From a virus: a stretch of DNA of 64,000 bases. The position numbers and the translations under genes are program-made. How positions within the stretch are numbered: the first letter of the stretch is position 1; each line of letters begins with the position of its first letter. Under the pieces are notes generated by a model. The model made no database searches. It was not told the origin of the DNA and worked only from the letters and a program-made list of their open reading frames with translations. The stretch spans positions 1-64,000 of IMG/VR virus record IMGVR_UViG_3300010883_024574; one strand, given 5' to 3'. This document shows, piece by piece, positions 1 to 64,000 of the stretch.

Positions 1-89
1 GAGATGGGAAGCATCTCCTGTACTACCAAAAACTGGAGGTTAATGATGCCAAGTGGCTGGAAGTACGGTTTAATCAAAGTCGCAATTGA
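1..89 (+). CDS. C-terminal end of an unknown gene (partial, frame 3)
   Basis: Reading from base 3, an open frame runs to a TGA at 87-89 and gives 28 residues with ordinary composition (LLYYQKLEV, KWLEVRF). It may be the tail of a gene that begins outside the window. Frame 1 is also open to 123, so this call competes with the next entry or overlaps it. No family is recognisable. Confidence 0.25.
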   Translation, partial: DGKHLLYYQKLEVNDAKWLEVRFNQSRN

Positions 90-123
90 AGATGAAGGTA
101 CTGAAAAATTGGTTGGAGAATAA
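43..123 (+). CDS. Possible 26-residue small protein
   Basis: GGAGG at 35-39 sits just upstream of two consecutive ATGs (43 and 46) in frame 1, and the frame ends at TAA 121-123. The predicted peptide is acidic at its C-terminus (VAIEDEGTEKLVGE). The same frame is open back to base 1, so it could instead be the end of a longer upstream gene. I do not recognise it. The Shine-Dalgarno match is the main reason to list it. Confidence 0.35.
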   Translation: MMPSGWKYGLIKVAIEDEGTEKLVGE

Positions 124-199
124 GTGAATTCCGCCCGCCTCCACCATTTTACACTATTAAAAAAAAGAAAATGACTTAATCAAAAAGATGGGGAGAAGA

Positions 200-460
200 A
201 TGAAACCTGAAATTAAAGATACAGATATTATCATCAGACGAGCAGCAAATGGCTGGATCGTTTTCAGTGGTTCAGAGTATGAAGCAGATCATTTTATGAC
301 AACAGTATTCGAGGACGGCGAACCTTGGGGAGAGCAAGAATCTCTGATGCATCTTTTCCGTGAGCATTTCTCTGGATACACCCAATCAAAAAAGCAGGGC
401 GGTATAAAGCTGGAAGTGCGAGAGAAGGGGTGGGATATCGAATATGAGAGGGAAGAATGA
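200..460 (+). CDS. Hypothetical acidic protein, 86 aa
   Basis: I do not recognise this protein. It is a single-domain-sized soluble protein with alternating hydrophobic strands (IIIRRAANGWIVFSG), no membrane segment and many acidic residues. A longer frame starts at ATG 188, but GGGGAGAAG lies directly before ATG 200, so 200 is preferred. It ends in a 4-base ATGA overlap with the next gene, which suggests translational coupling in an array of small genes typical of phage early regions. Confidence 0.75.
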   Translation: MKPEIKDTDIIIRRAANGWIVFSGSEYEADHFMTTVFEDGEPWGEQESLMHLFREHFSGYTQSKKQGGIKLEVREKGWDIEYEREE

Positions 461-675
461 GGACAACATCACTTAGAACAATCTACATCACAAGGGAAGA
501 GTTAAAGCAGGCCTTAACCAGTTGGATAGAACTAGAACATAAAGATACAGGACTGACAGCCCATTTGGCAGAGAATGAATGTGATATGTCTTGGTCACAG
601 GATGGGAAAGAGTTTGTTATCTCAATGGACGGAGAGTTTGTTGAGGCCGATGACGGGGCTAAAGAAGATGAATGA
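457..675 (+). CDS. Hypothetical protein, 72 aa
   Basis: Not recognised. The N-terminal half looks helical and partly basic (ITREELKQALTSWIELEH); the C-terminal half is strongly acidic (EFVEADDGAKEDE). It starts inside the stop of the preceding gene (ATGA overlap) and its own end overlaps the next start at 668, so three small genes appear translationally chained. A host-takeover role would be pure inference from the genomic setting. Confidence 0.7.
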   Translation: MRTTSLRTIYITREELKQALTSWIELEHKDTGLTAHLAENECDMSWSQDGKEFVISMDGEFVEADDGAKEDE

Positions 676-934
676 AGAACTGGATGGGGAACAAGATAAT
701 GGACATTATATCGTAAAAGTCCAAGAAACACCAGATGGGGAGTCATTTGTTGAACTGCCTCAAGAACTAATAGACCAACTTGGCTGGGAAGCTGGTGATG
801 CTGTTGAATGGAATGAGACAGAGATCTGCGAAGATTGGGGAGAACACATGGGACTCGTACTGTCTAATCAATCCAAACGGTTTCGTGAGGCCACGGAAGC
901 TATCAAACAGGCAGTATCAATTGATATGGAGTAA
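668..934 (+). CDS. Small protein with AbrB/MazE-like motif, 88 aa
   Basis: The segment ELPQELIDQLGWEAGDAVEW (about residues 26-45) matches the swapped-hairpin AbrB/SpoVT pattern 'IPkelleklGlkpGDeVe' found in transition-state regulators and MazE-type antitoxins that bind DNA as dimers. The remaining residues do not show a second recognisable domain, and no toxin partner gene is obvious next to it. The longer frame beginning at ATG 575 would sit inside the preceding gene; ATG 668 gives the compact overlap seen elsewhere here. DNA binding is an inference from the motif only. Confidence 0.65.
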   Translation: MNEELDGEQDNGHYIVKVQETPDGESFVELPQELIDQLGWEAGDAVEWNETEICEDWGEHMGLVLSNQSKRFREATEAIKQAVSIDME

Positions 935-943
935 GGAAAATCG

Positions 944-1222
944 ATGACTAATGCGAAAGAAAGCGTTTGGAAGGATAGATATTCAGATCAATGTGATGAT
1001 GATCCTGGTGATTATCTTTCCAGAATAGAAGAAGATTCTATACTGATTAATGATATGGGGGCTATTGCTTGCAGCTTCGGGCCGGGTATTAGCATCGAAA
1101 CTCCCGGCGCAGGAATGATGCACTTAGATGCTGCTAGTTGGAATTGGCTTCGACACATTCTTGTGGAGTTAATTAATTCTCGCAAAAATTTTAATCAAGC
1201 GGACCTTAGTAATAAAAAATAA
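944..1222 (+). CDS. Hypothetical protein, 92 aa
   Basis: Not recognised. An acidic N-terminus (DQCDDDPGDYLSRIEEDS) is followed by a Gly/Ala-rich middle and a hydrophobic helix (WNWLRHILVELI). No Cys pairs, signal peptide or nucleotide motif is visible. A purine-rich GTAAGGAAAA tract precedes the ATG. It is the last gene of the opening cluster; a promoter-like sequence and a hairpin follow directly. Confidence 0.7.
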   Translation: MTNAKESVWKDRYSDQCDDDPGDYLSRIEEDSILINDMGAIACSFGPGISIETPGAGMMHLDAASWNWLRHILVELINSRKNFNQADLSNKK

Positions 1223-1223
1223 C

Positions 1224-1252
1224 TTGATTTATTTTTATAATATGATTATAAT
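1224..1252 (+). promoter_or_regulatory. Sigma70-like promoter candidate
   Basis: TTGATT, a 17-base A+T-rich spacer and a perfect TATAAT. The predicted start of transcription would be near 1259, immediately before the hairpin at 1261, placing that hairpin at the extreme 5' end of an mRNA for the gene at 1352. Prediction only; A+T-rich DNA yields chance matches. Confidence 0.4.
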
Positions 1253-1260
1253 AAAGAATG

Positions 1261-1292
1261 AATGGTAGGCGGATAATCTGCCTACCATTTTA
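1261..1292 (+). terminator. Strong intergenic hairpin, terminator or 5' stabiliser
   Basis: A perfect 10-base-pair stem (AATGGTAGGC with GCCTACCATT) encloses a 9-base loop and is followed by a short T run (TTTTA). It may terminate the gene cluster ending at 1222. The T tract is short, and a promoter-like sequence lies just upstream, so a 5' mRNA-protecting hairpin is an alternative. Confidence 0.5.
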
Positions 1293-1351
1293 CCGACGAG
1301 GCGCGGGACTGTAAATGCCTCATTAACACACACAGAGATAGGAGAATAGAA

Positions 1352-1555
1352 ATGAGTAATTCAAAAAACGGGTACGAACTTCGTGCAGACCTTTTGGGTA
1401 TGGCGATTGGTATTTTAGAAAATCGAGCAAATAGACTGCTCCAAAACGAACATTTAAAATCAGAAGGGCTACGCGAATCAGTAGAACCTTATACGACTGA
1501 CAATGTTCTTGAAGAAGCCGAAAAGCTTTATCAATTCGTTCAAGCTAAGAACTGA
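1352..1555 (+). CDS. Small conserved-type phage protein, 67 aa
   Basis: Mostly helical and soluble: GYELRADLLGMAIGILENRA followed by a loop with PYTTDNVLEEAEKLYQFV. This layout (a YELR-L-G-A helix, then 'T.ddVl.eAekly.FV') resembles short uncharacterised proteins of marine T4-like phages; function unknown. GATAGGAGAATAG gives a good ribosome binding site. It stands alone between the hairpin at 1261 and a roughly 95-base gap in which I see no gene. Confidence 0.75.
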   Translation: MSNSKNGYELRADLLGMAIGILENRANRLLQNEHLKSEGLRESVEPYTTDNVLEEAEKLYQFVQAKN

Positions 1556-1651
1556 TTGACAAAGGATGAAGTTACCCCGTTTGTAGCGGGTGGGTTGCAT
1601 AGCAGCAGGTAAGTTGGTTGGGTCTTACCACCTTATATCTTAGGATTAAGA

Positions 1652-2236
1652 ATGAATGAAGAATCAGATAAGAGGTTGGTCAAAAACTTTCCCCTTCTTT
1701 ATAGTGATAGATATGCCTCAAAGCAATCAACAGCTATGTGCTGGGGGTTTCCCGGCGATGGTTGGTTTGATATAATTTGGGATTTATCCTCAAAGCTTGA
1801 ACCTATTATTCAGAAGTTTATAGACGATAATCCAAATCTAGGTTGTTCTAACTGCACATGCAATAAGGATAAACACTATGCTTGGAAGACAAAGACTCCA
1901 GGGAAGTGTTCTGCAATTCATATTGATCCAAACTCAGAAGAGGCCCCTCCAGGAAATTATAGAGTCTGCTTTTGTAATGCTTATGTAAGCGGCCACCCAA
2001 GAGCGGCACAGGTTAAGGAAAAGTTTGGCAGTCTTAGGTTCTACATGACAATCGGAACAGATGAGGTCTATGCTATGATAAGCGAGGCCGAAGAACTCTC
2101 TTCCAAAACCTGTGAGGAATGTGGAGGGCCGGGAGAACAAAGGTCTGGCGGCTGGATACATACCCTTTGTAGTAATTGCCATAAAAATTGGGATAAAATT
2201 CGACAAGAAAGGTGGAATAATGTTAGATCCAAATAG
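1652..2236 (+). CDS. Cys-rich conserved phage/bacterial protein, 194 aa
   Basis: The layout recalls a widespread uncharacterised family: an aromatic N-terminal WGFPGDGWFDIIWDL segment, the motif QVKEKFGSLRFYM near residue 125, then a zinc-ribbon-like end with CEECGGPG and LCSNCHKNW. A second Cys cluster, CSNCTCNKD, lies in the middle. The paired CxxC sites imply zinc binding. Molecular function is unknown. The start follows an ATCTTAGGATTAAG leader, and the end overlaps the next gene by 17 bases. Confidence 0.75.
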   Translation: MNEESDKRLVKNFPLLYSDRYASKQSTAMCWGFPGDGWFDIIWDLSSKLEPIIQKFIDDNPNLGCSNCTCNKDKHYAWKTKTPGKCSAIHIDPNSEEAPPGNYRVCFCNAYVSGHPRAAQVKEKFGSLRFYMTIGTDEVYAMISEAEELSSKTCEECGGPGEQRSGGWIHTLCSNCHKNWDKIRQERWNNVRSK

Positions 2237-2435
2237 TTTGATTGGGAAAGAAGTTCGCGCTCTAGATGATGACGATTACGGGCATCGTGTTTTGGTATAT
2301 TATTCAGAAATAGAAAAGTATATTGTTGAAAGCATTTACTGGAACAGTGGAGAGAAGGTAAATCCAAATTACCTCGGAAGCACTATCAGTAAAGATGCTT
2401 TATATAGTAAGTACGATGTAACTTCGGCAAGATAA
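2220..2435 (+). CDS. Hypothetical protein, 71 aa
   Basis: Not recognised. Small acidic protein starting LDPNSLIGKEVRALDDDDYG, with beta-like hydrophobic strands (HRVLVYYSEI). The frame is open upstream to 2112, but that part lies wholly within the preceding gene; AAAGGTGG a few bases before ATG 2220 supports the short form. Its TAA at 2433-2435 abuts the next start exactly. Confidence 0.6.
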   Translation: MLDPNSLIGKEVRALDDDDYGHRVLVYYSEIEKYIVESIYWNSGEKVNPNYLGSTISKDALYSKYDVTSAR

Positions 2436-2810
2436 ATGAAGATACTCGTAAATAAACTTTTGCCATTACTATTATTTATCGGATGCGGATACGGCAAGAT
2501 TTATAAAGATCCTGGCAAGGTTTATGAAAAGGGTTTCAAAGCTCTTTCTGAAAGCCCCTGTATAGATGGGACTATCGTAAATATATACGAAGCAGGGTGT
2601 GAAGTGTTCTATTGGGGAGTTGATCCAAATGGCATTATTTTAAAGATGCGCTGTGCTTATGCTCCAAAGGACAGCCTGTGGACTAAGTCAACCTTTTATG
2701 CGGTTCCTAATAATCATTCTATTATTCATTCTAATTGGTTTTTATTTTGTGAGGATAGGCAAGTTAGCCTATACTCTGTCTCGCAAGGAGCTGAGCTAAA
2801 CAATGAATGA
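2436..2810 (+). CDS. Putative lipoprotein, 124 aa
   Basis: The N-terminus is a short lipoprotein signal: basic start (MKILVNK), hydrophobic core (LLPLLLF) and the lipobox LFIGC with Cys17. The mature part contains further Cys residues (PCIDG, AGCEVFYWG, MRCAYAP, LFCEDR) that could form disulphides after export. Phage lipoproteins often act in superinfection exclusion or in spanin-type lysis, but nothing here decides the role. It is fused end to end with its neighbours (0-base gap upstream, 8-base overlap downstream). Confidence 0.7.
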   Translation: MKILVNKLLPLLLFIGCGYGKIYKDPGKVYEKGFKALSESPCIDGTIVNIYEAGCEVFYWGVDPNGIILKMRCAYAPKDSLWTKSTFYAVPNNHSIIHSNWFLFCEDRQVSLYSVSQGAELNNE

Positions 2811-3024
2811 TGACGAAAGATCTGCCCTTAATGACAAAGAAATGCTTTTTACTCTTTTGACTGCTTTTGTCAAAAGGAGTGGAGGAGAAATAAAAATATC
2901 AGAAGATGAAATGGATGCTGTAACAAAGAAGGATATGGTTATGATGTATTATGATAAAGTTGCAAAAGAAATAATTTTATCAACATATATGCTGACCAGC
3001 CCCTTAAGTGATGAGACCTTTTAA
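2803..3024 (+). CDS. Hypothetical protein, 73 aa
   Basis: Not recognised. An acidic helical N-terminus leads into GGEIKISEDEMDAV, then a Met-rich patch (DMVMMYYDKVAKEIIL). The 'G.i.is.dem..v....m...yd.....i.l' pattern is common in short uncharacterised phage proteins. The start overlaps the lipoprotein gene by 8 bases and is preceded by GCAAGGAGCTGAG, a good ribosome binding site. Confidence 0.7.
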   Translation: MNDDERSALNDKEMLFTLLTAFVKRSGGEIKISEDEMDAVTKKDMVMMYYDKVAKEIILSTYMLTSPLSDETF

Positions 3025-3038
3025 ACACTAGGAATATA

Positions 3039-3818
3039 ATGACTGCCAAAACAAACCCAGCATGGAAAGCTATTATAGCAGGACTTAAAGCATGTCCTCA
3101 GACGGACAGAAAGAGCCAATGGGCCGAGATTAGCTTTGATAATATCACCCCCCTCACCGAAGCTTGGAACGCTCTATCTCATAGGCGAAAGATTAAGGCC
3201 ATAAAGGATAAAAGATGGAATCATTATCCGCTGTCCTCTTGGACCCCTGCATCCTCAAAGCGTTATGGGGGAGCAATACAAGAACTTGTTGAATCTATTT
3301 TACTTAAGGATGAAGATGATGCAGAGATACTGAGGAGTCATTCCACTGGTATCTTTGCAATTTTCACCATTGACTTATCTCCCTCCAAAGCTCGCATTAA
3401 GGTTGCAAAAAGAAATATTGCATCAAAAGATACAAGACTAAGAGGAAGGTGTGCAAAGATACTTCCTGTTAAATATATGAAACACTTTGTTAATGACAAT
3501 AACTATGCCATTAGAAGTACCGCTATTCGGAGGGTTGGATTCGACAACTGCTATAGCATGTTTCTTCCTTCTAAAACAACCTTGCAGAGCATGAATACTT
3601 TTTATGGGGGTGTGGGATGGCTTGCCTATCAAGCCATCAGGCGAGCGTCTCTTGACGAAGTGGAGGAACTATTGCCGCTTATGTCTTCGGACACATTCCC
3701 TACCAGACTTGTTGAGTCTATTTTGGCAAAAATCCCAAAAGAAGATATTTTATATTATCTTAATAACGCCAATGTCTCGGAGAGGTCGTCAAAGATAATT
3801 CAGGCCAAACTACGATGA
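3039..3818 (+). CDS. HEAT-like helical repeat protein, 259 aa (paralog 1)
   Basis: The sequence reads as successive short helical pairs typical of HEAT/ARM solenoids, e.g. KDTRLRGRCAKILPVKYMKH and DNNYAIRSTAIRRVG. The last ~35 residues (ESILAKIPKEDILYYLNNAN, then a short basic helix) carry the same pattern as the C-termini of the genes at 22696, 35107 and 35838: a helix, 'L/IP..yL..L', a small-residue loop and a final basic-acidic helix. I infer one paralogous family with a protein-binding scaffold role. No catalytic motif is visible. Confidence 0.7.
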   Translation: MTAKTNPAWKAIIAGLKACPQTDRKSQWAEISFDNITPLTEAWNALSHRRKIKAIKDKRWNHYPLSSWTPASSKRYGGAIQELVESILLKDEDDAEILRSHSTGIFAIFTIDLSPSKARIKVAKRNIASKDTRLRGRCAKILPVKYMKHFVNDNNYAIRSTAIRRVGFDNCYSMFLPSKTTLQSMNTFYGGVGWLAYQAIRRASLDEVEELLPLMSSDTFPTRLVESILAKIPKEDILYYLNNANVSERSSKIIQAKLR

Positions 3819-3833
3819 TAAGTTGAGGACATT

Positions 3834-4901
3834 ATGATTAAGACTATTGTATGCGACAAAGCAGATTGGCTGGTTAGGTTTATCCTGCCTTCTGATGAAC
3901 TGTTAAAGCTGAATCCAATTATCGCCGGAGGCTCTATGCTGTCAGTGTATCGCGCCATAAGGCTGCATGACACACCTGACAAGTGGGAGGGGCTAAGACG
4001 GGTTTTAGAGCGCAATCCAGCCAAGGCCAAGCTTGATAAGTTTGGCGACATTGATATTTGGTTTAATAAAGATAATCCAATTCATAATGATGGTCACGAA
4101 TACAACTGGTTAATGTCTGACTTAGAAGGTGTGGGAATAGTCGCCAAGGCAGTCGGCCCACTCAGCGACACACCGGGCCTTCTGCCCGGAAATAAGTTAG
4201 GGCTTTATAGGCTAAACAGAGTTAGTCGTTGGGCAAATTCATTCCTTTGTAACACCACCAAGGAGAGCAAGCCTTTGTCTAAAGAGATTCAGTTTATAAA
4301 GAAAGAGTTTTCCTCAGTAAGAAAGCTTCTAGAATCATTTGATTTTATAAACTGTTCTGTAGCATATTTTGATGGAAAGCTTTATTATGATGACAGAATT
4401 GATGAAGCTTTTTCGTCTTTTGAATTAAGATTAAACAACTCAAGTGTATATAGTAAAGACTCCGTTGCTATGAAGGTGTTTAATGCTCTAAGGGCATTTA
4501 AGTATGTTAACAGATATAGCCTTGATTTTTGCGAGCCTCTAACTGAACATATTTTTAAGCTGTATGTTGACTCAAAAGATATAGATTATGATGCTTATAA
4601 AGCTCATGTAATTGAGTTGGAAGAGCATTATGGCAAAACTATTTCTTCTGTAAATACATTAAAAGATATGGTTACTAGCTTTCATGGTACTTTTTTAAAG
4701 TTTTCAAAGATGAAGTATTTTAAAAAAGAATATTCTCTTTTCCTGGTAGACAAAGAACACTTGTTTCCCGGCTTGAAAAAGCTAATAGGGGGAGACAGTC
4801 TGGCTATCAGCAATGAAATCAAACCAAACTATTACAACGCTAACATCAAATGTTATCTAAAGTCCCCTATTAAATTCAAGAGTCAGTTCAAAGTCATTTG
4901 A
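3834..4901 (+). CDS. Nucleotidyltransferase-fold protein, 355 aa
   Basis: The N-terminal ~110 residues have the polymerase-beta-type nucleotidyltransferase signature: IIAGGSML (G32-G33-S34) followed by GDIDIWF with D72 and D74 as probable metal ligands. This core transfers NMP groups to tRNA, protein or small molecules. The C-terminal two thirds is helical and unassigned. Comparable GGS/DxDxxF proteins occur in large T4-like phages without known substrate. Two bases separate its stop from the GTG start of the GG-leader peptide gene, so co-transcription is likely; a modification role toward neighbours is speculation. Confidence 0.7.
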   Translation: MIKTIVCDKADWLVRFILPSDELLKLNPIIAGGSMLSVYRAIRLHDTPDKWEGLRRVLERNPAKAKLDKFGDIDIWFNKDNPIHNDGHEYNWLMSDLEGVGIVAKAVGPLSDTPGLLPGNKLGLYRLNRVSRWANSFLCNTTKESKPLSKEIQFIKKEFSSVRKLLESFDFINCSVAYFDGKLYYDDRIDEAFSSFELRLNNSSVYSKDSVAMKVFNALRAFKYVNRYSLDFCEPLTEHIFKLYVDSKDIDYDAYKAHVIELEEHYGKTISSVNTLKDMVTSFHGTFLKFSKMKYFKKEYSLFLVDKEHLFPGLKKLIGGDSLAISNEIKPNYYNANIKCYLKSPIKFKSQFKVI

Positions 4902-4902
4902 A

Positions 4903-5103
4903 GTGACCAATCACAAAATGAAGTCCTTAAAAAAGATAGAAAAGCTTGAAGAAAAAAATAGTATTTTAAAGGATCACGCCCGTTCAGAGCTAACAGATGA
5001 AGAGCTTGAAACGGTTATAGGCGGCATGTCAAAAGGGGCATACGATAGGTATGTAATCAAAATTATTAATGAGCATAATTCTTTAAAAATTGGTAATGAA
5101 TAA
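4903..5103 (+). CDS. Small peptide with double-glycine-type RiPP/bacteriocin leader, 66 aa
   Basis: A charged helical N-terminus leads to ELTDEELETVIGG, an almost ideal match to the leader end of nitrile-hydratase/Nif11-type RiPP precursors and GG-bacteriocins (L-S/T-D-E-E-L-x-x-V-x-G-G). A 25-residue putative core, MSKGAYDRYVIKIIN onward, follows. Known precursors of this kind are modified and then cut after GG by C39 peptidase-transporters; no such transporter, YcaO or Lan enzyme is visible in the window. GTG 4903 gives the listed length; ATG 4918 would remove five residues. Neither has a good ribosome site, suggesting coupling to the upstream gene. The diiron gene starts 12 bases downstream. 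Confidence 0.65.
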   Translation: MTNHKMKSLKKIEKLEEKNSILKDHARSELTDEELETVIGGMSKGAYDRYVIKIINEHNSLKIGNE

Positions 5104-5115
5104 CCATATAGAGCA

Positions 5116-6000
5116 ATGAAGAACCTATTACCTTATGAAATATTATCTACTGAAAGTTCTATTAACAATAGGACTTTAGAAAACCTTTATCATAAAGGAC
5201 AGTCTAATATTTGGGATGGAAAAGAAGTTCTATCCTCTTTGATTAATGAGTATGGAGAGACTACTTTATCAAAAGATCAAGTTAAATCAATAGAAAATAT
5301 CTTCTCCGTTATTTTCTGGGGAGAGTATGCCGCATGGAACATATCTTCTGAGCTTGCATTAAAACTTGAGTCTTTTGAGGCTAAAATGGCAGCTACATCA
5401 CAAGCTCATGATGAGGCCAGACACTTCTATGTCATGCGAGATTACCTAAATTACATAGGAGTTGAGCCAAAGCCCTTACCTCGTAACGCCGCAAGAGCAT
5501 TAAATTTTGTGCTGAATACTGATAATTTGGCAAAAAAGCTATTAGGTATGCAGCTAATGGTTGAACCAATAGCTATAACTATTTTCAAACTTGTAATGCA
5601 GAGCAAGATTGACCCTGTATTGTGTAATTTGCTAAAGTTATATGAAATAGACGAGGCGCGACATATTGCGTTGGGAGTCAAATACCTCCCCTCTTTAATA
5701 AAGAATATGAATTATTATGAGGTTATAAACTTGTTTGTTTGGCAGTTACGTCTGATGCTTATCGAGGTTGATGGGTTGAAGGAACTTCAAGGGGATTTTG
5801 AAAACTTAGGCTTCAATATTGACGAAGTATATGCGTTAGCTGAAAACAAGCAATTAGAAGCTGCAAGACTCATGAGTGATGAACTTGGATTGAAATATCC
5901 GCCTTGGGTAATTATGAAAAATGTTGTAAAGATAAAAAAAAATCTAAAGCTTTCTGATAATTTATTCATATCTAATATATTAAATTACATTAATTCATAG
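5116..6000 (+). CDS. R2/ferritin-like diiron oxygenase-type protein, 294 aa
   Basis: All six ligands of a ferritin-like dinuclear iron site are present in two identical spacings: E70, E100 and H103 (HDEARHF) and E150, E180 and H183 (IDEARHI), each first Glu 30 residues before its ExxH. The N-terminal LYHKGQSNIWDGKEVL resembles the 'LYeKgk..qWda' opening of bacterial ferritin-like domain proteins related to ribonucleotide reductase R2 and AurF-type N-oxygenases. These activate O2 to hydroxylate or oxidise a substrate. The substrate is unknown; the flanking GG-leader peptide and Fe-S carrier make peptide modification or iron handling possible. Confidence 0.8.
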   Translation: MKNLLPYEILSTESSINNRTLENLYHKGQSNIWDGKEVLSSLINEYGETTLSKDQVKSIENIFSVIFWGEYAAWNISSELALKLESFEAKMAATSQAHDEARHFYVMRDYLNYIGVEPKPLPRNAARALNFVLNTDNLAKKLLGMQLMVEPIAITIFKLVMQSKIDPVLCNLLKLYEIDEARHIALGVKYLPSLIKNMNYYEVINLFVWQLRLMLIEVDGLKELQGDFENLGFNIDEVYALAENKQLEAARLMSDELGLKYPPWVIMKNVVKIKKNLKLSDNLFISNILNYINS

Positions 6001-6009
6001 GAGTATTAG

Positions 6010-6336
6010 ATGGCAATTACAATGACCGATCTTGCTATAGACAGGATTCAAGATTTAATGAAGAAAACACAGTGTGAAGACTCCTATCTAAGAATAGGGT
6101 TAAAAAGTGGGGGATGCTCTGGCTTGTCTTATCATTTTGATTTTACAAAAGAAGCGGAAGAATTTGATAAAGTATTTGAGTTTGAAGCAGTAAAGGTTTG
6201 TATTGATAAAAAATCTTATTTATTTTTAAATGGAATGGAGATTGACTATGAAGAAACTCCTTTTAAATCTGGTATAATGTTAAATGTTCCCAGCGTAACA
6301 AGAACCTGTGGTTGCGGAGAGTCTGTAACCTTTTAG
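6010..6336 (+). CDS. A-type Fe-S cluster carrier (HesB/IscA/ErpA family), 108 aa
   Basis: Full-length A-type carrier with the three invariant cysteines: C36 in GGCSGLSY and C100/C102 in CGCGESV. Such proteins bind Fe-S clusters or iron and deliver them to target apoproteins. Related genes are known auxiliary genes of marine T4-like phages. Here it sits 9 bases after the diiron protein, so it may supply iron to it or clusters to the Cas4-like nuclease encoded at 60368. The TAGGAGTATTAG leader supports ATG 6010. Confidence 0.92.
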   Translation: MAITMTDLAIDRIQDLMKKTQCEDSYLRIGLKSGGCSGLSYHFDFTKEAEEFDKVFEFEAVKVCIDKKSYLFLNGMEIDYEETPFKSGIMLNVPSVTRTCGCGESVTF

Positions 6337-6355
6337 TATTGAGTGGAGATTATAA

Positions 6356-6826
6356 ATGTCTGATGGACATACAGACGCTTGGATGATAACTAGAGAGTTT
6401 GATAAGCGACGAGCGCATGATTATAGGCCGTCTTGGGATGATATATGGTCAAACTTTGCAAAGTCTATAGCAAAGCGTTCTCATGACCCAAAATATAAAG
6501 TTGGTGCAGTAATTGTTACTGATGATAACTCTCAAGTCTTAGCAATAGGCTATAATGGAGATCAAAAAGGCGGGCCAAACAAAAGAGATTCCCTCAAGGC
6601 TGGGGAGTCTGGGTTTATCCATGCAGAATTAAATGCTTTGATAAAATGTGATTATAACTTTCCTAAAGATAAAAAATTATATGTGACCCTATCTCCATGT
6701 GTTGCTTGTGCAAAAGCCATAATAAATGCCGGAATAAAACATGTGACTTATATAACAAAATATACCAACGAAGGTATAGAGTTGCTTGAGAAACATGGGA
6801 TAAGCGTAACAAGGTATCAGTGTTAA
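6356..6826 (+). CDS. Deoxycytidylate (dCMP) deaminase, 156 aa
   Basis: Zinc-dependent cytidine-deaminase fold with H89-A90-E91 (proton shuttle Glu) and PCVAC (C115, C118) as zinc ligands. Length and the extended N-terminus with YKVGAVIV and IGYNGDQKGGPN fit dCMP deaminase (ComEB, T4 Cd) rather than cytidine or tRNA deaminases. It converts dCMP to dUMP, the substrate of the ThyX encoded at 42659. The start is preceded by GTGGAGATT. Inference: part of a deoxynucleotide supply module. Confidence 0.9.
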   Translation: MSDGHTDAWMITREFDKRRAHDYRPSWDDIWSNFAKSIAKRSHDPKYKVGAVIVTDDNSQVLAIGYNGDQKGGPNKRDSLKAGESGFIHAELNALIKCDYNFPKDKKLYVTLSPCVACAKAIINAGIKHVTYITKYTNEGIELLEKHGISVTRYQC

Positions 6827-6827
6827 A

Positions 6828-7178
6828 ATGAAATTAAACAGTATTCGTATTTCTACAGCCCTTGGTATAGTTGGGCAAAATGGAATTTTTTCAAATCAAG
6901 GTTTCAAATCTGGTGATACAGTCCTGTCTCTAACAGGAGAAGTGTCGCCTAACCCTACCCGTACCTCTATAAAGGTTGCCGAGAAAGAACATATTGAGGA
7001 TAGTGTTGGAAACTTTATTAATCATAACTGCAATCCTTCTTGCAAGATTGATGGAATCAAAGTTATTGCTCTAAAAAATATAAAAAATGGAGAAGAAATA
7101 ACTTTTGACTATTCTAAAAATGAAGATAAATTAGCAAACCCCTTTATATGCTCCTGCTGTAACAGGCTTGTTTCTTAA
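6828..7178 (+). CDS. Minimal SET-domain protein (putative protein lysine methyltransferase), 116 aa
   Basis: SET hallmarks are clear: GQNGIFS near residues 16-22 for SAM binding, the pseudoknot motif NHNCNP (65-70) and GEEITFDY (88-95). A post-SET-like Cys group (C108, C110, C111) with C68 could bind zinc. SET enzymes methylate lysines using S-adenosylmethionine. At 116 residues it lacks pre-SET and other domains and is about the size of the chlorovirus vSET histone methyltransferase. The phage also encodes an HU protein (45252), a possible but untested target. One base separates it from the dCMP deaminase stop; no strong ribosome site. Confidence 0.88.
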   Translation: MKLNSIRISTALGIVGQNGIFSNQGFKSGDTVLSLTGEVSPNPTRTSIKVAEKEHIEDSVGNFINHNCNPSCKIDGIKVIALKNIKNGEEITFDYSKNEDKLANPFICSCCNRLVS

Positions 7179-7190
7179 CACGGAGAAAAA

Positions 7191-8834
7191 ATGTGCGGAT
7201 TTGTAACCTATCTTGGCTCTAAATATAGTAGAAAAGACTTAGAGCCTCATGTTAACAAGATTCAATATCGGGGGCCAGATGGCTCTACATATAAAAAAGT
7301 ATCTTCAAATATTTCCTTCTTCTTTCATAGGCTTGCAATAATTGATGCATCTGAATCTGGAGATCAACCATTATATCTTCCAGAGGATTTGAATATTTCC
7401 ATTATTTGTAACGGAGAGATTTATAATTATAAAGAATTAATTTCAAAATATAACTTTAAAACAAACTCTGGATCTGATTGCGAAGTTATTTTGCATTTAT
7501 ATAAAAAGTTTGGTATAGAGAAAACTCTCAATATGTTAGATGGAGTATTCGCCTTTACCTTGTATGATGGAAATAAGGATATACTATATGCAGCAAGAGA
7601 TCCTTTCGGAGTCAGACCAGCCTTCTTTGGAGAGACCTATGATGGTGAGTTCATGTTGTCATCAGAAGCAAAGGCTATAAGCGATCTTTGTGATCTTATA
7701 TATCCATTTCCTCCCGGAACATGGTGGTCATCAGACGAGCCAAATGTGTTTTTATCATATCACTCTATCCTAAACATGAAAGAAAAGGCCTCATCAGAAG
7801 AAGAGATATGCAAAAACATACGACGAAGCTTAGTCGCAGCTGTTGAAAAAAGATTAATGTCGGAAAGAGAAATAGGATGCTTATTATCAGGAGGCTTAGA
7901 CTCAAGCCTTATAGCCGCCTTGGTGTCTCATATGCTAAAGGGCTATAGACTGATAGACGATGAGTGGAAATTATTTGAAGATCTGAAGTGTTCAACTCTT
8001 ATCAAAACCTTTGGCATAGGGATGAGCGGAAGCCCAGACCTAAAGTATGCAAAAAAAGTTGCCAAGTGGATTGGCAGTGACCATAATGAGGTCAGGTTAA
8101 CAAAATTAGATTTTTTAAATGCTATAGACGAAGTTATATATAAAATCGAATCATATGACACCACTACCGTCAGAGCCAGCATTGGAAACTATCTTGTATC
8201 AAAGTATATAAAGGAAAATACAGATTGTAAAGTCATTTTTAATGGAGACGGAAGCGATGAAGTATGCTGTGGATATGTTTACAATGCAAACGCTCCAACT
8301 CCAGGCGAATTACAATTAGAATCTCTTAGACTATTAGATGAAATTTATATGTTTGATGTACTAAGATCAGATAGAAGCATAAGCTCTAATGGGCTGGAGG
8401 CAAGAACACCTTTTCTAGACAAAAGCTTCGTCAGCCTATACTTATCTATACCTCCAGCTATGAAGACTTTTGATAAAACAAATAAGATTGAAAAATATTT
8501 GCTAAGAAAAGCTTTCGAGAAAGATAATTTATTGCCGCCAGAAGTTCTTTGGAGACATAAGTGTGCCTTTTCAGATGGAGTAAGCAGTATAAAAAATTCT
8601 TGGCACAAATCTATTAAGGAGTTTGTGGACAACATCGTAACTGATGATGAGTTCTGTAAGGCTTCGGAAGACATTAATCATTGTAAGCCTTTACTCAAAG
8701 AAAGTTATTATTATAGAAAGATCTTTAACAACTTGTTTCCTGGGCAGCATCATTTGATTGCTCATTTTTGGATGCCAAAGTGGACAGATGCTATAGACCC
8801 CTCTGCTCGCGAGCTTGGAGGCTATAAAGAATGA
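7191..8834 (+). CDS. asnB: Asparagine synthetase, glutamine-hydrolysing, 547 aa
   Basis: Both domains are complete. The N-terminal class II glutaminase has Cys2 (MCGFVTYLG), YRGPDGS (26-32) and a GEIYNY segment; the C-terminal ATP-pyrophosphatase domain has the PP-loop SGGLDSS (about 233-239) and the later GDGSDEVCCGY motif. It makes asparagine from aspartate, glutamine and ATP. Lasso-peptide cyclases are relatives of this family but lack the glutaminase, so full AsnB is the better call. An ACGGAGAAAA ribosome site precedes ATG 7191. Glutamine could come from the glutamine synthetase at 15787. Confidence 0.9.
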   Translation: MCGFVTYLGSKYSRKDLEPHVNKIQYRGPDGSTYKKVSSNISFFFHRLAIIDASESGDQPLYLPEDLNISIICNGEIYNYKELISKYNFKTNSGSDCEVILHLYKKFGIEKTLNMLDGVFAFTLYDGNKDILYAARDPFGVRPAFFGETYDGEFMLSSEAKAISDLCDLIYPFPPGTWWSSDEPNVFLSYHSILNMKEKASSEEEICKNIRRSLVAAVEKRLMSEREIGCLLSGGLDSSLIAALVSHMLKGYRLIDDEWKLFEDLKCSTLIKTFGIGMSGSPDLKYAKKVAKWIGSDHNEVRLTKLDFLNAIDEVIYKIESYDTTTVRASIGNYLVSKYIKENTDCKVIFNGDGSDEVCCGYVYNANAPTPGELQLESLRLLDEIYMFDVLRSDRSISSNGLEARTPFLDKSFVSLYLSIPPAMKTFDKTNKIEKYLLRKAFEKDNLLPPEVLWRHKCAFSDGVSSIKNSWHKSIKEFVDNIVTDDEFCKASEDINHCKPLLKESYYYRKIFNNLFPGQHHLIAHFWMPKWTDAIDPSARELGGYKE

Positions 8835-8865
8835 TAGACATTATTTATCATTATTAGGAGTTTGT

Positions 8866-9444
8866 ATGAACTATAAAGAAATTGAATATAAATATTGGAC
8901 GAAAGACCTGTCTAAAGAAGAATTCTTAACCAAAGAAGAATTCTTAAAAAGAATTGAAAGTGTCGTGTCTAAAGAACCTGACTGGGAAATGCCAGAGGTT
9001 ATATATGTTGTATCCTGCGATGATTATTATACCAAAGAAAATGGGAGTGGAACTGACTTTGTACGCTTTAGAAAAGGCGGAGGAAGATACGAGTTGACCC
9101 TGAAGAGAAAAGAAAAAGAAAATGTTGTCAGAACAGAGATAAATCTAAATGTTACTAACAATGAAGATTCGGCTATAGTAGAGTTTTTAACATTAAGTGG
9201 CTACAGCTTGGCTTTCCAGGTTTACAAGGAGGCTTGGATTTGGAACTTTAATGACTGTGACGTGTCATATTATACCCTTTCAGACGGAAGAAGTGTTATT
9301 GAATTAGAAGCAATTAATTATTCCACAGTTAGAGGCGGTGTTGCTGCTATAAACAAATGGGAAAAAATGCTTAAGCTGAAAACACTAGATAAAGAACCTA
9401 GGTCATTATATGAGATCTTTACAGAAGAAAGAACGATTGAGTGA
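8866..9444 (+). CDS. CYTH-domain phosphohydrolase-like protein, 192 aa
   Basis: The N-terminal EIEYKYW matches the ExExK signature of the CYTH/triphosphate tunnel metalloenzyme superfamily. It is followed by FVRFRKGGG and ELTLKRK, the alternating basic strands that line the tunnel, then RTEINLN. Members cleave triphosphates (thiamine triphosphatase, inorganic triphosphatase, RNA triphosphatase) or make cAMP. Which activity applies here is unresolved. ATG 8866 with TTAGGAG upstream is preferred to ATG 8815, which lies inside asnB. A small internal duplication (EEFLTKEEFL) is visible. Confidence 0.78.
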   Translation: MNYKEIEYKYWTKDLSKEEFLTKEEFLKRIESVVSKEPDWEMPEVIYVVSCDDYYTKENGSGTDFVRFRKGGGRYELTLKRKEKENVVRTEINLNVTNNEDSAIVEFLTLSGYSLAFQVYKEAWIWNFNDCDVSYYTLSDGRSVIELEAINYSTVRGGVAAINKWEKMLKLKTLDKEPRSLYEIFTEERTIE

Positions 9445-9743
9445 TTAAAGATAATGTTATAGAGGTTTTGTACAGATCCCTTCGTGACTCTATATCAAAT
9501 CAGATAGCCTGTGTTGATTTTGATGAGAAGAGAAGTACAATATACCTAACCTTAAAGGGAGAGGCTATGCCATATCCATATGATCATTCGCTTGATGATG
9601 AAAATAAGATTTATTTTAATGGGTCTATATGGAAAATTAATAAAAATGGTATAGAAAATATGTCTGAAAGATCCGATAGCACAGAAGGTCTTAGCCGGAA
9701 ACCTTGGGCTAAAAGATTTCTTAAATATTGTAAATTAATTTAG
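9441..9743 (+). CDS. Hypothetical protein, 100 aa
   Basis: Not recognised. GTG start overlapping the preceding stop by 4 bases (GTGA). The middle is beta-rich (ACVDFDEKRSTIYLTLKGEA) and the C-terminus basic (KPWAKRFLKYCKLI). No catalytic motif or membrane segment. Translational coupling to the CYTH gene suggests co-expression. Confidence 0.65.
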   Translation: MIKDNVIEVLYRSLRDSISNQIACVDFDEKRSTIYLTLKGEAMPYPYDHSLDDENKIYFNGSIWKINKNGIENMSERSDSTEGLSRKPWAKRFLKYCKLI

Positions 9744-9753
9744 TGAGTAAAAT

Positions 9754-10005
9754 ATGACTGATACAGAGTTTATAACTAGGCTGAAAATTTCAAGCATCGT
9801 TGAGAATGACGATGGAACCAGCACACTTAATTTTGATTTAAATGATGAATTTATAGAATGGTTTAAAGAAAGAGAGGGTTTGAAAAGATTTTCTCACAAA
9901 AGGTTTCAGAAGGTAATTGCAGAGGCTATAAGAGATTACGCCAAGAAAGAAGATAAAAACTTTACGGGAGTAATTGGAAACATTGTCTTGGAAGAGAGCA
10001 CATAG
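9754..10005 (+). CDS. Small conserved-type phage protein, 83 aa
   Basis: LNDEFIEWFKEREGLKRFSHKRFQKVI is a pattern met in short uncharacterised proteins of T4-like marine phages: an acidic strand followed by two amphipathic helices with basic clusters. Function unknown. Start ATG 9754 follows a 10-base gap; the upstream sequence (GTGAGTAAAAT) is a weak ribosome site. Confidence 0.7.
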   Translation: MTDTEFITRLKISSIVENDDGTSTLNFDLNDEFIEWFKEREGLKRFSHKRFQKVIAEAIRDYAKKEDKNFTGVIGNIVLEEST

Positions 10006-10050
10006 ATATACCTGCCTACTTTAAGTACAATCTTTTAAGCGAGATTTGAT

Positions 10051-10344
10051 ATGAAAAAAAAGAAGGTCTTAGGTTATAAGATTAGACACTCAGAAACAAA
10101 GCTATATTTATCTTCCATATCTAAAAAGAAGTGGACAAAGATTGGTAAGACCTGGCCGAGGAAGTGTGATGCCGTTAGGGCTATAAACATAGGCATGAAA
10201 TTCTTTACTAGATGGAAAAGCTTTAAGCAAAAAGATAAAGAAGATATATTTGAAGATATAGCAAACTGGGAAGTAGTTGAGCTAACAGAAGAGTCATCCT
10301 ACCCTGTGTTATTTCTGCTTGATAAAATAAAAACAGGAGAATAA
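10051..10344 (+). CDS. Basic hypothetical protein, 97 aa
   Basis: Not recognised. The first 60 residues are very lysine-rich (MKKKKVLGYKIRH, SKKKWTKIGKTWPRKCDAVR) and look able to bind nucleic acid; the end is acidic with a hydrophobic LFLLDKI. Pattern 'KTWp....A..ai' resembles small phage proteins of unknown role. The stop TAA abuts the next ATG with no gap. Confidence 0.7.
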   Translation: MKKKKVLGYKIRHSETKLYLSSISKKKWTKIGKTWPRKCDAVRAINIGMKFFTRWKSFKQKDKEDIFEDIANWEVVELTEESSYPVLFLLDKIKTGE

Positions 10345-10581
10345 ATGACTGACTTATCCGATAATTTTTTTAACGCACTCCTCAAAAGGTATGAGGCTGA
10401 AAAATCACAAGCCCTTGTGTCAACTCAGTTGTTATTAAGCAACTCTGTAGGAATAGGCGAACATTCAAACATTTTAGATGAACTCGATTCTTGGATAAAA
10501 GCTTTATCAGAAGCGGAAGAGAAGTTGAGCACCTTAAAAAACAATTTTCCACACTTACTTGTTAAGACTCTTAATCCATAA
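10345..10581 (+). CDS. Small coiled-coil phage protein, 78 aa
   Basis: Composed of two long helices: LLKRYEAEKSQALVSTQLLL and LDELDSWIKALSEAEEKLST, joined by a loop with VGIGEHSNI. The LLKRYEAE...VGIGEH...LDEWI arrangement is a familiar shape among uncharacterised T4-like phage proteins. Likely an oligomerising accessory protein; function unknown. ACAGGAGAATAA directly precedes the ATG. Confidence 0.75.
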   Translation: MTDLSDNFFNALLKRYEAEKSQALVSTQLLLSNSVGIGEHSNILDELDSWIKALSEAEEKLSTLKNNFPHLLVKTLNP

Positions 10582-10596
10582 CCAAAGGAGATAAAC

Positions 10597-10920
10597 ATGA
10601 CATTTGCAGCAAAACTTGACGAAGCAACCCCTCAATCAGTCTGGGAAGAACAAGAGGGGCTTGGAGGCAGACTCTTGCTAACTATACCCTTCGGATCTCG
10701 CATAGATGATATGCAGGGGTTTGTTTCTATGATGGGAGAAGACGACTTTGAAGCGGCTCCGTTTCCCGTTCTTACCTTCTGCGTAGCAAAGCCTATCGGC
10801 GGAGCAATAGTCTCTACTGTAGTGTTTCCAGGTAATGATTTATTTTTAGACTTTATTGACAAAATGCACTTCGATGCATACTCAAGATTTGATAGAACAA
10901 ATTTATTAATCGAAAATTAA
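10597..10920 (+). CDS. Hypothetical protein, 107 aa
   Basis: Not recognised. Globular, acidic, with hydrophobic strands FPVLTFCVAKPIGGAIVSTV. AAAGGAGATAAAC is a strong ribosome site for ATG 10597. It is the last gene of a long plus-strand run; its stop overlaps by 4 bases the end of a gene on the opposite strand, with no clear terminator between them. Confidence 0.7.
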   Translation: MTFAAKLDEATPQSVWEEQEGLGGRLLLTIPFGSRIDDMQGFVSMMGEDDFEAAPFPVLTFCVAKPIGGAIVSTVVFPGNDLFLDFIDKMHFDAYSRFDRTNLLIEN

Positions 10921-11159
10921 TTCTTAACATTTACCTCTTGTCTAAACACAGGGTTTGTCAAAGAGGTTTTGTTTATGAAGCCTTTATATGGAGGCAGAAC
11001 AATATTTCTGCTTTTGTTCTTTAGGCTTTTATTTATATCTTCATATTTTAAAGGCTTATCTTCAATGCTTGGAGTCAAAACTGCCAAACTATAATTGCCG
11101 AACAGTCCTGTAAATATTATGATAATTATAAAAATTTTAAATATGATCTTTGTTAACAT
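10917..11159 (-). CDS. Putative secreted or membrane-anchored small protein, 80 aa, minus strand
   Basis: The N-terminus is a signal-peptide-like or anchor helix: LTKIIFKIFIIIIIFTGLFG followed by NYSLA as a possible cleavage site. The rest is polar and basic with no Cys. A GTG seven codons upstream is also in frame; ATG 11159 keeps the charged-then-hydrophobic signal layout. No competing plus-strand gene covers this interval. One of only two minus-strand genes in the window. Function unknown; phage envelope-directed peptides often act in lysis or exclusion. Confidence 0.55.
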   Translation of the reverse strand: MLTKIIFKIFIIIIIFTGLFGNYSLAVLTPSIEDKPLKYEDINKSLKNKSRNIVLPPYKGFINKTSLTNPVFRQEVNVKN

Positions 11160-11222
11160 AACTTTTCCCAACTTACACACAAACAGTATCTATTACTCAA
11201 CCAGAATAAACTAGAGCATTTT

Positions 11223-11230
11223 GCTATAAT
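11223..11230 (+). promoter_or_regulatory. Extended -10 promoter candidate
   Basis: TGCTATAAT is a perfect extended -10 element (TG-n-TATAAT) about 38 bases before the TTG start at 11268. No convincing -35 hexamer lies 17 bases upstream (CAGAAT). It falls in the divergent gap after the minus-strand gene, where a plus-strand promoter is needed. Confidence 0.45.
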
Positions 11231-11267
11231 TACATGCTTTAAAGTAATAGAACCGGAGAAGAGACCA

Positions 11268-11591
11268 TTGTTAGAAGAACTAATCAAACTTTCTAAAGAG
11301 CTTATGAATATGGAATTAACCAAAGAGGCTTTAGAAATTAATAATATGATCCATAAATTATATGGAGTAGGTGGAGCCTCGCCTGTTCCGCGTCATAACG
11401 ACAATGAACAGAGCAGATACTCGATTGATACAAATGTAGATCATTCTTCTTTAGAAGAAGTTAGAGAAATTATAGTAAATAATTATAACAATGAGGAGTT
11501 TAGATACGGAATATCAGACCTCTTGATTGAATCCATGTCGGTAGATGATTTAGAAATTATCAAAGAAGCAATTACAGAATATTTGGAATAA
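11268..11591 (+). CDS. Protein with N-terminal helical-hairpin module, 107 aa
   Basis: Residues 1-33 form a short amphipathic helix pair: LIKLSKELMNMELTKEALEI followed by NNMIHKLYG. The same layout recurs in the proteins at 18168, 27744, 28866 and 30238. A linker (GGASPVPRHND) and an acidic C-terminal helical part (LEEVREIIV, VDDLEIIKEAITEYLE) follow. TTG is the start, preceded at good distance by CCGGAGAAGAG. Function unknown; the shared module suggests a common partner or compartment. Confidence 0.65.
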   Translation: MLEELIKLSKELMNMELTKEALEINNMIHKLYGVGGASPVPRHNDNEQSRYSIDTNVDHSSLEEVREIIVNNYNNEEFRYGISDLLIESMSVDDLEIIKEAITEYLE

Positions 11592-11594
11592 CAT

Positions 11595-11882
11595 ATGGAT
11601 AATATAACAATTTTTAGTTGGATATTCTTATTTTTATCTTTTATATTATCTGTTTTTAATATATCAATATTATTTATTTTTATAAATCGAATAAAAGAAA
11701 GCTTTATAGAGAAAAGCTTAAGCATAAACGCTCAAGAGTTTGATCTAATACAAAGACAGCTTCTATTGCTACAAGCAAAGACTGATATGAACACAAAGAG
11801 GGTAGATTCTATTGAGAAAGTGCTATCTGTTATGATTGCGTCAGGAGGCTACAGCGACGGTGGCGACGGGATCCTTCACTAA
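11595..11882 (+). CDS. Membrane-anchored coiled-coil protein, 95 aa
   Basis: One N-terminal transmembrane helix (WIFLFLSFILSVFNISILFI, about residues 9-28) is followed by a basic stop-transfer patch and a long amphipathic helix (EFDLIQRQLLLLQAKTDMNT) with coiled-coil character. The C-terminus is Gly-rich. The topology is compatible with an inner-membrane or spanin-like protein, but no lysis partner is visible. It follows the preceding gene by 3 bases. Confidence 0.65.
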   Translation: MDNITIFSWIFLFLSFILSVFNISILFIFINRIKESFIEKSLSINAQEFDLIQRQLLLLQAKTDMNTKRVDSIEKVLSVMIASGGYSDGGDGILH

Positions 11883-11920
11883 CTTGCTATAGAAGCTTTT
11901 GTATAGTACTCCTTTAATAA

Positions 11921-11950
11921 AATTTAATACTGTTTAGGCATCGACTATAC
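11921..11950 (+). promoter_or_regulatory. Intergenic T-tract/CATCGA element, copy 1
   Basis: GTTTAGGCATCGACTATAC, preceded by an A/T tract, in the gap before the TilS gene. It resembles the elements at 17945, 22358, 32619 and 39044 (T-rich stretch, 15-18 bases, then CATCGAATAC or close variants), each ahead of a plus-strand gene. Promoter or leader function is inferred only from position and recurrence. Confidence 0.35.
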
Positions 11951-11980
11951 GCCCTTGAGTAGTAGTGCGAGATTTTTATT

Positions 11981-12703
11981 ATGATTAAATTGCTTGGTAG
12001 TATCCCAAACAAAATTGCTATTGCTGTATCAGGCGGGCCTGATAGCATGGCGGCTCTTAATTTCCTCCGTAACGGGGGTAAGAGAGAGGTCTTGGCCCTG
12101 CACTTCAATCATGGCACAGGAAGGCACTCAGTGGAGGCAGAGGCCCTGCTACAGTGTTATTGTGAAGACAATGGAGTACCCCTTGTTGTGGGCCAGTTGT
12201 CCAGAGGTAAGTTAAAAGAAGAGTCTAAAGAAGAATTTTGGAGAAATGAAAGATATTCTTTCTTTGGAGATTATCTGCTGGGGCCTTTCTCACAGCTGAT
12301 GCAGCCTTCAGAGCGTAGAAGGATTAATGCTTATCAGATTGAGTATGACCTTCTTGCGGATTTTTATTATTCTAATCCACCAATTATAACCTGTCATCAT
12401 CTTGATGATGCAGTAGAGACTTGGATCTTTACCTCCTTGCATGGCAACTCGATGCTTATTCCATACAAACGAGATAACTTTATTCGACCCTTTCTATCTA
12501 CAAGAAAGGCCGAGCTTACTGATTGGTGTGAGAATAAAAGGATTCCATACATTATTGATCCAAGCAATGAGGATACTTCTTATATGCGAAACTTCATTAG
12601 GCACACCTTATTGCCAAACGCTCTAAGGGTAAATCCTGGGCTTCACAAGGTTGTTAGAAAGAGGGTGGAAAAAGCATACAGAGAAAGTGTAGACCTTATC
12701 TGA
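11981..12703 (+). CDS. tilS: tRNA(Ile)-lysidine synthetase-like PP-loop protein (TilS), 240 aa
   Basis: N-type ATP-pyrophosphatase: SGGPDSMA (17-24) is the PP-loop, HHLDDAVETW lies near 137-146, and DPSNEDTSYMRNFIRH near 190-205 is the hallmark TilS substrate motif. TilS attaches lysine to C34 of tRNA-Ile(CAU) so that it reads AUA. At 240 residues it keeps the catalytic domain but lacks the C-terminal tRNA-recognition domains of E. coli TilS (about 430). A tRNA gene follows 14 bases downstream, but it is tRNA-Leu. No tRNA-Ile(CAU) is visible in this window. The start has no clear ribosome site. Confidence 0.85.
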   Translation: MIKLLGSIPNKIAIAVSGGPDSMAALNFLRNGGKREVLALHFNHGTGRHSVEAEALLQCYCEDNGVPLVVGQLSRGKLKEESKEEFWRNERYSFFGDYLLGPFSQLMQPSERRRINAYQIEYDLLADFYYSNPPIITCHHLDDAVETWIFTSLHGNSMLIPYKRDNFIRPFLSTRKAELTDWCENKRIPYIIDPSNEDTSYMRNFIRHTLLPNALRVNPGLHKVVRKRVEKAYRESVDLI

Positions 12704-12717
12704 TAAATGACTACAAT

Positions 12718-12803
12718 GGGGATGTGGCGGAATTGGTATACGCAGCAGACTTAAAATCTGTCGGTCAAAGACCTTGTGGGTTCGAGTCCCACCATCCCTA
12801 CCA
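12718..12803 (+). tRNA. tRNA-Leu (anticodon UAA), CCA encoded
   Basis: Folds as a class II tRNA: 7-bp acceptor GGGGATG/CATCCCT (one G-U), D stem GCG/CGC, anticodon stem GCAGA/TCTGT with loop CTTAAAA giving anticodon UAA, a long variable arm of about 13 bases, and T arm GTGGG-TTCGAGT-CCCAC. Discriminator A and CCA are encoded. It reads UUA, a codon favoured in A+T-rich genomes such as this one. It lies directly behind the TilS gene. Confidence 0.95.
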
Positions 12804-12824
12804 TTACTTTGGGTGATATAACTT

Positions 12825-13034
12825 ATGGAAAAAGAAATGACATGGACTATATTATACGTTGACAAAGATAGAAGTGTTCTTCATAAGTCGGTAAATGCTC
12901 CGCACGGAAAGCAGGAAGCCTGGGACTATATACGAGAGAATTTTGAATTAGATATAATCGCTATTGTTCCGGGAAGTCATAATGTTTTCTCGAAGAGAAA
13001 GTTGGACACAATAAAGGGTTCGACTCTATTATAA
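12825..13034 (+). CDS. Small conserved-type phage protein, 69 aa
   Basis: TWTILYVDKDRSVLHKSVNA, then HGKQEAWDYIRENFELDIIA and IVPGSHNVFS. The 'sv.aphg...AwdYi..nf.....aivPG.H' layout looks like a compact alpha/beta domain seen in uncharacterised proteins of marine phages. Function unknown. Start ATG 12825 is 21 bases after the tRNA; the GGGTGAT upstream is a moderate ribosome site. Confidence 0.7.
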   Translation: MEKEMTWTILYVDKDRSVLHKSVNAPHGKQEAWDYIRENFELDIIAIVPGSHNVFSKRKLDTIKGSTLL

Positions 13035-13105
13035 ATACTTATTAAGTATATTTTTTAAATATAGTATTATTTATAATAACTAATGATATGTTCCTATAAC
13101 ATTAA

Positions 13106-13387
13106 ATGGATAACAAAATGGGAAGTTTAGAATTGAGTAAAATTGAATTAAAAGGTCGGCCATTTGATGAGCATAGATGCTTTCATATAAAAGACTTTAG
13201 AAAAGGCGATTCAATTCGGATTAAGGAAAAGAAGAATCAAAAGCCTACTCGCGGCGTTGTAACTTCTATAGACTTAGATAATAATGTCATATCATATATG
13301 ACTGCTGACTTTGATAAAAATCAAACTACAATAAACTATATTGTTACTTTAGAAGAATATAAACGAAACTTCTTGGAGCAAAATTGA
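13106..13387 (+). CDS. Hypothetical protein with KOW/SH3-like barrel pattern, 93 aa
   Basis: The core FRKGDSIRIKEKKNQKPTRG, then VVTSIDLDNNVISYMTADFD, resembles small beta-barrel (KOW or SH3-like) domains: 'f..GD.i.i......GvV..id..n..i.y'. Basic N-terminal part. RNA or protein binding is a weak inference. The upstream gap 13035-13105 is extremely A+T-rich and holds a small hairpin (ATACTT/AAGTAT) followed by six Ts but no gene. Confidence 0.65.
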   Translation: MDNKMGSLELSKIELKGRPFDEHRCFHIKDFRKGDSIRIKEKKNQKPTRGVVTSIDLDNNVISYMTADFDKNQTTINYIVTLEEYKRNFLEQN

Positions 13388-13725
13388 TGGACTCCTACGA
13401 GTGCAAAGATAGGCTTGAAAAAATCCTAAACACTTTGCTTGAAGTTTTTGACGAACATGATGTTACGCCGGAAGATGGCGCTTTATTGTCTGCTAATTTA
13501 TTATTTAACTCTTTGAGTTTTCTGCGTGAAGGGGATGCTGATGATTTATTCTCTAAATCATTAGAACACATCATGAGTATGATGGATGGTTTATCTGAAC
13601 ATGCCGTTGCAGACCAACAACTTCTAGGCCCCGCAATCTTTAGACCTAAGATAAATTCAGTTTATCACTTTGGCCTTAAAGGTGTCTGGGGTCTTGATCC
13701 CGTTCTTCTTGACGAAGAGCATTAA
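13387..13725 (+). CDS. Hypothetical helical protein, 112 aa
   Basis: Not recognised. Helical, acidic N-terminal half (CKDRLEKILNTLLEVFDEHD, then TPEDGALLSANLLFNSLSFL), Met/Asp-rich centre and an aromatic C-terminus (YHFGLKGVWGLDPVLLDEEH). ATG 13387 overlaps the previous stop by one base (TGATG); a TTG one codon earlier is the only alternative. Confidence 0.65.
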   Translation: MDSYECKDRLEKILNTLLEVFDEHDVTPEDGALLSANLLFNSLSFLREGDADDLFSKSLEHIMSMMDGLSEHAVADQQLLGPAIFRPKINSVYHFGLKGVWGLDPVLLDEEH

Positions 13726-13746
13726 CAACATAGAGAAGGAGAGTGT

Positions 13747-13899
13747 ATGAGTAAACAAGCCGAATCTGATGCAGAAGTGCGTCCAAACTCACAGGAAATC
13801 CCTGTTGATAATAACTCGAACAATTCAAGCGGAAAGAGCCAGAAGTCTAATTCTTCAAAGAACTCTGACCGCATTATGATCTTTAACAAGGAGGAGTAG
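13747..13899 (+). CDS. Small Ser/Asn-rich peptide, 50 aa
   Basis: GAGAAGGAGAGTGT is a strong ribosome site for ATG 13747, and the frame closes at TAG 13897-13899. The product is low-complexity and polar (NSNNSSGKSQKSNSSKNSD), with a short hydrophobic end (RIMIFNKEE). It is probably disordered. The next gene starts 3 bases later, with AAGGAGGAG embedded in the end of this frame. Function unknown. Confidence 0.6.
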   Translation: MSKQAESDAEVRPNSQEIPVDNNSNNSSGKSQKSNSSKNSDRIMIFNKEE

Positions 13900-13901
13900 A
13901 A

Positions 13902-14105
13902 ATGTCTTTAGTAAATCGTTCAAAGAACACAAAGAGTGTGTCGATGAGTCTTCGCAGCGGAGACTGTCGTAAACAGGCTGGCAGTAACCGGCTTCAAATC
14001 ACTGTCCAATCACTTGATTGGCGGATTCCGAGTCAGGCCGTTAATATGACTATTCGTGACGCACAAGCCTTGCGGAGTTTTCTGAATCAGTATCTTGATC
14101 AGTAG
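13902..14105 (+). CDS. Small basic phage protein, 67 aa
   Basis: NRLQITVQSLDWRIPSQAVN, then MTIRDAQALRSFLNQYLDQ: a short strand pair and one amphipathic helix, a shape shared by small uncharacterised phage proteins ('vs.d.....vsmt..eA.alr.FLn..L'). AACAAGGAGGAGTAGAA is an excellent ribosome site. It is the last gene before a strong terminator. Confidence 0.7.
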   Translation: MSLVNRSKNTKSVSMSLRSGDCRKQAGSNRLQITVQSLDWRIPSQAVNMTIRDAQALRSFLNQYLDQ

Positions 14106-14128
14106 GTCATATTTATCTGATTGAATTA

Positions 14129-14165
14129 TAGCCGCAGGGTGACGTTGCCCTGCGGCTATTTTTTT
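14129..14165 (+). terminator. Rho-independent terminator
   Basis: Perfect 11-bp stem (TAGCCGCAGGG/CCCTGCGGCTA), 8-base loop TGACGTTG, followed by seven Ts. It ends the operon of small genes at 12825-14105. Confidence 0.9.
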
Positions 14166-14239
14166 AATTTTAAAACTTGTTTTTTTCAGCTACTCCGGTA
14201 TATTTTCTTATCGAGAAGCAAACAAAGGTATATAAGCTT

Positions 14240-14917
14240 ATGCGTTTAGTACATTGGGTATCTAGATCTTCTGATTCTAAAATTGGTAAAATTGTTGCAT
14301 CTTACTCTCCACTGGATACTTGTCCTGATTCTTGTGTGTTCAAGTCTGGAGGGTGTTATGCTTGGGGGTTGTTCTACTTGAGAATCTTAGGAAAGAAAAT
14401 TGAAGATGGCAGAATTAAGGCCAAGCCTTTAAAGGAGGCTTTGAAGTCAAGACATAAGGATTGTAAAATTGTACGTCACAGGGTAGCTGGCGATGTAGTT
14501 GGCGATGTGGATGGCACGATTGAAGAGTGTCACTTGGTAGAGCAGGAGGGCTTGATCAACATAGGCTATACTCACGATTGGGAATCGGAAGAAACACAGC
14601 CATTAAAGAAATGGTTTAGAGCATCGTGCAATACCCTTGAAGATGTTTTGAAAGCGAAGATGATGGGGTGGACAACGACCCTTGCTGTTCATGGTGATGA
14701 TATTCCAAAGGCTATTAACGTCTTGGGTCAAAGAGGAATCTTGTGTCCTGCTCGTCATGATGTGCCGGGAAAGAAAGATATAACCTGTAATGATTGTACG
14801 CTGTGTAAGGTTACAGATAAGACAAAGGACATTGTCGTAATGTTTAAGGTACATGGAACAAAGGCTACTATCAAAGAAGCCACGGAGAGGTCTGTTGACA
14901 TTAACGAACTTAGATAG
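14240..14917 (+). CDS. Cys-motif phage protein (CPDSC...GGCYA type), 225 aa
   Basis: Near the N-terminus is DTCPDSCVFKSGGCYAWG, then later ARHDVPGKKDITCNDCTLC. These Cys groups probably bind metal. The 'TCP..C.....GCYA' signature is shared by a family of uncharacterised phage proteins, some annotated only as DUFs; I know of no established activity. The frame is open to a TTG at 14177, but no ribosome site is there; ATG 14240 starts a plausible MRLVHWVSRSS and has AAGG 13 bases upstream. The end overlaps the FEN gene by 23 bases. Confidence 0.7.
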   Translation: MRLVHWVSRSSDSKIGKIVASYSPLDTCPDSCVFKSGGCYAWGLFYLRILGKKIEDGRIKAKPLKEALKSRHKDCKIVRHRVAGDVVGDVDGTIEECHLVEQEGLINIGYTHDWESEETQPLKKWFRASCNTLEDVLKAKMMGWTTTLAVHGDDIPKAINVLGQRGILCPARHDVPGKKDITCNDCTLCKVTDKTKDIVVMFKVHGTKATIKEATERSVDINELR

Positions 14918-15755
14918 TCGCAAAGTTTTAATTATTGACGGCTATAATATGATTCACAGGTGCCGCTTCCAATGGGGCGGCGGCGCAACTGATGGTGAGT
15001 ATCAGATAGTATATAATTTTTTCAGAACCCTGAGAGCGTTGCTGGAAGAGTTCTCTCCTGACTTAGTTTACTTTCCGTTAGACGGAAAGCCCGCAGTTAG
15101 ACTTGCTGCTTATGCTGAATACAAGGGCAATAGGAGGATAAAAACTGATGATCCAGAAGAAGTAGCGTATTGGGAATCTTTTCGGAGGCAGAAGCGGATC
15201 ATCATTGATTGTTTGAAAAGTCACTATCCGATAATTACAGCTTATCATCCAAATCACGAGTGCGATGATATTGTTTTATTTTTGATAGAAACGTATCATC
15301 TTGATGATGAAACCGTGATCGTATCAAGCGATACAGATTTTATACAGATTTTAAACAATTACTCAGATAGGGTAAAGCTTTATAATCCTATCTCCAAGAG
15401 TTATCGAGAAAATACAGATTATGATTATGTTGCATGGAAAGCTATGGTAGGAGATAAATCGGATAACATTCCCGGTGTTCGTGGAGTAGGAAAGAAAACG
15501 GCCTCAAAGATTTTGGCAACAGACGGGGAACTGTCAAAGCGAATGGAAGACCCTGTTTTTAAAAGCAACTTTGAAAAAAGTTATGGTCTAATAAAACTAT
15601 TAGACCTTTCGGCTGATGAACAAGAGATTGAATATACGAAAGGAAAACTTGACCACGATAATATTAAGCTTTCCTTTTCATCTATGAATTTCAAAACTTT
15701 TATTGAAGAAAATTATTTAAAAAGATATTTTAATACATTTGAAAATTTGATATAA
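14895..15755 (+). CDS. 5'-3' exonuclease / flap endonuclease (FEN family), 286 aa
   Basis: Conserved acidic motifs of the phage RNase H/FEN family: IIDGYNMIH near the start, HECDDIVLF, SSDTDFIQI and the helix-hairpin-helix GDKSDNIPGVRGVGKKTA. The acidic residues bind two or three metals and cleave 5' flaps and RNA primers from lagging-strand DNA. Start: TTG 14895 has GGAGAGG at 5-base spacing and keeps the canonical N-terminus; ATG 14853 would add 14 residues inside the upstream gene. Works with the SbcCD and RecB-like nucleases encoded farther right. Confidence 0.9.
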   Translation: MTLTNLDSRKVLIIDGYNMIHRCRFQWGGGATDGEYQIVYNFFRTLRALLEEFSPDLVYFPLDGKPAVRLAAYAEYKGNRRIKTDDPEEVAYWESFRRQKRIIIDCLKSHYPIITAYHPNHECDDIVLFLIETYHLDDETVIVSSDTDFIQILNNYSDRVKLYNPISKSYRENTDYDYVAWKAMVGDKSDNIPGVRGVGKKTASKILATDGELSKRMEDPVFKSNFEKSYGLIKLLDLSADEQEIEYTKGKLDHDNIKLSFSSMNFKTFIEENYLKRYFNTFENLI

Positions 15756-15768
15756 ACCGTAGTATAAT
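15739..15768 (+). promoter_or_regulatory. Sigma70-like promoter before glutamine synthetase
   Basis: TTGAAA, 18-base spacer, perfect TATAAT, ending 18 bases before the ATG at 15787, which itself has AAGGAGAAAA. The -35 lies in the last codons of the FEN gene. Confidence 0.5.
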
Positions 15769-15786
15769 ATGGTATAAGGAGAAAAT

Positions 15787-16857
15787 ATGAGTACAGCTAC
15801 TTTAAGGTGCGAATATGTTTGGCTAGATGGAGGAACGACTCCACAGGTTCGGTCTAAAACAAAGGTAATCACAGTTAAATCAGAAGAAGAAAATTGGAGC
15901 TTAAACCTAGCAGACTTCCCGGCATGGAGCTTTGATGGTTCGAGCACAGGACAGGCGACAACAGAGGCTTCAGATTGCGTTTTAAGACCCGTGTTTGCCT
16001 GCCTTGACCCAAACAGAACTAATGGTGTAATTGTATTATGCGATGTATTGAATACCGACCTAACCCCTCACGAATCAAACTATAGGGCGAGGCTTATTGA
16101 TGCTATGATAAAGCACCATGAAGCAGAGCCGTTTGTAGGGTTTGAGCAGGAGTATTTCCTATTCTCTGACGGAACCCCGTTAGGTTGGCCGACAGACCCT
16201 ACCGAGACCCCTGGACCACAAGGGCCGTATTACTGCGCAGTCGGAGCAGACAATGTGTCTGGAAGAGGGATTGCAGAGCTTCACTTAAATGCTTGTATAA
16301 ACTCTTCTCTTTCCGTCGAAGGTATAAACGCAGAAGTTGCTTTGGGACAATGGGAGTATCAGATAGGTGGCACTAACGTAAATGCCGTAGCTGCTTGTGA
16401 TCATCTTTGGGTATCAAGATTTCTTCTTTATAGAGTAGCGGAATCTCAAGGTGTATCTGTATCGCTTGACCCTAAACCAATTGAGGGAGACTGGAATGGG
16501 AGCGGCTTGCATACAAACTTCTCCACAAAGATGACTAGAGACAAGGGTGGGATGACGCATATTACGGCGGCATGTGAGGCCTTATCAGAGCCGGTAGCGA
16601 TAGACGCTGCTATGAATACTTACGGAGAAGGTCTTAAGAGGAGGCTTACCGGGTCGCATGAAACCTGTTCTGTGTCAGAGTTTAGATATGGTGTATCGGA
16701 TCGGGGTGCTTCTATTAGAATTCCTTGGCAGGTAGATCGTCAAGGGTTTGGGTACTTTGAGGACAGGAGACCAAATAGTAATGCAGATCCTTATAGGGTT
16801 GTTACCACATTGGTTAGCACGGTTTGTTCTGCGGTAGGCTCCAATGAAGGTAAGTAA
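15787..16857 (+). CDS. Glutamine synthetase, type II (eukaryotic-type), 356 aa
   Basis: Makes glutamine from glutamate, ammonia and ATP. Collinear with GSII enzymes: YVWLDGG near the start, WSFDGSSTGQA, GFEQEYFLF, GPQGPYYCAVG, QWEYQIGG, GDWNGSGLHTNFST, RLTGSHET, SDRGASIRIP and the C-terminal EDRRPNSNADPY. Length fits GSII (about 350-370), not bacterial GSI (about 470). Its own promoter-like sequence and ribosome site suggest separate control. Inference: supplies amide nitrogen for AsnB and for nucleotide synthesis; GSII in a phage is uncommon and suggests capture from a cellular donor. Confidence 0.92.
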   Translation: MSTATLRCEYVWLDGGTTPQVRSKTKVITVKSEEENWSLNLADFPAWSFDGSSTGQATTEASDCVLRPVFACLDPNRTNGVIVLCDVLNTDLTPHESNYRARLIDAMIKHHEAEPFVGFEQEYFLFSDGTPLGWPTDPTETPGPQGPYYCAVGADNVSGRGIAELHLNACINSSLSVEGINAEVALGQWEYQIGGTNVNAVAACDHLWVSRFLLYRVAESQGVSVSLDPKPIEGDWNGSGLHTNFSTKMTRDKGGMTHITAACEALSEPVAIDAAMNTYGEGLKRRLTGSHETCSVSEFRYGVSDRGASIRIPWQVDRQGFGYFEDRRPNSNADPYRVVTTLVSTVCSAVGSNEGK

Positions 16858-17290
16858 TTTTCTTAAAAAGCAAAAGATAAAAAAGGTATATGCTTATCAC
16901 GAAATGAAGCAGGATAAAAATACAACTGCTTTTGGCTGGGTGTTGTCTAAGTCTTTGGACCTAAACAATCCAGTTGTTGTATCGGCTGTATCTAAGAGTA
17001 AAAAGATATCAGATGATGATATGCAATGGTCAACAAAAGAGGGGAACAGTGCAGCTTCGGTATCAGACTACAAAAGATACTTTGAAGCCTTAACGGGAGA
17101 ATCTCCAGGCGTTTTCCTCAGCAAGTGGGCGGACAACAAAGACGAGTTAGAAGAGATAAGAAGAAGATCTAACGATAGGTATAGAGATGGAGAAGGCGAG
17201 TTCCTTTTGGGGCTAGCAAATCTGTTAGATGCTGGCAAAAAGTTCGTAAAATTTGGCCGCATATATAAAATAATTGATCCCAATACTTGA
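16844..17290 (+). CDS. Hypothetical protein, 148 aa
   Basis: Not recognised. Basic start (KVSNFLKKQKIKKVYAYHEM), a strand-rich middle (VVVSAVSKSKKISDDDM) and a charged C-terminal helix region (ELEEIRRRSNDRYRDGEGEF). Starts 14 bases inside the glutamine synthetase gene and shares its stop region with the next gene (TTGA overlap), so it is translationally linked on both sides. Confidence 0.65.
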   Translation: MKVSNFLKKQKIKKVYAYHEMKQDKNTTAFGWVLSKSLDLNNPVVVSAVSKSKKISDDDMQWSTKEGNSAASVSDYKRYFEALTGESPGVFLSKWADNKDELEEIRRRSNDRYRDGEGEFLLGLANLLDAGKKFVKFGRIYKIIDPNT

Positions 17291-17883
17291 AAAAAACAAT
17301 CTTTTCGGTAGTCGAAAACTATATGTATCTAGATATAAGCAGAGAGAAGAGTCGCAAAGAGCGTTACGAAGGCAAGAGGCAACAGGCTTTGAGCCTACCA
17401 GCAGCTTTAGCTGCTATTAGTTTTGACTTTGATGACAACGTAGCTTTCCTGATAAGAAGCGCTGTTTGTTTTGGTATTCGTGACGTATTTATAATTGGCA
17501 AGCTTCCAAGTAGAGGCAGTATCAATTCAAAAACAGGTTCTCTTTATGATTATATTTCTATTAAATCATTTTCGAATACATCAGAGTTTTCTAAGTATGC
17601 GAAAGATAATGGATATAAAATAGTGGCTATTGAGATATGTGAAAATGCAGAAAGCTTACATGACTATAAGTTTGCTTTTGATGAAAAAACAATTTTATTA
17701 TTAGGAAATGAAAGTACGGGAGTTCCTGGGGATTTGATCATAAGAAATGATGCTGTTTACATTCCTATGCCTGGGCTTGGATACTGCTTGAACGTAAGTC
17801 AGGCTGGCACAATTGTTATGAATGAGTATTACAGGCAGTATGCTGAGTTCACAAAAAAGGTTTCTTCGTATAAAAAGACTTAG
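17287..17883 (+). CDS. SpoU/TrmH-family RNA 2'-O-methyltransferase, 198 aa
   Basis: SPOUT motifs are visible: motif 1 DDNVAFLIRSAVCFGIRDVF, motif 2 ILLLGNESTGVP and motif 3 VYIPMPGLGYCLNVSQAG, which form the trefoil-knot SAM site. Members methylate ribose 2'-OH in rRNA or tRNA (TrmH, RlmB, TrmL). Substrate here is unknown; the phage-borne tRNA-Leu is a candidate, since TrmL-type enzymes act on the wobble base of tRNA-Leu. TTG start overlapping the previous stop. A weak terminator follows. Confidence 0.85.
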   Translation: MKKTIFSVVENYMYLDISREKSRKERYEGKRQQALSLPAALAAISFDFDDNVAFLIRSAVCFGIRDVFIIGKLPSRGSINSKTGSLYDYISIKSFSNTSEFSKYAKDNGYKIVAIEICENAESLHDYKFAFDEKTILLLGNESTGVPGDLIIRNDAVYIPMPGLGYCLNVSQAGTIVMNEYYRQYAEFTKKVSSYKKT

Positions 17884-17917
17884 AGCTACTAGGTTCGTTG
17901 GCACGAAACAGCGCCGG

Positions 17918-17951
17918 GCATTGTAATCTGATGCCACGATGCTATTTTTTT
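17918..17951 (+). terminator. Weak terminator-like hairpin
   Basis: GCATTG pairs with CGATGC (one G-U pair) around a 13-base loop, followed by TATTTTTTT. Modest stem, good T tract; placed after the SpoU gene. Confidence 0.4.
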
Positions 17952-17989
17952 AATAGAGTATTTGCATCGGCTACCCACTGATGGGTAGC
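17945..17989 (+). promoter_or_regulatory. Intergenic T-tract/CATCGG element, copy 2, with hairpin
   Basis: T7, 13 bases, then GCATCGGCTACCC. The last bases form one arm of a perfect 7-bp hairpin, GCTACCC-ACTGAT-GGGTAGC (17970-17989), with no T run after it. Same pattern as the copies before 22424, 32676 and 39127. The 49-residue gene at 18022 follows. Confidence 0.4.
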
Positions 17990-18021
17990 TGTGTTGAGTC
18001 AATCGCAAGGAGGTATGGCAT

Positions 18022-18171
18022 ATGAGTGATACAAAAGAAGATATTTACTTTTCTTTCAAAGGTGGCCGACAAAGGCAGATTACCAAGGGAGAGTGGGAGC
18101 AAGAGTGGTTGAGGTGGTGGCAGAAGATTGATAAGGCTAGTGAAGATAGTCCGAATAAATCTCGGCCTTAA
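18022..18171 (+). CDS. Small Trp-rich protein, 49 aa
   Basis: CAAGGAGGTATGGCAT is an excellent ribosome site. The peptide begins MSDTKEDIYFSFKGGRQRQI and has the aromatic stretch WEQEWLRWWQKI, an amphipathic helix. It has its own leader element upstream and converges with the minus-strand gene, overlapping its stop by 4 bases. Function unknown; size and strong translation signals suggest a small regulator or host-directed peptide. Confidence 0.65.
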   Translation: MSDTKEDIYFSFKGGRQRQITKGEWEQEWLRWWQKIDKASEDSPNKSRP

Positions 18172-19535
18172 GTTACAAGCCTAACAACATTGTGTATAGC
18201 TGGCCGAAGAGAGGTCGATGCATCATCTTCTACACCTAGTCCTTCAAAAGAAGAAAAGTCTGCTGCGGCACCTGTTCGTTTTCTTGCTATATCTTTTAGT
18301 TTTTCTCGTTCTTTACTCCAAAATTTATTCAAGTAATGTTCTGATCCAAACTCTATCCCTATAAGTCCAGCGGTCAAGAGTATTGATATGCCTCCGGCCA
18401 AAACATCAGCAATAGGCAAAGGTCCGTCAAAAAATGCAAAAAGTATAGCAGCTATATCTAAGATTAAAGCAATAGCATTTGTTATGGCAAATATAACGTC
18501 AAGCCAAAATGAAGAAACTGTTTTCATTATGGTCAATATTTCATTTAGGTTTTCTACATTGTCAGCATTAGACTCAAGGGCAGAGCTTATTGGTCCTACA
18601 AGGAAAGGTATTCCGGCAGGAGTGAGTGCTGACAGCTTATTTATGCCGTATTTTTCAAAGGGTAGTTCAAAAAGAATTGCTTTTCCATTATTTAAGGCCT
18701 CTATTGTATTCTTGATAGCCAAGGGGAGGGAGAAGATTATGCCAACAAAAGGAAAGGCTTTTCCCCAAAAGCCGGGCCTCTTTCCCGCGACTCTTAATGC
18801 TTCCTTTGTTTTGTCTCCCTCTAGAAACTTATTCATATAGGCCGGATCTGCCATCGTTGCGGTAGCATATTTCATAAACTCTAACTCTAGTTGTTTGGAG
18901 TTTTTATTATAAAAAGAAGAATAGTGTGTTAGGTAATTTCCTTCTGCCGCAATCTTGCTTAATCCCCCGATGTTATCGTGACGAGCGAACAAGGAATCTA
19001 TATAACTACCTGCCTTGTCTGCATAGAGGCTTGCGCCTTCTAAAAACTCTTGGGCAAACTCTTGAGCAGTATCTATGTGTGAATCATAATCTATTGTCAT
19101 TATCTCATTGAGCAACCCTTTGTCTCCAGAATTCATAGAACTGAGTCCTGAGTCTAAACCATTTTTTGCCTCTACAAGCTTATTAACCGTTCCCGATATA
19201 AGGTCATGTCCAATCTTTTCCATTTTTTCAAGTTTATATGAACCACACCAATAATCATCTGCGCATCTTATGAGTTCTTCATACCTTGCTGTCTCTGGAT
19301 CTGAACTACCAACTGCGAAAAAAGCCCTCATTGCGGCAATCATTTCTGGAGATATAGCAAGCTCTTTCTCTGTCTCTTCCTCTATCTCTTTCTCTGTCTC
19401 TTCCTCTATCTCTTCTGCTTCTTTGGTATTGTTGATAATATATAGATCTTTTATCAAACCATCAATAGACCGAGAGGATTCAATATGACCTCTTTGCTTT
19501 AATTCTGTAGATAATTTTTTCAGTTTATTTTTCAT
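18168..19535 (-). CDS. Membrane-associated protein with helical-hairpin N-terminus, 455 aa, minus strand
   Basis: Residues 1-33 (LKKLSTELKQRGHIESSRSI, then DGLIKDL) match the hairpin module seen at 11268, 27744, 28866 and 30238. An acidic tandem repeat (EIEEETEKE twice) follows. A helical middle region leads to hydrophobic segments near residues 258-272, 343-368 (DVIFAITNAIALILDIAAIL) and 373-395 (IADVLAGGISILLTAGLIGI), able to span membranes. It ends basic. Function unknown; an ejected virion protein or pore former is possible. Oriented against all neighbours, so probably separately timed. Confidence 0.75.
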   Translation of the reverse strand: MKNKLKKLSTELKQRGHIESSRSIDGLIKDLYIINNTKEAEEIEEETEKEIEEETEKELAISPEMIAAMRAFFAVGSSDPETARYEELIRCADDYWCGSYKLEKMEKIGHDLISGTVNKLVEAKNGLDSGLSSMNSGDKGLLNEIMTIDYDSHIDTAQEFAQEFLEGASLYADKAGSYIDSLFARHDNIGGLSKIAAEGNYLTHYSSFYNKNSKQLELEFMKYATATMADPAYMNKFLEGDKTKEALRVAGKRPGFWGKAFPFVGIIFSLPLAIKNTIEALNNGKAILFELPFEKYGINKLSALTPAGIPFLVGPISSALESNADNVENLNEILTIMKTVSSFWLDVIFAITNAIALILDIAAILFAFFDGPLPIADVLAGGISILLTAGLIGIEFGSEHYLNKFWSKEREKLKDIARKRTGAAADFSSFEGLGVEDDASTSLRPAIHNVVRLVT

Positions 19536-19613
19536 ATTAATTTAATCCTTTTATAACAGATATTCAGTAATATTAAATACTATTAGTAGTACAACAAACA
19601 ACAGGAGAATAGT

Positions 19614-19970
19614 ATGCCTAGGCTTGATGACTTTAGAGAAATGATTAATGGAATAGATGACCCAAGAGTGCTTGAGTCCGGACAGACTCTTCTTAGGGAA
19701 ATGATTTCAATTAATGAAATAAAAAGAAAGCTGGATCAACTTGAATCTGGACTAACGGATGGTGGCAAGGCTATATTTTATTTCTTTGCAGAAGAGCTTG
19801 ATGAAGATGAGGTTGTTTTTGCGGCAGAAAGAATATCCGGCAGAATAAAGAGACTCGAAAGATCAGAGGAGCTTCGCCTCAACGATAAAGAGGCCGATGA
19901 AGAGGCCAATGAAGAGGCCGATGAAGCTTGTGAGAAACTCGGCAAAGGTGATGTATTCCCTTGCCGTTAG
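19614..19970 (+). CDS. Acidic hypothetical protein with 12-bp tandem repeat, 118 aa
   Basis: Not recognised. Helical protein (FREMINGIDDPRVLESGQTL, IKRKLDQLESGL) with a strongly acidic C-terminus. Three tandem 12-base units (GAGGCCGATGAA with one variant) at 19890-19925 encode EADEEANEEADE. ACAGGAGAATAGT is a good ribosome site. It lies divergently from the minus-strand gene; the 78-base gap must hold promoters for both, but no clear consensus stands out. Confidence 0.7.
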   Translation: MPRLDDFREMINGIDDPRVLESGQTLLREMISINEIKRKLDQLESGLTDGGKAIFYFFAEELDEDEVVFAAERISGRIKRLERSEELRLNDKEADEEANEEADEACEKLGKGDVFPCR

Positions 19971-19998
19971 AAAAAAATCAAAAAAGTTAGGAAGTAAG

Positions 19999-20658
19999 AT
20001 GAGAAGGGTTATTATATCTGATATACATATTGGTAGCAAAAATTATAAAGCAGAAGAACTTATATCTTTTTTGAAAAAAGCAGAATATGATCAACTAATT
20101 CTCGCTGGCGACATTATAGACTTTATAAAGATTCCATCCTTTACCAAAAGATTCCTTGATATAATAAAGGCTGTAGACTTTTCAAAAGATATTATTTATG
20201 TAGTTGGAAATCACGAGTCTTCAATGAAGGGCCTTATAGGGGAGAGTATCTATGGTGTGAGCTTTGTTGACAAGTACGAGTTTGAAGACGGTGAAAGGTT
20301 ATTCCGAATAGAGCATGGAGATAGATATGATGGAGGACTTGTAAAGAAAGATTTTCTTATGAAGATAATATCTATTTTTCATGATTGGCTGGAAAGAAGA
20401 TTCGATGTAGATTTGGCAACTTGGCTTGTTGAATATAAGTTAAAGAAAAGAAAGCTTAGAAGAATTTGGGATATATTAAAATGGAATGATGATGTTGATG
20501 TAATTATAATGGGACATTCTCATCATCCAGAGGCTATTATATGGGTTGATAATAAGCAGAAAATTAAAACTTATGTTAACTGTGGCGACTGGGTTTCTCA
20601 TCAGTCGTGGGTTTCCGTAGAAGACGGAATAGTGAGGCTACGGTCAGAGGCGGGTTAA
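19999..20658 (+). CDS. Calcineurin-like metallophosphoesterase, 219 aa
   Basis: Five-motif metallophosphoesterase: SDIHIG (7-12), GDIIDF (37-42), GNHES (about 71), EHGD and GHSHHPEA near the C-terminus; these Asp/His/Asn residues bind two metals. Order and length resemble LpxH-like UDP-2,3-diacylglucosamine hydrolases and related phosphodiesterases. The substrate cannot be told from sequence alone. ATG 19999 with TTAGGAAG upstream is chosen over the longer frame from 19897, which lies inside the previous gene and encodes a repeat-derived basic tail. Confidence 0.85.
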   Translation: MRRVIISDIHIGSKNYKAEELISFLKKAEYDQLILAGDIIDFIKIPSFTKRFLDIIKAVDFSKDIIYVVGNHESSMKGLIGESIYGVSFVDKYEFEDGERLFRIEHGDRYDGGLVKKDFLMKIISIFHDWLERRFDVDLATWLVEYKLKKRKLRRIWDILKWNDDVDVIIMGHSHHPEAIIWVDNKQKIKTYVNCGDWVSHQSWVSVEDGIVRLRSEAG

Positions 20659-20702
20659 GCTGGTAGACTTTGTTATTAGTTTTGGTATTGACAAATAGAG
20701 TC

Positions 20703-20731
20703 TTGAACACTTTTGAGTATATAAGTAAAAT
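20703..20731 (+). promoter_or_regulatory. Sigma70-like promoter before groEL
   Basis: TTGAAC, 17-base spacer, TAAAAT, ending about 20 bases before ATG 20753, which has AACAGAGGATT as ribosome site. Confidence 0.45.
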
Positions 20732-20752
20732 TATAGAAACAGAGGATTTATA

Positions 20753-22357
20753 ATGAGTAAAGAAGTTAAATTTGGTGCAGAGGCTAGATGCGGACTGCAA
20801 GATGGTCTTGATACTTTGGCAAATGCTGTCAAAGCAACCCTGGGTCCGAAAGGACGTAATGCAGCTATAGAAAGGGCATATGGCCCTCCGCTAATAACGA
20901 AGGACGGGGTGACTGTAGCTAGAGCTATAACCTTGGGCGATAGTGTTAATAATATGGGAGCAGAACTTGTAAAGAGTGTTGCTTCCTCTACCAACTCAGC
21001 CGCAGGTGACGGCACAACAACCGCAACAGTTTTGGCCCAAGCTATCTATACGGAAGGTGCAAAGATGGTGGCGGCAGGTCATAATCCTGTTTTAATCAAG
21101 AGAGGTATTGATAAGGCAGTTACGGTTGTTGTGGCTAAGCTTAAAGATATTAGCGTCCCCGTCTCTGATGATGAAACTGTTAAAAATGTTGCGATCATAT
21201 CGGCAAACAATGATGTAGAGTTGGGAGGCTTAATAGGGGAGGTGGTATCGGCAGTAGGGGATGATGGTATGATCTCTGTAGAAGAAGCCACTGGAGCGGA
21301 AACCTCTGTAGCCTATACGGAAGGCATAACCTTTGATCGAGGGTGGATCACTCCCACCTTTGCTACGAATCTGGAGAGGTTAACGGTTGAGTTTGAAAAT
21401 CCTTTCATATTAGTTTATGACGGCAGAATTTCATCTACATATGAAATAATGCCAATCCTTGAAGCTGTATCCGAACATAATAAGCCTTTGCTTATTATAT
21501 CTCAAACAACTGAGTCAGAAGCTCTGCAAACATTAATTTTAAATAAAGCTCGTGGTACGCTATCATCCTGTGCCGTTAGAGCGCCGGGGTTTGGAAGTAT
21601 CAGAAGAGACATGCTTGGAGATATTGCAACCGTTTGTAATGCAGTCTTGCTTACAGATGAGACCGGAAACCCTTTGCGAGATATAACTTTGAATGAACTA
21701 GGTACAGCGAGAAGGGTTATCATAAATAGAAATTCTACGACAATAGTTGATGGAGCGGGAACGTCGGAAGATATTATGTGCAGAGCAGATACTATAAGAG
21801 AACAGCTAGGTCAAGATCTGGAGTCTTATGAGTACGCTTCTTTGAAGCAGCGACTATCATCGCTAGCTGGATCTATAGCTATCCTTAAGGTTGGTGGTAT
21901 TTCTGAGTCTGAAATGAAAGAGAGAAAAGATCGTGTAGAAGATGCTATTAACGCAGTTAAGGCTGCAATAGAAGAAGGCATTGTTCCCGGAGGCGGGGCC
22001 GCTCTGTTGCATTGTGAATCAGACTTGCAAGACTTAAAAGAAAGCGAGGGGTTGATTACAGAAGAATTAGTTGGAGTCGATGTAATAGCGAGGGCAATAC
22101 GAGAGCCTTTTATTCAGATTCTCGTAAATGCTGGAATTGAACATCATTCTTATATGGAAAAGATTATCGGATCTAACAAAATGTTTAGCGGATTTGACGC
22201 TCTCAATGGCAAGCCTTCAAATGACATGTTGAAGGACGGCATTATTGACCCGGTGAAGGTTGTTAGGACGGCTATTGAAAATGCTGCCTCTGCAAGTGGT
22301 ACGCTTTTAACCACAGAGGTTGTAATTTATGAGTCGAATCAAACCGATGTAGATTAA
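20753..22357 (+). CDS. groEL: GroEL-type chaperonin, 534 aa
   Basis: Group I chaperonin over its whole length: ATP site TLGPKGRNA and DGVTVARAI, GDGTTTATVLAQ, catalytic-Asp helix VEDAINAVKAAIEEG and PGGGAALL. It lacks the C-terminal Gly-Gly-Met tail. It folds proteins inside a ring cavity with ATP; phage-encoded chaperonins in large phages such as EL can work without a phage GroES, and no groES is visible within this window. Probable clients are capsid, fibre or captured metabolic enzymes. Own promoter-like sequence; a conserved leader element follows immediately. Confidence 0.95.
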   Translation: MSKEVKFGAEARCGLQDGLDTLANAVKATLGPKGRNAAIERAYGPPLITKDGVTVARAITLGDSVNNMGAELVKSVASSTNSAAGDGTTTATVLAQAIYTEGAKMVAAGHNPVLIKRGIDKAVTVVVAKLKDISVPVSDDETVKNVAIISANNDVELGGLIGEVVSAVGDDGMISVEEATGAETSVAYTEGITFDRGWITPTFATNLERLTVEFENPFILVYDGRISSTYEIMPILEAVSEHNKPLLIISQTTESEALQTLILNKARGTLSSCAVRAPGFGSIRRDMLGDIATVCNAVLLTDETGNPLRDITLNELGTARRVIINRNSTTIVDGAGTSEDIMCRADTIREQLGQDLESYEYASLKQRLSSLAGSIAILKVGGISESEMKERKDRVEDAINAVKAAIEEGIVPGGGAALLHCESDLQDLKESEGLITEELVGVDVIARAIREPFIQILVNAGIEHHSYMEKIIGSNKMFSGFDALNGKPSNDMLKDGIIDPVKVVRTAIENAASASGTLLTTEVVIYESNQTDVD

Positions 22358-22387
22358 TTTTTTAATTTAGTTTTTACATCAACTACC
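22358..22387 (+). promoter_or_regulatory. Intergenic T-tract/CATCAACTACC element, copy 3
   Basis: T6-AATTTAGTTTTTA-CATCAACTACC, starting at the last base of the groEL reading frame. Nearly the same as the copy at 39044 (T6, then GTTTTTACATCGAATAC). Followed by a short CAGGTTTGCCT fold and GGAGAG before ATG 22424. Confidence 0.45.
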
Positions 22388-22423
22388 TAGCGATAAGGCC
22401 AGGTTTGCCTAATAGGAGAGAAT

Positions 22424-22693
22424 ATGTCTAATGCTGAAAGTAACCCTCATTTGGAGGTTGTTCCAGAGGAAAAACCTTTGACTAAAGATGAGATTCTAAA
22501 CTACCTCATAGCGATTGGGGTCAACACCTGCAACAGAGGTTATGATGCCGCTCAAAAGGAAATGAGGAAAGGCTTTTTAGCCATGCCTCTGAAAGAGATT
22601 GCTCCAACATGGGATCATCTTGAGGATCAGATTAAGGTTGCTGTTATTACAGAACATGCAGAGGAATTTAAAGCATGGGTAAATGGTGGATAA
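22424..22693 (+). CDS. Hypothetical protein, 89 aa
   Basis: Not recognised. Acidic disordered start (SNPHLEVVPEEKPLTKDEIL), then helices with Cys (VNTCNRGYDAAQKEM) and a C-terminal VITEHAEEFKAWVNGG. TAATAGGAGAGAAT is a strong ribosome site after the leader element. The gene is followed after 2 bases by a HEAT-like paralog, so the two probably work together. Confidence 0.65.
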   Translation: MSNAESNPHLEVVPEEKPLTKDEILNYLIAIGVNTCNRGYDAAQKEMRKGFLAMPLKEIAPTWDHLEDQIKVAVITEHAEEFKAWVNGG

Positions 22694-22695
22694 AT

Positions 22696-23595
22696 ATGTT
22701 AGAAAAACTTTTTAATAAGCCACCGTCGATAACAAAGGCTAAAGATATACTTGTATCCAACGGTTTGAGCCATATCTTTGGGCAAACCTACAATATTTCC
22801 GAGGCTACAAAGAAGATGAGAAGTGCAATACTTTCTTATCCAGAAATCTTATCAGATCACTTTGGATCGATTAATAACAATGCAGCTTTGAATCAAGTAT
22901 TTGATACAGCAAATGAGCAAGAAGTTGATTTGTATAAAATTCCTTTTTGGAAAAAGAAGCTTGACAAAATAGCTGCATCTTCTGATGAAAATTTGGTAGA
23001 ACTTTGGAACGGCCATTCTAATCATATTGTTTCGGCTGCAAATATGGTTCCAGACTTTGACTGGATAAAGCTATTTAAAGCTCTATCTGGGAGGCAAGAT
23101 AGTAATAATTATATCAGACCCACCTATAGATCCGTTGTTGAAAGGTTTGTAGAAACAAGTCCAGATAAGTTTAAGTCTCATGTAGAGACTTCTGTTTTCT
23201 TTGCAAAAGAAGCCCGGCCAGCTTACGCTATAAGAGGACTTATGTATGCTCAGTATGTTAAGGCAGGCTTTCTAACAAAGAAGACTGCAAGAAAGATTAG
23301 AAGTGATGGTAGCGAGGATTCTTCGATAACTGGCTTGAAGGCTTTGGTTAAGAACCTAGACCTTTATTCTAATTCTGACGAGCTACTCCTTCAGTTTACT
23401 GATTCAAAATATGAGCAGGTTGTATGCTATCTTGCTCAAGAGTTACCTGAGTATTTGTTAACGTCTATCATGGGTACTGAATTTTTTTGGGCAAAGAGAA
23501 AGATAGAGGATAGGCTTGAGGCTATAGAGAAAGAAAGAGAGGCTAACAAAAAGTTGGCAGACTCAACAGGTGAGACAGAAGGTCTGACAATTTAA
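22696..23595 (+). CDS. HEAT-like helical protein, 299 aa (paralog 2)
   Basis: All-helical, no catalytic motif. The C-terminal region LLLQFTDSKYEQVVCYLAQE, then LPEYLLTSIMG and RKIEDRLEAI, lines up with the gene at 35838 (LFVDCTDREVVSNLLDCL, LPWLMPS, RRLQDMIEA) and more weakly with those at 3039 and 35107. ATG 22696 is preferred over ATG 22675, which lies in the preceding gene; GGTGG is the ribosome site. A polar tail (KKLADSTGETEGLTI) extends past the shared end. Scaffold or adaptor role inferred. Confidence 0.65.
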   Translation: MLEKLFNKPPSITKAKDILVSNGLSHIFGQTYNISEATKKMRSAILSYPEILSDHFGSINNNAALNQVFDTANEQEVDLYKIPFWKKKLDKIAASSDENLVELWNGHSNHIVSAANMVPDFDWIKLFKALSGRQDSNNYIRPTYRSVVERFVETSPDKFKSHVETSVFFAKEARPAYAIRGLMYAQYVKAGFLTKKTARKIRSDGSEDSSITGLKALVKNLDLYSNSDELLLQFTDSKYEQVVCYLAQELPEYLLTSIMGTEFFWAKRKIEDRLEAIEKEREANKKLADSTGETEGLTI

Positions 23596-23614
23596 AATAA
23601 ATAAGGATTATAAA

Positions 23615-23884
23615 ATGGATAACTTTGCCTGGCTTGTTCAGCCTATACACCAAAACAAGCTAAAAGGCTTTAAGCTCGAAGACAACCCAGCGGTTAAGGA
23701 TAGCTTAAAGATGAGTTTTGATGGATCAATAATGGCCGTCCTAAGAAAGAGGGTGGAAACTTACTATAAAGAACAGAAGGTATCTATGATCAGGCATGGA
23801 TATGAGAAGATGCCAGATAAGATAAAAGTAGATGATGAGGAGTCTTTTTTTAAATATCTTGCGTATTTTGTTGATATAGATTAG
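23615..23884 (+). CDS. Hypothetical protein, 89 aa
   Basis: Not recognised. Mixed alpha/beta, with basic patches (VLRKRVETYYKEQKVSMIRH) and an acidic aromatic C-terminus (ESFFKYLAYFVDID). ATAAGGATTATAAA is the ribosome site. Last gene of the groEL-HEAT run, closed by a strong terminator. Confidence 0.65.
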   Translation: MDNFAWLVQPIHQNKLKGFKLEDNPAVKDSLKMSFDGSIMAVLRKRVETYYKEQKVSMIRHGYEKMPDKIKVDDEESFFKYLAYFVDID

Positions 23885-23910
23885 TCCCTATAGATTATAC
23901 AAACTTGAAG

Positions 23911-23937
23911 CCCGGCCATTATGGTCGGGTTTTTTTT
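23911..23937 (+). terminator. Rho-independent terminator
   Basis: CCCGGCC-ATTAT-GGTCGGG (7 bp, one G-U pair) followed by eight Ts. It separates the chaperonin segment from the large-protein segment. Confidence 0.88.
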
Positions 23938-23979
23938 ATGCTAATAATAAATATTAGTTATGAAATTTAAGGACGTATA

Positions 23980-24390
23980 ATGCCAAATGTGATGTATAAA
24001 AAAGCAGAGATTGAAGATTCGGGATTAACAGACCCTAGAACTAATTTGCCTATTCGTATCTCTACCACTACAAGGATAAAGTATAGAAAATACTTTGACG
24101 AAAGATATACTCATAGAGATGTTTTGTACGACCTAAGCAATAGGCAGTTGAACGAGATAATAGCACAAGACTTTGCCGCTAGTGCCGATGGTGCTCTTCA
24201 TATGTTTCTTTCTAAATCATCCAGCATAGACACGAAGAAAAGAGAGTGGATTGAAATAAGGCAAGTTTCTACTAGGCGAGCATTTAATTACTTCTTTTCA
24301 ATTATCCGCCCGAATGGTATAGATATTCTTACTACTTCTACTAGGTATGTTAGACCGAGAAAGCCTCGGTTGTTTGTTCCAAGTTTTTAA
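23980..24390 (+). CDS. Basic hypothetical protein, 136 aa
   Basis: Not recognised. Rich in Arg/Tyr (ISTTTRIKYRKYFDERYTHR; RYVRPRKPRLFVPSF) with a helical DFAASADGALHMFLSKS middle. The basic, aromatic C-terminus would suit virion assembly or nucleic-acid contact. It opens the segment of long probable structural genes; AAGGACGTATA precedes the ATG. Confidence 0.6.
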   Translation: MPNVMYKKAEIEDSGLTDPRTNLPIRISTTTRIKYRKYFDERYTHRDVLYDLSNRQLNEIIAQDFAASADGALHMFLSKSSSIDTKKREWIEIRQVSTRRAFNYFFSIIRPNGIDILTTSTRYVRPRKPRLFVPSF

Positions 24391-24400
24391 GAGATAGGTT

Positions 24401-27400
24401 ATGTATAAAGGTTCCAGAATAAATACATTTTTTAAACTGCTTAAGATTGCTAGCGATAGCTTGGAGTCTAAGTTTGTAGCTTTTATGCTAAGGAATAGTT
24501 TTACAGACTTTGAGGCAGAAGACGAAGAAGAAGACTCTTTGGAGGAATCTTTTTTAAAGCTGATGGAAGAAGCTGATGTTAATGATTTAAATCATGCTGG
24601 TGCAATTATATTTTGGATACTGAATGATAAGCTGCCAGAGCAAAAGCGCATCGGGTTTGCAGAGGACTTGTTCCATAAGTTGATAAGTGATAATTATTAT
24701 GGTTTAAACAAACTCTCTGTTGCTTTAAGGCAGCTGGCTTCGGGAAGATATGGCGGCAATAGTCAGTCAGTTTTTAATGCTATTATTACCTCTGGAAAAT
24801 TTAAAGACGATTTGGACAGCAAGACTGATGGAGGGATAGACTATAATAATTATGCTATTTTTAGCGCTGTAGAGTTAAAGCCATATTTCATAAATAAATA
24901 TACTTCTGCAACAAACACTGTTTTTGATACACTTCTTTCAGATGAAGACATAGGTTGGGAAGGGCCACAAGAGCTTGTAAAAGTTTTAGAAGCTGTGGCT
25001 CGCACAGAGGATGATGCTAAGAGAGCAATTTTTAATATAGTTAAAGATAAAATATCTTTATTGGTGGATAAATTTGAAGAGATAAATTATATATATAACA
25101 AAGAAGCGATGATCGAAGTACTTTTGAACACATTTGAAGGGATGCTTGATCAAGGCATATTGGAGAGATTAAATAAGCTTTTTGTCAAATCAGACAGAGT
25201 ATCTCCAACTGGAGGAAAGCGAACAGAGCTATATGTTGAGGAGATTAAGGCGGCTGTAGCAAGAAGCGATTTGCATAGACTGTATGAACTGGATATAGAT
25301 AGATACCTTCCAAGGTATGAGAGAAGTATGGTAGATCACATTATCGAAGGAGCATCGTCAGGCTCTCTTGGCTTTGTTGACGCTGAGTACATGGAAGAGA
25401 AGATTTTAAGAACATTCTTTTCTAAAGACTTGAATATAAAATTTCCAGAAATTTTTGATAAAGTAATTAGATTAGTTGTAAATAAAATGCCAAAGAAATT
25501 TTTAGGCATATCTAGTTGGTATAGAGCGCCAGATGGAATTCGATTGCACGATCTCGACAAGGATCAAGGACAAAAAGATGAATTCTTAAAGGAGGCCCTT
25601 AGAGGCTTGCTGCTTGTTGACACTGGTGATTTTATAAGCCTTTTCGATAGAGCCAAAGCAGACGGAACTGTTGAGATAGATACGGGGGTAGTTGTTTCCT
25701 TTGATACCTTCGACGGAATACTCAACGAAGCAGTTATGGACAGAGAGGCATTAGATAATATTAGTTCGGATAGTTTGGAGGTTTTATTTAGAAGTATTAT
25801 TGGTCACTCAGACCCAGATATGGCGACTGCTATTAATATATTTGAAAACTTAATGTCAAGAATGGATGAAGATGTTTGCGAGAAGATCATTGGTTCTTTG
25901 TATTATATGGAATCAGATCAACAAAAAGAGTTTTTTGGGAAAAAGATTGCAAAAGTAATTGACGAAAATATGGATAAACATTATAAGTGTTATATAAAAA
26001 ATAGCTACAAGGTAAATAGACATTTGGATAAGGGTGTTTCAGACAGAATGGACAGAAGAGCGTTGGAGGCAGTTATAGATGCCAAGGATAGCGTTACATA
26101 CTTTGACCATTTTTATGACAATTACACCAGAGGATATAGGTATGCATTAATTCCCGAGCCTTTTAGAAATTCTATAAAAAGGCTTGAGAAGATTATAAAT
26201 ATAGATGATGCAAAAGAAATATACAGTAATTCACATAATGATATCGAAGTAGAGGTCACTTCAGGTTCTAGGATTAAATATTCTGGCTATCAAGACCAGC
26301 AGAGACCGGCAGAGCTAAGTGAAAACAACATACCCAGATATGAGTTAACGCATGATAATATTGATCCTAATACTATTATGTATGATATAAATAAAAATCA
26401 TGTTAGTGCTGCAGACTTTGTGATGCATGTAAATTTAGGAAGCTCTGGCTTCACAACTGCTTGGGCTCTTATCTCTTTCCCAGAGGATAAATTACTTATT
26501 GAGCAGATACAATCAGATTATCCAGTTGTATTAGATAGGATCTTTAACAGGATGCCTCCAACCAAGAAGACATATAGTTCTATTTCTTACAAAGATAAGG
26601 AGACTGGAGCTAGGTTTGAATTAAATTATGACGAAGAAGGTGCTGGAGTTTTTCTTGATTTAAAAGGAAATATTAAGCCAAGCGAAAGAGAAGAGGCTAA
26701 AGAGCCTCTGGTAAGTCTCAAGGTGCGAGATAGTATGAATGGAGGCATTTTACACATAATGTCTGATCAAGAGTTTAACTCATATAAAGATAGGGTTAAA
26801 GTTTTTGAGGAAATTATTAGCAATTGGGATTCAACCGAGGACAAAAAGATAAAGGCCCAACAAGACGCGGGGGTTGTATACAGAGCAAGGTCTAAGAAGA
26901 TTAGAACAGCACTTGATGACTTGGGGCTTATTCCCGCAGGTCTTTATGCCTTAAACGAAAACTATTCAGAAGAAGATCAGAAGGATGCAAAAAAACATAT
27001 TGATATTATATCGCAAAACTATCCATATTTAATTGTTATAAACGCAATGAAGACAGCTCAAAGGATGGATAAAGAGTTTATATATCTCTTAAAAGATGGC
27101 GGCGGATCTATACAAAATAGGCATAAAAGAAAGAAGATATATGTTGATATCCCTAATGCTTTGGGGGCAACTTCTGATAAAATTTTAGATTTAAATGTTT
27201 TTAAAATTTCTGCAACAGATGAAAGCATTGCAAAAGTAAAAGAAATGCTTCCAATAAGAAAGACTCATGGGTATGATTACTCGTTACTGCCTTCTCAGAA
27301 TAGAGCTATAATACAGAGAAGACAGGATGAGACTAGAGAGGCTCGTCGCTCAGAACAAGACAAGCGAGACATACAGCTTAGTCGGGATCAGATAATGCCT

Positions 27401-27730
27401 GTGCTAAAACTGTTTGATGAGTATGGAGTAGAGGTGTCGTCAGAAGAGATAGATCGCGTTGATACTGCCGGAGATCTCTTGAGGCTTATTGGCAAGTACA
27501 GGGGAGAGTTGAAGGGCGCTGGGGTAAGCAAGAGGCGGTTAAACAAAGTTCAATCGGAAGTTGCGCGACTAAGGCTTGCTGAAATTATAGAAGAATTTGG
27601 GCTCAAAAAGATTGGTATGGATAAAGCAATCCCTCTTTATAGTATGTTAATTAAATATGAACTAAATAAAGAAGCAGAAGAATTGTATAATATGTTTGAG
27701 AAAGTAATTGATAATAAAATCTATTATTAA
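24401..27730 (+). CDS. Large probable virion or polyvalent protein, 1109 aa
   Basis: Mostly helical and charged, with no complete enzyme motif that I recognise. Around residue 690-725 the segment FTTAWALISFPEDKLLIEQI, then QSDYP, resembles the 'W....lliEEiQSDWhq' motif of large polyvalent phage and mobile-element proteins. The C-terminal end (LYSMLIKYELNKEAEELYNM) resembles the helical-hairpin module of its neighbours. A basic stretch (RRQDETREARRSEQDKR) lies near residue 975. I infer a virion-associated or injected protein, since it heads a cluster of long genes with a protease. Could equally be non-structural. Confidence 0.6.
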   Translation: MYKGSRINTFFKLLKIASDSLESKFVAFMLRNSFTDFEAEDEEEDSLEESFLKLMEEADVNDLNHAGAIIFWILNDKLPEQKRIGFAEDLFHKLISDNYYGLNKLSVALRQLASGRYGGNSQSVFNAIITSGKFKDDLDSKTDGGIDYNNYAIFSAVELKPYFINKYTSATNTVFDTLLSDEDIGWEGPQELVKVLEAVARTEDDAKRAIFNIVKDKISLLVDKFEEINYIYNKEAMIEVLLNTFEGMLDQGILERLNKLFVKSDRVSPTGGKRTELYVEEIKAAVARSDLHRLYELDIDRYLPRYERSMVDHIIEGASSGSLGFVDAEYMEEKILRTFFSKDLNIKFPEIFDKVIRLVVNKMPKKFLGISSWYRAPDGIRLHDLDKDQGQKDEFLKEALRGLLLVDTGDFISLFDRAKADGTVEIDTGVVVSFDTFDGILNEAVMDREALDNISSDSLEVLFRSIIGHSDPDMATAINIFENLMSRMDEDVCEKIIGSLYYMESDQQKEFFGKKIAKVIDENMDKHYKCYIKNSYKVNRHLDKGVSDRMDRRALEAVIDAKDSVTYFDHFYDNYTRGYRYALIPEPFRNSIKRLEKIINIDDAKEIYSNSHNDIEVEVTSGSRIKYSGYQDQQRPAELSENNIPRYELTHDNIDPNTIMYDINKNHVSAADFVMHVNLGSSGFTTAWALISFPEDKLLIEQIQSDYPVVLDRIFNRMPPTKKTYSSISYKDKETGARFELNYDEEGAGVFLDLKGNIKPSEREEAKEPLVSLKVRDSMNGGILHIMSDQEFNSYKDRVKVFEEIISNWDSTEDKKIKAQQDAGVVYRARSKKIRTALDDLGLIPAGLYALNENYSEEDQKDAKKHIDIISQNYPYLIVINAMKTAQRMDKEFIYLLKDGGGSIQNRHKRKKIYVDIPNALGATSDKILDLNVFKISATDESIAKVKEMLPIRKTHGYDYSLLPSQNRAIIQRRQDETREARRSEQDKRDIQLSRDQIMPVLKLFDEYGVEVSSEEIDRVDTAGDLLRLIGKYRGELKGAGVSKRRLNKVQSEVARLRLAEIIEEFGLKKIGMDKAIPLYSMLIKYELNKEAEELYNMFEKVIDNKIYY

Positions 27731-27743
27731 GAAGGAATAGAAT

Positions 27744-28841
27744 ATGATTACGAAAGTAGCTCAACCTCCTTGGTGGCCCAAAGTTCTTTCTGGTATAAGA
27801 AAGATTACGAACCTTCCTCCGGAGGTGAGAGGTCTTATAGACGCCCCTCAGAGGCTCGTCTTTCATCAAGCGACTCCTGCCGGGGCAGATTCTATGGCAA
27901 AGGGGTATGTATCAACAGAGGATTCAGATGATGATGGCAACCTCGATACAGTTAATTTGGTTGTTACAAATATGGAAAAGGAGATACCATCTGACCTGCT
28001 AACCGGAATAAATCAGATGGACGAAACAGATCCGAATTTTCAGGAAATTGTATCTAATATAGCTAAGACTTTGGTTCATGAGTTAGCTCATATAGAAGAC
28101 TATGATCCCGATAGAGGATTTGCAGGAGGAGAGCCTGTGGCAGAATCAAAAGAAAGGTCTTTTAATCCGATTTTTGCACATTCTACTACTAATAAAAATA
28201 TTGGTAATGATAGTATTATCAAACTGAACTCTAAGGGAGAACTTAAAATGACCAAAGACATAATTAAACTAGCTAATCATTTAGATCAAATTGGGCATAA
28301 AGATTTGGCAGACAGACTTGACTCCATCATCAAAGCTGCGCAAGAGCTTCCTTGGGAAGAGCAACCACCGGCACTGATAGATTTAGAGGTCGGAGAGAAA
28401 CCTGCAAATGAGGTGGCAGAAGATTGTGGCGCAGAAGGCTGCATAACTGGTCCGACTGGCATTGTGTTTTCGCTGGGGCACAAGTGTTTTAAAGACAAAA
28501 AGGACCACAGCCTGGGCACGAAAGATTGTTATCAGATTGTAAGTACTGGTGATTCAAAGGCGGCTGGCATTGAACAGTGGGAAGGAATGTTTTTTAGTGG
28601 AGACCATAGGGCATTAATGCAAGAGCTTAGTAGTGCTAGAGAATGGGTCGCACAAAAGGAGAGAGCGAGTGGCGCTGAACAGCCAAATATGACCAATACT
28701 ACTGGCTCTCCAGACCTTGTTGATGACTCAGATGATTATTTAGCAGCAGGTCAAACTACTCAAGATAAGATTAATAAGTTAGCAGAGTTAATGGCGGGCG
28801 AGTTAAGCTCGGGAACCCCAGGGTCTTTCTACCGTAGATAA
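27744..28841 (+). CDS. Zincin-like metalloprotease fused to helical-hairpin module, 365 aa
   Basis: N-terminal part: LVHELAHIEDYD (HExxH zinc site, about residues 113-124) followed by GGEPVAESKE, in which the Glu is a likely third ligand, as in phage zincins. From residue 169 a helical-hairpin module starts (MTKDIIKLANHLDQIG, KDLADRLDSIIKAAQ), then a Cys-containing region (EDCGAEGCITG). ATG 28248, coding residue 169, has its own AGGGAGA, so a 197-residue product may also be made. Possible maturation protease of the virion proteins encoded next to it; inferred from context. Confidence 0.7.
   Translation: MITKVAQPPWWPKVLSGIRKITNLPPEVRGLIDAPQRLVFHQATPAGADSMAKGYVSTEDSDDDGNLDTVNLVVTNMEKEIPSDLLTGINQMDETDPNFQEIVSNIAKTLVHELAHIEDYDPDRGFAGGEPVAESKERSFNPIFAHSTTNKNIGNDSIIKLNSKGELKMTKDIIKLANHLDQIGHKDLADRLDSIIKAAQELPWEEQPPALIDLEVGEKPANEVAEDCGAEGCITGPTGIVFSLGHKCFKDKKDHSLGTKDCYQIVSTGDSKAAGIEQWEGMFFSGDHRALMQELSSAREWVAQKERASGAEQPNMTNTTGSPDLVDDSDDYLAAGQTTQDKINKLAELMAGELSSGTPGSFYRR
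28234..28250 (+). promoter_or_regulatory. Nested in-frame ribosome binding site and ATG
   Basis: AGGGAGA, 7-base spacer, ATG inside the zincin gene, in frame, exactly at the first residue of the hairpin module. Suggests a second, shorter translation product of 197 residues. Confidence 0.45.
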
Positions 28842-28865
28842 TATAAGGATATAAGGATAAATAAA

Positions 28866-30236
28866 ATGCAAAAAACACTTCAAGAAAGCCTCATTGGGCT
28901 GGCAAACCATTTAGATGATAAAGGTTACTTAAAACTTGCAGATCAAGTTGATTCCATTGTAAAGATGGCTCAGACTACCGATGATGATGATTCGGCAACC
29001 GATGATGATGATTCGGCAACAGATCCTAATGCAGCAGCAGCAACAGATCCTAATGCAGCAGCAGCAACAGATCCTAATGCAGCAACAGATCCTAATGCAG
29101 CAGCAGATCCTAATGCAGCAGCAGATCCTAATGCAGCAGCAGATCCTAATGCAGCAGCAGATCCTAATGCAGCAACAGCAACAGATCCTAATGCAGCAAC
29201 AGATCCTAATGCAGCAACAGATCCTAATGCAGCAACAGATCCTAATGCAGCAGCAGCAACAACAGATCCTAATGCAGGTACAGGGTCCGCACCAACAATG
29301 ACCGCAGAGAACTTTCATGAAGCAGGCCAGGGTTATGCAGATACTTATTCAGAGCAATTGGTTGCAGCCAATGGAAAATGGGACTTTGTTCTCAAGGGAT
29401 ATGGCAACAGGGATTGGTTAGTAAAAGGGCCTAATGAAGTTTGGCTCTATTCTCCAGGTATGTCAGGCACACCATCTAAGTTTACTGCTACTTATGCAAA
29501 GAGATATGCAAAACGACAGTTTGAGGGCAATCCGGATAAAGCGCCATTAAATTGGGATCAGATGGTGAAAAACCTAAACAGTCATACAGACAATGTTAAA
29601 GACGAAGGCCCTGGCTCTATAGTTTTTCAGGCTAGAGAGCCTCTTGCAGACGAGACAGATCCGGCTGGAAACCCGTGGGGTGAGGACGCTCAACAGGCAA
29701 GAGAAACAGCGTCTAGAGATTCTCATCAGACTGATGCAGAGAAGGCTATTGCAAGAAGTCAAGCCCCAGCAGAAGAGGCAGATGAAACAGCAGCCGCAGC
29801 CGCCACAGCAGCGCCAGACGGTGAAGCATTGACTCGCAGCTTAAAAGCAGAGAACCAAAGAGCTTTTAGAACTGCTGCAAATAATATTCGCAGAGGACAG
29901 GTGTGGACCCAACGGAAGGCGATTGGCAAAGTAACTTTGCCTCACAATAGTCCTGAAAAACGAAACGCAAAGGCAAGAGAGATATTATTATCAGCTGTTA
30001 ACGAATTACCAGATGTTACAGACAAAGGTGCTGCGGTAGAAAGCATGTTTAACTATCTCGAAACCTGGCTGAGAGACCCCAATGCTGAAGCCGAAGTAGC
30101 TGAAGCACTCGACGGGTTACTTTCAGAGGACGGGTTACTTTCAGATGCAGAGTATCAAGGTTATAGAATAGAAAAGACAGCAGAAAAGCTTTCACAATTA
30201 TTTAGCGTTCAAGACATACCATCCGTAAGGAGGTAA
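28866..30236 (+). CDS. Hairpin-module protein with DPNAA tandem repeats, 456 aa
   Basis: Residues 1-38 hold the hairpin module (SLIGLANHLDDKGYLKLADQ, VDSIVKMAQ), closely similar to that inside the preceding zincin. A spacer of DDDDSAT units and 13 DPNA(A) repeats (about residues 39-137) follows, then a globular part (YADTYSEQLVAANGKWDFVL, GYGNRDWLVKGPNEVWLYSP), a charged Ala-rich stretch and a helical C-terminus with a duplicated DGLLS unit. The repeat looks like a disordered or stalk linker. Probable structural or scaffold-like role by context; not recognised otherwise. Confidence 0.65.
   Translation: MQKTLQESLIGLANHLDDKGYLKLADQVDSIVKMAQTTDDDDSATDDDDSATDPNAAAATDPNAAAATDPNAATDPNAAADPNAAADPNAAADPNAAADPNAATATDPNAATDPNAATDPNAATDPNAAAATTDPNAGTGSAPTMTAENFHEAGQGYADTYSEQLVAANGKWDFVLKGYGNRDWLVKGPNEVWLYSPGMSGTPSKFTATYAKRYAKRQFEGNPDKAPLNWDQMVKNLNSHTDNVKDEGPGSIVFQAREPLADETDPAGNPWGEDAQQARETASRDSHQTDAEKAIARSQAPAEEADETAAAAATAAPDGEALTRSLKAENQRAFRTAANNIRRGQVWTQRKAIGKVTLPHNSPEKRNAKAREILLSAVNELPDVTDKGAAVESMFNYLETWLRDPNAEAEVAEALDGLLSEDGLLSDAEYQGYRIEKTAEKLSQLFSVQDIPSVRR
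28980..29278 (+). repeat. In-frame tandem repeat encoding DDDDSAT and DPNAA units
   Basis: Two 21-base units for DDDDSAT are followed by 13 units of a 12-18-base repeat built on GATCCTAATGCA plus GCA/ACA codons. Near-identical DNA between units implies recent expansion by slippage or recombination; copy number probably varies between strains. Not a CRISPR array: no unique spacers, and the frame is maintained. Confidence 0.9.
30111..30146 (+). repeat. 18-bp tandem duplication
   Basis: Two copies of GACGGGTTACTTTCAGAK encode DGLLSEDGLLSD near the C-terminus of the repeat protein. Confidence 0.85.
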
Positions 30237-30237
30237 T

Positions 30238-32607
30238 ATGGAGGAAGAGAAAGAAGAGCTTTCTCTTCTAGATCTAATAAGTTACCATGAGACTGGCCCC
30301 GTTCTTAAGGAGCGGCCAAATGATGTTCTTAGAACCCCGTCTCATCCTGAAGAGTTAAACTTTAATTATGTTGACGACGACGAAATCCCGTGCAAAAGCT
30401 TGACAAGAAAAGCAAAACTTGCAAAGATGCAAAAGAAAGCCTTGGGGTTAACAGATATTCCCGGAGGAAGTCCTCCCGGAGCACAGGGCTATAGACCAAG
30501 ATCTAGCTATGAACAACAAGATTTTCAAACATCCCACACCACAGGTTTCGGTGGACCATCAGTTATAGATGTTGAGGAGGATAAGCCTCCGTCAAATATC
30601 AACAGAAGGCAGCGAAAGAAACCTATTAATATTTCGTTTAAAACTGAGACAGATAACTTTTTTAGTTTCTTAGAGACCGGCAGATTAAGAAGAAGAAGGA
30701 AAAGGGTAGGAGCCACTATGAACACAGAACAAAGAGAATTAACCAAGCTTGCTAAAGCCTTAAGGCTTTCTGGCTATAACGAACAGGCTGGCGCAATAAT
30801 AAGGTTGGCAGCAGGAGGCTTTGCCCCAGATCCTTTGAGTTCCGAAAAAGCAGATTGGGTTTCTGCCGTAACAGCTGCAACTGACGTAATAACCAAGCCC
30901 CCGATGAGCCTAGGTCCAGATGCAGAAACTGCAGCAGATACACATGGTGCAAAAGCATTGTTTGATGCTTATATCTCTCACCTTCTGACCCGGGTGAAGA
31001 CGAGGCTTGAGACCAGCGCGTCTGGGGGACTCCACCAGTGTAACCCATCGGCAGCTCCACTCGTACCCTGCGGGCTAACCTCTACTCAGGTTTCGGCTAT
31101 ACATTCTGCCCTAGAAACAGCGTGGAAAGCTTTTAGCATTGATTCTTATAAACCTGGCGATTTAAACAACTCTTTCGTTGGTGCTTTTGATTCAAACAAG
31201 GGGCTTTCATCGGGTGAGAGTGGTATAGCATGGCTAAGCGGTGGTAAGATATATGACAAAAAGGCCGATGCTAACTTGGTATTGCTTCAAGAATTAAAAA
31301 AGAAAGAGAAAGGCGGCGCCGTAGGAGGCTCTGGAAAAGGCTCTGGAAAAGGCTCTGGAGGAGGCTCTGTAGGAGGCTCTGGAGGAGGCTCTGGAGGTAG
31401 TCGTATGGCAGACTATACAGGGCAATATATCAAGAATAGAGACACAGGTAATGACTTTAGAGATTGGGTTCATTCTTCGGGAAATCTTGAAGCGGTAAAT
31501 GCACAGATTGTAGCTGACAACTCCAAGAGAACAGACGGCCTTGATAAAGGCTCTTCTTCCGCAAGTTGGTCCAATGGTTACATGTGGAGTGCTTGGAAGG
31601 CTGTTGGAGAAAAGTATAAGAGATCTAGAACAGGCAGAGAAAATAAGCCAGAAGGAGAAGGCACAGAGCAAAGAGGTGGCAGTCTAAGCCCTGGGTCTGA
31701 AGATCAAGAGCTTCCACTGAAAGCCTATCTTCAAGCACCTATGGGAAAAGCTCTTGGTGGAGATGAAGTACACAACTTACCATTAGCAGCAAGAAACAGA
31801 TTGCTTAGAGCAGTCGGAAGCGTAGGAAGAACAAGAAGGGATGGCGAAGACCCGCCTATAGTCCCAGCAGATGACGGCTTAAGAGACACTCTATTGAGCG
31901 ATCAGTTCAAAGCACACGTTGAAGAAGCTTATTTTGAAGATGCAGCAGATGATCCTTATTATGGCATTAAGCTTAAAAGACTTATGAGAGATGGTGGCGG
32001 AAGAAGAGGTCGGCGCAGACAGCTGGCTGGAGCCGCAACAGGTGATGGTGGAGAGATCAACAGAAATGATTATGTTATTGCTGGAGACATTTGGTTTAAG
32101 AAGTCAGATGCATCGGTTTGGTTTAAGACTAGTTACCCTGCTGCAAATGCAAAAGAAAAACTACCAGACAACTCTTACACTATAGCCCCAATAGCATCAA
32201 GAGACGGTTGGCCTGGGCAGATCGCTCCATATAATGTGGGGTATTTAGAAGGCTCTGAGAGAAAGGCTATTATAAGCGCATTAGGAGCAGAGTATCCAAC
32301 CCTGACTAATCGCGACTCCTCAAAGTCCGGAGGGCATCTCTTAGAGGCTCTATTCTCTGGCCAGCAACAGGCTACAAGGGGTGGGGTATTTAATACTGAT
32401 TCACACAGAGCAAAGGGCGTTGAGAAAAGAGATAAGGCAAGAAGGGGTTTGCAGAGTCTTCTTACACCCCTTTTGGGGCAAGCTGATCGCGCAGAAGATT
32501 TAAGAGATCTGACCCGGGCAGCGCGGGCTAATGATCATGTTTTGGTATCTATGGGTAATGAGGTCAGAAAAAGAAGGATAAACGCCTTAAGAAAAAATAG
32601 TATTTAA
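30238..32607 (+). CDS. Large probable structural protein with internal hairpin module, 789 aa
   Basis: N-terminal 160 residues are polar and disordered (SYHETGPVLKERPNDVL, then an Arg-rich LRRRRKRVG). At residue 161 the hairpin module begins (QRELTKLAKALRLSGYNEQA, GAIIRLAAGG), with ATG 30718 preceded by TAGGAG, so a 629-residue product is possible. A Gly/Ser/Lys linker (GGSGKGSGKGSGGG) near 360-385 separates helical domains; another basic patch (GGRRGRRRQLAG) lies near 590. No catalytic motif. Ends LRKNSI just before an intergenic hairpin. Likely virion or scaffold protein by context. Confidence 0.65.
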   Translation: MEEEKEELSLLDLISYHETGPVLKERPNDVLRTPSHPEELNFNYVDDDEIPCKSLTRKAKLAKMQKKALGLTDIPGGSPPGAQGYRPRSSYEQQDFQTSHTTGFGGPSVIDVEEDKPPSNINRRQRKKPINISFKTETDNFFSFLETGRLRRRRKRVGATMNTEQRELTKLAKALRLSGYNEQAGAIIRLAAGGFAPDPLSSEKADWVSAVTAATDVITKPPMSLGPDAETAADTHGAKALFDAYISHLLTRVKTRLETSASGGLHQCNPSAAPLVPCGLTSTQVSAIHSALETAWKAFSIDSYKPGDLNNSFVGAFDSNKGLSSGESGIAWLSGGKIYDKKADANLVLLQELKKKEKGGAVGGSGKGSGKGSGGGSVGGSGGGSGGSRMADYTGQYIKNRDTGNDFRDWVHSSGNLEAVNAQIVADNSKRTDGLDKGSSSASWSNGYMWSAWKAVGEKYKRSRTGRENKPEGEGTEQRGGSLSPGSEDQELPLKAYLQAPMGKALGGDEVHNLPLAARNRLLRAVGSVGRTRRDGEDPPIVPADDGLRDTLLSDQFKAHVEEAYFEDAADDPYYGIKLKRLMRDGGGRRGRRRQLAGAATGDGGEINRNDYVIAGDIWFKKSDASVWFKTSYPAANAKEKLPDNSYTIAPIASRDGWPGQIAPYNVGYLEGSERKAIISALGAEYPTLTNRDSSKSGGHLLEALFSGQQQATRGGVFNTDSHRAKGVEKRDKARRGLQSLLTPLLGQADRAEDLRDLTRAARANDHVLVSMGNEVRKRRINALRKNSI
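30707..30720 (+). promoter_or_regulatory. Nested in-frame ribosome binding site and ATG
   Basis: TAGGAG, 5-base spacer, ATG, in frame inside the 789-residue gene and exactly at the start of its helical-hairpin module. Same arrangement as at 28234 in the zincin gene. Confidence 0.45.
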
Positions 32608-32618
32608 TTATATTAAAA

Positions 32619-32675
32619 AAATTAAATCGGTTCTTCCATCGAATACCCCATCCTGTATAGGTATGGGGTTTTCTT
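32619..32675 (+). promoter_or_regulatory. Intergenic CATCGAATAC element, copy 4, with SD-covering hairpin
   Basis: GGTTCTTCCATCGAATACC is followed by a hairpin: ACCCCAT (32645-32651) pairs with ATGGGGT (32663-32669), with an inner CCT/AGG stem and a TTTTCTT tail. It looks like a terminator for the upstream structural genes, but GGGG in the 3' arm is also the only ribosome site for GTG 32676, so folding would block initiation. Either reading is possible. Confidence 0.5.
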
Positions 32676-33263
32676 GTGATAAATATATTTAGTGATAATA
32701 AAAAGAAAAAGAAGAATCCTAAGCATAGCACAAAGAAAAAGCGTAAAACGTCGATAGACTTAGCCGAAAGGGTTAGGGAAAATTTAGATAAACTAAACCC
32801 TATGGTGATCCCGCTGCTTGCAGTAAAGCTTCAAGAGAGTCCCGGCAATGACTTTCTTAAATCTAGTATTTCGGTGATTATGGAAAGACCTCATAGGCTG
32901 ACAGACAAGTGGATCAACTCTCTTAACGGATGGGCAGACTCGATTGCTAAGGCTGTCATGTTAGATGAGCCAGAGGTTGAAGTCGGAACAAGGATAGACC
33001 TCGGCCCTCTTGCAGTTTATAAGGTTGCGAAAGCAAACATGGACTCTGCATATCCTATGCCAGCCATTATCTGTGTTGACGATAGGGGGTGGAAGTGGTA
33101 TTTCAAAACATCAAAAGCTTATGACTTTAGCGTAGGAGAAACCATTACATTTACAGCAAAGGTGTCTGCTCATAAAGAGGGCATTACTTTTCTCAATCGA
33201 CCTAGTAAAATTAAGAAGGTTCTAAATATTCTAATAGAAATCGAAGAGGAAAGTAATGATTAA
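32676..33263 (+). CDS. Basic protein with OB-fold-like C-terminal domain, 195 aa
   Basis: A very lysine-rich N-terminus (DNKKKKKNPKHSTKKKRKTS) precedes a helical section. The C-terminal 90 residues (VYKVAKANMDSAYPMPAIIC, WKWYFKTSKAYDFSVGETIT, FTAKVSAHKEGITFLNRPSK) follow the strand pattern and 'G..v.f.a.v..h......l.rp' of OB-fold domains. Nucleic-acid binding is therefore likely, but no specific family is recognised. GTG start lies just after the hairpin described above. Overlaps the PurA gene by 8 bases. Confidence 0.6.
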   Translation: MINIFSDNKKKKKNPKHSTKKKRKTSIDLAERVRENLDKLNPMVIPLLAVKLQESPGNDFLKSSISVIMERPHRLTDKWINSLNGWADSIAKAVMLDEPEVEVGTRIDLGPLAVYKVAKANMDSAYPMPAIICVDDRGWKWYFKTSKAYDFSVGETITFTAKVSAHKEGITFLNRPSKIKKVLNILIEIEEESND

Positions 33264-34272
33264 CAGGGCAGATATTGTAGTTGGGTTGGCATGGGGCGAT
33301 GAAGCAAAGGGTAAGATAACCAGCGAGTTAGCCTCATGTATCGGAGCAGATGGACTTCTTTTTTATGATATGGTTGCAAGATGGGGCGGCGGAAACAACG
33401 CAGGACACACAGTGTATGTGGATGACAAGAAGTATAAAACGCATCTTATTCCATCTGGTATTTTTTATGGAGTCCAATCATTGATTGGCCCCGGCTGTGT
33501 TCTGCATCCAGAGTCTTTTTATAAAGAGCTTGACTACTTATCAGACAACGGCTTTGACACCTCTCTAATCAAGGTTGCTCCAAACTGTCATATTATAACG
33601 GATAAGCACATAGCTTATGACAAGACGCATTTGTCTAAAAGGTTAGGAACAACGGGGAAAGGCATCGGGCCTTGTTATGCAGATAAAGCTGCAAGGATTG
33701 GCTCGATAGCTGTTGAGGTATTAGAGGGTGAGTTTATCTGGGACGAAGTTTTAAGCGGAAACTTGTTATGCGAAGGCGCTCAAGGAGTTTGGCTAGACAT
33801 TGATCAAGGTCTTTACCCGTATGTTACTTCCAGTGTAACCTTACCTTATGGGGCTTGCAGCATTGGGTTTCCTGCTCAAAAGATTAATAAGGTTTGGGGC
33901 GCTGCAAAGATATATGACACAAAGAGTGGCGAAGATCCTAGATTTCCAGCAAGACTTTTAGAAGACCCTGTGCTAAAGTTGCTTGCAGACTTGGGGGAAG
34001 AGTTTGGAGTAACGACGGGAAGGCGAAGAAAGGTGAATTGGCTCAACTTAGACATGCTAATCAAAGCAGTTAACATAACTGGAACCACACATTTAGTTGT
34101 AAGCAAGTGTGATGTTATAGACAGGTTGGGTCATTTTAAGTTGAGTCACGGCGGCAAGTTAGTTAAATTTCTAACCTTAGAGGATATGACCGTCTACATA
34201 GAAAAAAGAATAAGAGAGCTTTCGCCACTCTTGGAGTCTGTTAGATTCTCTTATTCCCCAAAGGAAATTTGA
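33256..34272 (+). CDS. purA: Adenylosuccinate synthetase, short form (PurA/PurZ superfamily), 338 aa
   Basis: GTP-dependent synthetase fold: AWGDEAKGKI (12-21) with the catalytic Asp15, GGNNAGHTVYV, GTTGKGIGPCYADKA, CEGAQGVWLDIDQG, YPYVTSS and TTGRRRKVNWLNL. It joins IMP and aspartate to adenylosuccinate. At 338 residues it matches the short archaeal PurA and phage PurZ lengths rather than bacterial PurA (about 430). PurZ enzymes of diaminopurine phages replace the catalytic Asp by Ser or Gly; here the Asp is kept, so PurA activity is favoured. GAGGAAAG precedes the ATG. Confidence 0.85.
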   Translation: MINRADIVVGLAWGDEAKGKITSELASCIGADGLLFYDMVARWGGGNNAGHTVYVDDKKYKTHLIPSGIFYGVQSLIGPGCVLHPESFYKELDYLSDNGFDTSLIKVAPNCHIITDKHIAYDKTHLSKRLGTTGKGIGPCYADKAARIGSIAVEVLEGEFIWDEVLSGNLLCEGAQGVWLDIDQGLYPYVTSSVTLPYGACSIGFPAQKINKVWGAAKIYDTKSGEDPRFPARLLEDPVLKLLADLGEEFGVTTGRRRKVNWLNLDMLIKAVNITGTTHLVVSKCDVIDRLGHFKLSHGGKLVKFLTLEDMTVYIEKRIRELSPLLESVRFSYSPKEI

Positions 34273-34274
34273 TA

Positions 34275-35123
34275 ATGTCAGAAAAAATAATGGTTCTATA
34301 CCATGCAAACTGCCCTGATGGATTTGGTGCTGCTTGGTCTTTCTGGAGAAAGTTTGGAGCTAATGCTGAATATTTGCCTGTAGTTCATGGAGAAGAAGGA
34401 CCGGACGTTAAAGATCGTGATGTATTTATTGTTGACTTTTCTTATGACAGGGCTATAATGCTTGATATGGAAGAGAAGGCGAAAAGCCTAATTGTATTAG
34501 ATCACCATAAGTCCGCAGAAGAAACCTGTGGAGACTTACCGTTTTGTTATTTTGATATGAATCATTCTGGCGCTTATTTGGCTTGGAATCATTTGTTTCC
34601 AGATGATAATGTTCCTCTTCTGATCAAGTATGTTGAAGACAGAGATTTGTGGAAGTGGGAAATGCAGCATACAGAAGAAGTATTGTCTGCCGTAGATTCA
34701 TTTGAAAAAACTTTTGAGAATTGGGACATGCTGCATGGCTATCTTGATGCAGCAGAGTCCATTAGATGGAAGCGTGTAAAGAATATGGGGGAAGGGATAT
34801 TGCAGTATAAAAGAAATCTGATTAAATCTCTTCTTGAAAACTCTTATACTGAAAACATTTTAGGCACTGTGGTCCCGATTGTTAATGCGCCATTCTTCCA
34901 ATCGGAAATGGCATCTGATTTAGCAGAGGGCAATCCTTTCGCTGCCGCTTATTACTTCGATGGAGAAGGATATAAATTCTCCCTGCGTTCAACAGAAGAA
35001 GGTGAGGACGTTTCCAAGATTGCTGCCGCCTTTGGCGGCGGAGGTCATAAGAACGCTTCTGGCTTTAGAATAACTGATTTGTCCACACTAATTACCGGAG
35101 TAACTGATGGCTCAAGAGAATAA
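34275..35123 (+). CDS. DHH/DHHA1-family phosphoesterase, 282 aa
   Basis: Motifs in order: YHANCPDGFGAAW (N-terminal), VDFSYD, VLDHHKSAE (the DHH site for manganese), YVEDRDLW, and the DHHA1 end SLRSTEEGEDVSKIAAAFGG followed by GGHKNASGF. Family members degrade nanoRNA, cyclic dinucleotides or pAp (NrnA, GdpP-type cores). Could recycle short RNA or blunt host cyclic-nucleotide signalling; substrate unresolved. ATG 34275 with AAGGAA is chosen over TTG 34269. Overlaps the next gene by 17 bases. Confidence 0.88.
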   Translation: MSEKIMVLYHANCPDGFGAAWSFWRKFGANAEYLPVVHGEEGPDVKDRDVFIVDFSYDRAIMLDMEEKAKSLIVLDHHKSAEETCGDLPFCYFDMNHSGAYLAWNHLFPDDNVPLLIKYVEDRDLWKWEMQHTEEVLSAVDSFEKTFENWDMLHGYLDAAESIRWKRVKNMGEGILQYKRNLIKSLLENSYTENILGTVVPIVNAPFFQSEMASDLAEGNPFAAAYYFDGEGYKFSLRSTEEGEDVSKIAAAFGGGGHKNASGFRITDLSTLITGVTDGSRE

Positions 35124-35829
35124 GAGCAAAAGCCTTAAGCATTTGATTGAAGAGATCAAGAGTATTAGGGGACTTGCGTGGAATGAATTTCGCCCAAAGC
35201 TTGAAAAGCTTGCACAAGATGTAAAGAAAAAAGACTTTGAAAGACTATGTCTAGAAAGTGCTATTTTTAATGAAGCATTTTATAATTCCTCTGGAAGATA
35301 TGGGAGGGTTGATTGGGTTGCGACTAGGATCTTGGAATACCTGCTACCTCACCATGTAGAGGTTGGCGACAAGGCTCTTAAGAAATCTGAGATAGATTTG
35401 GTTAAATGCTTGGTTATTACCAATGGCATATATAAAGATATTTCGTCTATAGACGCGGTGGCTAAAAGCGGGAGCGGGGATAGTCAGGCTCTTGCGGCAA
35501 GCTTCTGTAGCATTAAGGTACTAAGAGCTTTAAAGGGCCATAAGAGTTCTAAGATTAGAAAGGTCTACTATAATAGGCTTGGTCCTGTTGAGTGTTTAGA
35601 TGAAATGCTTGGCGATAGTATTGCAGACATTAGGTATGAAGGAATTGCTAGAGCGCCATATTATTATGACAAATTAAAGACTTTGACAAAAGAGATTGCG
35701 CGTGGCCCATTTAGTCTTTTGATTAACAAGATCCCTCTTGACTACCTTCCTATGCTTGTAGCTAATAGAAATGTAAAAAATAGTTGGGTTTCTCAAAGAA
35801 TTGAAGAAAGAATTAACTCTGGAAGGTAG
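35107..35829 (+). CDS. HEAT-like helical protein, 240 aa (paralog 3)
   Basis: Helical repeats, e.g. SIKVLRALKGHKSSKIRKVY, then GDSIADIRYEGIARAPYY, closely recalling paralog 1 at 3039. C-terminus: SLLINKIPLDYLPMLVANRN and RIEERINSGR, the family signature. No enzymatic residues. It is adjacent to a fourth family member, so the pair probably arose by tandem duplication followed by divergence. Confidence 0.65.
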   Translation: MAQENKSKSLKHLIEEIKSIRGLAWNEFRPKLEKLAQDVKKKDFERLCLESAIFNEAFYNSSGRYGRVDWVATRILEYLLPHHVEVGDKALKKSEIDLVKCLVITNGIYKDISSIDAVAKSGSGDSQALAASFCSIKVLRALKGHKSSKIRKVYYNRLGPVECLDEMLGDSIADIRYEGIARAPYYYDKLKTLTKEIARGPFSLLINKIPLDYLPMLVANRNVKNSWVSQRIEERINSGR

Positions 35830-35837
35830 GAGACATT

Positions 35838-36749
35838 GTGTCTGAAAAAATATTGAAGAAAGTGGCTTTTAATAACAAGTTTGATTTGGCTGATGATTTC
35901 ATTAGTACAGTTTTGAAGTTTGCAATACCACATGCTGTGAGCGATATAGACTGTTACTGGCGAACCTCTGATGCTGAAAAGATTATTTCTGATGTTACAT
36001 TTGGATACATTTGGGATAACTATCCAGACACTAGGAATGAGCTATTGAATGTAGTTCACAATGTAGCAAGTAAGCATACTAGAATAAAGTCTTTATCAAA
36101 AGACTTTTGTACAGATGTTGTAAAAAGGGTTTATAGTAACATTGAAGATAACGAATCTCTAGAAGATAATAGACTGAAAGTTAGACTCTTGCCGGTTGTT
36201 GACCCGCTTTATGATTATCTAGATAAGATGTGCAAGTTTGCTTTAGACTCTGAAAAAGAAAATTTGTTTACCATCTGGAGACAAGCCGGGCTATCATCCT
36301 CTACGGATGAAGCTTTCTTTGACTATCTCTGGAGCAAGGTAAAGAGGGAGAAGGGATCTGTTAACATTAAGATAAACATTCTTGATAATGCCTTTGACAA
36401 CGAGGCAGTTTCAGATTCTCTTTTAAAGAAGATTGCAAAGTCAAGCCCAAAAAATATCAAGAGGTTGGCGACAAGCAAGCTGTCTGGCTATATTGCAGAC
36501 CAAAAACATAGAATTCGAAAATTTGAAAGGGATAATACAAAAGAATCTTTGGCAACAGCAGCTTTTCTACAAGAAAAAGTTGCCAAAGTAGAAAGGAAGG
36601 CTATGTTATTTGTAGACTGTACTGATCGGGAAGTTGTTTCTAACTTGCTGGACTGTCTCTCTAAGGACAATCTACCTTGGCTTATGCCTTCTGCCTCAAA
36701 ACATTATTACCTTTCAAGAAGATTGCAAGATATGATAGAGGCCGAATAG
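35838..36749 (+). CDS. HEAT-like helical protein, 303 aa (paralog 4)
   Basis: All-helical; the C-terminal block AMLFVDCTDREVVSNLLDCL, LPWLMPSASKHYYLSRR and LQDMIEAE matches the end of the gene at 22696 residue by residue in pattern. The upstream part (KLSGYIADQKHRIRKFERDN) is charged and probably coiled. GTG start with GTAGGAGA upstream. Function unknown; the family's repeated occurrence in one phage suggests adaptors for different partners. Confidence 0.65.
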   Translation: MSEKILKKVAFNNKFDLADDFISTVLKFAIPHAVSDIDCYWRTSDAEKIISDVTFGYIWDNYPDTRNELLNVVHNVASKHTRIKSLSKDFCTDVVKRVYSNIEDNESLEDNRLKVRLLPVVDPLYDYLDKMCKFALDSEKENLFTIWRQAGLSSSTDEAFFDYLWSKVKREKGSVNIKINILDNAFDNEAVSDSLLKKIAKSSPKNIKRLATSKLSGYIADQKHRIRKFERDNTKESLATAAFLQEKVAKVERKAMLFVDCTDREVVSNLLDCLSKDNLPWLMPSASKHYYLSRRLQDMIEAE

Positions 36750-36762
36750 AACAGGAATTAAA

Positions 36763-36963
36763 ATGGTAAATCGTAATAATGTTATGTTAAAAATTCGAGT
36801 AACTAATACTGAAACTAAAGCTGTTCATATTCATAATAGAGTACCCTTAGAGCATGTAGAAACATTAAAAATGAACTCATGTCTTAGGATAGAGGTGTTG
36901 GGTCAATCCAAGGGGTACGATGATGATAGAAGATTTAAAAGGGATAAAGAAAGAAATAATTAG
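36763..36963 (+). CDS. Small basic protein, 66 aa
   Basis: Not recognised. Beta-rich start (VMLKIRVTNTETKAVHIHN) and basic tail (DDRRFKRDKERNN). ACAGGAATTAAA precedes the ATG. Overlaps the next, secreted-protease gene by 44 bases, so its last residues may be a by-product of compact packing. Confidence 0.55.
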   Translation: MVNRNNVMLKIRVTNTETKAVHIHNRVPLEHVETLKMNSCLRIEVLGQSKGYDDDRRFKRDKERNN

Positions 36964-37567
36964 CATTACAATATTATGTTGTATGATTCCGATGGTTGCT
37001 TACGCAGCTCCATACAGGCCAGCTTTTATTGAAGATTTATCAACAGTGGAAAGGCTCGATGAGAGTTTGAGTTTGGGTGATAAAGTTATTGATTTATCTA
37101 TTTCATACCAAACAAGTAATGGGCAGATTCCTTCGGCCCTCTACAAATCACACAGCCCAGAAAATATAAAGGGTTGGATTCAACACTCATGGCCTGTCTT
37201 TAAGAGTTTTCTGGCGCAATATGATATGCCGACTGCTGACTGTAGGCGTAATTATAATTTGAATATGTTTGTGGTAACGCCAACTATCATGGACGACAGA
37301 GATCGCTTTGAGGAAGCGCCTTGGTCAACTGATGTTATAAGGGGCAAAAATGACCGTATCTACGGCTATTACACCGCCACTAAAGAGATCAAAAACAACT
37401 CAACCATCTTGGTTACAGATTGGGTGGGTCATAGAGAAAACGTGATTCTGGTTCACGAAATGACTCATTATTGGTATGACAGAATGTGTCTTAGGCCTCA
37501 TTGGAAGGGATCTCCAGAACATTTTGCAAGGACTTTTCAAGCTTATTATGAAGTGAGGGCACCATGA
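36920..37567 (+). CDS. Secreted zinc metallopeptidase-like protein, 215 aa
   Basis: A signal peptide (ISITILCCMIPMVAYAA, cleavage about residue 29-30) precedes a zincin core: VILVHEMTHYWYD provides HExxH, and a downstream Glu in SPEHFARTFQAYYE is a plausible third ligand. Exported, so it would act in the periplasm or envelope, perhaps in lysis or peptidoglycan-linked protein cleavage; not a recognised endolysin family. The next gene starts 4 bases before its stop (ATGA). Confidence 0.75.
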   Translation: MMIEDLKGIKKEIISITILCCMIPMVAYAAPYRPAFIEDLSTVERLDESLSLGDKVIDLSISYQTSNGQIPSALYKSHSPENIKGWIQHSWPVFKSFLAQYDMPTADCRRNYNLNMFVVTPTIMDDRDRFEEAPWSTDVIRGKNDRIYGYYTATKEIKNNSTILVTDWVGHRENVILVHEMTHYWYDRMCLRPHWKGSPEHFARTFQAYYEVRAP

Positions 37568-38676
37568 AGATTTACACATCATTAACATTGAATGAATCAG
37601 GAGAGCCTCCATCCTTCGATGATGTTATGCTTGTCCCAAGGTACTCAACGATAAAGTCAAGATTAGACCCTAATATACAGGCCACTATAGGTAGCGACAC
37701 AACATTGGAAATGCCTATTATTTCTTCACCGATGGATACTGTTACAGGCTCGGATATGGCTATATCTATCGGGAGTCGAGGGGCTATGGGGGTGCTTCAT
37801 AGATTTATGTCTGTGAAGGAGCAGTCAGATGAAGTTATGAAGATAATTGAGTTTAATAGAAAGAGCGAGGGTAACCCCACTTGTTCAAAAGCCCCCGTTG
37901 TACCTGCTATTGGAGTTGGCAGGCCAGAGCGTGAAAGATTTAAATACTTGTATGATGAGTATGGAAGCTTATTGGATTGGGTGGCGATTGACATTGCCAA
38001 CGGTCACTCAGAGCATATGAGGGAAATGATTGATTGGGTCAGAAACATGTCTGATGACTCATTGCAAATCTTAGCTGGGAATGTTGCAACCGGAGAAGGT
38101 TTTGCTTTTCTTGCTGACTCTGGAGCCAATGCAGTTAGAGTGGGAATAGGCGGCGGTTCTATTTGCAAAACACGTATCATGACAGGCTTTGGAGTTCCAA
38201 CTTTGGCCTCTGTAATAGACTGTCGCAAAACAAAGGAATCTAATTTTAATTATAAAAATGTATCAATAATTGCAGACGGAGGCATTAAGTATCCAGCGGA
38301 TTTAGTTAAGAGTCTTGCAGCTGGCGCAGATGCGGTAATTGCAGGAAGAATCTTCGCAGGCACTTTGGAGTCTCCAGGCGAGATTGTTACCATAAACGGG
38401 AAAAGAATGAAGGTATATAGAGGCATGGCCTCTAAAGAGGTCCAGGATGATAGGAGAGGCGGATTAAGACCCGGCACTTGTGCCGAAGGAGTTTCTGCAC
38501 ATGTCCCTCTGAAAGGAAAAGCATACTATATATTAGAAGAGTTTTGTGGAGGCCTTAGGTCTGCTATGACTTATGCTAATGCAAGAAGTATAACTGAACT
38601 TAGAGAGAATTCTTTATTCATAAGGCTAACCTCTTCTGCGATAGAAGAGTCTCACGCCTTTGGAACGAAACAATAG
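37564..38676 (+). CDS. IMP dehydrogenase / GMP reductase family enzyme (GMP-reductase-like), 370 aa
   Basis: TIM-barrel family with the catalytic Cys loop [32 protein letters not shown] and the flap region [10 protein letters not shown]. It lacks the CBS domains of bacterial IMPDH (about 490 residues); length, [18 protein letters not shown] and the C-terminal [15 protein letters not shown] resemble GMP reductase (GuaC: GMP to IMP with NADPH). An IMPDH-type activity (IMP to XMP) cannot be excluded: [12 protein letters not shown] also resembles the IMPDH flap. With PurA upstream, GMP could be rerouted to adenine nucleotides. Confidence 0.82.
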
Positions 38677-38686
38677 GAGTATAAAC

Positions 38687-39040
38687 ATGGCAAATAATTT
38701 GTTTGAAAATGAAGTTTTAGAAAAGTTATCTTCAATTGAAGATAGGCTGACTAATATAGAAGATAAGTTTGAAGAAGCTACTGGTTTTGCAGATAGCCTT
38801 CTTTCAGATGAAAATAGTCTTTTTGGCACAGACGGTCTGAATTCTATTAAGGATACTCTTGCTGCGTTTATGCCGTCACAGATTGAGGGCAATATAGCAG
38901 AGTCTAATGATATAGACCCAAATACACTACAGGATTTGGTCGGCTCCTTAAAAGACTTTAGAGATAGGCTGTCAGGGATAAAGACTGCAATATCTGACCT
39001 GCCAGAAGGGGGCGCTGAATTACAAAATGATGATGGATAA
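38687..39040 (+). CDS. Acidic coiled-coil protein, 117 aa
   Basis: Not recognised. Helical, acidic, heptad-like start (EVLEKLSSIEDRLTNIEDKF), a central Ser/Asp region and a second helix (LVGSLKDFRDRLSGIKTAIS). ATAGGAGTATAAAC is a strong ribosome site for ATG 38687; the longer frame from 38660 lies inside the preceding gene. Followed by the leader element at 39044. Confidence 0.7.
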   Translation: MANNLFENEVLEKLSSIEDRLTNIEDKFEEATGFADSLLSDENSLFGTDGLNSIKDTLAAFMPSQIEGNIAESNDIDPNTLQDLVGSLKDFRDRLSGIKTAISDLPEGGAELQNDDG

Positions 39041-39043
39041 TAG

Positions 39044-39073
39044 TTTTTTAAAATCTGTTTTTACATCGAATAC
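39044..39073 (+). promoter_or_regulatory. Intergenic T-tract/CATCGAATAC element, copy 5
   Basis: T6-AAAATCTGTTTTTA-CATCGAATAC, almost identical to the copy at 22358. Downstream is a small hairpin, TGGAG-GTTT-CTCCA, then GAAAGGAGACAAAA before the GTG start at 39127. Confidence 0.45.
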
Positions 39074-39126
39074 AATAACCTGTGGAGGTTTCTCCATACC
39101 ATTGTTCTTGCTGAAAGGAGACAAAA

Positions 39127-40203
39127 GTGAATATTGATCAAACTAAAGAAATTTTGAAAACAATGCCGATGGATAAGTCCATCATGTTACATGCAAAGCA
39201 TGGAGTGGGTAAGTCGTCAGTTGTTCGTCAAGTTGCAGATGAGATTGCAGAAGAGTCTGGAAAGCCTTGTGGCTTTTGGGACGTTCGGCTTTCTCAGTGT
39301 GAGGTAGGCGACATTAAGGGTATGCCGCTACTGGATTCTAAGGAGGGGATTACTCGCTTTCTTAAGCAGGAATGGTGGCCTCGCGACCCAGATAGTTGTG
39401 GAATCCTATTCTTTGATGAGCTAAACAGGGCTTCAAAGGATGTTTTGCAAGCAGTGTTTGAGATCTGCTTGGACCGTCGTTTAGACGGAGAAGACTTGCC
39501 CTCCGGTTGGCGGGTTGTTGCTGCGGTTAATTCCGATGATGACTACGATGTAGTTGAGTTGGACCCCGCTTTGCACGATAGATGGTTTCACATCGACTTT
39601 GACCCCTCTGCGCTTGAGTGGATGGACTGGGCGCGTGAAACAGATGTGCATGAAGCCGTTGTTGAGTTTATTAACCGCAATCAAAACCTGTTAGACCCTC
39701 CTATTGGAAACCTTGAGGCAGGTCGGATTTATCCCTCTCGCAGAAGTTGGGTTGCTTTTAGCGACACTCTTATCGGTATGGGCTTAGATTCTCGCACAGA
39801 TGATGGTATGCTTACTCAAGTCACAAAGGGTTGGGTAGGGAGAGAGATTGCTGTGATGTTTCAGAAGTTTCTTACTAATGAATTCTCACACCTTCGTCCA
39901 AGTGACATTCTTGATGACTTTGAGAAGGTCAAGGACAAGGTAGAGGCGGCTTGTAATGATATTGAGGTTGTCGCCGCTTTGTCACGCTCTGTTGTTGCAG
40001 AGGTTAATGAACGGTCTTTGACCAAGACCAAAGAAAAGCAAAGAAAGAATTTGAGAGAGTTCTTTATGATGCTTCCAAACGATGTTGCATCGCAGGCTTG
40101 GGTCGCTCTGTTGGGCGGACAAAAGAGTAAGAAGATTGTGATGGAATGGCAGAATGATGAAGACTTCCGCGAACACTTGAAGAAGATTTACCTTTCTTCA
40201 TAA
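39127..40203 (+). CDS. MoxR-type AAA+ ATPase, 358 aa
   Basis: Walker A GVGKSS (26-31), Walker B ILFFDELNRA, the extended helix-2 insert region and sensor segment VVAAVNSD, then DPALHDRW as the arginine-finger region. MoxR ATPases work as chaperones or metal-insertion motors with VWA-domain partners (MoxR, RavA, CbbQ, NorQ); the very next gene encodes such a partner. GTG start with AAAGGAGACAAAA. It may remodel a virion or metabolic protein complex. Confidence 0.85.
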   Translation: MNIDQTKEILKTMPMDKSIMLHAKHGVGKSSVVRQVADEIAEESGKPCGFWDVRLSQCEVGDIKGMPLLDSKEGITRFLKQEWWPRDPDSCGILFFDELNRASKDVLQAVFEICLDRRLDGEDLPSGWRVVAAVNSDDDYDVVELDPALHDRWFHIDFDPSALEWMDWARETDVHEAVVEFINRNQNLLDPPIGNLEAGRIYPSRRSWVAFSDTLIGMGLDSRTDDGMLTQVTKGWVGREIAVMFQKFLTNEFSHLRPSDILDDFEKVKDKVEAACNDIEVVAALSRSVVAEVNERSLTKTKEKQRKNLREFFMMLPNDVASQAWVALLGGQKSKKIVMEWQNDEDFREHLKKIYLSS

Positions 40204-40265
40204 CTTCATCCCCACGGGTCAGGCACAGGGTAATCAGGTGTCTATCTTTTATAGGAGACTAACGC

Positions 40266-41408
40266 ATGGCTAATACACAAATCAAAAACAGGCTAGAGTC
40301 GGCTATTTCAAAGCTGGTAACTTTTCAGCCTTTATATGGAGAGGTTTTTCTTCATCTAAACAAAAAGGAAACCACTAAGGTTCCAACTCTTGCGGTTGGT
40401 GTTATTCGCCGCGTTGACCTTGCTTTGTATTACAATCCAGATTTTATTGCAAAGCTATCTTCAACAGAGTTGAGAAGCGTCTTAAAGCATGAGGCACTTC
40501 ATATATTGCTTCATCACTTGACACGCGCAAAACATTTTGCATATAATCCTCGCGGATACAATATTGCTGCTGATTGCGCTATTAACTGTCATATTGAGGG
40601 GCTTCCAGAGGGGGCTTTGTACCCACATCTGTTTGACCTTCCTAGTAATGAATCGTCCGAATGGTACTATGAAAAGCTAAAGAAAGAAGCAGAGGATAGA
40701 GGTGGAGACTTTGATACCCTTGTTGAAGGCAAGGGAGATACTGTTGACGACCACTCTATGTGGGATGAGTTTGATGATGATATTGTAGAAGAAAAGATTA
40801 GAAATATTGCAGAAAAGGCAATTAAAGAGCAAGAGAAGAAGGGTTGGGGCAATATTGCCGGAAACCTTGCGGCACAGATTATTGCAGCTAATAAGCCAAT
40901 CGTTAACTGGAAAAAGGAAGTTAGATGGTTTATTAACAAGCTGATTATGATGGGCCGTAAGTCTACCCGTATGCGCCCCAATAGGAGGTATGGCATCACT
41001 TCCCCTGGGACTAAAAGGAACTATACAAGCAAGCTGTTGGTAGCCTTTGATACGTCTGGTTCGGTGTCTGATGAACAGTTGGAATACTTTGCTACTGAAT
41101 TAAATGGAATGATTGATCATGTAAAAGTGGACTTCATCCAGTTCGATACTCAGATCTATGACGACCCTAAACCTTTTAGCAAGAAGGCAGCAAAGATTGA
41201 TATTGTGGGTCGCGGAGGAACGTGCTTCTCTCCTGTCATTGAGTTAGCAGACGAGCTAAGATATGACGGACTGGTAGTGTTCACAGATGGATATGCGCCA
41301 TTTCCGTCCAAGCCAAAGACGAGAGTTTTATGGGCTGTCTGTGATCAGGATAGGGGCGTAGAGTTTCCTTATGGAAAGAAAGTAGTTATTGAACAAAAAA
41401 ATCGGTAG
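40266..41408 (+). CDS. VWA-domain protein with N-terminal metallopeptidase-like domain, 380 aa
   Basis: N-terminal part: LKHEALHILLHHL, an HExxH (H75, E76, H79) as in the putative metallopeptidase domain of DUF2201-type proteins, followed by IAADCAINCHIE. C-terminal VWA-like domain: LLVAFDTSGSVSDEQ with the DxSxS MIDAS near 262-266, GRGGTCFSPVIE and VFTDGYAPFP. This order is known for partners of MoxR ATPases. The linker is acidic (DDDIVEEKIRN). TATAGGAGACTAACGC is a strong ribosome site; a strong terminator follows directly. Confidence 0.85.
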   Translation: MANTQIKNRLESAISKLVTFQPLYGEVFLHLNKKETTKVPTLAVGVIRRVDLALYYNPDFIAKLSSTELRSVLKHEALHILLHHLTRAKHFAYNPRGYNIAADCAINCHIEGLPEGALYPHLFDLPSNESSEWYYEKLKKEAEDRGGDFDTLVEGKGDTVDDHSMWDEFDDDIVEEKIRNIAEKAIKEQEKKGWGNIAGNLAAQIIAANKPIVNWKKEVRWFINKLIMMGRKSTRMRPNRRYGITSPGTKRNYTSKLLVAFDTSGSVSDEQLEYFATELNGMIDHVKVDFIQFDTQIYDDPKPFSKKAAKIDIVGRGGTCFSPVIELADELRYDGLVVFTDGYAPFPSKPKTRVLWAVCDQDRGVEFPYGKKVVIEQKNR

Positions 41409-41415
41409 TATATAA

Positions 41416-41447
41416 GGGTGGAGACATAAAGTCTCCACCCTTTTTTT
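41416..41447 (+). terminator. Rho-independent terminator
   Basis: Perfect 10-bp stem GGGTGGAGAC/GTCTCCACCC with loop ATAAA and seven Ts. It ends the MoxR-VWA operon. Confidence 0.93.
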
Positions 41448-41466
41448 ATCCTTAAGGAGCTGATTT

Positions 41467-42669
41467 GTGATTCATGTAATATCTAAAACACATAGTAGAC
41501 TTGCAACTATAATAGTTGCTTTTGATGCAGGTGCAAGGTCTGAGTTAACCGGAGAGTATAATTCTGGTATTGCTCATATGCTTGAACATTCTTTATTTAA
41601 GGGCACAGAGAAAAGAAATAGTGTACAGATACAAAGGGAGATAGCATTTCTTGGCGGGCACTCAAATGCTTTTACTTCGCACGAAACTGTTGCTTATTAT
41701 ATAAGTGTCCCCTATGAAAACCTAGAGCCATGTATGGAGATTCTTTCTGATATGGTTTTCAATCCTATATTTCCAGAGGATGAGTTCCTAAAGGAAAGAG
41801 AAGTCGTTAAAGAGGAAGAGGTTTCTTCAAATGATGATCCATCAATGTATATATGGAGACAGTTTTCAGACGAATTCTTTGATAATTATTTAGCACTACC
41901 TGTGCTTGGAACACAAGATAGTATTTCAAAGTTTACAAACGATGAAGTTAAAAGGTTCCATTCTCAATTTTGCCAAAGAAAGGATGCTATAGTCTCAGTC
42001 TGTAGTATCTTGAAAAAGAAAGATATAAAAAATCTTTTAAATAAATATTTTGGAAAGCAAAATGGGAAAATAAAAAGATCTTATAAGTTTGATGATTCAA
42101 ACTATTTAGACTCTAGATACATAGAGCTTTTTAAGGGAGGTCTTGAGCACGCCTATGTTTGGCTGGGTATGCCCGCTGACAGCATGGGTTCAAAGTGGGA
42201 TGGTGCAATCCAGATACTTATGACTATCCTTGGCAGGGGAATGGATTGTAGGCTGTTTACAGAGGTGAGAGAGAAGCTAGGCTTGGTGTATGGCATATCT
42301 GCAAATTATACTGATTGGCAGACAGGCGGATTGACCATGATAGAATTCTCCACAAGAGAGGATAATATAGCAGAAGCACTTGATACTGTTGACAAGGAGC
42401 TGGAAGTGATTAAAACATATATGCCTACCGAGGAAGAAGTACAGAGAGCGAAGAATAAGATAAGATCATCTTTTTATGCAGCTATGGAAGATAGCTATAG
42501 CATTGCTTATTGGGAAACCAAAAGAAGGCTGTTTAACATACCGGAAATAGATGAGTATATGAAAAAGATTGATGCCGTAACAAGGCAAGATGTTCTTGAG
42601 GCAGCCAATCGAGTCTTTGATACAGATAAGCAATTGCTGACGGTATGCAGAGGACCCGATGATGGCTGA
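41467..42669 (+). CDS. M16-family zinc peptidase (insulinase/MPP-like), 400 aa
   Basis: Inverted zinc motif HMLEH (H37, E40, H41) in GIAHMLEHSLFKGTEKR, the distal Glu in EREVVKEEE, and the C-terminal-half motif FTEVREKLGLVYGISANY with the substrate-binding Arg/Tyr pair. Both M16 halves are present and complete. Cellular relatives degrade or process peptides (mitochondrial processing peptidase, PqqF/PqqL, RiPP proteases). In a phage the role is unknown; processing of the GG-leader peptide is conceivable but unsupported. GTG start preceded by AAGGAG. Confidence 0.88.
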   Translation: MIHVISKTHSRLATIIVAFDAGARSELTGEYNSGIAHMLEHSLFKGTEKRNSVQIQREIAFLGGHSNAFTSHETVAYYISVPYENLEPCMEILSDMVFNPIFPEDEFLKEREVVKEEEVSSNDDPSMYIWRQFSDEFFDNYLALPVLGTQDSISKFTNDEVKRFHSQFCQRKDAIVSVCSILKKKDIKNLLNKYFGKQNGKIKRSYKFDDSNYLDSRYIELFKGGLEHAYVWLGMPADSMGSKWDGAIQILMTILGRGMDCRLFTEVREKLGLVYGISANYTDWQTGGLTMIEFSTREDNIAEALDTVDKELEVIKTYMPTEEEVQRAKNKIRSSFYAAMEDSYSIAYWETKRRLFNIPEIDEYMKKIDAVTRQDVLEAANRVFDTDKQLLTVCRGPDDG

Positions 42670-43372
42670 CGGTATTGATCTTTATGGGGACGGAATAGGG
42701 CAAGTAGAACTCGTTGACTATATGGGTTCTGACTTGACCGTAGTGAACAGTGCTCGTGTAAGCTTTGGGAGAACAAAACAAGAGTTAGACCATAAAGATA
42801 AAAGGCTTATTAAGTACCTAGTAAACCACAAGCATACCTCTACCTTAGAACATAATGTTGTTACCTTTCGCTTTTGTGTTCCTCTCTTTGTAAGAAGTCA
42901 ACACCATCGTCATAGGACTTGGTCATATAATGAAATCTCAAGAAGATATACAGACTTTGACATAAGGTTTTATAGCCCACAGATGTTCAGAACTCAACAC
43001 GAATCTAATAGGCAAGCTAGCAACGCAGACCAGATGGTTAATCCTTTGGTGTCATATCCAAGGGTTGATTACGCAGCTTGCGTTGCGTCTGACGCGGTGC
43101 AAAAGCATAGTGAAATAAGTTTATCGCTTTATAATAGACTTGTTGGTGCAGGGGTCTGTAGAGAACAAGCTAGAGGCGTTTTGCCCCAGAATATGTATAC
43201 AGAATATTATGGAACAGTAAATCTAAACAACTTATTAAAGTTTGTTGACCTAAGGCTTCATGAAGGAGCGCAGAAGGAGATTCAGGTGGTGGCTAAAGCT
43301 TGTTTGGATATTGTGTCAAATCTATGGCCAATCACGGTTGATGCCCATAGAGAGAGAACAACCCGCGATTAA
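42659..43372 (+). CDS. thyX: FAD-dependent thymidylate synthase ThyX, 237 aa
   Basis: Contains the ThyX motif RHRTWSYNEISRRY (consensus RHRxxSxNExSxRY) and Gln/Arg-rich active-site segments CREQARGVLPQNMYTEYYG. It makes dTMP from dUMP using methylenetetrahydrofolate, FAD and NADPH. Pairs metabolically with the dCMP deaminase at 6356. Overlaps the M16 gene by 11 bases; ATG 42659 or 42662 is possible. Ordinary phage ThyX length. Confidence 0.95.
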   Translation: MMADGIDLYGDGIGQVELVDYMGSDLTVVNSARVSFGRTKQELDHKDKRLIKYLVNHKHTSTLEHNVVTFRFCVPLFVRSQHHRHRTWSYNEISRRYTDFDIRFYSPQMFRTQHESNRQASNADQMVNPLVSYPRVDYAACVASDAVQKHSEISLSLYNRLVGAGVCREQARGVLPQNMYTEYYGTVNLNNLLKFVDLRLHEGAQKEIQVVAKACLDIVSNLWPITVDAHRERTTRD

Positions 43373-43438
43373 GGTCGGACGAACCCTTCTGGGCAAAAGC
43401 TTCACAAGAATTCGCGCCGGGTTGTGTTTAATATTTAA

Positions 43439-43467
43439 TTGATATTAATATGATTTTTAAGTATATA
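43439..43467 (+). promoter_or_regulatory. Sigma70-like promoter candidate
   Basis: TTGATA, 17-base A+T spacer, TATATA (a TATAAT also starts 4 bases later), about 20 bases before ATG 43488, which has GTCGGAGTAAT. Opens the membrane protein-Hsp20-KH-HU run. Confidence 0.45.
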
Positions 43468-43487
43468 TAATTTAGTCGGAGTAATAT

Positions 43488-43820
43488 ATGAGTATGGTTG
43501 ATTTGTTCCTTTTTACATTCGGATGTGCTGGTCTTACAGTAATCCTTGTATTAAGTTCGGTTTTAGAGCCAGTTAGAGATTTTGTTTCTTCAAAGTCTAC
43601 TTCTTTGGGGAAGTTAATTAATTGTACTATGTGTTCTGGTTTTTGGGTTGGGCTGGTGGCTGCACTTTTGACTGGAGTAAATCCTGTGTGGGGAGCGGCT
43701 ATATCTAGTTTGTTTAGCTGGAGTATTTCGAATATTGTAGAATCCTTTTTTGCAGTAGGAGTATACTTTGATTCAATGTTAGAAGAGGATGGAGAAGAAG
43801 ATGAAAGAATTGTTGAATAG
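43488..43820 (+). CDS. Small membrane protein, DUF1360-like, 110 aa
   Basis: Three hydrophobic helices (about residues 5-25, 45-65 and 70-90) with the motif INCTMCSGFWVG between the first two; this 'l.C..C.gfWvg' is typical of a family of small phage and bacterial membrane proteins annotated DUF1360. The two Cys may bind metal or form a disulphide. Function unknown. The C-terminus is acidic and overlaps the Hsp20 gene. Confidence 0.75.
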   Translation: MSMVDLFLFTFGCAGLTVILVLSSVLEPVRDFVSSKSTSLGKLINCTMCSGFWVGLVAALLTGVNPVWGAAISSLFSWSISNIVESFFAVGVYFDSMLEEDGEEDERIVE

Positions 43821-44304
43821 AATATCTATACCTGGAAGAATCATAGACCTACTGTGGTCAGATGATGAATTCTTTAGAGATGTGTCATCGAATAAAAAGA
43901 CGGCTTCTGCTGGCAAGTTTCCAAGGTGCGACCAGTGGTGCGATGATACCGGCTTTCATATGGCCTTTGCATTAGCAGGATACTCGCCGGGAGACGTTGA
44001 TATTGTTGTTAAAAATAATGAACTTTATATAAATGGCCTTGGATCTAAGTTAGAAGCATTTGGCGATACTAAAACATCTGATACGATAGATGATGAGTAT
44101 CCAATCAAGACTCCAAACCTTGGGGTTCAGCAGGGCATGATTGTTCGTGGAATTGCTAGAAGAAATTTTAAAACAAAGTATTTTATAAATCCCTCTTTTA
44201 ATCTTGTAGGCGCAACAGCTTCTATGAGAAATGGATTACTTGAAATCGTAATTCCAAAGAAAGAAGAAGAGGGAGAGAAATCTATTAAGGTAGAGGAGAA
44301 ATGA
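43801..44304 (+). CDS. Hsp20/alpha-crystallin small heat-shock protein, 167 aa
   Basis: Alpha-crystallin domain strands are recognisable: GFHMAFALAGYSPGDVDIVV, KNNELYINGLGSK, GIARRNFKTKYFINPSFN and GLLEIVIPKKEEE. Holdase chaperones of this type are frequent in marine T4-like phages. N-terminal arm short. ATG 43801 with GGAG at 6-base spacing is preferred over ATG 43789, which has no usable spacing. Together with GroEL it gives the phage two chaperone systems. Confidence 0.88.
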   Translation: MKELLNRISIPGRIIDLLWSDDEFFRDVSSNKKTASAGKFPRCDQWCDDTGFHMAFALAGYSPGDVDIVVKNNELYINGLGSKLEAFGDTKTSDTIDDEYPIKTPNLGVQQGMIVRGIARRNFKTKYFINPSFNLVGATASMRNGLLEIVIPKKEEEGEKSIKVEEK

Positions 44305-44305
44305 A

Positions 44306-44563
44306 ATGAGTACAAATATTGAATCACTATTAAGAACCATGGTTACTAGCATCGTTGATGATGTAGAGTCGGTAAGCATAGAAGAGGCAGAGACAGATAA
44401 AGAAGGTACGCTTTATGAGGTAAAGGTTGGCAAAGATGATGTTGGAAAGGTCATTGGCAAACAAGGAAGAATTGCTAGCGCCATAAGAACGGTTGCAAAG
44501 GCGGCTGGCGCAAAGAATGGTGAGAAGATTATGATTAATGTATTTAATAAACCTTTGGAGTAA
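44306..44563 (+). CDS. KH-domain RNA-binding protein, KhpA-like, 85 aa
   Basis: Single KH domain nearly collinear with bacterial KhpA/YlqC: ESLLRTMVTSIVDDVESVSI, then YEVKVGKDDVGKVIGKQGRI with the GxxG loop (GKQG), and IRTVAKAAGAKNGEKIMI. KhpA proteins bind RNA and modulate translation and division in bacteria. Presence in a phage suggests capture and use to control host or phage RNA. It starts one base after the hsp20 stop (AGGAGAAATGA). Confidence 0.9.
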   Translation: MSTNIESLLRTMVTSIVDDVESVSIEEAETDKEGTLYEVKVGKDDVGKVIGKQGRIASAIRTVAKAAGAKNGEKIMINVFNKPLE

Positions 44564-44567
44564 ATAT

Positions 44568-44948
44568 ATGACCATTGTTAACTGGAGACAAAAATGTTTA
44601 AACTATCCAAGCATTATGTTTGGAAGGGCTGTTCAAAATGCCAGAAACAGAGCAAAGAAAAGGGATATACCTTTTGAATTAACAAAAGAGTATATAGTGG
44701 CTTTATTTGAAGAACAGGATGGAAAGTGTTTCTATTCTGATATAAGGCTAAATATTGTTAAAAAGAATAAGGATCGAACACATGATCCTTTTAAGATGTC
44801 TTTAGATTGCGTGGTTCCAGGCTTGGGATACGTAAAAGGAAATGTTGTATGGTGCGCTTATTGCGTAAATGCACTTAAGCTAAAGATGTCAAAAGAGGAT
44901 ATGATAGAGGTATGCAGACATATAGTCAAAAAGACTGATAGTGTTTGA
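44568..44948 (+). CDS. HNH/endonuclease VII-like protein, 126 aa
   Basis: Layout matches the HNH group: ARNRAKKRDIPFELTKEYIV, GKCFYSDIRLN, then SLDCVVPGLGYVKGNVVWCA (usual consensus SLDRIDp..GYv.GNV.wv) and a final helix. The Asp-Arg of the consensus is Asp-Cys, and the first His of HNH is not obvious, so activity is uncertain. Could be a homing-type or recombination nuclease, or a domesticated remnant. ATG 44568 lies 5 bases after the KH stop. Confidence 0.7.
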   Translation: MTIVNWRQKCLNYPSIMFGRAVQNARNRAKKRDIPFELTKEYIVALFEEQDGKCFYSDIRLNIVKKNKDRTHDPFKMSLDCVVPGLGYVKGNVVWCAYCVNALKLKMSKEDMIEVCRHIVKKTDSV

Positions 44949-44968
44949 TAGATTGTAGCGGAGGAGCT

Positions 44969-45184
44969 GTGTCGTCAAAGGTGCTTAAAGCAGAAGATGT
45001 AGAAAGAATAAAGAGCAAAGTCAACAAGATGTATGAGAACTATGGCATTGTTGTGGACGGCCTTGATGAGGGCGATGTAGCTAGGGTATATAGGTATTAT
45101 ATTGATAAAGAAGAGGAGTTAAACGCAGATCATCAAAAGTCCAAGAAATACATAGGATCATTTGATGATGATGATATAATATAG
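44969..45184 (+). CDS. Hypothetical acidic protein, 71 aa
   Basis: Not recognised. Basic start (KVLKAEDVERIKSKVNKMYE), acidic end (FDDDDII). GTG 44969 with CGGAGGAG just upstream is favoured; a TTG start at 44945 would add eight residues and overlap the HNH gene by 4 bases. The gap that follows holds a 12-bp palindrome. Confidence 0.55.
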   Translation: MSSKVLKAEDVERIKSKVNKMYENYGIVVDGLDEGDVARVYRYYIDKEEELNADHQKSKKYIGSFDDDDII

Positions 45185-45215
45185 GCTACTATTAATATTT
45201 GAGATTATATCGTTA

Positions 45216-45227
45216 TATGCGCGCATA
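45216..45227 (+). promoter_or_regulatory. 12-bp perfect palindrome before the HU gene
   Basis: TATGCGCGCATA is a perfect inverted repeat in an otherwise A+T-rich gap, followed by ACGC-TT-GCGT. Possible operator or hairpin; unproven. Confidence 0.35.
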
Positions 45228-45251
45228 CGCTTGCGTTGAAGGGTGATAAAT

Positions 45252-45536
45252 ATGGTAAATAAAAAAGATTTGGCTAAAAAGGTTGCAGCGAAGACGCTTC
45301 TGTCTCAGAAGGAGGCTTTGCAGGTCATAGATGGACTGATCGATACAATAGTGGAATCATTAGAAGAAGACGGAGAAGTGTCAATAGTTGGGTTTGGAAA
45401 GTATTATTTATATACACACGCAGCTCGACCTGTTAGAAACCCAAAGACACAAGAGGAAATGGTGCTAAAGCCTTATAAGTCTGTTAAGTTTAAAGTAAGT
45501 GACAAAATTAAAAAGCATTTTAAGAATTTAAAATAA
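45252..45536 (+). CDS. HU/IHF-family DNA-binding protein, 94 aa
   Basis: HU fold: KKDLAKKVAAKTLLSQKEAL, VIDGLIDTIVESLEEDGEVS, IVGFGKYYLYTHAARPVRNP (the arm with the RNP tip) and VKFKVSDKIKKHF. It bends and compacts DNA as a dimer. ATG 45252 with GAAGGG upstream; GTG 45243 is possible. A plausible substrate for the phage SET protein or a nucleoid/packaging factor; both are inferences. Confidence 0.92.
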   Translation: MVNKKDLAKKVAAKTLLSQKEALQVIDGLIDTIVESLEEDGEVSIVGFGKYYLYTHAARPVRNPKTQEEMVLKPYKSVKFKVSDKIKKHFKNLK

Positions 45537-45545
45537 AGGATTATA

Positions 45546-48500
45546 ATGGCTACGGATAGCGATGGCAAGCTTACAAAATTTGAATCCTCAGTTACAGTTG
45601 TTACTGCCGAATTAGCAAACTCTTTATTTGGAGGATTATACGGTACAAGCGAAGTGGCGTCGAAAGACACGTACCACCCACTCGCGCACGGACACGTGCA
45701 TGATGGCGAACACATTGATGGTCACGCCTCTCCAGTAAGCCTGTCAGAGCCTTACCATATAAGAGGGGTCCTGGTTCATGACAACCTAGGTGATGATGCG
45801 GTGATGAAGAACAATGTTTTTGACTCTATCTACCAAGACGATGTCATCCCAGAGTACGAAGAAATAGGCGGTGAGATACGTTACTACCTTGACCTGAGAT
45901 CTATTAGGTCAGACTTTATATTTAGAGAAGTACAGGACCCCGCAGGTGATAGAGGCCTACTGTCGGGGGCTGAAAATAAACTTATAAGGCAACGCAAGCA
46001 GCATTGGGACGGAAGTGCGTGTGCTGATATAGCAGATATTTGGGAAGACGCAGAACCTAATGGATATGACTTTGTCTTTGGATCAGAATCTCTTGAAGAT
46101 TTAGATCTCTTGGGGGCTGGAGATAATAGATTTTTATTTGATAAATCAAAAGGAGCCTTTAGAGCAGGCGGGGTTGAGGGGACCAAGTGGGACAACGCTA
46201 ACCGAGGAAACTACTCTGTAGCCTTTGGAAAAAATACTAAAGCATCTGGAAACAAATCAGCTGTTGGTGGAGGCGAAAACAATGAGGCATCTGGGATAGA
46301 GTCAACAGTCTCCGGCGGTGACTCAAACAAGGCAGAGGCAAGCAACTCCACCATTGGTGGTGGTCAGCAAAATGAAATAGACAATATGTCAACCGACTCC
46401 ACCATTGGTGGAGGCACAACAAACATAATAGACAATGGATCATTATCCGCTACGATTGGTGGTGGATTTGTAAACAAGATAGATAGTGGATCGGTTTATT
46501 CTATCATCGGCGGGGGCTTTCAAAATAAGATAATTGATACAAGCGAAGTGGCATCGACAACACACTCTGTCGTTTCGGGAGGCGGTGATAATAAAATAGA
46601 TAATGGCTCAACCCATTCCACCATCGGGGGCGGCACAACAAATACCATAGATAATGCATCAATCGAGGCAGCTATTAGCGGTGGCAGCACAAACGTAATA
46701 GACAACGGATCATCAGGATCTTGTATCGGCGGTGGCAATAATAACACTATAGACCTATCGGGTCTATCTACTCTTTCTGGCGGTCAGCACAACAAGATAG
46801 ACGCGGCATCATCCTTTTCTGCGATAGCTGGAGGAGGGGGAGTGGCCGAGGCTGATGGTAATTATATTTCTGGTGCATTATCCTCTTTCATTGGAGGCGG
46901 CACAGGCAACACTATAACAGACGCAGGATCGGTTATTGGTGGAGGCATTGATAACACGGCATCAGGCGGAGGCTCGACCGTAGGTGGTGGAGCAAACAAT
47001 AGTGCCCTTGGAGATTACTCTGTTGTATCCGGTGGCGGCGGGGCGAATCTTGCCGACAGAAACTCTGCATCATCCCCAGGCTCTTTCGTCGGCGGTGGCC
47101 GGTCGAATGATGCGCAGGGGAGTTATTCGGTTATTTGCGGCGGTGATAACAACGAAGTAAGTAGCGACAGTTCCGTTATCGTCGGTGGAAATAATAATGA
47201 TATAACTGGCAACTCTCAGTTCTCTATAATCGCCGGAGGAGGCGGAGCTGCCGGAGAGGGAAACGCTATAGGTGTTGAGTACATAACTACTTATAGCGGC
47301 CTACTCACAGCTCCGCCAACCCCATCTCCTGTTTCTGGAATATTTGGCGGGAAGAAGAACCGTGTTGTAGGCGGGCTTGATACAAGCGGCAATCCTGTTG
47401 GAGAATTTAACTTTATAATAGGCGGCTTACAAAATGGCATAGGCGCAGTAGAAGGGTCGGTTGAATCCTGTTACATATTAGGTGGTACGCAAAATGATAT
47501 CATTGCAAGCCAGCCTGTTGGCTCTGTTATAAGAAACTCAATGATTGGAGTTGGTGATACTAATGTTTTAGCAACTGCAGGCGGTCTCGTTATAGACTAT
47601 TGTGCAATTTTCTCTGGGTTAAGCAATCTAATAGAAGTGAAACAAAACCCTGGCTCAGAGGCCTTATTTTGTACAATTTTAAACGGACACGAAAATAAAA
47701 TTATAACTGCAGGACAGACCTCCTCGATAATTGGCGGCTCTAATAATGAGATCTCTTCTGCCTCAGGCGCCTTTTCATCTACTACAACAGCCACGTCAAC
47801 AATTATTGGTGGCTATAAAAACAAAATAGATAGCTGTCATGGCTCTATAATAGGCGGCGGTGGAACGCAGATAGATCCGCTGGGAAACCCCCTTCCGCCA
47901 TATACTATTGCAGGTGGAAGCACTGGCAATGAAATAAACAATTCTCATTATACTTCGATATTAGGAGGAAGTTCCAACAAGATAGATGAGCAGTCTCACT
48001 TTTCTACCATTTTATCTGGAGAAGATAATCTTATTACAAACCTCGCCACATGGTCGAGCATCCCTTATGGATCAAAAAATATAGTTAAATCTTATGGAGG
48101 AACGAAAACAAGTCATGCTTCAGCAGCTGGCCTTGAAAGCTGCTCTTATACTTTTGGGCAGGACTCTTTATCCTCTGGAAACTTTGATGTATTGGGAGAT
48201 ACATATCTTCAAACCTATGCTCCAAATCCAGCTATTGGGACGCCTGGAGTTTATGGGGGGAACACCCTCGTCGGAGAAACAGGTGGTGCTCAATCATTTA
48301 TTTTAAATGCCTTTGGACATTGGCGGTATTTGGAACCTCATATTGTAGATCCAGCAAGCTCTCCGAATTTCGGAGAATATGTTGCATACTTTGATGGCAA
48401 CAGCGTTATGTTTCAGCCAAGAGAGAATTCTGTTTATAGCTTTAATTTGCATTGTGTTTTGAGTTTTACTGAGGCTGGCGCAGCAAATGTACATCATTTT

Positions 48501-48824
48501 ATATCATTTGATTACAAGGGCGGCATATCTGTCGGCCACGATGGCGTCTTGAATGTGATGCATTATGGAGCAGGCCCCATCTTTGTCAACCATAACTCTA
48601 GTGCAGCAACCATATCTAATACTGCTGCTGCTGATTTTCAGGTAAGGTTTACACATGATTTTGCAGTACCAGTACATGAGGTTGCTCCAGGCGCCGCTAT
48701 AGCTCTTTCTCCAATGGCAATTTGGGTGAAGAATACTTCAAACCCAGGCACTTGGACGGCATCGTCCTTATCTGTAAGGGCGGAGTTCGTAGAGTGCAGA
48801 CTATATTATAGAGGCTTTATGTAA
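45546..48824 (+). CDS. Giant tail fibre / adhesin with YadA-like head repeats, 1092 aa
   Basis: N-terminal about 90 residues (DSDGKLTKFESSVTVVTAEL, HGHVHDGEHIDGHAS) are shared with the next gene and probably attach to the tail. From about residue 225 to 850, dozens of short repeats of the type 'n.asG..StvgGG..N.i' form YadA-head-like left-handed beta-roll coils expected to trimerise. The C-terminal ~170 residues (LNAFGHWRYLEP, ALSPMAIWVKNTSNPGTW) look like a globular receptor-binding beta domain. A host-recognition fibre is the best explanation. Confidence 0.82.
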   Translation: MATDSDGKLTKFESSVTVVTAELANSLFGGLYGTSEVASKDTYHPLAHGHVHDGEHIDGHASPVSLSEPYHIRGVLVHDNLGDDAVMKNNVFDSIYQDDVIPEYEEIGGEIRYYLDLRSIRSDFIFREVQDPAGDRGLLSGAENKLIRQRKQHWDGSACADIADIWEDAEPNGYDFVFGSESLEDLDLLGAGDNRFLFDKSKGAFRAGGVEGTKWDNANRGNYSVAFGKNTKASGNKSAVGGGENNEASGIESTVSGGDSNKAEASNSTIGGGQQNEIDNMSTDSTIGGGTTNIIDNGSLSATIGGGFVNKIDSGSVYSIIGGGFQNKIIDTSEVASTTHSVVSGGGDNKIDNGSTHSTIGGGTTNTIDNASIEAAISGGSTNVIDNGSSGSCIGGGNNNTIDLSGLSTLSGGQHNKIDAASSFSAIAGGGGVAEADGNYISGALSSFIGGGTGNTITDAGSVIGGGIDNTASGGGSTVGGGANNSALGDYSVVSGGGGANLADRNSASSPGSFVGGGRSNDAQGSYSVICGGDNNEVSSDSSVIVGGNNNDITGNSQFSIIAGGGGAAGEGNAIGVEYITTYSGLLTAPPTPSPVSGIFGGKKNRVVGGLDTSGNPVGEFNFIIGGLQNGIGAVEGSVESCYILGGTQNDIIASQPVGSVIRNSMIGVGDTNVLATAGGLVIDYCAIFSGLSNLIEVKQNPGSEALFCTILNGHENKIITAGQTSSIIGGSNNEISSASGAFSSTTTATSTIIGGYKNKIDSCHGSIIGGGGTQIDPLGNPLPPYTIAGGSTGNEINNSHYTSILGGSSNKIDEQSHFSTILSGEDNLITNLATWSSIPYGSKNIVKSYGGTKTSHASAAGLESCSYTFGQDSLSSGNFDVLGDTYLQTYAPNPAIGTPGVYGGNTLVGETGGAQSFILNAFGHWRYLEPHIVDPASSPNFGEYVAYFDGNSVMFQPRENSVYSFNLHCVLSFTEAGAANVHHFISFDYKGGISVGHDGVLNVMHYGAGPIFVNHNSSAATISNTAAADFQVRFTHDFAVPVHEVAPGAAIALSPMAIWVKNTSNPGTWTASSLSVRAEFVECRLYYRGFM
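46200..48190 (+). repeat. Degenerate in-frame repeats encoding YadA-like head coils
   Basis: Recurring about 42-60-base units encode GGG-x-x-N-x-I-D-x-x-S and GG-x-x-N-x-A-x-G variants. Divergent at DNA level, so old rather than freshly expanded, unlike the DPNAA repeat. Confidence 0.75.
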
Positions 48825-51800
48825 TGGCATCGGATAGTGATACAAAACTGACCAGATATACATCAGCAGTAACCGTGATTACTGCAGATGTTATGAACGC
48901 CTTGTATGGTGGAGAGTATGGTTATAATACTATTGTGGACGAATATGATCCCGTTATCTATGGGCATGTTCACGACGGAACACATGCAGATGGTCATGCA
49001 TCAAAGGTGCTGTTAACTTCAGGGGCCCACGTCCGGGGCCATTTAGCACACGAAAACCTTGGAGGACACGACGGATCAATTCCCGCTGTTCAGTTCAGCA
49101 ACATACAGTGTTATCCAGAGAGTATATATGGAAGGCCATCGGAATATGCGGAACCATTCGCAATACCCGAGTATACAGAGGAAGGCGGAGAAAGATGTTA
49201 TTACTTAGACCTTTCTATGACAATAGGTGGTGACGACACACATGTTCAATACAATAAAGACGGCGAATTCGGCGGGGACTCTGGATTTATATATGACTAT
49301 GAAAACGGAAGAGTTGGAATAGGCGAAGATAGCCCTAGTTACTCTTTGGACATAGGTCATCCAGAAGATGCTAAGCAGTTAAGAGTTAGAGGAGGCTGGG
49401 ACGATAGTCTTGATAGTAATTCAAGAATAGTTTTAAATGATAGTAACTTTGGAATTGGAGCGGGACAGTATGGATCTGGAGGCAGCGAGGATGCAACTGT
49501 CATCTGGAGCTATGAAGGGGCAGGCAGAGGCATATTGTTCGCAAGCACCCCGGCCTGGGGTTCTACATATACTTTTGAACAAATGAACCATAATATGTTC
49601 ATAGCCGGAGATACAGGCCGAGTTGGAATAGGAACGGTTAAGCCTGACTCGTTGTTTCATGTGTCGTCAAAAGCATCTGGAGAGGGAACGATTACTCTTT
49701 CTCAACATAATGATGACGTAGATGGACCAAGCTTTATCTTTGAAAAGGCAAGACTTGATCCATCAGACAATATTGCATCTGCTGCTCCCGGTGACTTTTT
49801 GGGGTCAGTTCAGTTTTATGGATACGATGGATCTGGCAATGATCTTTGGGCCGGAATATTCTCGTCAGTAGATGGGGTTCCGGCCTCCGGCACATCACGT
49901 CCATCTGATTTATCCTTTTGGACAACAGAGAATACAACGACTGACTTGTTGCAAAGAATGGTTATAAACAACGAAGGTAATGTTGGAATAAACGAAACCT
50001 CTCCAACTACGTTTTTACATATAACAGGAGATGGTGCAAATCCACCTGTTATAGTTGAAAACATGATAGCAGGATCAGGTACGGTTGTCGTATGGGACTC
50101 TGGAACAAATGAGTTTAAAGTAGACTCTACCATTGGATCAGATCAAAATGTTTTTGATGATATAACCCTAACAAAGACGGGGACAGGCACATCGTCTGGC
50201 GGCCCAATAGTGGCCGATGATACATCAGATACGTTAACCTTGATAGCCGGAGACGGAATAGACTTAAGTGGGAATGCAGGCGCTGATAGTATCACGATAA
50301 CATCCACCGCAATAGCCGTCCCCGGTGGGAACAATACAAACATTCAGTTTAATGACTCCGGATCATTCGGAGGAGATGATGGGTTCTATTATAACAAAAC
50401 CCCTAGTGATCCGGTAGTCTCTATATTAAATACAGATCCAGAGAATGCAGGTGGCGGAAGAAAGACGGTGCTTTCTTTTGAGGGAACAGATAGCAGTGGA
50501 AATGAAGCTGCGCTTGCAAGCTTGCAGGCATCTCATGAGGGCGATCTGGCCGATAGCAAAGGTCAGCTTAATATTTTTGTTAATGATGGAGTCACCGGGC
50601 CGGAGCCTGTTATAAAGATTTCTAGCAATGGCTTTACTGGAATCGGAGCAGTCAACGACGGCGAGCCAGTAAGAAGATTGCATATAAAGCAGTATGAAGT
50701 TCCGCCATTAAGGATAAATGATCTCTCCTATGGAGAGGGCATAGTGATGGTGTGGGATCCGAATTTAGGAGATGTATATGTCGACCCTACTGCTGGTAAC
50801 ATGTCGCCTCAACCAAGCAGTAAGGTCTGGCCTCCCCCGGCTATAGACGGCGGCCCGACAGATGTTGTTTTTGACAAAAATGATTCAGGCGGAATCATTA
50901 TTATTAAAGGCCCATGGAATGGCTCAGGTAAAGTGGTTCTGCCAAGCGTTCCGCCGTCAGCAGGGGAGGGAGGTTCGTGGGATAATGGTGACCATTTTTG
51001 GATAAAGAACTTTAGTAAAGATGTCGAAAATGAAAACTTTATCTCTATTCAAATAAGCTCGGACAATGCGAACGATACTTTGGATGGAGATCAGTTTGAT
51101 AACTCATTCACATTAGGCCCGAAACATACCGTTCATATATCTTGCTTAAAGCAAGAGGGTTCTCAGATTAATCAATGGATTATAATTTCTCACTATCATC
51201 CGTTTGAGCAACAGGAGCAGGCCAACGATAACAGCCCGCCTGTAGCGGAAATAGCAGGGGAGTACTCGGGTGGGGATAATGAGCCCACAGTTCAGGTTAC
51301 AGGTGGGGATACGATTTTGGCAGGAACCGTTGTAACTATAGATGGATCAAACTCATATGATATGGATATAGATCCATTGACATATATATGGTCTGGAACT
51401 GTAGATGGAGGCGTAATAATCATGCCAGGCCCTGATGTTGTAAATTTTGAGATTGATACAACAGAAGTTGCAGGCTCTACGCTGACTGTTGGGTTAAAAG
51501 TTAATGACGGATCTGTAGACAGCCCAGAGGTGTTTTTAACCTTTGATGTGGTTGCGAATCAGAAACCGGTAATTACACTGATTGGTTCTTCGCCGCTTGA
51601 GCTAGATGCCGGAAGTCTAGATATATATACAGATGATGGAGCAACCGCTTATGATGATATAGACGGAGATATATCTGCAGACATTGTGGTTTCCGGAGAT
51701 ATCGTGAATATGGATTCGGTTGGACAATATATAATTAATTACAACGTAACGGACTCTATGGGTCTGTCAGCAGATACTGTATCTAGAGTTGTTAATATAA

Positions 51801-53662
51801 ATGCTGTAAACCAGAAGCCTGTTGCTGCTTTGTATGTAAGCAGCGCAGAGCCGTACTCAACCCCCATTTCTAACTCTTTAAGCGCTGACTCAATATACTT
51901 AAACGGAGAGGGAAGTAGCGATCCAAACGGAGATTCTATTGTAACTTATTCTTTCAGCGAGCAAGTCGATGGATCATACAATACTCTTCTAGAGAGTTCA
52001 AATGACAAAGTGCCGATTGGCTCTCCAGGCGGAGGAACGCATACTTTTAGACTTATAGTTAATGATGGAAATCTAGATAGCGATCCTGTTTATGCCTCTC
52101 TAACAGTTAATCACAGACCCGTAGCTGTAGCAACAGGAGATGCCTCTGGCACAGTTGGGCAGGCCGTGAGTTTGGATGGCTCTTCTAGTTATGATAACGA
52201 TAATGAAGACACCCTTACTTATGAGTGGAGCTTTGTAAGCAAGCCTGCTCAATCTAATCTTACCGACGTGAATTCGCCAAATAGCGAAACTCCATCATTT
52301 ACTCCGGACGCTTCTGGCGACTATACCGTTAGGTTAATTGTAAGTGATAGCAAGGAATATAGTTTGCAGGATACTGTCGATACCACGGTATCTGAAGCGA
52401 ATCAAGCACCGGATGTTACGGTAACGCTTAATGACGGAAATGTTTATGAGGTAGGAGAGAACATCGTTGTTCATGCAGATGCAAGCGATACAGATGGTTT
52501 CTTGGTTTCTTATAACTGGTATTTGCCATCAGATGAGGCTGGGTACCCAGTAGGTTCAAACCCACAGTTAACTGATAGCGGTGGTAGCTTCTCAGGCGAC
52601 ACTCAAGTGGAGGCCTTTCAAACTACGTTCACCACAGATATGGCCGGAACTTACAAGGTTAGAGCAAGAGTCTATGATGGAGAGTTTTATAAAAATGATG
52701 ATGTAATGTTTACAATGGCTGCTGCAAATGTAGGCCCCTCCGTTTCTATCACCAGTGTGGCAGGTGATTTGTTTACAGATAGCACAATAACACTAACCTC
52801 TGTAGCATCAGATGACGACGGAACTATAGAGTCTTATCTATGGACCGTAGAGTCTGCTGCAGACGGGGGCGGTAACTCAATAGGCGTAGATACATACTCG
52901 TTTGTTGACAATTCTGTTTCGGAATCTAGCTTTATAGCAACCATATCTGGAACTTATAAGATTAGGGTAACGGTTCAGGATGATGACAGTGCAAGCGCCT
53001 ATGATGAGACAAATGTAGAGATTGCTCAAGCTGCAGCAAACACCCTTCCAGCTGCGGTTGTAACACAGATATCTGTTACCACTGAGCAGGGGCAGGGGTG
53101 GGGGATAGATCTGGACTCCTTCTTGCCCGATAATGATATGATTCAGGCTTTTGACTTAGTTCCAACTTATGACTTCGTCGGAGGAGATGGTGATCCAGAC
53201 GTTCCGAACATGGGCTTTGATTTCTCTGAAGCCGAGTTGCCCCCTAATGCTGAAGACTTTTATAATACAACCATTGGAAAGAATGATTATATATTCTTAT
53301 GGGGAGGTAAGTCATCCGATGCAGAGGATACTGGAGGCGACTATGATTGGCAAGATCTTAGCTTTGAATTAACATACAATTGGAAATTTACGCAAGTCCC
53401 AGCAGGCTCCGTGTACGAACCATACGTAGGAACTGATAACCCTACAATATCAGGGGTTGGTGCGCCTGTCTGGTATAATGGTATGTATGTTTTCCCGGTC
53501 GAAAATAGAAGCCCCATATTAAAATTCCGACCAGACCGGGTAGGATCTTATAAGATGCAGTTGACAATTGAAGATTCTTCAGGGGGAGTCGATAAGTTTA
53601 TTTGCTGGATCTTCGTATACACTCAGCCAGGGCTGCCAATTTCCGTTCCCCAACTTCCCTAG
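48824..53662 (+). CDS. Giant fibre protein with PKD/Ig-like repeats, 1612 aa
   Basis: Residues 1-85 match the N-terminus of the preceding fibre (DSDTKLTRYTSAVTVITADV, GHVHDGTHADGHAS). The middle has fibre-shaft motifs VQYNKDGEFGGDSGFIYD and IQFNDSGSFGGDDGFYYN around 145 and 505. From about 800 to 1405 at least six Ig-like domains follow: PKD types (VTIDGSNSYDMDIDPLTYIW; VSLDGSSSYDNDNEDTLTYE) and an HYR/DUF5011-like one (NQKPVITLIGSSPLELDAG). The C-terminal 200 residues are aromatic and probably bind receptor or polysaccharide. ATG overlaps the previous stop by one base. Confidence 0.82.
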   Translation: MASDSDTKLTRYTSAVTVITADVMNALYGGEYGYNTIVDEYDPVIYGHVHDGTHADGHASKVLLTSGAHVRGHLAHENLGGHDGSIPAVQFSNIQCYPESIYGRPSEYAEPFAIPEYTEEGGERCYYLDLSMTIGGDDTHVQYNKDGEFGGDSGFIYDYENGRVGIGEDSPSYSLDIGHPEDAKQLRVRGGWDDSLDSNSRIVLNDSNFGIGAGQYGSGGSEDATVIWSYEGAGRGILFASTPAWGSTYTFEQMNHNMFIAGDTGRVGIGTVKPDSLFHVSSKASGEGTITLSQHNDDVDGPSFIFEKARLDPSDNIASAAPGDFLGSVQFYGYDGSGNDLWAGIFSSVDGVPASGTSRPSDLSFWTTENTTTDLLQRMVINNEGNVGINETSPTTFLHITGDGANPPVIVENMIAGSGTVVVWDSGTNEFKVDSTIGSDQNVFDDITLTKTGTGTSSGGPIVADDTSDTLTLIAGDGIDLSGNAGADSITITSTAIAVPGGNNTNIQFNDSGSFGGDDGFYYNKTPSDPVVSILNTDPENAGGGRKTVLSFEGTDSSGNEAALASLQASHEGDLADSKGQLNIFVNDGVTGPEPVIKISSNGFTGIGAVNDGEPVRRLHIKQYEVPPLRINDLSYGEGIVMVWDPNLGDVYVDPTAGNMSPQPSSKVWPPPAIDGGPTDVVFDKNDSGGIIIIKGPWNGSGKVVLPSVPPSAGEGGSWDNGDHFWIKNFSKDVENENFISIQISSDNANDTLDGDQFDNSFTLGPKHTVHISCLKQEGSQINQWIIISHYHPFEQQEQANDNSPPVAEIAGEYSGGDNEPTVQVTGGDTILAGTVVTIDGSNSYDMDIDPLTYIWSGTVDGGVIIMPGPDVVNFEIDTTEVAGSTLTVGLKVNDGSVDSPEVFLTFDVVANQKPVITLIGSSPLELDAGSLDIYTDDGATAYDDIDGDISADIVVSGDIVNMDSVGQYIINYNVTDSMGLSADTVSRVVNINAVNQKPVAALYVSSAEPYSTPISNSLSADSIYLNGEGSSDPNGDSIVTYSFSEQVDGSYNTLLESSNDKVPIGSPGGGTHTFRLIVNDGNLDSDPVYASLTVNHRPVAVATGDASGTVGQAVSLDGSSSYDNDNEDTLTYEWSFVSKPAQSNLTDVNSPNSETPSFTPDASGDYTVRLIVSDSKEYSLQDTVDTTVSEANQAPDVTVTLNDGNVYEVGENIVVHADASDTDGFLVSYNWYLPSDEAGYPVGSNPQLTDSGGSFSGDTQVEAFQTTFTTDMAGTYKVRARVYDGEFYKNDDVMFTMAAANVGPSVSITSVAGDLFTDSTITLTSVASDDDGTIESYLWTVESAADGGGNSIGVDTYSFVDNSVSESSFIATISGTYKIRVTVQDDDSASAYDETNVEIAQAAANTLPAAVVTQISVTTEQGQGWGIDLDSFLPDNDMIQAFDLVPTYDFVGGDGDPDVPNMGFDFSEAELPPNAEDFYNTTIGKNDYIFLWGGKSSDAEDTGGDYDWQDLSFELTYNWKFTQVPAGSVYEPYVGTDNPTISGVGAPVWYNGMYVFPVENRSPILKFRPDRVGSYKMQLTIEDSSGGVDKFICWIFVYTQPGLPISVPQLP

Positions 53663-53680
53663 TTGAAAACAAGGTTTTAA

Positions 53681-54034
53681 ATGAATGCTTATATTTTATT
53701 GGGATGTAATGGGTTTACAGATGCAAGCAGCTTTAAATACTGCAGTTCTGCTTTAAACCCAATAGTTGACCTATCAATGTTAGATTCAGGGGATCAAGAT
53801 AAGGTTGCTAATTTTTTAGACAATGCCTGTGGATTGCTTGTCGCGCCTTGTTACGATTACAATAAATGCATTAATATTGTTAATTTTTTATACCGGCAAT
53901 TTAGTATTATAGACGAAGACGGGCTGCATAGAATACAGGGGTTTTTAAAGATGCACAGAAGATGCGGCCTGTATATTATGTTAACTTCAAAAGAGGATTA
54001 TAATGAGCGATGTGAAGCTTCCGAGCAACAATAA
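53681..54034 (+). CDS. Cys-rich hypothetical protein, 117 aa
   Basis: Not recognised. Begins MNAYILLGCNGFTDASSFKY and continues with eight Cys in total (FKYCSSA, NACGLLVAPCYDYNKC, HRRCGLY, NERCEAS). Pattern suggests a small Rossmann-like or metal-binding domain: LLGCNGF near the start and GLLVAPCYDYN midway. Follows the fibres by 18 bases with a weak ribosome site; overlaps the next gene by 32 bases. Confidence 0.6.
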   Translation: MNAYILLGCNGFTDASSFKYCSSALNPIVDLSMLDSGDQDKVANFLDNACGLLVAPCYDYNKCINIVNFLYRQFSIIDEDGLHRIQGFLKMHRRCGLYIMLTSKEDYNERCEASEQQ

Positions 54035-54353
54035 GTATATGGATTCTAAAAAGCACGAGAAAAATAATATAGAAAATGCTTTCAATGATTTTAAGAAATT
54101 GTTAGCAGACAAGACTCACCCCGATAATCAAACTCCAGCTTATCACAACAATGTGGTATCTACTCTCAACAGGCTACTTGTGTCTGCGGATGAATTAGAT
54201 GGAGTAAACCCTGGAGAGGGAATTTTTGGATTAATAGTTTTGGCCCTTAGGTCTTGTTTGAAGTTAAGCGATGACAATGTAAAACTAGAAGTAGAATTGA
54301 GAGACTTAAGGCTGGAAATAAATAGGCTTAAGAAAAATCAGAAGGCAAGATGA
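54003..54353 (+). CDS. Helical hypothetical protein with C-terminal coiled coil, 116 aa
   Basis: Not recognised. Polar N-terminus (LPSNNKYMDSKKHEKNNIEN), helix AYHNNVVSTLNRLLVSADEL, then a heptad-rich tail LEVELRDLRLEINRLKKNQK. AGAGGATTATA precedes the ATG. The 4-base overlap with the next gene (ATGA) suggests coupled expression leading to the FtsK-like gene. Confidence 0.65.
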   Translation: MSDVKLPSNNKYMDSKKHEKNNIENAFNDFKKLLADKTHPDNQTPAYHNNVVSTLNRLLVSADELDGVNPGEGIFGLIVLALRSCLKLSDDNVKLEVELRDLRLEINRLKKNQKAR

Positions 54354-54568
54354 CATTTAAGAATAAGGTTATAAATCTTATTTTAGATCGAATATCAGAA
54401 ACCAATAAAGATATAAGATATCTGGAAGATCAATCTAAGAAATATTCTGTTGCTCCAGGCTCCAACGGTGTCTATACTGGTATGGTAGGACGCCGCGAGG
54501 CCCTGCAGGACTTGTTGTCTGAAATAAGGAGCATTAATGAAAACGAGCGAAATAATAGAGATATTTGA
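54350..54568 (+). CDS. Small coiled-coil hypothetical protein, 72 aa
   Basis: Not recognised. Two helices: ILDRISETNKDIRYLEDQSK and RREALQDLLSEIRSINENER, joined by a Gly-rich turn. Starts in an ATGA overlap, ends 32 bases inside the FtsK-like gene. Perhaps an accessory of that motor; inference from position only. Confidence 0.6.
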   Translation: MTFKNKVINLILDRISETNKDIRYLEDQSKKYSVAPGSNGVYTGMVGRREALQDLLSEIRSINENERNNRDI

Positions 54569-55628
54569 GCCAAAGAAGGAAGAAAAACTCTTTGGACTGC
54601 TTAAGTCGTTTGGAATAAAGGCCGACTCTGTTAAGTTAGAGGAGAAGAGGTTTTTTGATATATATGACGTGAAGCTCGCCAGTGGCGTAAGGTCTTCAAG
54701 GCTCGATAGGGTTTTGGTCGATATAGGGATGGCTATGTCGTCTCATGCTCATCCTAGTGGATTCCCAATTATGAAGGATGGGATCTACAGACTAGAGATG
54801 CAAAGAGAGGAGATAAGGTCGCCTACTTTTCAACAGGTTTATAATTCTTTTCCAAAAAGTTATTACGCACCTGTCGCCTTAGGAGTAGACTCTCTTGGGG
54901 AGTTTGTGTCTATAGATCTAAATGTCTTGCCAAACCTTTTGGTCGGAGGAACAACAGGCTCTGGGAAGAGCGTGCTTCTTCATAGCTTTGTTTTGTCCCT
55001 GATAGGTTCAGACGCATTACTGTACCTGATAGACCCTAAGATGGTAGAGTTCGGGGTTTATGCTGGCTTCTCCTCTGTTAAGTCAATAGTTAATTCAGCA
55101 GATGACGCAGAGCTTCTTATAGAAGAGGTCAGAACAATCATGGAGGCAAGATTTTCTCAGCTGCAAAAACATGGATGCAGAAATGCTGTTGAATATAACA
55201 AAAGAGTTACATCAAAAAGCAGGATGCGCCCGGTTGTAATAATTGTAGATGAATGGGCGGACATAGTGTTACAGAACAAAGAGGTTCAGAAATCCTTATG
55301 TTTGGTTGCCCAAAAAGGGCGAGCTGCAGGTGTATCGATAATATTGGCAACACAAAGACCTTCTTGCAGAGTAATATCTGGCCTAGTTAAGGCTAACTTC
55401 TCTGGAAGAATTGCGTTAAAAGTTGCGTCTGCAGTTGATAGTAGAGTTATTCTAGATCAACGTGGAGCAGAGAAGATAACAGATGTTGGGACGGGCTTGT
55501 ATTTGGACGGGACATTGTCGAAACCAAAGCTGTTTCGAGCGCCATATATAGGCGACATTCAAAGAGAATTAAATATTATAAAACCAATAGCTAAAAAGAG
55601 ATCATTTTGGAATAGGCTGTTATCTTGA
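54537..55628 (+). CDS. FtsK/SpoIIIE-type DNA translocase, 363 aa
   Basis: RecA-like FtsK motor: Walker A GGTTGSGKS (about 137-145), LLYLIDPKMVEFGVYAG, Walker B VVIIVDEWADI (about 233-243), LVAQKGRAAGVSIILATQRP and the C-terminal FSGRIALKVAS region. The N-terminal part (LDRVLVDIGMAMSSHAHPSG) corresponds to the alpha domain. No membrane anchor and no DNA-reading gamma domain. It would pump duplex DNA; possible roles are genome segregation, recombination or packaging support. Sits directly upstream of primase-finger and SbcCD genes. Confidence 0.88.
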   Translation: MKTSEIIEIFEPKKEEKLFGLLKSFGIKADSVKLEEKRFFDIYDVKLASGVRSSRLDRVLVDIGMAMSSHAHPSGFPIMKDGIYRLEMQREEIRSPTFQQVYNSFPKSYYAPVALGVDSLGEFVSIDLNVLPNLLVGGTTGSGKSVLLHSFVLSLIGSDALLYLIDPKMVEFGVYAGFSSVKSIVNSADDAELLIEEVRTIMEARFSQLQKHGCRNAVEYNKRVTSKSRMRPVVIIVDEWADIVLQNKEVQKSLCLVAQKGRAAGVSIILATQRPSCRVISGLVKANFSGRIALKVASAVDSRVILDQRGAEKITDVGTGLYLDGTLSKPKLFRAPYIGDIQRELNIIKPIAKKRSFWNRLLS

Positions 55629-56164
55629 TTAGATATTCAAAAGAAGAGATTGTAAAAACTGTAACAATAACCACCCTAGCTGATAAGTTTTCAATATCTT
55701 TAGAGCAAATAAGCAGTGGTAATTTTACACACAGATGTAGATGCCCCTCTAGGGAGCATAAGAATGGCTCTGAAAGAACCGGGTCTTTGTATATTGATGA
55801 TGTGAATAATAATTTTTATTGTTTTGGGTGCGGCGCTTCCAATAATGTTATTGACTTTTATATCCTAAGTAAAGGCGTGGATTTCTCTACGGCAATATAT
55901 GATCTATCAGAATTTGTTGATCCAACTAAAATTGGCAAAATTACGAAGCATAGAAAGTCTGTAAATTTTCCACAGCTTTTACAAATCTCTACTTGTTTTA
56001 GAGATGCTCAAAAGCAACACCCTGATGACATAAAGTGGATAGAAGGACTTATGAGTAAAGCAGATGAGTATATAGATGAGACTGATAGACACGATGTAAA
56101 TAAAGCTAAAGCACTTCTTAAGAAAATAAGAGGAGCTATATATAGGAGGTATTTAGACAAATGA
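55625..56164 (+). CDS. DnaG-type CHC2 zinc-finger protein without TOPRIM, 179 aa
   Basis: N-terminal primase zinc ribbon: CRCPSREHKNGSERTGSLYI, then NFYCFGCGASNNVIDFY, matching the CHC2 pattern (Cys, His, Cys, Cys). In DnaG and T7 primase this finger recognises template trigger sequences. The rest (80 residues of helix, e.g. FRDAQKQHPDDIKWIEGLMS) contains no TOPRIM or helicase motif, so it must work with a separate catalytic protein or as a regulator. TTG start overlapping the upstream stop (TTGA). Confidence 0.82.
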   Translation: MIRYSKEEIVKTVTITTLADKFSISLEQISSGNFTHRCRCPSREHKNGSERTGSLYIDDVNNNFYCFGCGASNNVIDFYILSKGVDFSTAIYDLSEFVDPTKIGKITKHRKSVNFPQLLQISTCFRDAQKQHPDDIKWIEGLMSKADEYIDETDRHDVNKAKALLKKIRGAIYRRYLDK

Positions 56165-57330
56165 GAATAATTGTTTGTGGAGATACACATTTTGGTGCTG
56201 TTTTTGGGTTAGGAAGGTCTAATGGTAATGGTGGAAACACCAGGATCGATGATTATGAAAAAACCTTTAACTACATAATTGACCATGCGATAGATACAAA
56301 GGCAGATATTTTTGTTCAAACGGGGGATATCTTTGAGTATAGGGATCCAAGTATTGATCATATGAGGATTGTAGATAAGGCGCTCAAAAGATTGTCAAAT
56401 GCAAATATAGCAACCTTTGTTATAATGGGCAATCATGATTACAAAAAGAGTGGATCGAGCTTTACAAGCTCTATAACATCTCTTTCTGCTATAGAATACC
56501 CCAATGTTAGAATGCTGCTTGAGCCAGAGTTGGTACATATTTGTAATGCGAAAAACGAAAAAGTTAACCTTCTTCTTGCTCCCTATCGGGACAGGAAGAT
56601 GTATGACGGAGCAACCTCTGCAGAGCAGTCTAAAGGTTATGACTCCCACATGAGAGAGCTGATAGAGTCATCCTCGAACAAGGATCCTATTTTGGCAATT
56701 GGACATAACTTTTTTTATGAAGGAAGCTATACAGATTATGGCGGCTCAGAGATTATGGCTAGCCCATCAGCCTTTGAAGGCTGTGATATAGCTATGATGG
56801 GGCACTTGCATCAGTTTAGGGTTCTGCGCAAGCATGCGCCTGTATGCGTGTATACAGGCTCTATGGAGCGAACAAACTTTGGAGATGCAAATACAGATAA
56901 ATATTTTGTTGATTATAACATAACAAATAAGAAGGCGAAATTTTGCAAAATACCAACCAGAGATTTACTAGATGAGTCGGTCAACCTTTCGGGGATAGGC
57001 TTCTCAGATGTAACTGACTCTTTGGGCTCAATCCTGAAGGGGTTTGATCTAAAGAATAAGATTGTAAGGCTAAAGATCTTAATAGATGAAAAGGTTCTTC
57101 CCGCCATAGACAAGGCCTCGATTGAATCGGACTTGTACAGCATGGGGGCTTTTCATGTTTCAAGAATTTCTATAGAAGCTATAACAAAGAGGCTTGTCCG
57201 AGATAGTTCTATACTAAATAACAAGGATGACTTTTCAATGTTTAAAGCATTTGTTGAATATCAGGACATGGAAAGTGAGTATAAAAAAGCCTTATTAAAA
57301 GAGGCTAAAATAATAATGGGAGAAACATGA
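56161..57330 (+). CDS. SbcD/Mre11-like exonuclease subunit (T4 gp47 type), 389 aa
   Basis: Metallophosphoesterase motifs in Mre11 order: VCGDTHFG (5-12), TGDIFEYRDP, IMGNHDYKK, AIGHNFF and MGHLHQFRV. Forms a nuclease complex with the SbcC/Rad50-like product of the next gene (4-base overlap), processing DNA ends for recombination-dependent replication and host DNA breakdown. ATTTAGACAAATGAG start; overlaps the primase-finger gene by 4 bases. Confidence 0.92.
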   Translation: MRIIVCGDTHFGAVFGLGRSNGNGGNTRIDDYEKTFNYIIDHAIDTKADIFVQTGDIFEYRDPSIDHMRIVDKALKRLSNANIATFVIMGNHDYKKSGSSFTSSITSLSAIEYPNVRMLLEPELVHICNAKNEKVNLLLAPYRDRKMYDGATSAEQSKGYDSHMRELIESSSNKDPILAIGHNFFYEGSYTDYGGSEIMASPSAFEGCDIAMMGHLHQFRVLRKHAPVCVYTGSMERTNFGDANTDKYFVDYNITNKKAKFCKIPTRDLLDESVNLSGIGFSDVTDSLGSILKGFDLKNKIVRLKILIDEKVLPAIDKASIESDLYSMGAFHVSRISIEAITKRLVRDSSILNNKDDFSMFKAFVEYQDMESEYKKALLKEAKIIMGET

Positions 57331-59432
57331 TACCAACTAAGCTTAAGATGAATAATTTCTTTTCTCATAAGGATAGTGAAGTAGATTTTTCAAAGTTTGA
57401 TTCAGCCCTCCTTATAGGAAATACAGAAGGCGATTACAGAAAGTCAAATGGTTCTGGTAAGAGCGCAATCTTTGAAGGCATTTTGTGGTGCTTATTTAAC
57501 AGATCTAGAGTTGCTATGATGGATGATATAATAAGATGGGGAGAGGCCACTTGCGCTGTTGAGCTAGAGTTTAACCATGGAGACTCAGTTTATATGGTCA
57601 AAAGAACTCGCAACAGAATCAACTCAACATCAGTGGTTGAATTTTTCGCTTTAGACAAAGCCGGTGACTGGCAGGATATATCTTGCTCTACCTCTGGAGA
57701 TACAAACGAAAAGATAGAATCAACTATAAAGTTAGATAATAAAACTTTTATAAATTCAGTTTATTTTAGGCAGAATGATATATCTGAGTTTGCAGAGTCA
57801 GAGCCGTCTAAGAAAAAAGAAATACTAAAATCCATAGTAGACATATCTCGCTGGGACGATTATGAGAAGTCATCCAAGAAAAAGGCTAGAGATTTAAATA
57901 TGGAATGTAAAATTTTAAAGAAATCTGTAGAAGAGTATGACTCTGTAGTTGAAAGGTTGAGCGAGGCGAAGGTTGACATAAAAGAGTCTAGACTTAAATC
58001 AAGAGCCCTTGTTTCGCAGAAAGAAACTTTATTTACTCAGATAGATTCTTTGAATAAAAAATATATAGTTATAAAAAAGTCATTAGATACAGATGCATAT
58101 GATAAAGTTATTGATCAAATAAAGTTATTAAAGAAGGATAAGGCAGGGTGCGAAGAGAAGATAAAGCTATCCTCAGAAGCTATAGACGAACATAAGGAGG
58201 AGAAGGATAAGATAGGCAAAAAGATTGAGTCATTTGTTCATAAGATTAAAGACAGAGAGACAATAGAGGTTCCAGATGGAAAGACCGAAGATCTTAGGAC
58301 ACAGCTTATGCACTTTAAATCAACAAAGGCTTCTTCAGAAGAGTTGTCTGAAACTTTAAAGGGAATGAACATCTCTTCTGATGAATGCTATATTTGTAAT
58401 CAATCAATTGATAATAAACTCTTTAAAAGATTAAAGGGTGAGCATGATAATAAAGTTGCTTACTATGCCTCCCAAGTAAGTGGTGCAAATAAAGAGGTTT
58501 TATTATTAGAGAAAGAAATAAATAAGTGGATATCTATAAAAAAAGATAATGATGATTTAAGCATTTTTAATTTAAATATTAAATCGTTAACATACAAGTT
58601 AGATTTAATCACATCTTCGACAAAAGAATCAGAAGATTTGCTTGATCAGGCGAAAACTTCCCTTAAAGATGTTGAATTTAAATTAAAAACAAATATAGAT
58701 ATATTAGAATCTATTAAGAATGAAGATTTTCAGTCTTTAAGAAGAAAGATAAAAGGATTTGTAGAAGAGAAGGATGATGTTGTTAGGCGCGTGTCAGAGG
58801 AGGATAAAAGGATCGGAAGATTAATTGAACGAGTATCTCTGTTAGAAGAGCAGGAGACAAAGATGAGAGCTAATAAGAAATCTGTATCTAAAAAGCTCGA
58901 AAAAGCATCCCTATTCGACAAGTTATCGAAAATATTCGGGAAAGGTGGAATACAAACTATTCTTCTGGACAGCGTAATTGAGGATCTTGAAAAATCAGCA
59001 AACAATATTCTCGTATCAATCTGTAATGAACCAGCAGTTATTGTTTTGGAGACCCAAAGGTTGGGAGCTGACGGATCTTCTATTATTGAAACATTAGATC
59101 TGAAGGTTAGAAAAGACGGGCATGTGCAAAACTTCAAATCTCTTAGTGGAGGAGAAAAGTTCAGAATATCATTAGCTCTTAGAATTGCCTTAAGCGATAT
59201 CTCCAGCAGGTACGGCGGGTCGTCTTTAGAATTTTTGCTTATGGACGAAGTAAACTCCCCGTTAGACAGGTTTGGGGTAGAGACATTGTTTGTAAATGTA
59301 ATTAAATCATTAGAAGATAGATATAAGATATTGGTCATCACACATGATGAGTCTTTAAAAGAGAAGTTTGATAATGTAATAAATATTACAAAGATAAACG
59401 GAGAGAGTGAGCTTGAGTTTACTACTAGATAG
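57327..59432 (+). CDS. SbcC/Rad50-like ATPase subunit (T4 gp46 type), 701 aa
   Basis: ABC-type SMC-like ATPase: Walker A SNGSGKSA near residue 40, two long coiled-coil arms, zinc hook ECYICNQSID near 352-361 and the C-terminal signature LSGGEKFRISLALRIA with Walker B FLLMDEVNSPLD. Dimerises through the CxxC hook and tethers DNA ends for the SbcD-like nuclease. A large antisense frame at 58730-59341 is a shadow of this gene. Confidence 0.95.
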   Translation: MIPTKLKMNNFFSHKDSEVDFSKFDSALLIGNTEGDYRKSNGSGKSAIFEGILWCLFNRSRVAMMDDIIRWGEATCAVELEFNHGDSVYMVKRTRNRINSTSVVEFFALDKAGDWQDISCSTSGDTNEKIESTIKLDNKTFINSVYFRQNDISEFAESEPSKKKEILKSIVDISRWDDYEKSSKKKARDLNMECKILKKSVEEYDSVVERLSEAKVDIKESRLKSRALVSQKETLFTQIDSLNKKYIVIKKSLDTDAYDKVIDQIKLLKKDKAGCEEKIKLSSEAIDEHKEEKDKIGKKIESFVHKIKDRETIEVPDGKTEDLRTQLMHFKSTKASSEELSETLKGMNISSDECYICNQSIDNKLFKRLKGEHDNKVAYYASQVSGANKEVLLLEKEINKWISIKKDNDDLSIFNLNIKSLTYKLDLITSSTKESEDLLDQAKTSLKDVEFKLKTNIDILESIKNEDFQSLRRKIKGFVEEKDDVVRRVSEEDKRIGRLIERVSLLEEQETKMRANKKSVSKKLEKASLFDKLSKIFGKGGIQTILLDSVIEDLEKSANNILVSICNEPAVIVLETQRLGADGSSIIETLDLKVRKDGHVQNFKSLSGGEKFRISLALRIALSDISSRYGGSSLEFLLMDEVNSPLDRFGVETLFVNVIKSLEDRYKILVITHDESLKEKFDNVINITKINGESELEFTTR

Positions 59433-59467
59433 TATGCTAATTTTATTAAATAAGCTGCGAGGTAAAT

Positions 59468-60346
59468 ATGATTGTTTTAACTTTAGAGGAAAGCGGAGAA
59501 GAGTATATATCTGGATTTCCAAAATATATAACATTTTCATCCAATAAGCCTTCTACGATTTATTACACATTAGACGGCTCAACCCCTGATGAGGACTCTG
59601 TAATTGCAGTTGGAAATGTATATTTACCAACCAGTGGTTCTTCTGTAACGATCAAGGCAATTGCTATATCCTCTGATGACTCATCCTCTGTCCTTGACGC
59701 AGAATACAGCACAGACTCAACAAACTTAGATAGACCACGACACATCGGGAGCGAAGGTATTGTGTTGGTTCCATATGGCGCAGACATAGTTGACAGTATG
59801 TCTATGAACTTAGATGGGGATGCCACTCAAGAGACTTCTATTGATTTTTCTGATTTAGAGATAAAAGCCTCCAGAGTAGACTCTGGAGGGGTAATGCTAG
59901 ACCCTCAAAAGACATCTGTATCCTTTGTTAACTTTGCTAAAAAAGCGCCTCAAAATACAGAGCCTATTCAGTCAACCCCTAATAATAATTCTGAATTTGA
60001 TCCTTCTGCAAAGTTTATTATAATCGACGGCTCTACCGATGAGGCTTTTGAAAATCAGGTTGTCAAAATAGTTAATCGGCCCTATAATACTTTTGACCCA
60101 GTTAGTAAATTTTATAACGAAAGGCTTGGGGAAAAAGAGCCGATTATAACCGGCAACTATGTGAGAAGTTTCTGGGCTCCAGACAAGGGCTTGTGGATTT
60201 CTTATTATTGGGAAAGCCTGGAGTCTAGGTGGATAAAGTCAGTTCAAAAAATAGACAAGAAGGTTCTAAGCATAGGGTCTAGCGCTACAGGTAATCGCTT
60301 TGTCTTTAGATGGATCCAAGACAGAGCGTTAAGTCAGCTATTTTAA
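59468..60346 (+). CDS. Probable virion protein with CHB_HEX-like domain, 292 aa
   Basis: The N-terminal segment YITFSSNKPSTIYYTLDGST, PDEDS is the beta-hexosaminidase C-terminal (CHB_HEX) signature 'i.yTlDGs.P', a small Ig-like carbohydrate or spacer domain frequent in phage baseplate and fibre proteins. The remaining 220 residues are beta-rich with Trp/Tyr (FWAPDKGLWISYYWESLESR). Placed between recombination and nuclease genes, so its structural role is inferred from domain type. GCGAGGTAAAT precedes the ATG. Confidence 0.7.
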   Translation: MIVLTLEESGEEYISGFPKYITFSSNKPSTIYYTLDGSTPDEDSVIAVGNVYLPTSGSSVTIKAIAISSDDSSSVLDAEYSTDSTNLDRPRHIGSEGIVLVPYGADIVDSMSMNLDGDATQETSIDFSDLEIKASRVDSGGVMLDPQKTSVSFVNFAKKAPQNTEPIQSTPNNNSEFDPSAKFIIIDGSTDEAFENQVVKIVNRPYNTFDPVSKFYNERLGEKEPIITGNYVRSFWAPDKGLWISYYWESLESRWIKSVQKIDKKVLSIGSSATGNRFVFRWIQDRALSQLF

Positions 60347-60367
60347 TACCGTCCTAAGGAGTTTGTT

Positions 60368-61132
60368 TTGTTAAAATTATCAGTGTCATCAATGGATACC
60401 TACGCAAAGTGTCCGAAAAAATATCATTATAGGTACATAGAAAAGCCTGATGTTCCCAAGAATAAATGGGGATTTACAGAGTTTGGGTCTTGTGCCCATT
60501 TGGTTTTAGAGCTTTTTCACAAAGAGCTATTATCCAAAAATATTCAAGAAAATCAATATTCAATCTTGATGAAAGAGTGCTTTAAAAAGTCCGTTAAGAA
60601 ATTTGATATTCAATCTTTAGAAGAACCCGTATGGACTCCCAACGGAGATGTGCCGGGGCTTCTTTGTCTGAGGGACATAATGCAAGTCTATTTGGACAAG
60701 ATTAGATCGGATGGCGTGCCGGAAGTTATAGGCGTCGAGCTGCCATTTAACTTTAAAATAAACAAAGATACGTTAGTCAGAGGATTCATAGATCGGGTAG
60801 ATAGGGTGGGTCCAAAAGAATATAGAGTTGTTGATTACAAGACGAGCAAGAATGCAAAATACTTAACAGAGTTTCAGTTGCTTGTATATTCCGAGGCCTT
60901 AAGAAGAGTATATAAGGATGCAGAAATTATTCATGGGTCATATATAATGTTGAAGCATGACTGTAAGTCTTATGACTATACTTTTAGATTAAATGATTTA
61001 GATAATTGTAAAAAATTAATTACTAAAAAAGCAGGCTTTATTGATTCGGACGCAACATGGGTCAAGAAGCCATCAATACTTTGCAGGTGGTGCGACTATA
61101 AACCAATATGCCAAGATGCTTGGGCAGAATAG
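60368..61132 (+). CDS. RecB/Cas4-type PD-(D/E)XK nuclease with Fe-S Cys set, 254 aa
   Basis: N-terminal SSMDTYAKCPKKYHYRYIEK with a ligand Cys, EFGSCAHLVLELFH, then the nuclease core VRGFIDRVDRVG and YRVVDYKTSK (D-x-K). Cys triad at the end, ILCRWCDYKPICQ, completes the four Cys typical of Cas4/AddB 4Fe-4S nucleases. Would resect 5' or 3' ends alongside SbcCD; the phage HesB protein could supply its cluster. No cas1/cas2 genes or CRISPR array nearby, so not a CRISPR component. TTG start with AAGGAG. Confidence 0.9.
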   Translation: MLKLSVSSMDTYAKCPKKYHYRYIEKPDVPKNKWGFTEFGSCAHLVLELFHKELLSKNIQENQYSILMKECFKKSVKKFDIQSLEEPVWTPNGDVPGLLCLRDIMQVYLDKIRSDGVPEVIGVELPFNFKINKDTLVRGFIDRVDRVGPKEYRVVDYKTSKNAKYLTEFQLLVYSEALRRVYKDAEIIHGSYIMLKHDCKSYDYTFRLNDLDNCKKLITKKAGFIDSDATWVKKPSILCRWCDYKPICQDAWAE

Positions 61133-61141
61133 GGGATGATA

Positions 61142-61948
61142 ATGAAAGATAATTTTGAAGGCATTGTTAAAATGTATGATGAAGAAGTTTACATAAGTAA
61201 GCAAACGAAAGAGGGATACACCAGGGTTCTTCAGAGGATTGATCCACTCTTATGCAAGTGGGCGTCAAAGACTTATATGCCAGGATATAACTTTGAGGAT
61301 ATAAAGCAGGAACTGTCATTGATAATCATAGAAGGGGTTAATGCTTTTGATCCGAACAAGCAGGTTAAGCTTAGCACCTTCTTGCATACTCACCTTAGAA
61401 ACAAATTAGTTTCAAAAATAAAAAGTGTTAATAAGTTATCAAATGATGCTTATAGCTTATATGAAAAAGTAGAGGCAGAAATTTGTGAGTGCGGAGGGCT
61501 TGTTTCTTTTTCTAAAACAAGATGCCTAGAAACTGATAACCTTATTACGAGATATCGCTGTGAATCATGTGATAAAGAATATAAGCCAAACTATAGAAAA
61601 TCAAGAGAAGAACTTGTCTTTAGTTCTATGCCGAAAAAGGACCCAAGGAGTGGCGAGGAGTATGCTGAGTTTGAACACTGCTTATCAGATTCTGATAACA
61701 TCTATTCTGATAATAGATCGCCATATGAAAGAGTTGACTTAGAACTTGCAATAGAAAAACTAGCAGAAATAATTGATAGTAAGACATATATAATATTAAG
61801 AATGGTGTGCCTTGAGGGTCACTCTATAAAAGATGCCGCGAAAGAGGTTGGTCTCACTGGATGGGCGGCAAGTATGAGGCTTAAGAAGCTTGAAAGATAT
61901 AAAATAATAAATGATTTATTATCTGACTTTATAAATAAAAATGAATGA
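61142..61948 (+). CDS. Sigma70-family factor (late-type) with inserted zinc ribbon, 268 aa
   Basis: Region 2: WASKTYMPGYNFEDIKQELS, then VKLSTFLHTHLRNKLVSKIK (core binding and -10 recognition). Region 4: SKTYIILRMVCLEGHSIKDA, AKEVGLTGWAASMRLKKLE (helix-turn-helix). Between them, about residues 113-145, lies a Cys cluster ECGG...TRC...YRCESCDKEY resembling a zinc ribbon, unusual for sigma factors. Position after gp47/gp46-like genes matches T4 gp55, so late transcription is the likely role. ATG 61142 has GGGG at 6-base spacing; ATG 61136 does not. Confidence 0.82.
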   Translation: MKDNFEGIVKMYDEEVYISKQTKEGYTRVLQRIDPLLCKWASKTYMPGYNFEDIKQELSLIIIEGVNAFDPNKQVKLSTFLHTHLRNKLVSKIKSVNKLSNDAYSLYEKVEAEICECGGLVSFSKTRCLETDNLITRYRCESCDKEYKPNYRKSREELVFSSMPKKDPRSGEEYAEFEHCLSDSDNIYSDNRSPYERVDLELAIEKLAEIIDSKTYIILRMVCLEGHSIKDAAKEVGLTGWAASMRLKKLERYKIINDLLSDFINKNE

Positions 61949-63296
61949 TAATTTTTTAAAATATATTAAAAATGAAAAAGATATTTCTAGATATAAAGTT
62001 TCTGTTTTAGAAAAAAGACCTAACAAGAGTTACACTCATAGGCTCATTTCTATTGAGAAAGATTTTTTAGAATACCCCTTTGAGAAACTTGAGTATAAGA
62101 GTATTGAGAATCTTAAAAATGCTGTATCTTTATTTAAAATAGACAGAAGACAGTTTGAAAAAAGGTTTGCTAAAAATATTGTTTCGAAAACAATAACAGT
62201 ATCTAATCAACAAGCTGGGATTTTAAAAAGAAAGATAAAATATTATGAAGATTTATATATACATCTTTTAGATGTTAAAATAAAAGAAGTTAATTTGTTA
62301 CAAGATGATTATATAAAGTCTAAATTAAAAAAGATAAGCCAGAAGGAGATGCCTATAGGTCTAGACACCTTATCTCAGATAGAGGGCGTCCACCTCTCAA
62401 AGAAGAGGGCGAGAATTCAGATCTTAACATATTGTTTATCTAGATTTATTTTTAATGAAATAAAGATTATTAAAAATGGTATTGATTTTGAAAATGTTTC
62501 TTTTGAAGCATATGAGGGTGCAAGAAGATGTTTAGATGATCTCTTTGCAGATGTTAGGTTCAAGCTTTTTAAGCATTATAATGATGGAATAAATGAAGTC
62601 CCCCTTCTAGTAAACGGAACCTTGGGTCATAATAATTTTGTTCATACAGTTTATCCGTTATCAAACTTGATAGACAGGTATCCAGAGGATTATTGCGTCA
62701 AAAGGTTGTTGCAACAAAATAAAAGTTTTTTTAAAAAGAATAATTCTCCAATAAATAAAAAGTTTGTCAAAAGAGGTCTGGGAATAATCACCCCAATGGA
62801 GAGGACTGGTAACGAGTCTATAGAGTTATTGTATTTAGATCTATGGACAAAAAATGGAATATCAATAAGCAACATTATGGAGAAAGAATTTTTTAATTAT
62901 AATTTAAATGGAAAATATTATAAAACAATTTCAACAAAGCCAGTATGGATGCTTAATCAAAATATTGATAATAAATTCTTACTAAGAGAAGTTTTATCTC
63001 TTTTGGAAATTAGCGATCTTTCGCTTACTGATGAGGTTGATTTTTCAAATATAGATGTTTTAAAAAGTATAAACAATATAGATAAAGGAAATATTCTTAT
63101 TTGCCCTGAATCAAGTAAGATTTTTATTTCAACAACTAGATCTGAATCTGAACATATAAAAGAATCTTATAGGTGGATAGAGTTAGTCATAAATAAAATA
63201 AAAAATGATTATAAGGATATTTTTGATCCTATTACTTTAAAAGATAAAGAAAGAGAATATAGGATAAATAAGACTAGGAATAACAAGGAACAATAG
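61941..63296 (+). CDS. Hypothetical Lys-rich protein, 451 aa
   Basis: Not recognised. Charged and helical throughout, with many Lys/Asn/Ile codons (more A+T-rich than its neighbours); segments such as LSQIEGVHLSKKRARIQILT and HNNFVHTVYPLSNLIDRYPE suggest folded domains. No zinc, NTPase or nuclease motif seen. It overlaps the sigma factor by 8 bases, so co-expression is expected; a transcription-linked role is a guess. Confidence 0.65.
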   Translation: MNDNFLKYIKNEKDISRYKVSVLEKRPNKSYTHRLISIEKDFLEYPFEKLEYKSIENLKNAVSLFKIDRRQFEKRFAKNIVSKTITVSNQQAGILKRKIKYYEDLYIHLLDVKIKEVNLLQDDYIKSKLKKISQKEMPIGLDTLSQIEGVHLSKKRARIQILTYCLSRFIFNEIKIIKNGIDFENVSFEAYEGARRCLDDLFADVRFKLFKHYNDGINEVPLLVNGTLGHNNFVHTVYPLSNLIDRYPEDYCVKRLLQQNKSFFKKNNSPINKKFVKRGLGIITPMERTGNESIELLYLDLWTKNGISISNIMEKEFFNYNLNGKYYKTISTKPVWMLNQNIDNKFLLREVLSLLEISDLSLTDEVDFSNIDVLKSINNIDKGNILICPESSKIFISTTRSESEHIKESYRWIELVINKIKNDYKDIFDPITLKDKEREYRINKTRNNKEQ

Positions 63297-63300
63297 GTTT

Positions 63301-64000
63301 ATGGACATTAATAAAATTCATGAAATCAAAAAGGGTTTAGGTATAGAGGACGCTCAGTTAGATGACTTTTCTGTCGCGCTGGGGGGTTTGCATTCTAATT
63401 TAAATTCTGCAATAGAGATAGCCTCATCTATACTTAGCGGCAGAGAAGAGAGTCAGTTTGAGGAGAGCTATGAGGATGAAGGCGGCGAAGACCAGGCTCA
63501 ACCCGAATTGGACTTCTCTTTTTACGGGGAATCATTCGATAAAAATGATGATCAGGGCGATGGGCCTGTTGCAGAAGATATTACAGAGAAGACAGACGAA
63601 TCTCGAATTGACGAATTGACGGCCTCTTTGAAAAAAGTATTTGAGTCTGGTGGATTAGTTGCTGTGGACAGAAAGCTTGAAGAGTCAATTGGAGAGTTAA
63701 GGTTAAACCTGGAAAGTCTTAGCCCTTTTCGCGAGAATGTAGAATACTTCGTTAGAGAATATGGCTTTACAGAGTTTATTCAAAGTAAGTTTTTAAACAT
63801 ATCTTCTAGCCTGTCAGGAGAGGAGGCCCCTCCCACAGGAGTGCCTGAAGATGAATCTTTAAATATTCCGCCAGTATCTGGGCCTATAAAGAGAAAGCCG
63901 TTTCGCATTTTAGATAAGCTCAACTTGAGTCAAAATATTTATAATAATATGAATATAGAGCAGGCCTTTTTTGAGGCAGAAAATACTGAATCAACTTACT
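63301..64000 (+). CDS. Acidic protein, partial (233 codons to window end)
   Basis: Opens at ATG 63301, four bases after the previous stop, and stays open to the end of the window. N-terminal helix (IHEIKKGLGIEDAQLDDFSV), a very acidic disordered stretch (EESYEDEGGEDQAQPELDF), then helical segments (IDELTASLKKVFESGGLVAV; FVREYGFTEFIQSKFLNISS). No recognisable domain in the visible part. The mix of disorder and coiled coil resembles virion or scaffold proteins, but the missing C-terminus prevents a call. Confidence 0.7.
   Translation, partial: MDINKIHEIKKGLGIEDAQLDDFSVALGGLHSNLNSAIEIASSILSGREESQFEESYEDEGGEDQAQPELDFSFYGESFDKNDDQGDGPVAEDITEKTDESRIDELTASLKKVFESGGLVAVDRKLEESIGELRLNLESLSPFRENVEYFVREYGFTEFIQSKFLNISSSLSGEEAPPTGVPEDESLNIPPVSGPIKRKPFRILDKLNLSQNIYNNMNIEQAFFEAENTESTY

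What the first reader, a model, noticed from the sequence alone, without database searches (positions are those of the whole stretch)
4903..6000. GG-leader, RiPP-precursor-like peptide next to an R2/ferritin-like diiron enzyme in a phage
Seen: ELTDEELETVIGG followed by a 25-residue core, 12 bases before a diiron protein with all six metal ligands (E70, E100, H103, E150, E180, H183) and then an Fe-S/iron carrier. Known: such leaders mark nitrile-hydratase/Nif11-type RiPP precursors and GG-bacteriocins; diiron enzymes oxidise peptides in some pathways. Inference: a phage-encoded modified peptide, for killing competitors, exclusion or host control. Missing: YcaO, LanM, radical SAM or C39 transporter in this window.
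Basis: partly seen in the sequence, partly recalled or inferred. Interest (0 to 1): 0.78.

Follow-up and report, generated by a model that had tools for sequence, protein, structure and literature searches.

The report
Phage-encoded double-glycine-leader peptide family
A large uncultured phage carries a short, conserved gene whose start looks exactly like the cut-off tag that bacteria put on secreted peptides such as bacteriocins and signals; the same small gene recurs in several other giant phages beside different enzymes, so the neighbouring iron enzyme is probably not its dedicated modifier.

Summary
ORF 4903-5103 encodes a peptide with a canonical double-glycine leader (ELTDEELETVIGG), 12 bases before a diiron protein whose six ligands are invariant in 11 homologs, followed by an IscA-type protein. 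The motif passes the curated TIGR01847 cut-off. The peptide is under purifying selection and belongs to a small family that I found in about six giant-phage lineages. All members share E-L-x4-L-E-x-V-x-G-G plus an invariant Tyr and Asn (Y-x5-N) after the GG; the part before the motif varies freely in length and sequence.

The inferred pairing with the diiron enzyme is weak. Diiron genes occur without the peptide in at least seven phage lineages and in Myxococcota. A relative (L018) keeps the peptide frame although its diiron gene is deleted. A 203-kb phage record has the peptide, no detectable diiron gene, and a sulfotransferase and an FKBP overlapping it. No C39 exporter, ABC transporter, YcaO or radical-SAM gene was found in three related records.

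Best reading: a phage GG-leader peptide precursor, probably cut and exported by a host C39 transporter. Export, modification and activity are untested. The RiPP-by-diiron reading is possible but unlikely.

The parts
4903..5103 (+). Double-glycine-leader peptide gene (GTG start; alternative ATG at 4918). Leader to 5025, putative core 5026-5100.
   Evidence: ORF and sequence; TIGR01847 over cut-off; orthologs in L002, L018, L097-L101, L103, L111; purifying selection
4987..5025 (+). GG recognition motif (ELTDEELETVIGG); predicted cleavage after the second Gly (G41 of the 66-aa reading).
   Evidence: TIGR01847 match placed here; 11 of 14 motif columns invariant in three orthologs; E, L, L, E, V, G, G invariant in seven relatives
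5026..5100 (+). Putative mature core MSKGAYDRYVIKIINEHNSLKIGNE, no Cys; the second Tyr and the Asn of Y-x5-N are invariant in the family.
   Evidence: alignment A6; composition
5116..6000 (+). Ferritin-like diiron protein, 294 aa; ligands E70, E100, H103, E150, E180, H183; fold closest to cyanobacterial aldehyde-deformylating oxygenase and R2-like oxidases. Neighbour, probably not a dedicated partner.
   Evidence: (pLDDT 84.8, pTM 0.83); distribution
6010..6336 (+). IscA/HesB-type iron-sulphur carrier; found in many viral contigs independently of the peptide.
3834..4901 (+). 355-aa protein immediately upstream, conserved upstream of the peptide in L002 and L018 (54-63% identity); the GGS...DIDIWF pattern suggests a nucleotidyltransferase-like fold (inference only).
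   Evidence: no significant Pfam or PDB match
2436..2810 (+). Small lipoprotein-like gene whose family recurs just upstream of diiron genes in L004/L005 and two genes after the peptide in L097.

Best explanation
The gene encodes a precursor peptide with a double-glycine leader. The leader (to ...ELTDEELETVIGG) is the part that a C39 peptidase-containing ABC exporter recognises and removes. The roughly 25-residue core would be released outside the cell, or into the periplasm, during infection as a phage-encoded secreted peptide (signal or bacteriocin-like). Because the phage records carry no C39 or ABC exporter that I could find, the exporter would be the host's. The diiron protein and IscA are separate accessory genes of the same gene-dense region, not the peptide's dedicated maturation system. 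Shown here: the gene is real and conserved, the GG motif is its most conserved part, the core keeps an invariant Tyr and Asn, and the peptide and diiron gene are separable. Inferred: recognition, cleavage and export by a host transporter, and any outside function.
For: GG model over its curated cut-off in the window peptide, and for L002 when neighbouring residues are counted; only orthologs hit in ten phage records; over cut-off in only one of 14 control genomes. Weak best NCBIfam hits of the L002, L018 and L097 peptides are GG-leader bacteriocin families. Conservation concentrates in the motif (11/14 vs 5/46, p=3e-6), while the part before it varies from about 5 to 40 residues, as expected of a protease-recognised leader. 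About six phage lineages carry it; the L103 and L111 matches (E 1e-6, 5e-4) far exceed shuffled controls (best 0.21). Purifying selection. Separable from diiron. No exporter or RiPP enzyme in three related records.
Against: No exporter in the phage, and the host is unknown. L018 scores below the TIGR01847 cut-off. L103 gives only a sub-threshold sublancin-family hint and L111 no GG-family hit at all. The core keeps a fixed Y-x5-N pattern and is not hypervariable, which also fits a small folded helical protein. Weak or absent ribosome-binding sites at the window starts and no ATG/GTG/TTG start in L018. Core charge is only +1 and amphipathicity low, so it is not a typical pore-forming bacteriocin. 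No expression or cleavage data.
Confidence: 0.5

Rival explanations
1. A small intracellular helical protein (for example a regulator or accessory subunit). ELTDEELETV is an ordinary helix, GG a helix break, and the Y-x5-N stretch a second helix. The resemblance to export leaders is convergent.
For: Conserved pattern in the supposed core; strong purifying selection on the core in L097/L099 (pN 0.04, pS 0.38); helices predicted on both sides of the GG (low confidence); no exporter in the phage.
Against: The motif matches an export-leader model at a level that almost never occurs by chance; the part before the motif varies freely in length; relatives have weak hits to GG-leader families.
Confidence: 0.28
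2. One reading: a RiPP whose core is oxidised by the adjacent diiron enzyme and which is then cleaved after GG.
For: Immediate adjacency in the window and L002; peptide within 2.3 kb of a diiron gene in G003 and 1.7 kb in G216; in L018 the diiron gene is a remnant and the peptide lacks a canonical start, as if both were decaying; an invariant core Tyr is available for oxidation.
Against: Diiron without peptide in at least seven phage lineages and in Myxococcota loci; peptide without detectable diiron in L097-L101; the fused peptide-enzyme model places the peptide at pLDDT about 28-56, so no docking is supported (inconclusive, as the peptide had no alignment depth); no RiPP precursor family reached except the generic leader.
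Confidence: 0.1
3. A RaxX-like modified peptide: the core Tyr is sulfated (L097-L101 lineage) or otherwise modified by a transferase encoded just upstream, then exported.
For: In L097/L099 the peptide ORF overlaps the 3' end of a Sulfotransfer_2 gene (29.7 and 25.9 bits, cut-off 22). RaxX is a 60-residue precursor, Tyr-sulfated by RaxST, with a double-glycine leader removed by RaxB (PMC6637879). The invariant Tyr supplies a possible acceptor.
Against: No sulfotransferase homolog of that kind in the held window-lineage sequence; Sulfotransfer_2 enzymes may act on carbohydrates; no C39 exporter in the three records searched.
Confidence: 0.12

Closest known systems
Double-glycine-leader bacteriocin/pheromone precursors (TIGR01847; class II bacteriocins, ComC, class II microcins)
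   Same: Leader with L at -12 and -7, acidic -8, V at -4 and GG at -2/-1; short core; TIGR01847 over cut-off.
   Different: Encoded by a giant phage without its own C39 exporter or recognisable immunity gene; core weakly charged, with an invariant Tyr and Asn.
Xanthomonas RaxX-RaxST-RaxB (PMC6637879)
   Same: About 60-residue precursor with GG leader and conserved Tyr; in the L097-L101 phages it overlaps a sulfotransferase gene.
   Different: No sulfotransferase beside the window peptide, no C39 exporter, no evident core similarity; function unknown.
Nif11 / NHLP RiPP precursors (TIGR03798, TIGR03793)
   Same: The last residues of those leaders (E-L-x3-L-x-x-V-x-G-G type).
   Different: The larger leader domain is missing and curated cut-offs are far from met; no maturase found.
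R2-like ligand-binding oxidase / AurF / cyanobacterial aldehyde-deformylating oxygenase (diiron neighbour)
   Same: Four-helix ferritin-like fold, six 4Glu/2His ligands; TM-score 0.86 (by target length) to 4rc5.
   Different: About 17% identity, below every curated Pfam/NCBIfam cut-off; an uncharacterised family shared by giant phages and Myxococcota.

Membership tests
Double-glycine leader peptide (TIGR01847 bacteriocin_sig) | Leader sequence model over curated cut-off | tested here: met
   15.8 vs 15.7 bits, 17.4 bits in the six-frame scan; L002 over with neighbours; L018 14.2, below
Double-glycine leader peptide (TIGR01847 bacteriocin_sig) | Motif conserved in homologs | tested here: met
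   E, L, L, E, V, G, G invariant in seven relatives
Double-glycine leader peptide (TIGR01847 bacteriocin_sig) | Cognate C39 peptidase/ABC exporter | tested here: inconclusive
   None in the phage records G000, G001 or G002; a host exporter could not be tested because the host is unknown, and the records may be partial
Double-glycine leader peptide (TIGR01847 bacteriocin_sig) | Cleavage after GG and export | not testable with these tools
   needs experiment
Nif11 RiPP precursor (TIGR03798) | Full leader domain over cut-off | tested here: not met
   13.2 vs 32.3 bits
NHLP RiPP precursor (TIGR03793) | Full leader domain over cut-off | tested here: not met
   no hit for the window peptide; L097 12.8 vs 50.9 bits
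RiPP in general | Dedicated modifying enzyme consistently linked to the precursor | tested here: not met
   diiron and peptide dissociate both ways; no YcaO or radical SAM in three records
RaxX-type sulfated peptide | Adjacent tyrosine sulfotransferase | tested here: not met
   none beside the window peptide; Sulfotransfer_2 overlaps the homolog in L097-L101
R2-like ligand-binding oxidase (NF006198-NF006202) | Equivalog/subfamily cut-off | tested here: not met
   23 vs 194 bits
AurF (PF11583) | Pfam gathering score | tested here: not met
   25.3 vs 29.6 bits
Ferritin-like diiron superfamily | Six carboxylate/His ligands on a four-helix bundle | tested here: met

The most novel reading that the evidence does not exclude
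Giant phages carry a dedicated family of secreted peptides that use the infected cell's own C39 exporters, with tailoring enzymes that differ by lineage (sulfotransferase in one, possibly the diiron oxygenase in another) acting on the invariant core Tyr: phage-encoded, modified, exported signals or weapons.
Probability: 0.13. Interest if true: 0.8.

Novelty: new variant of a known kind. Interest (0 to 1): 0.5.

Why it matters
If the peptide is cut and exported by a host transporter, giant phages would have a route to send their own peptides out of infected cells, either to signal to other infections or to act on competitors. The family is small, conserved and simple to test with standard C39-protease assays, and one lineage places it beside a sulfotransferase, parallel to the RaxX system.

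Tried and rejected
Isolated phages: no match to diiron, either peptide or the L097 sulfotransferase in 50,697 phage records. Single-sequence peptide search of viral contigs found nothing; the profile search did. RiPP enzymes and exporters in three records: none. AsnB (7191-8834) as a RiPP enzyme was considered, because AsnB-like proteins act in lasso and nitrile RiPPs (PMC13060819); it passes the asparagine synthase B equivalog cut-off (512.6 vs 499) and is rejected as metabolic. Peptide as diiron subunit: the fused model (TAA read through) put the peptide at very low confidence, so inconclusive. Plasmid search gave only chance-level hits. A nucleotidyltransferase identity for the 355-aa upstream protein could not be shown. 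MAFFT aligned the L002 peptide to a diiron helix in one mixed alignment; treated as an artefact and left out. Papers on phage-borne GG-leader peptides or ferritin-like RiPP enzymes: none found in the open library with the terms used. A first regular expression for the GG motif was mis-specified and missed the peptide itself; corrected.

Full report
WHAT IS THERE. The window is the first 64 kb of an 86,248-base IMG/VR virus record. Its genes mark an uncultured giant-phage relative: two GroEL paralogs, glutamine synthetase, asparagine synthase, PurA, an IMPDH/GMPR-family enzyme, ThyX, an FtsK-type ATPase and an M16 peptidase. ORF 4903-5103 encodes MTNHKMKSLKKIEKLEEKNSILKDHARSELTDEELETVIGG|MSKGAYDRYVIKIINEHNSLKIGNE. 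Twelve bases later starts a 294-aa diiron protein, and then an IscA-family protein.

IS THE GG LEADER REAL. TIGR01847 (bacteriocin-type leader) is over its curated cut-off. A six-frame scan of ten phage records (about 1.2 Mb) found only three matches, all the same orthologous peptide; of 14 control genomes only one was over the cut-off. The orthologs are L002 (51% identical, directly upstream of a 79% identical diiron gene) and L018. In the three, 11 of 14 motif columns are invariant against 5 of 46 elsewhere (p=3e-6). Against L002 the gene shows pN 0.30 and pS 0.62. So the gene is real and the motif is what selection holds most tightly.

THE FAMILY IS WIDER. A profile of the three peptides found relatives in L097/L098/L100/L101 (one lineage, up to a 203-kb record) and L099: MKNTKKISKNLNIQDNELTDEQLEIVCGG|MRKETFDIYATDLINKNLFYKQKEKQ. 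An HMM of these five then found L103 (E 1e-6) and L111 (E 5e-4) among 14,639 ORFs; shuffled controls reach at best 0.21. Both lie near diiron genes, 2.3 kb and 1.7 kb away. All seven share E-L-x4-L-E-x-V-x-G-G and, after the GG, an invariant Tyr and Asn spaced Y-x5-N. The part before the motif is free in length. L097 against L099 shows strong purifying selection (pN 0.08, pS 0.37).

IS THE DIIRON ENZYME ITS PARTNER. Mostly no. With both profiles run on the same 33 phage records, both genes are present in G000, G001, G003 and G216. The diiron gene alone is present in 11 records, at least seven lineages. The peptide alone is in G002 and in five records of the L097/L099 group. These records were fetched by one or the other gene and may be fragments, so the counts are not frequencies. 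In L018 (G002) the peptide frame is open, but diiron, IscA and dCMP deaminase are gone; a frameshifted stretch resembling the diiron C-terminus remains, and the peptide has no ATG, GTG or TTG start, so both may be decaying. Close diiron homologs in Myxococcota (8 of 195 genomes at E<1e-78) have no GG peptide beside them in the stretches checked. In L097-L101 the peptide ORF instead overlaps a Sulfotransfer_2 gene and an FKBP gene. The neighbourhoods share other genes (CYTH between peptide and diiron in L111 and downstream in the window; a small lipoprotein in the window, L004, L005 and L097), so shared ancestry of a gene-dense region explains the proximity as well as function does.

WHAT THE DIIRON PROTEIN IS. 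The model is confident (pLDDT 84.8, pTM 0.83). The closest solved folds are cyanobacterial aldehyde-deformylating oxygenases (TM 0.86 by target length, 17% identity), then R2-like oxidases and RNR R2. By sequence it is below all curated cut-offs. Its substrate is unknown. A read-through fusion of peptide and enzyme left the peptide at pLDDT about 28-56, which neither supports nor excludes binding.

HOW IT MOST LIKELY WORKS (inference). The leader fits recognition by a C39 peptidase-containing ABC exporter. Neither C39 nor ABC-transporter genes were found in the three records G000-G002, so a host exporter would have to act. The core has no Cys, two Ser/Thr and charge +1, which argues against lanthipeptide or azole chemistry and against a typical cationic pore former. 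A secreted signal-like peptide is therefore slightly preferred to a bacteriocin, without direct evidence. RaxX is the nearest mechanistic parallel: a 60-residue precursor, Tyr-sulfated by RaxST, GG leader removed by RaxB (PMC6637879). Only the L097-L101 lineage has a sulfotransferase in place. The main rival is a small folded intracellular protein, because the core pattern is conserved rather than variable.

LIMITS. Records are partial and the host is unknown. Three of the seven aligned peptides belong to one phage clade and two to another. No expression or mass data exist. The mature boundaries are predictions, and the start codon in the window (GTG 4903 or ATG 4918) is undecided.

Noticed in passing
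L018:3593-3990: A related phage carries a natural deletion of most of the diiron gene, IscA and dCMP deaminase, leaving the GG-peptide frame without an ATG/GTG/TTG start (ATT after a GAGG is the only SD-like candidate) and a frameshifted stretch resembling the diiron C-terminus.
   Followed up: yes
L097:4349-5605: Sulfotransfer_2, GG peptide and FKBP isomerase form an overlapping three-gene cassette in a 203-kb phage record; parallel to raxST-raxX.
   Followed up: partly
window 41467-42669: Phage-encoded M16 zinc peptidase with HMLEH motif (PF00675, 99.6 bits); a conceivable peptide-processing protease.
   Followed up: partly
window 20753-22357 and L011:13480-15135: Two GroEL paralogs in one phage record.
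   Followed up: partly
window 2436-2810: Small lipoprotein-like family recurring beside diiron genes (L004, L005) and near the GG peptide in L097; no Pfam or PHROG match.
   Followed up: partly
L003 / L103 (contig IMGVR_UViG_3300008952_000003): Two diiron paralogs near opposite contig ends (4571-5500 and 192090-192986), and an S-adenosylmethionine-lyase-family gene upstream of the first.
   Followed up: no
window 28866-30236: 456-aa protein with a long DPNAA-type repeat.
   Followed up: no
window 6828-7178: Phage-encoded SET-domain protein (PF00856, 42.8 bits), conserved in L002 and L018.
   Followed up: no
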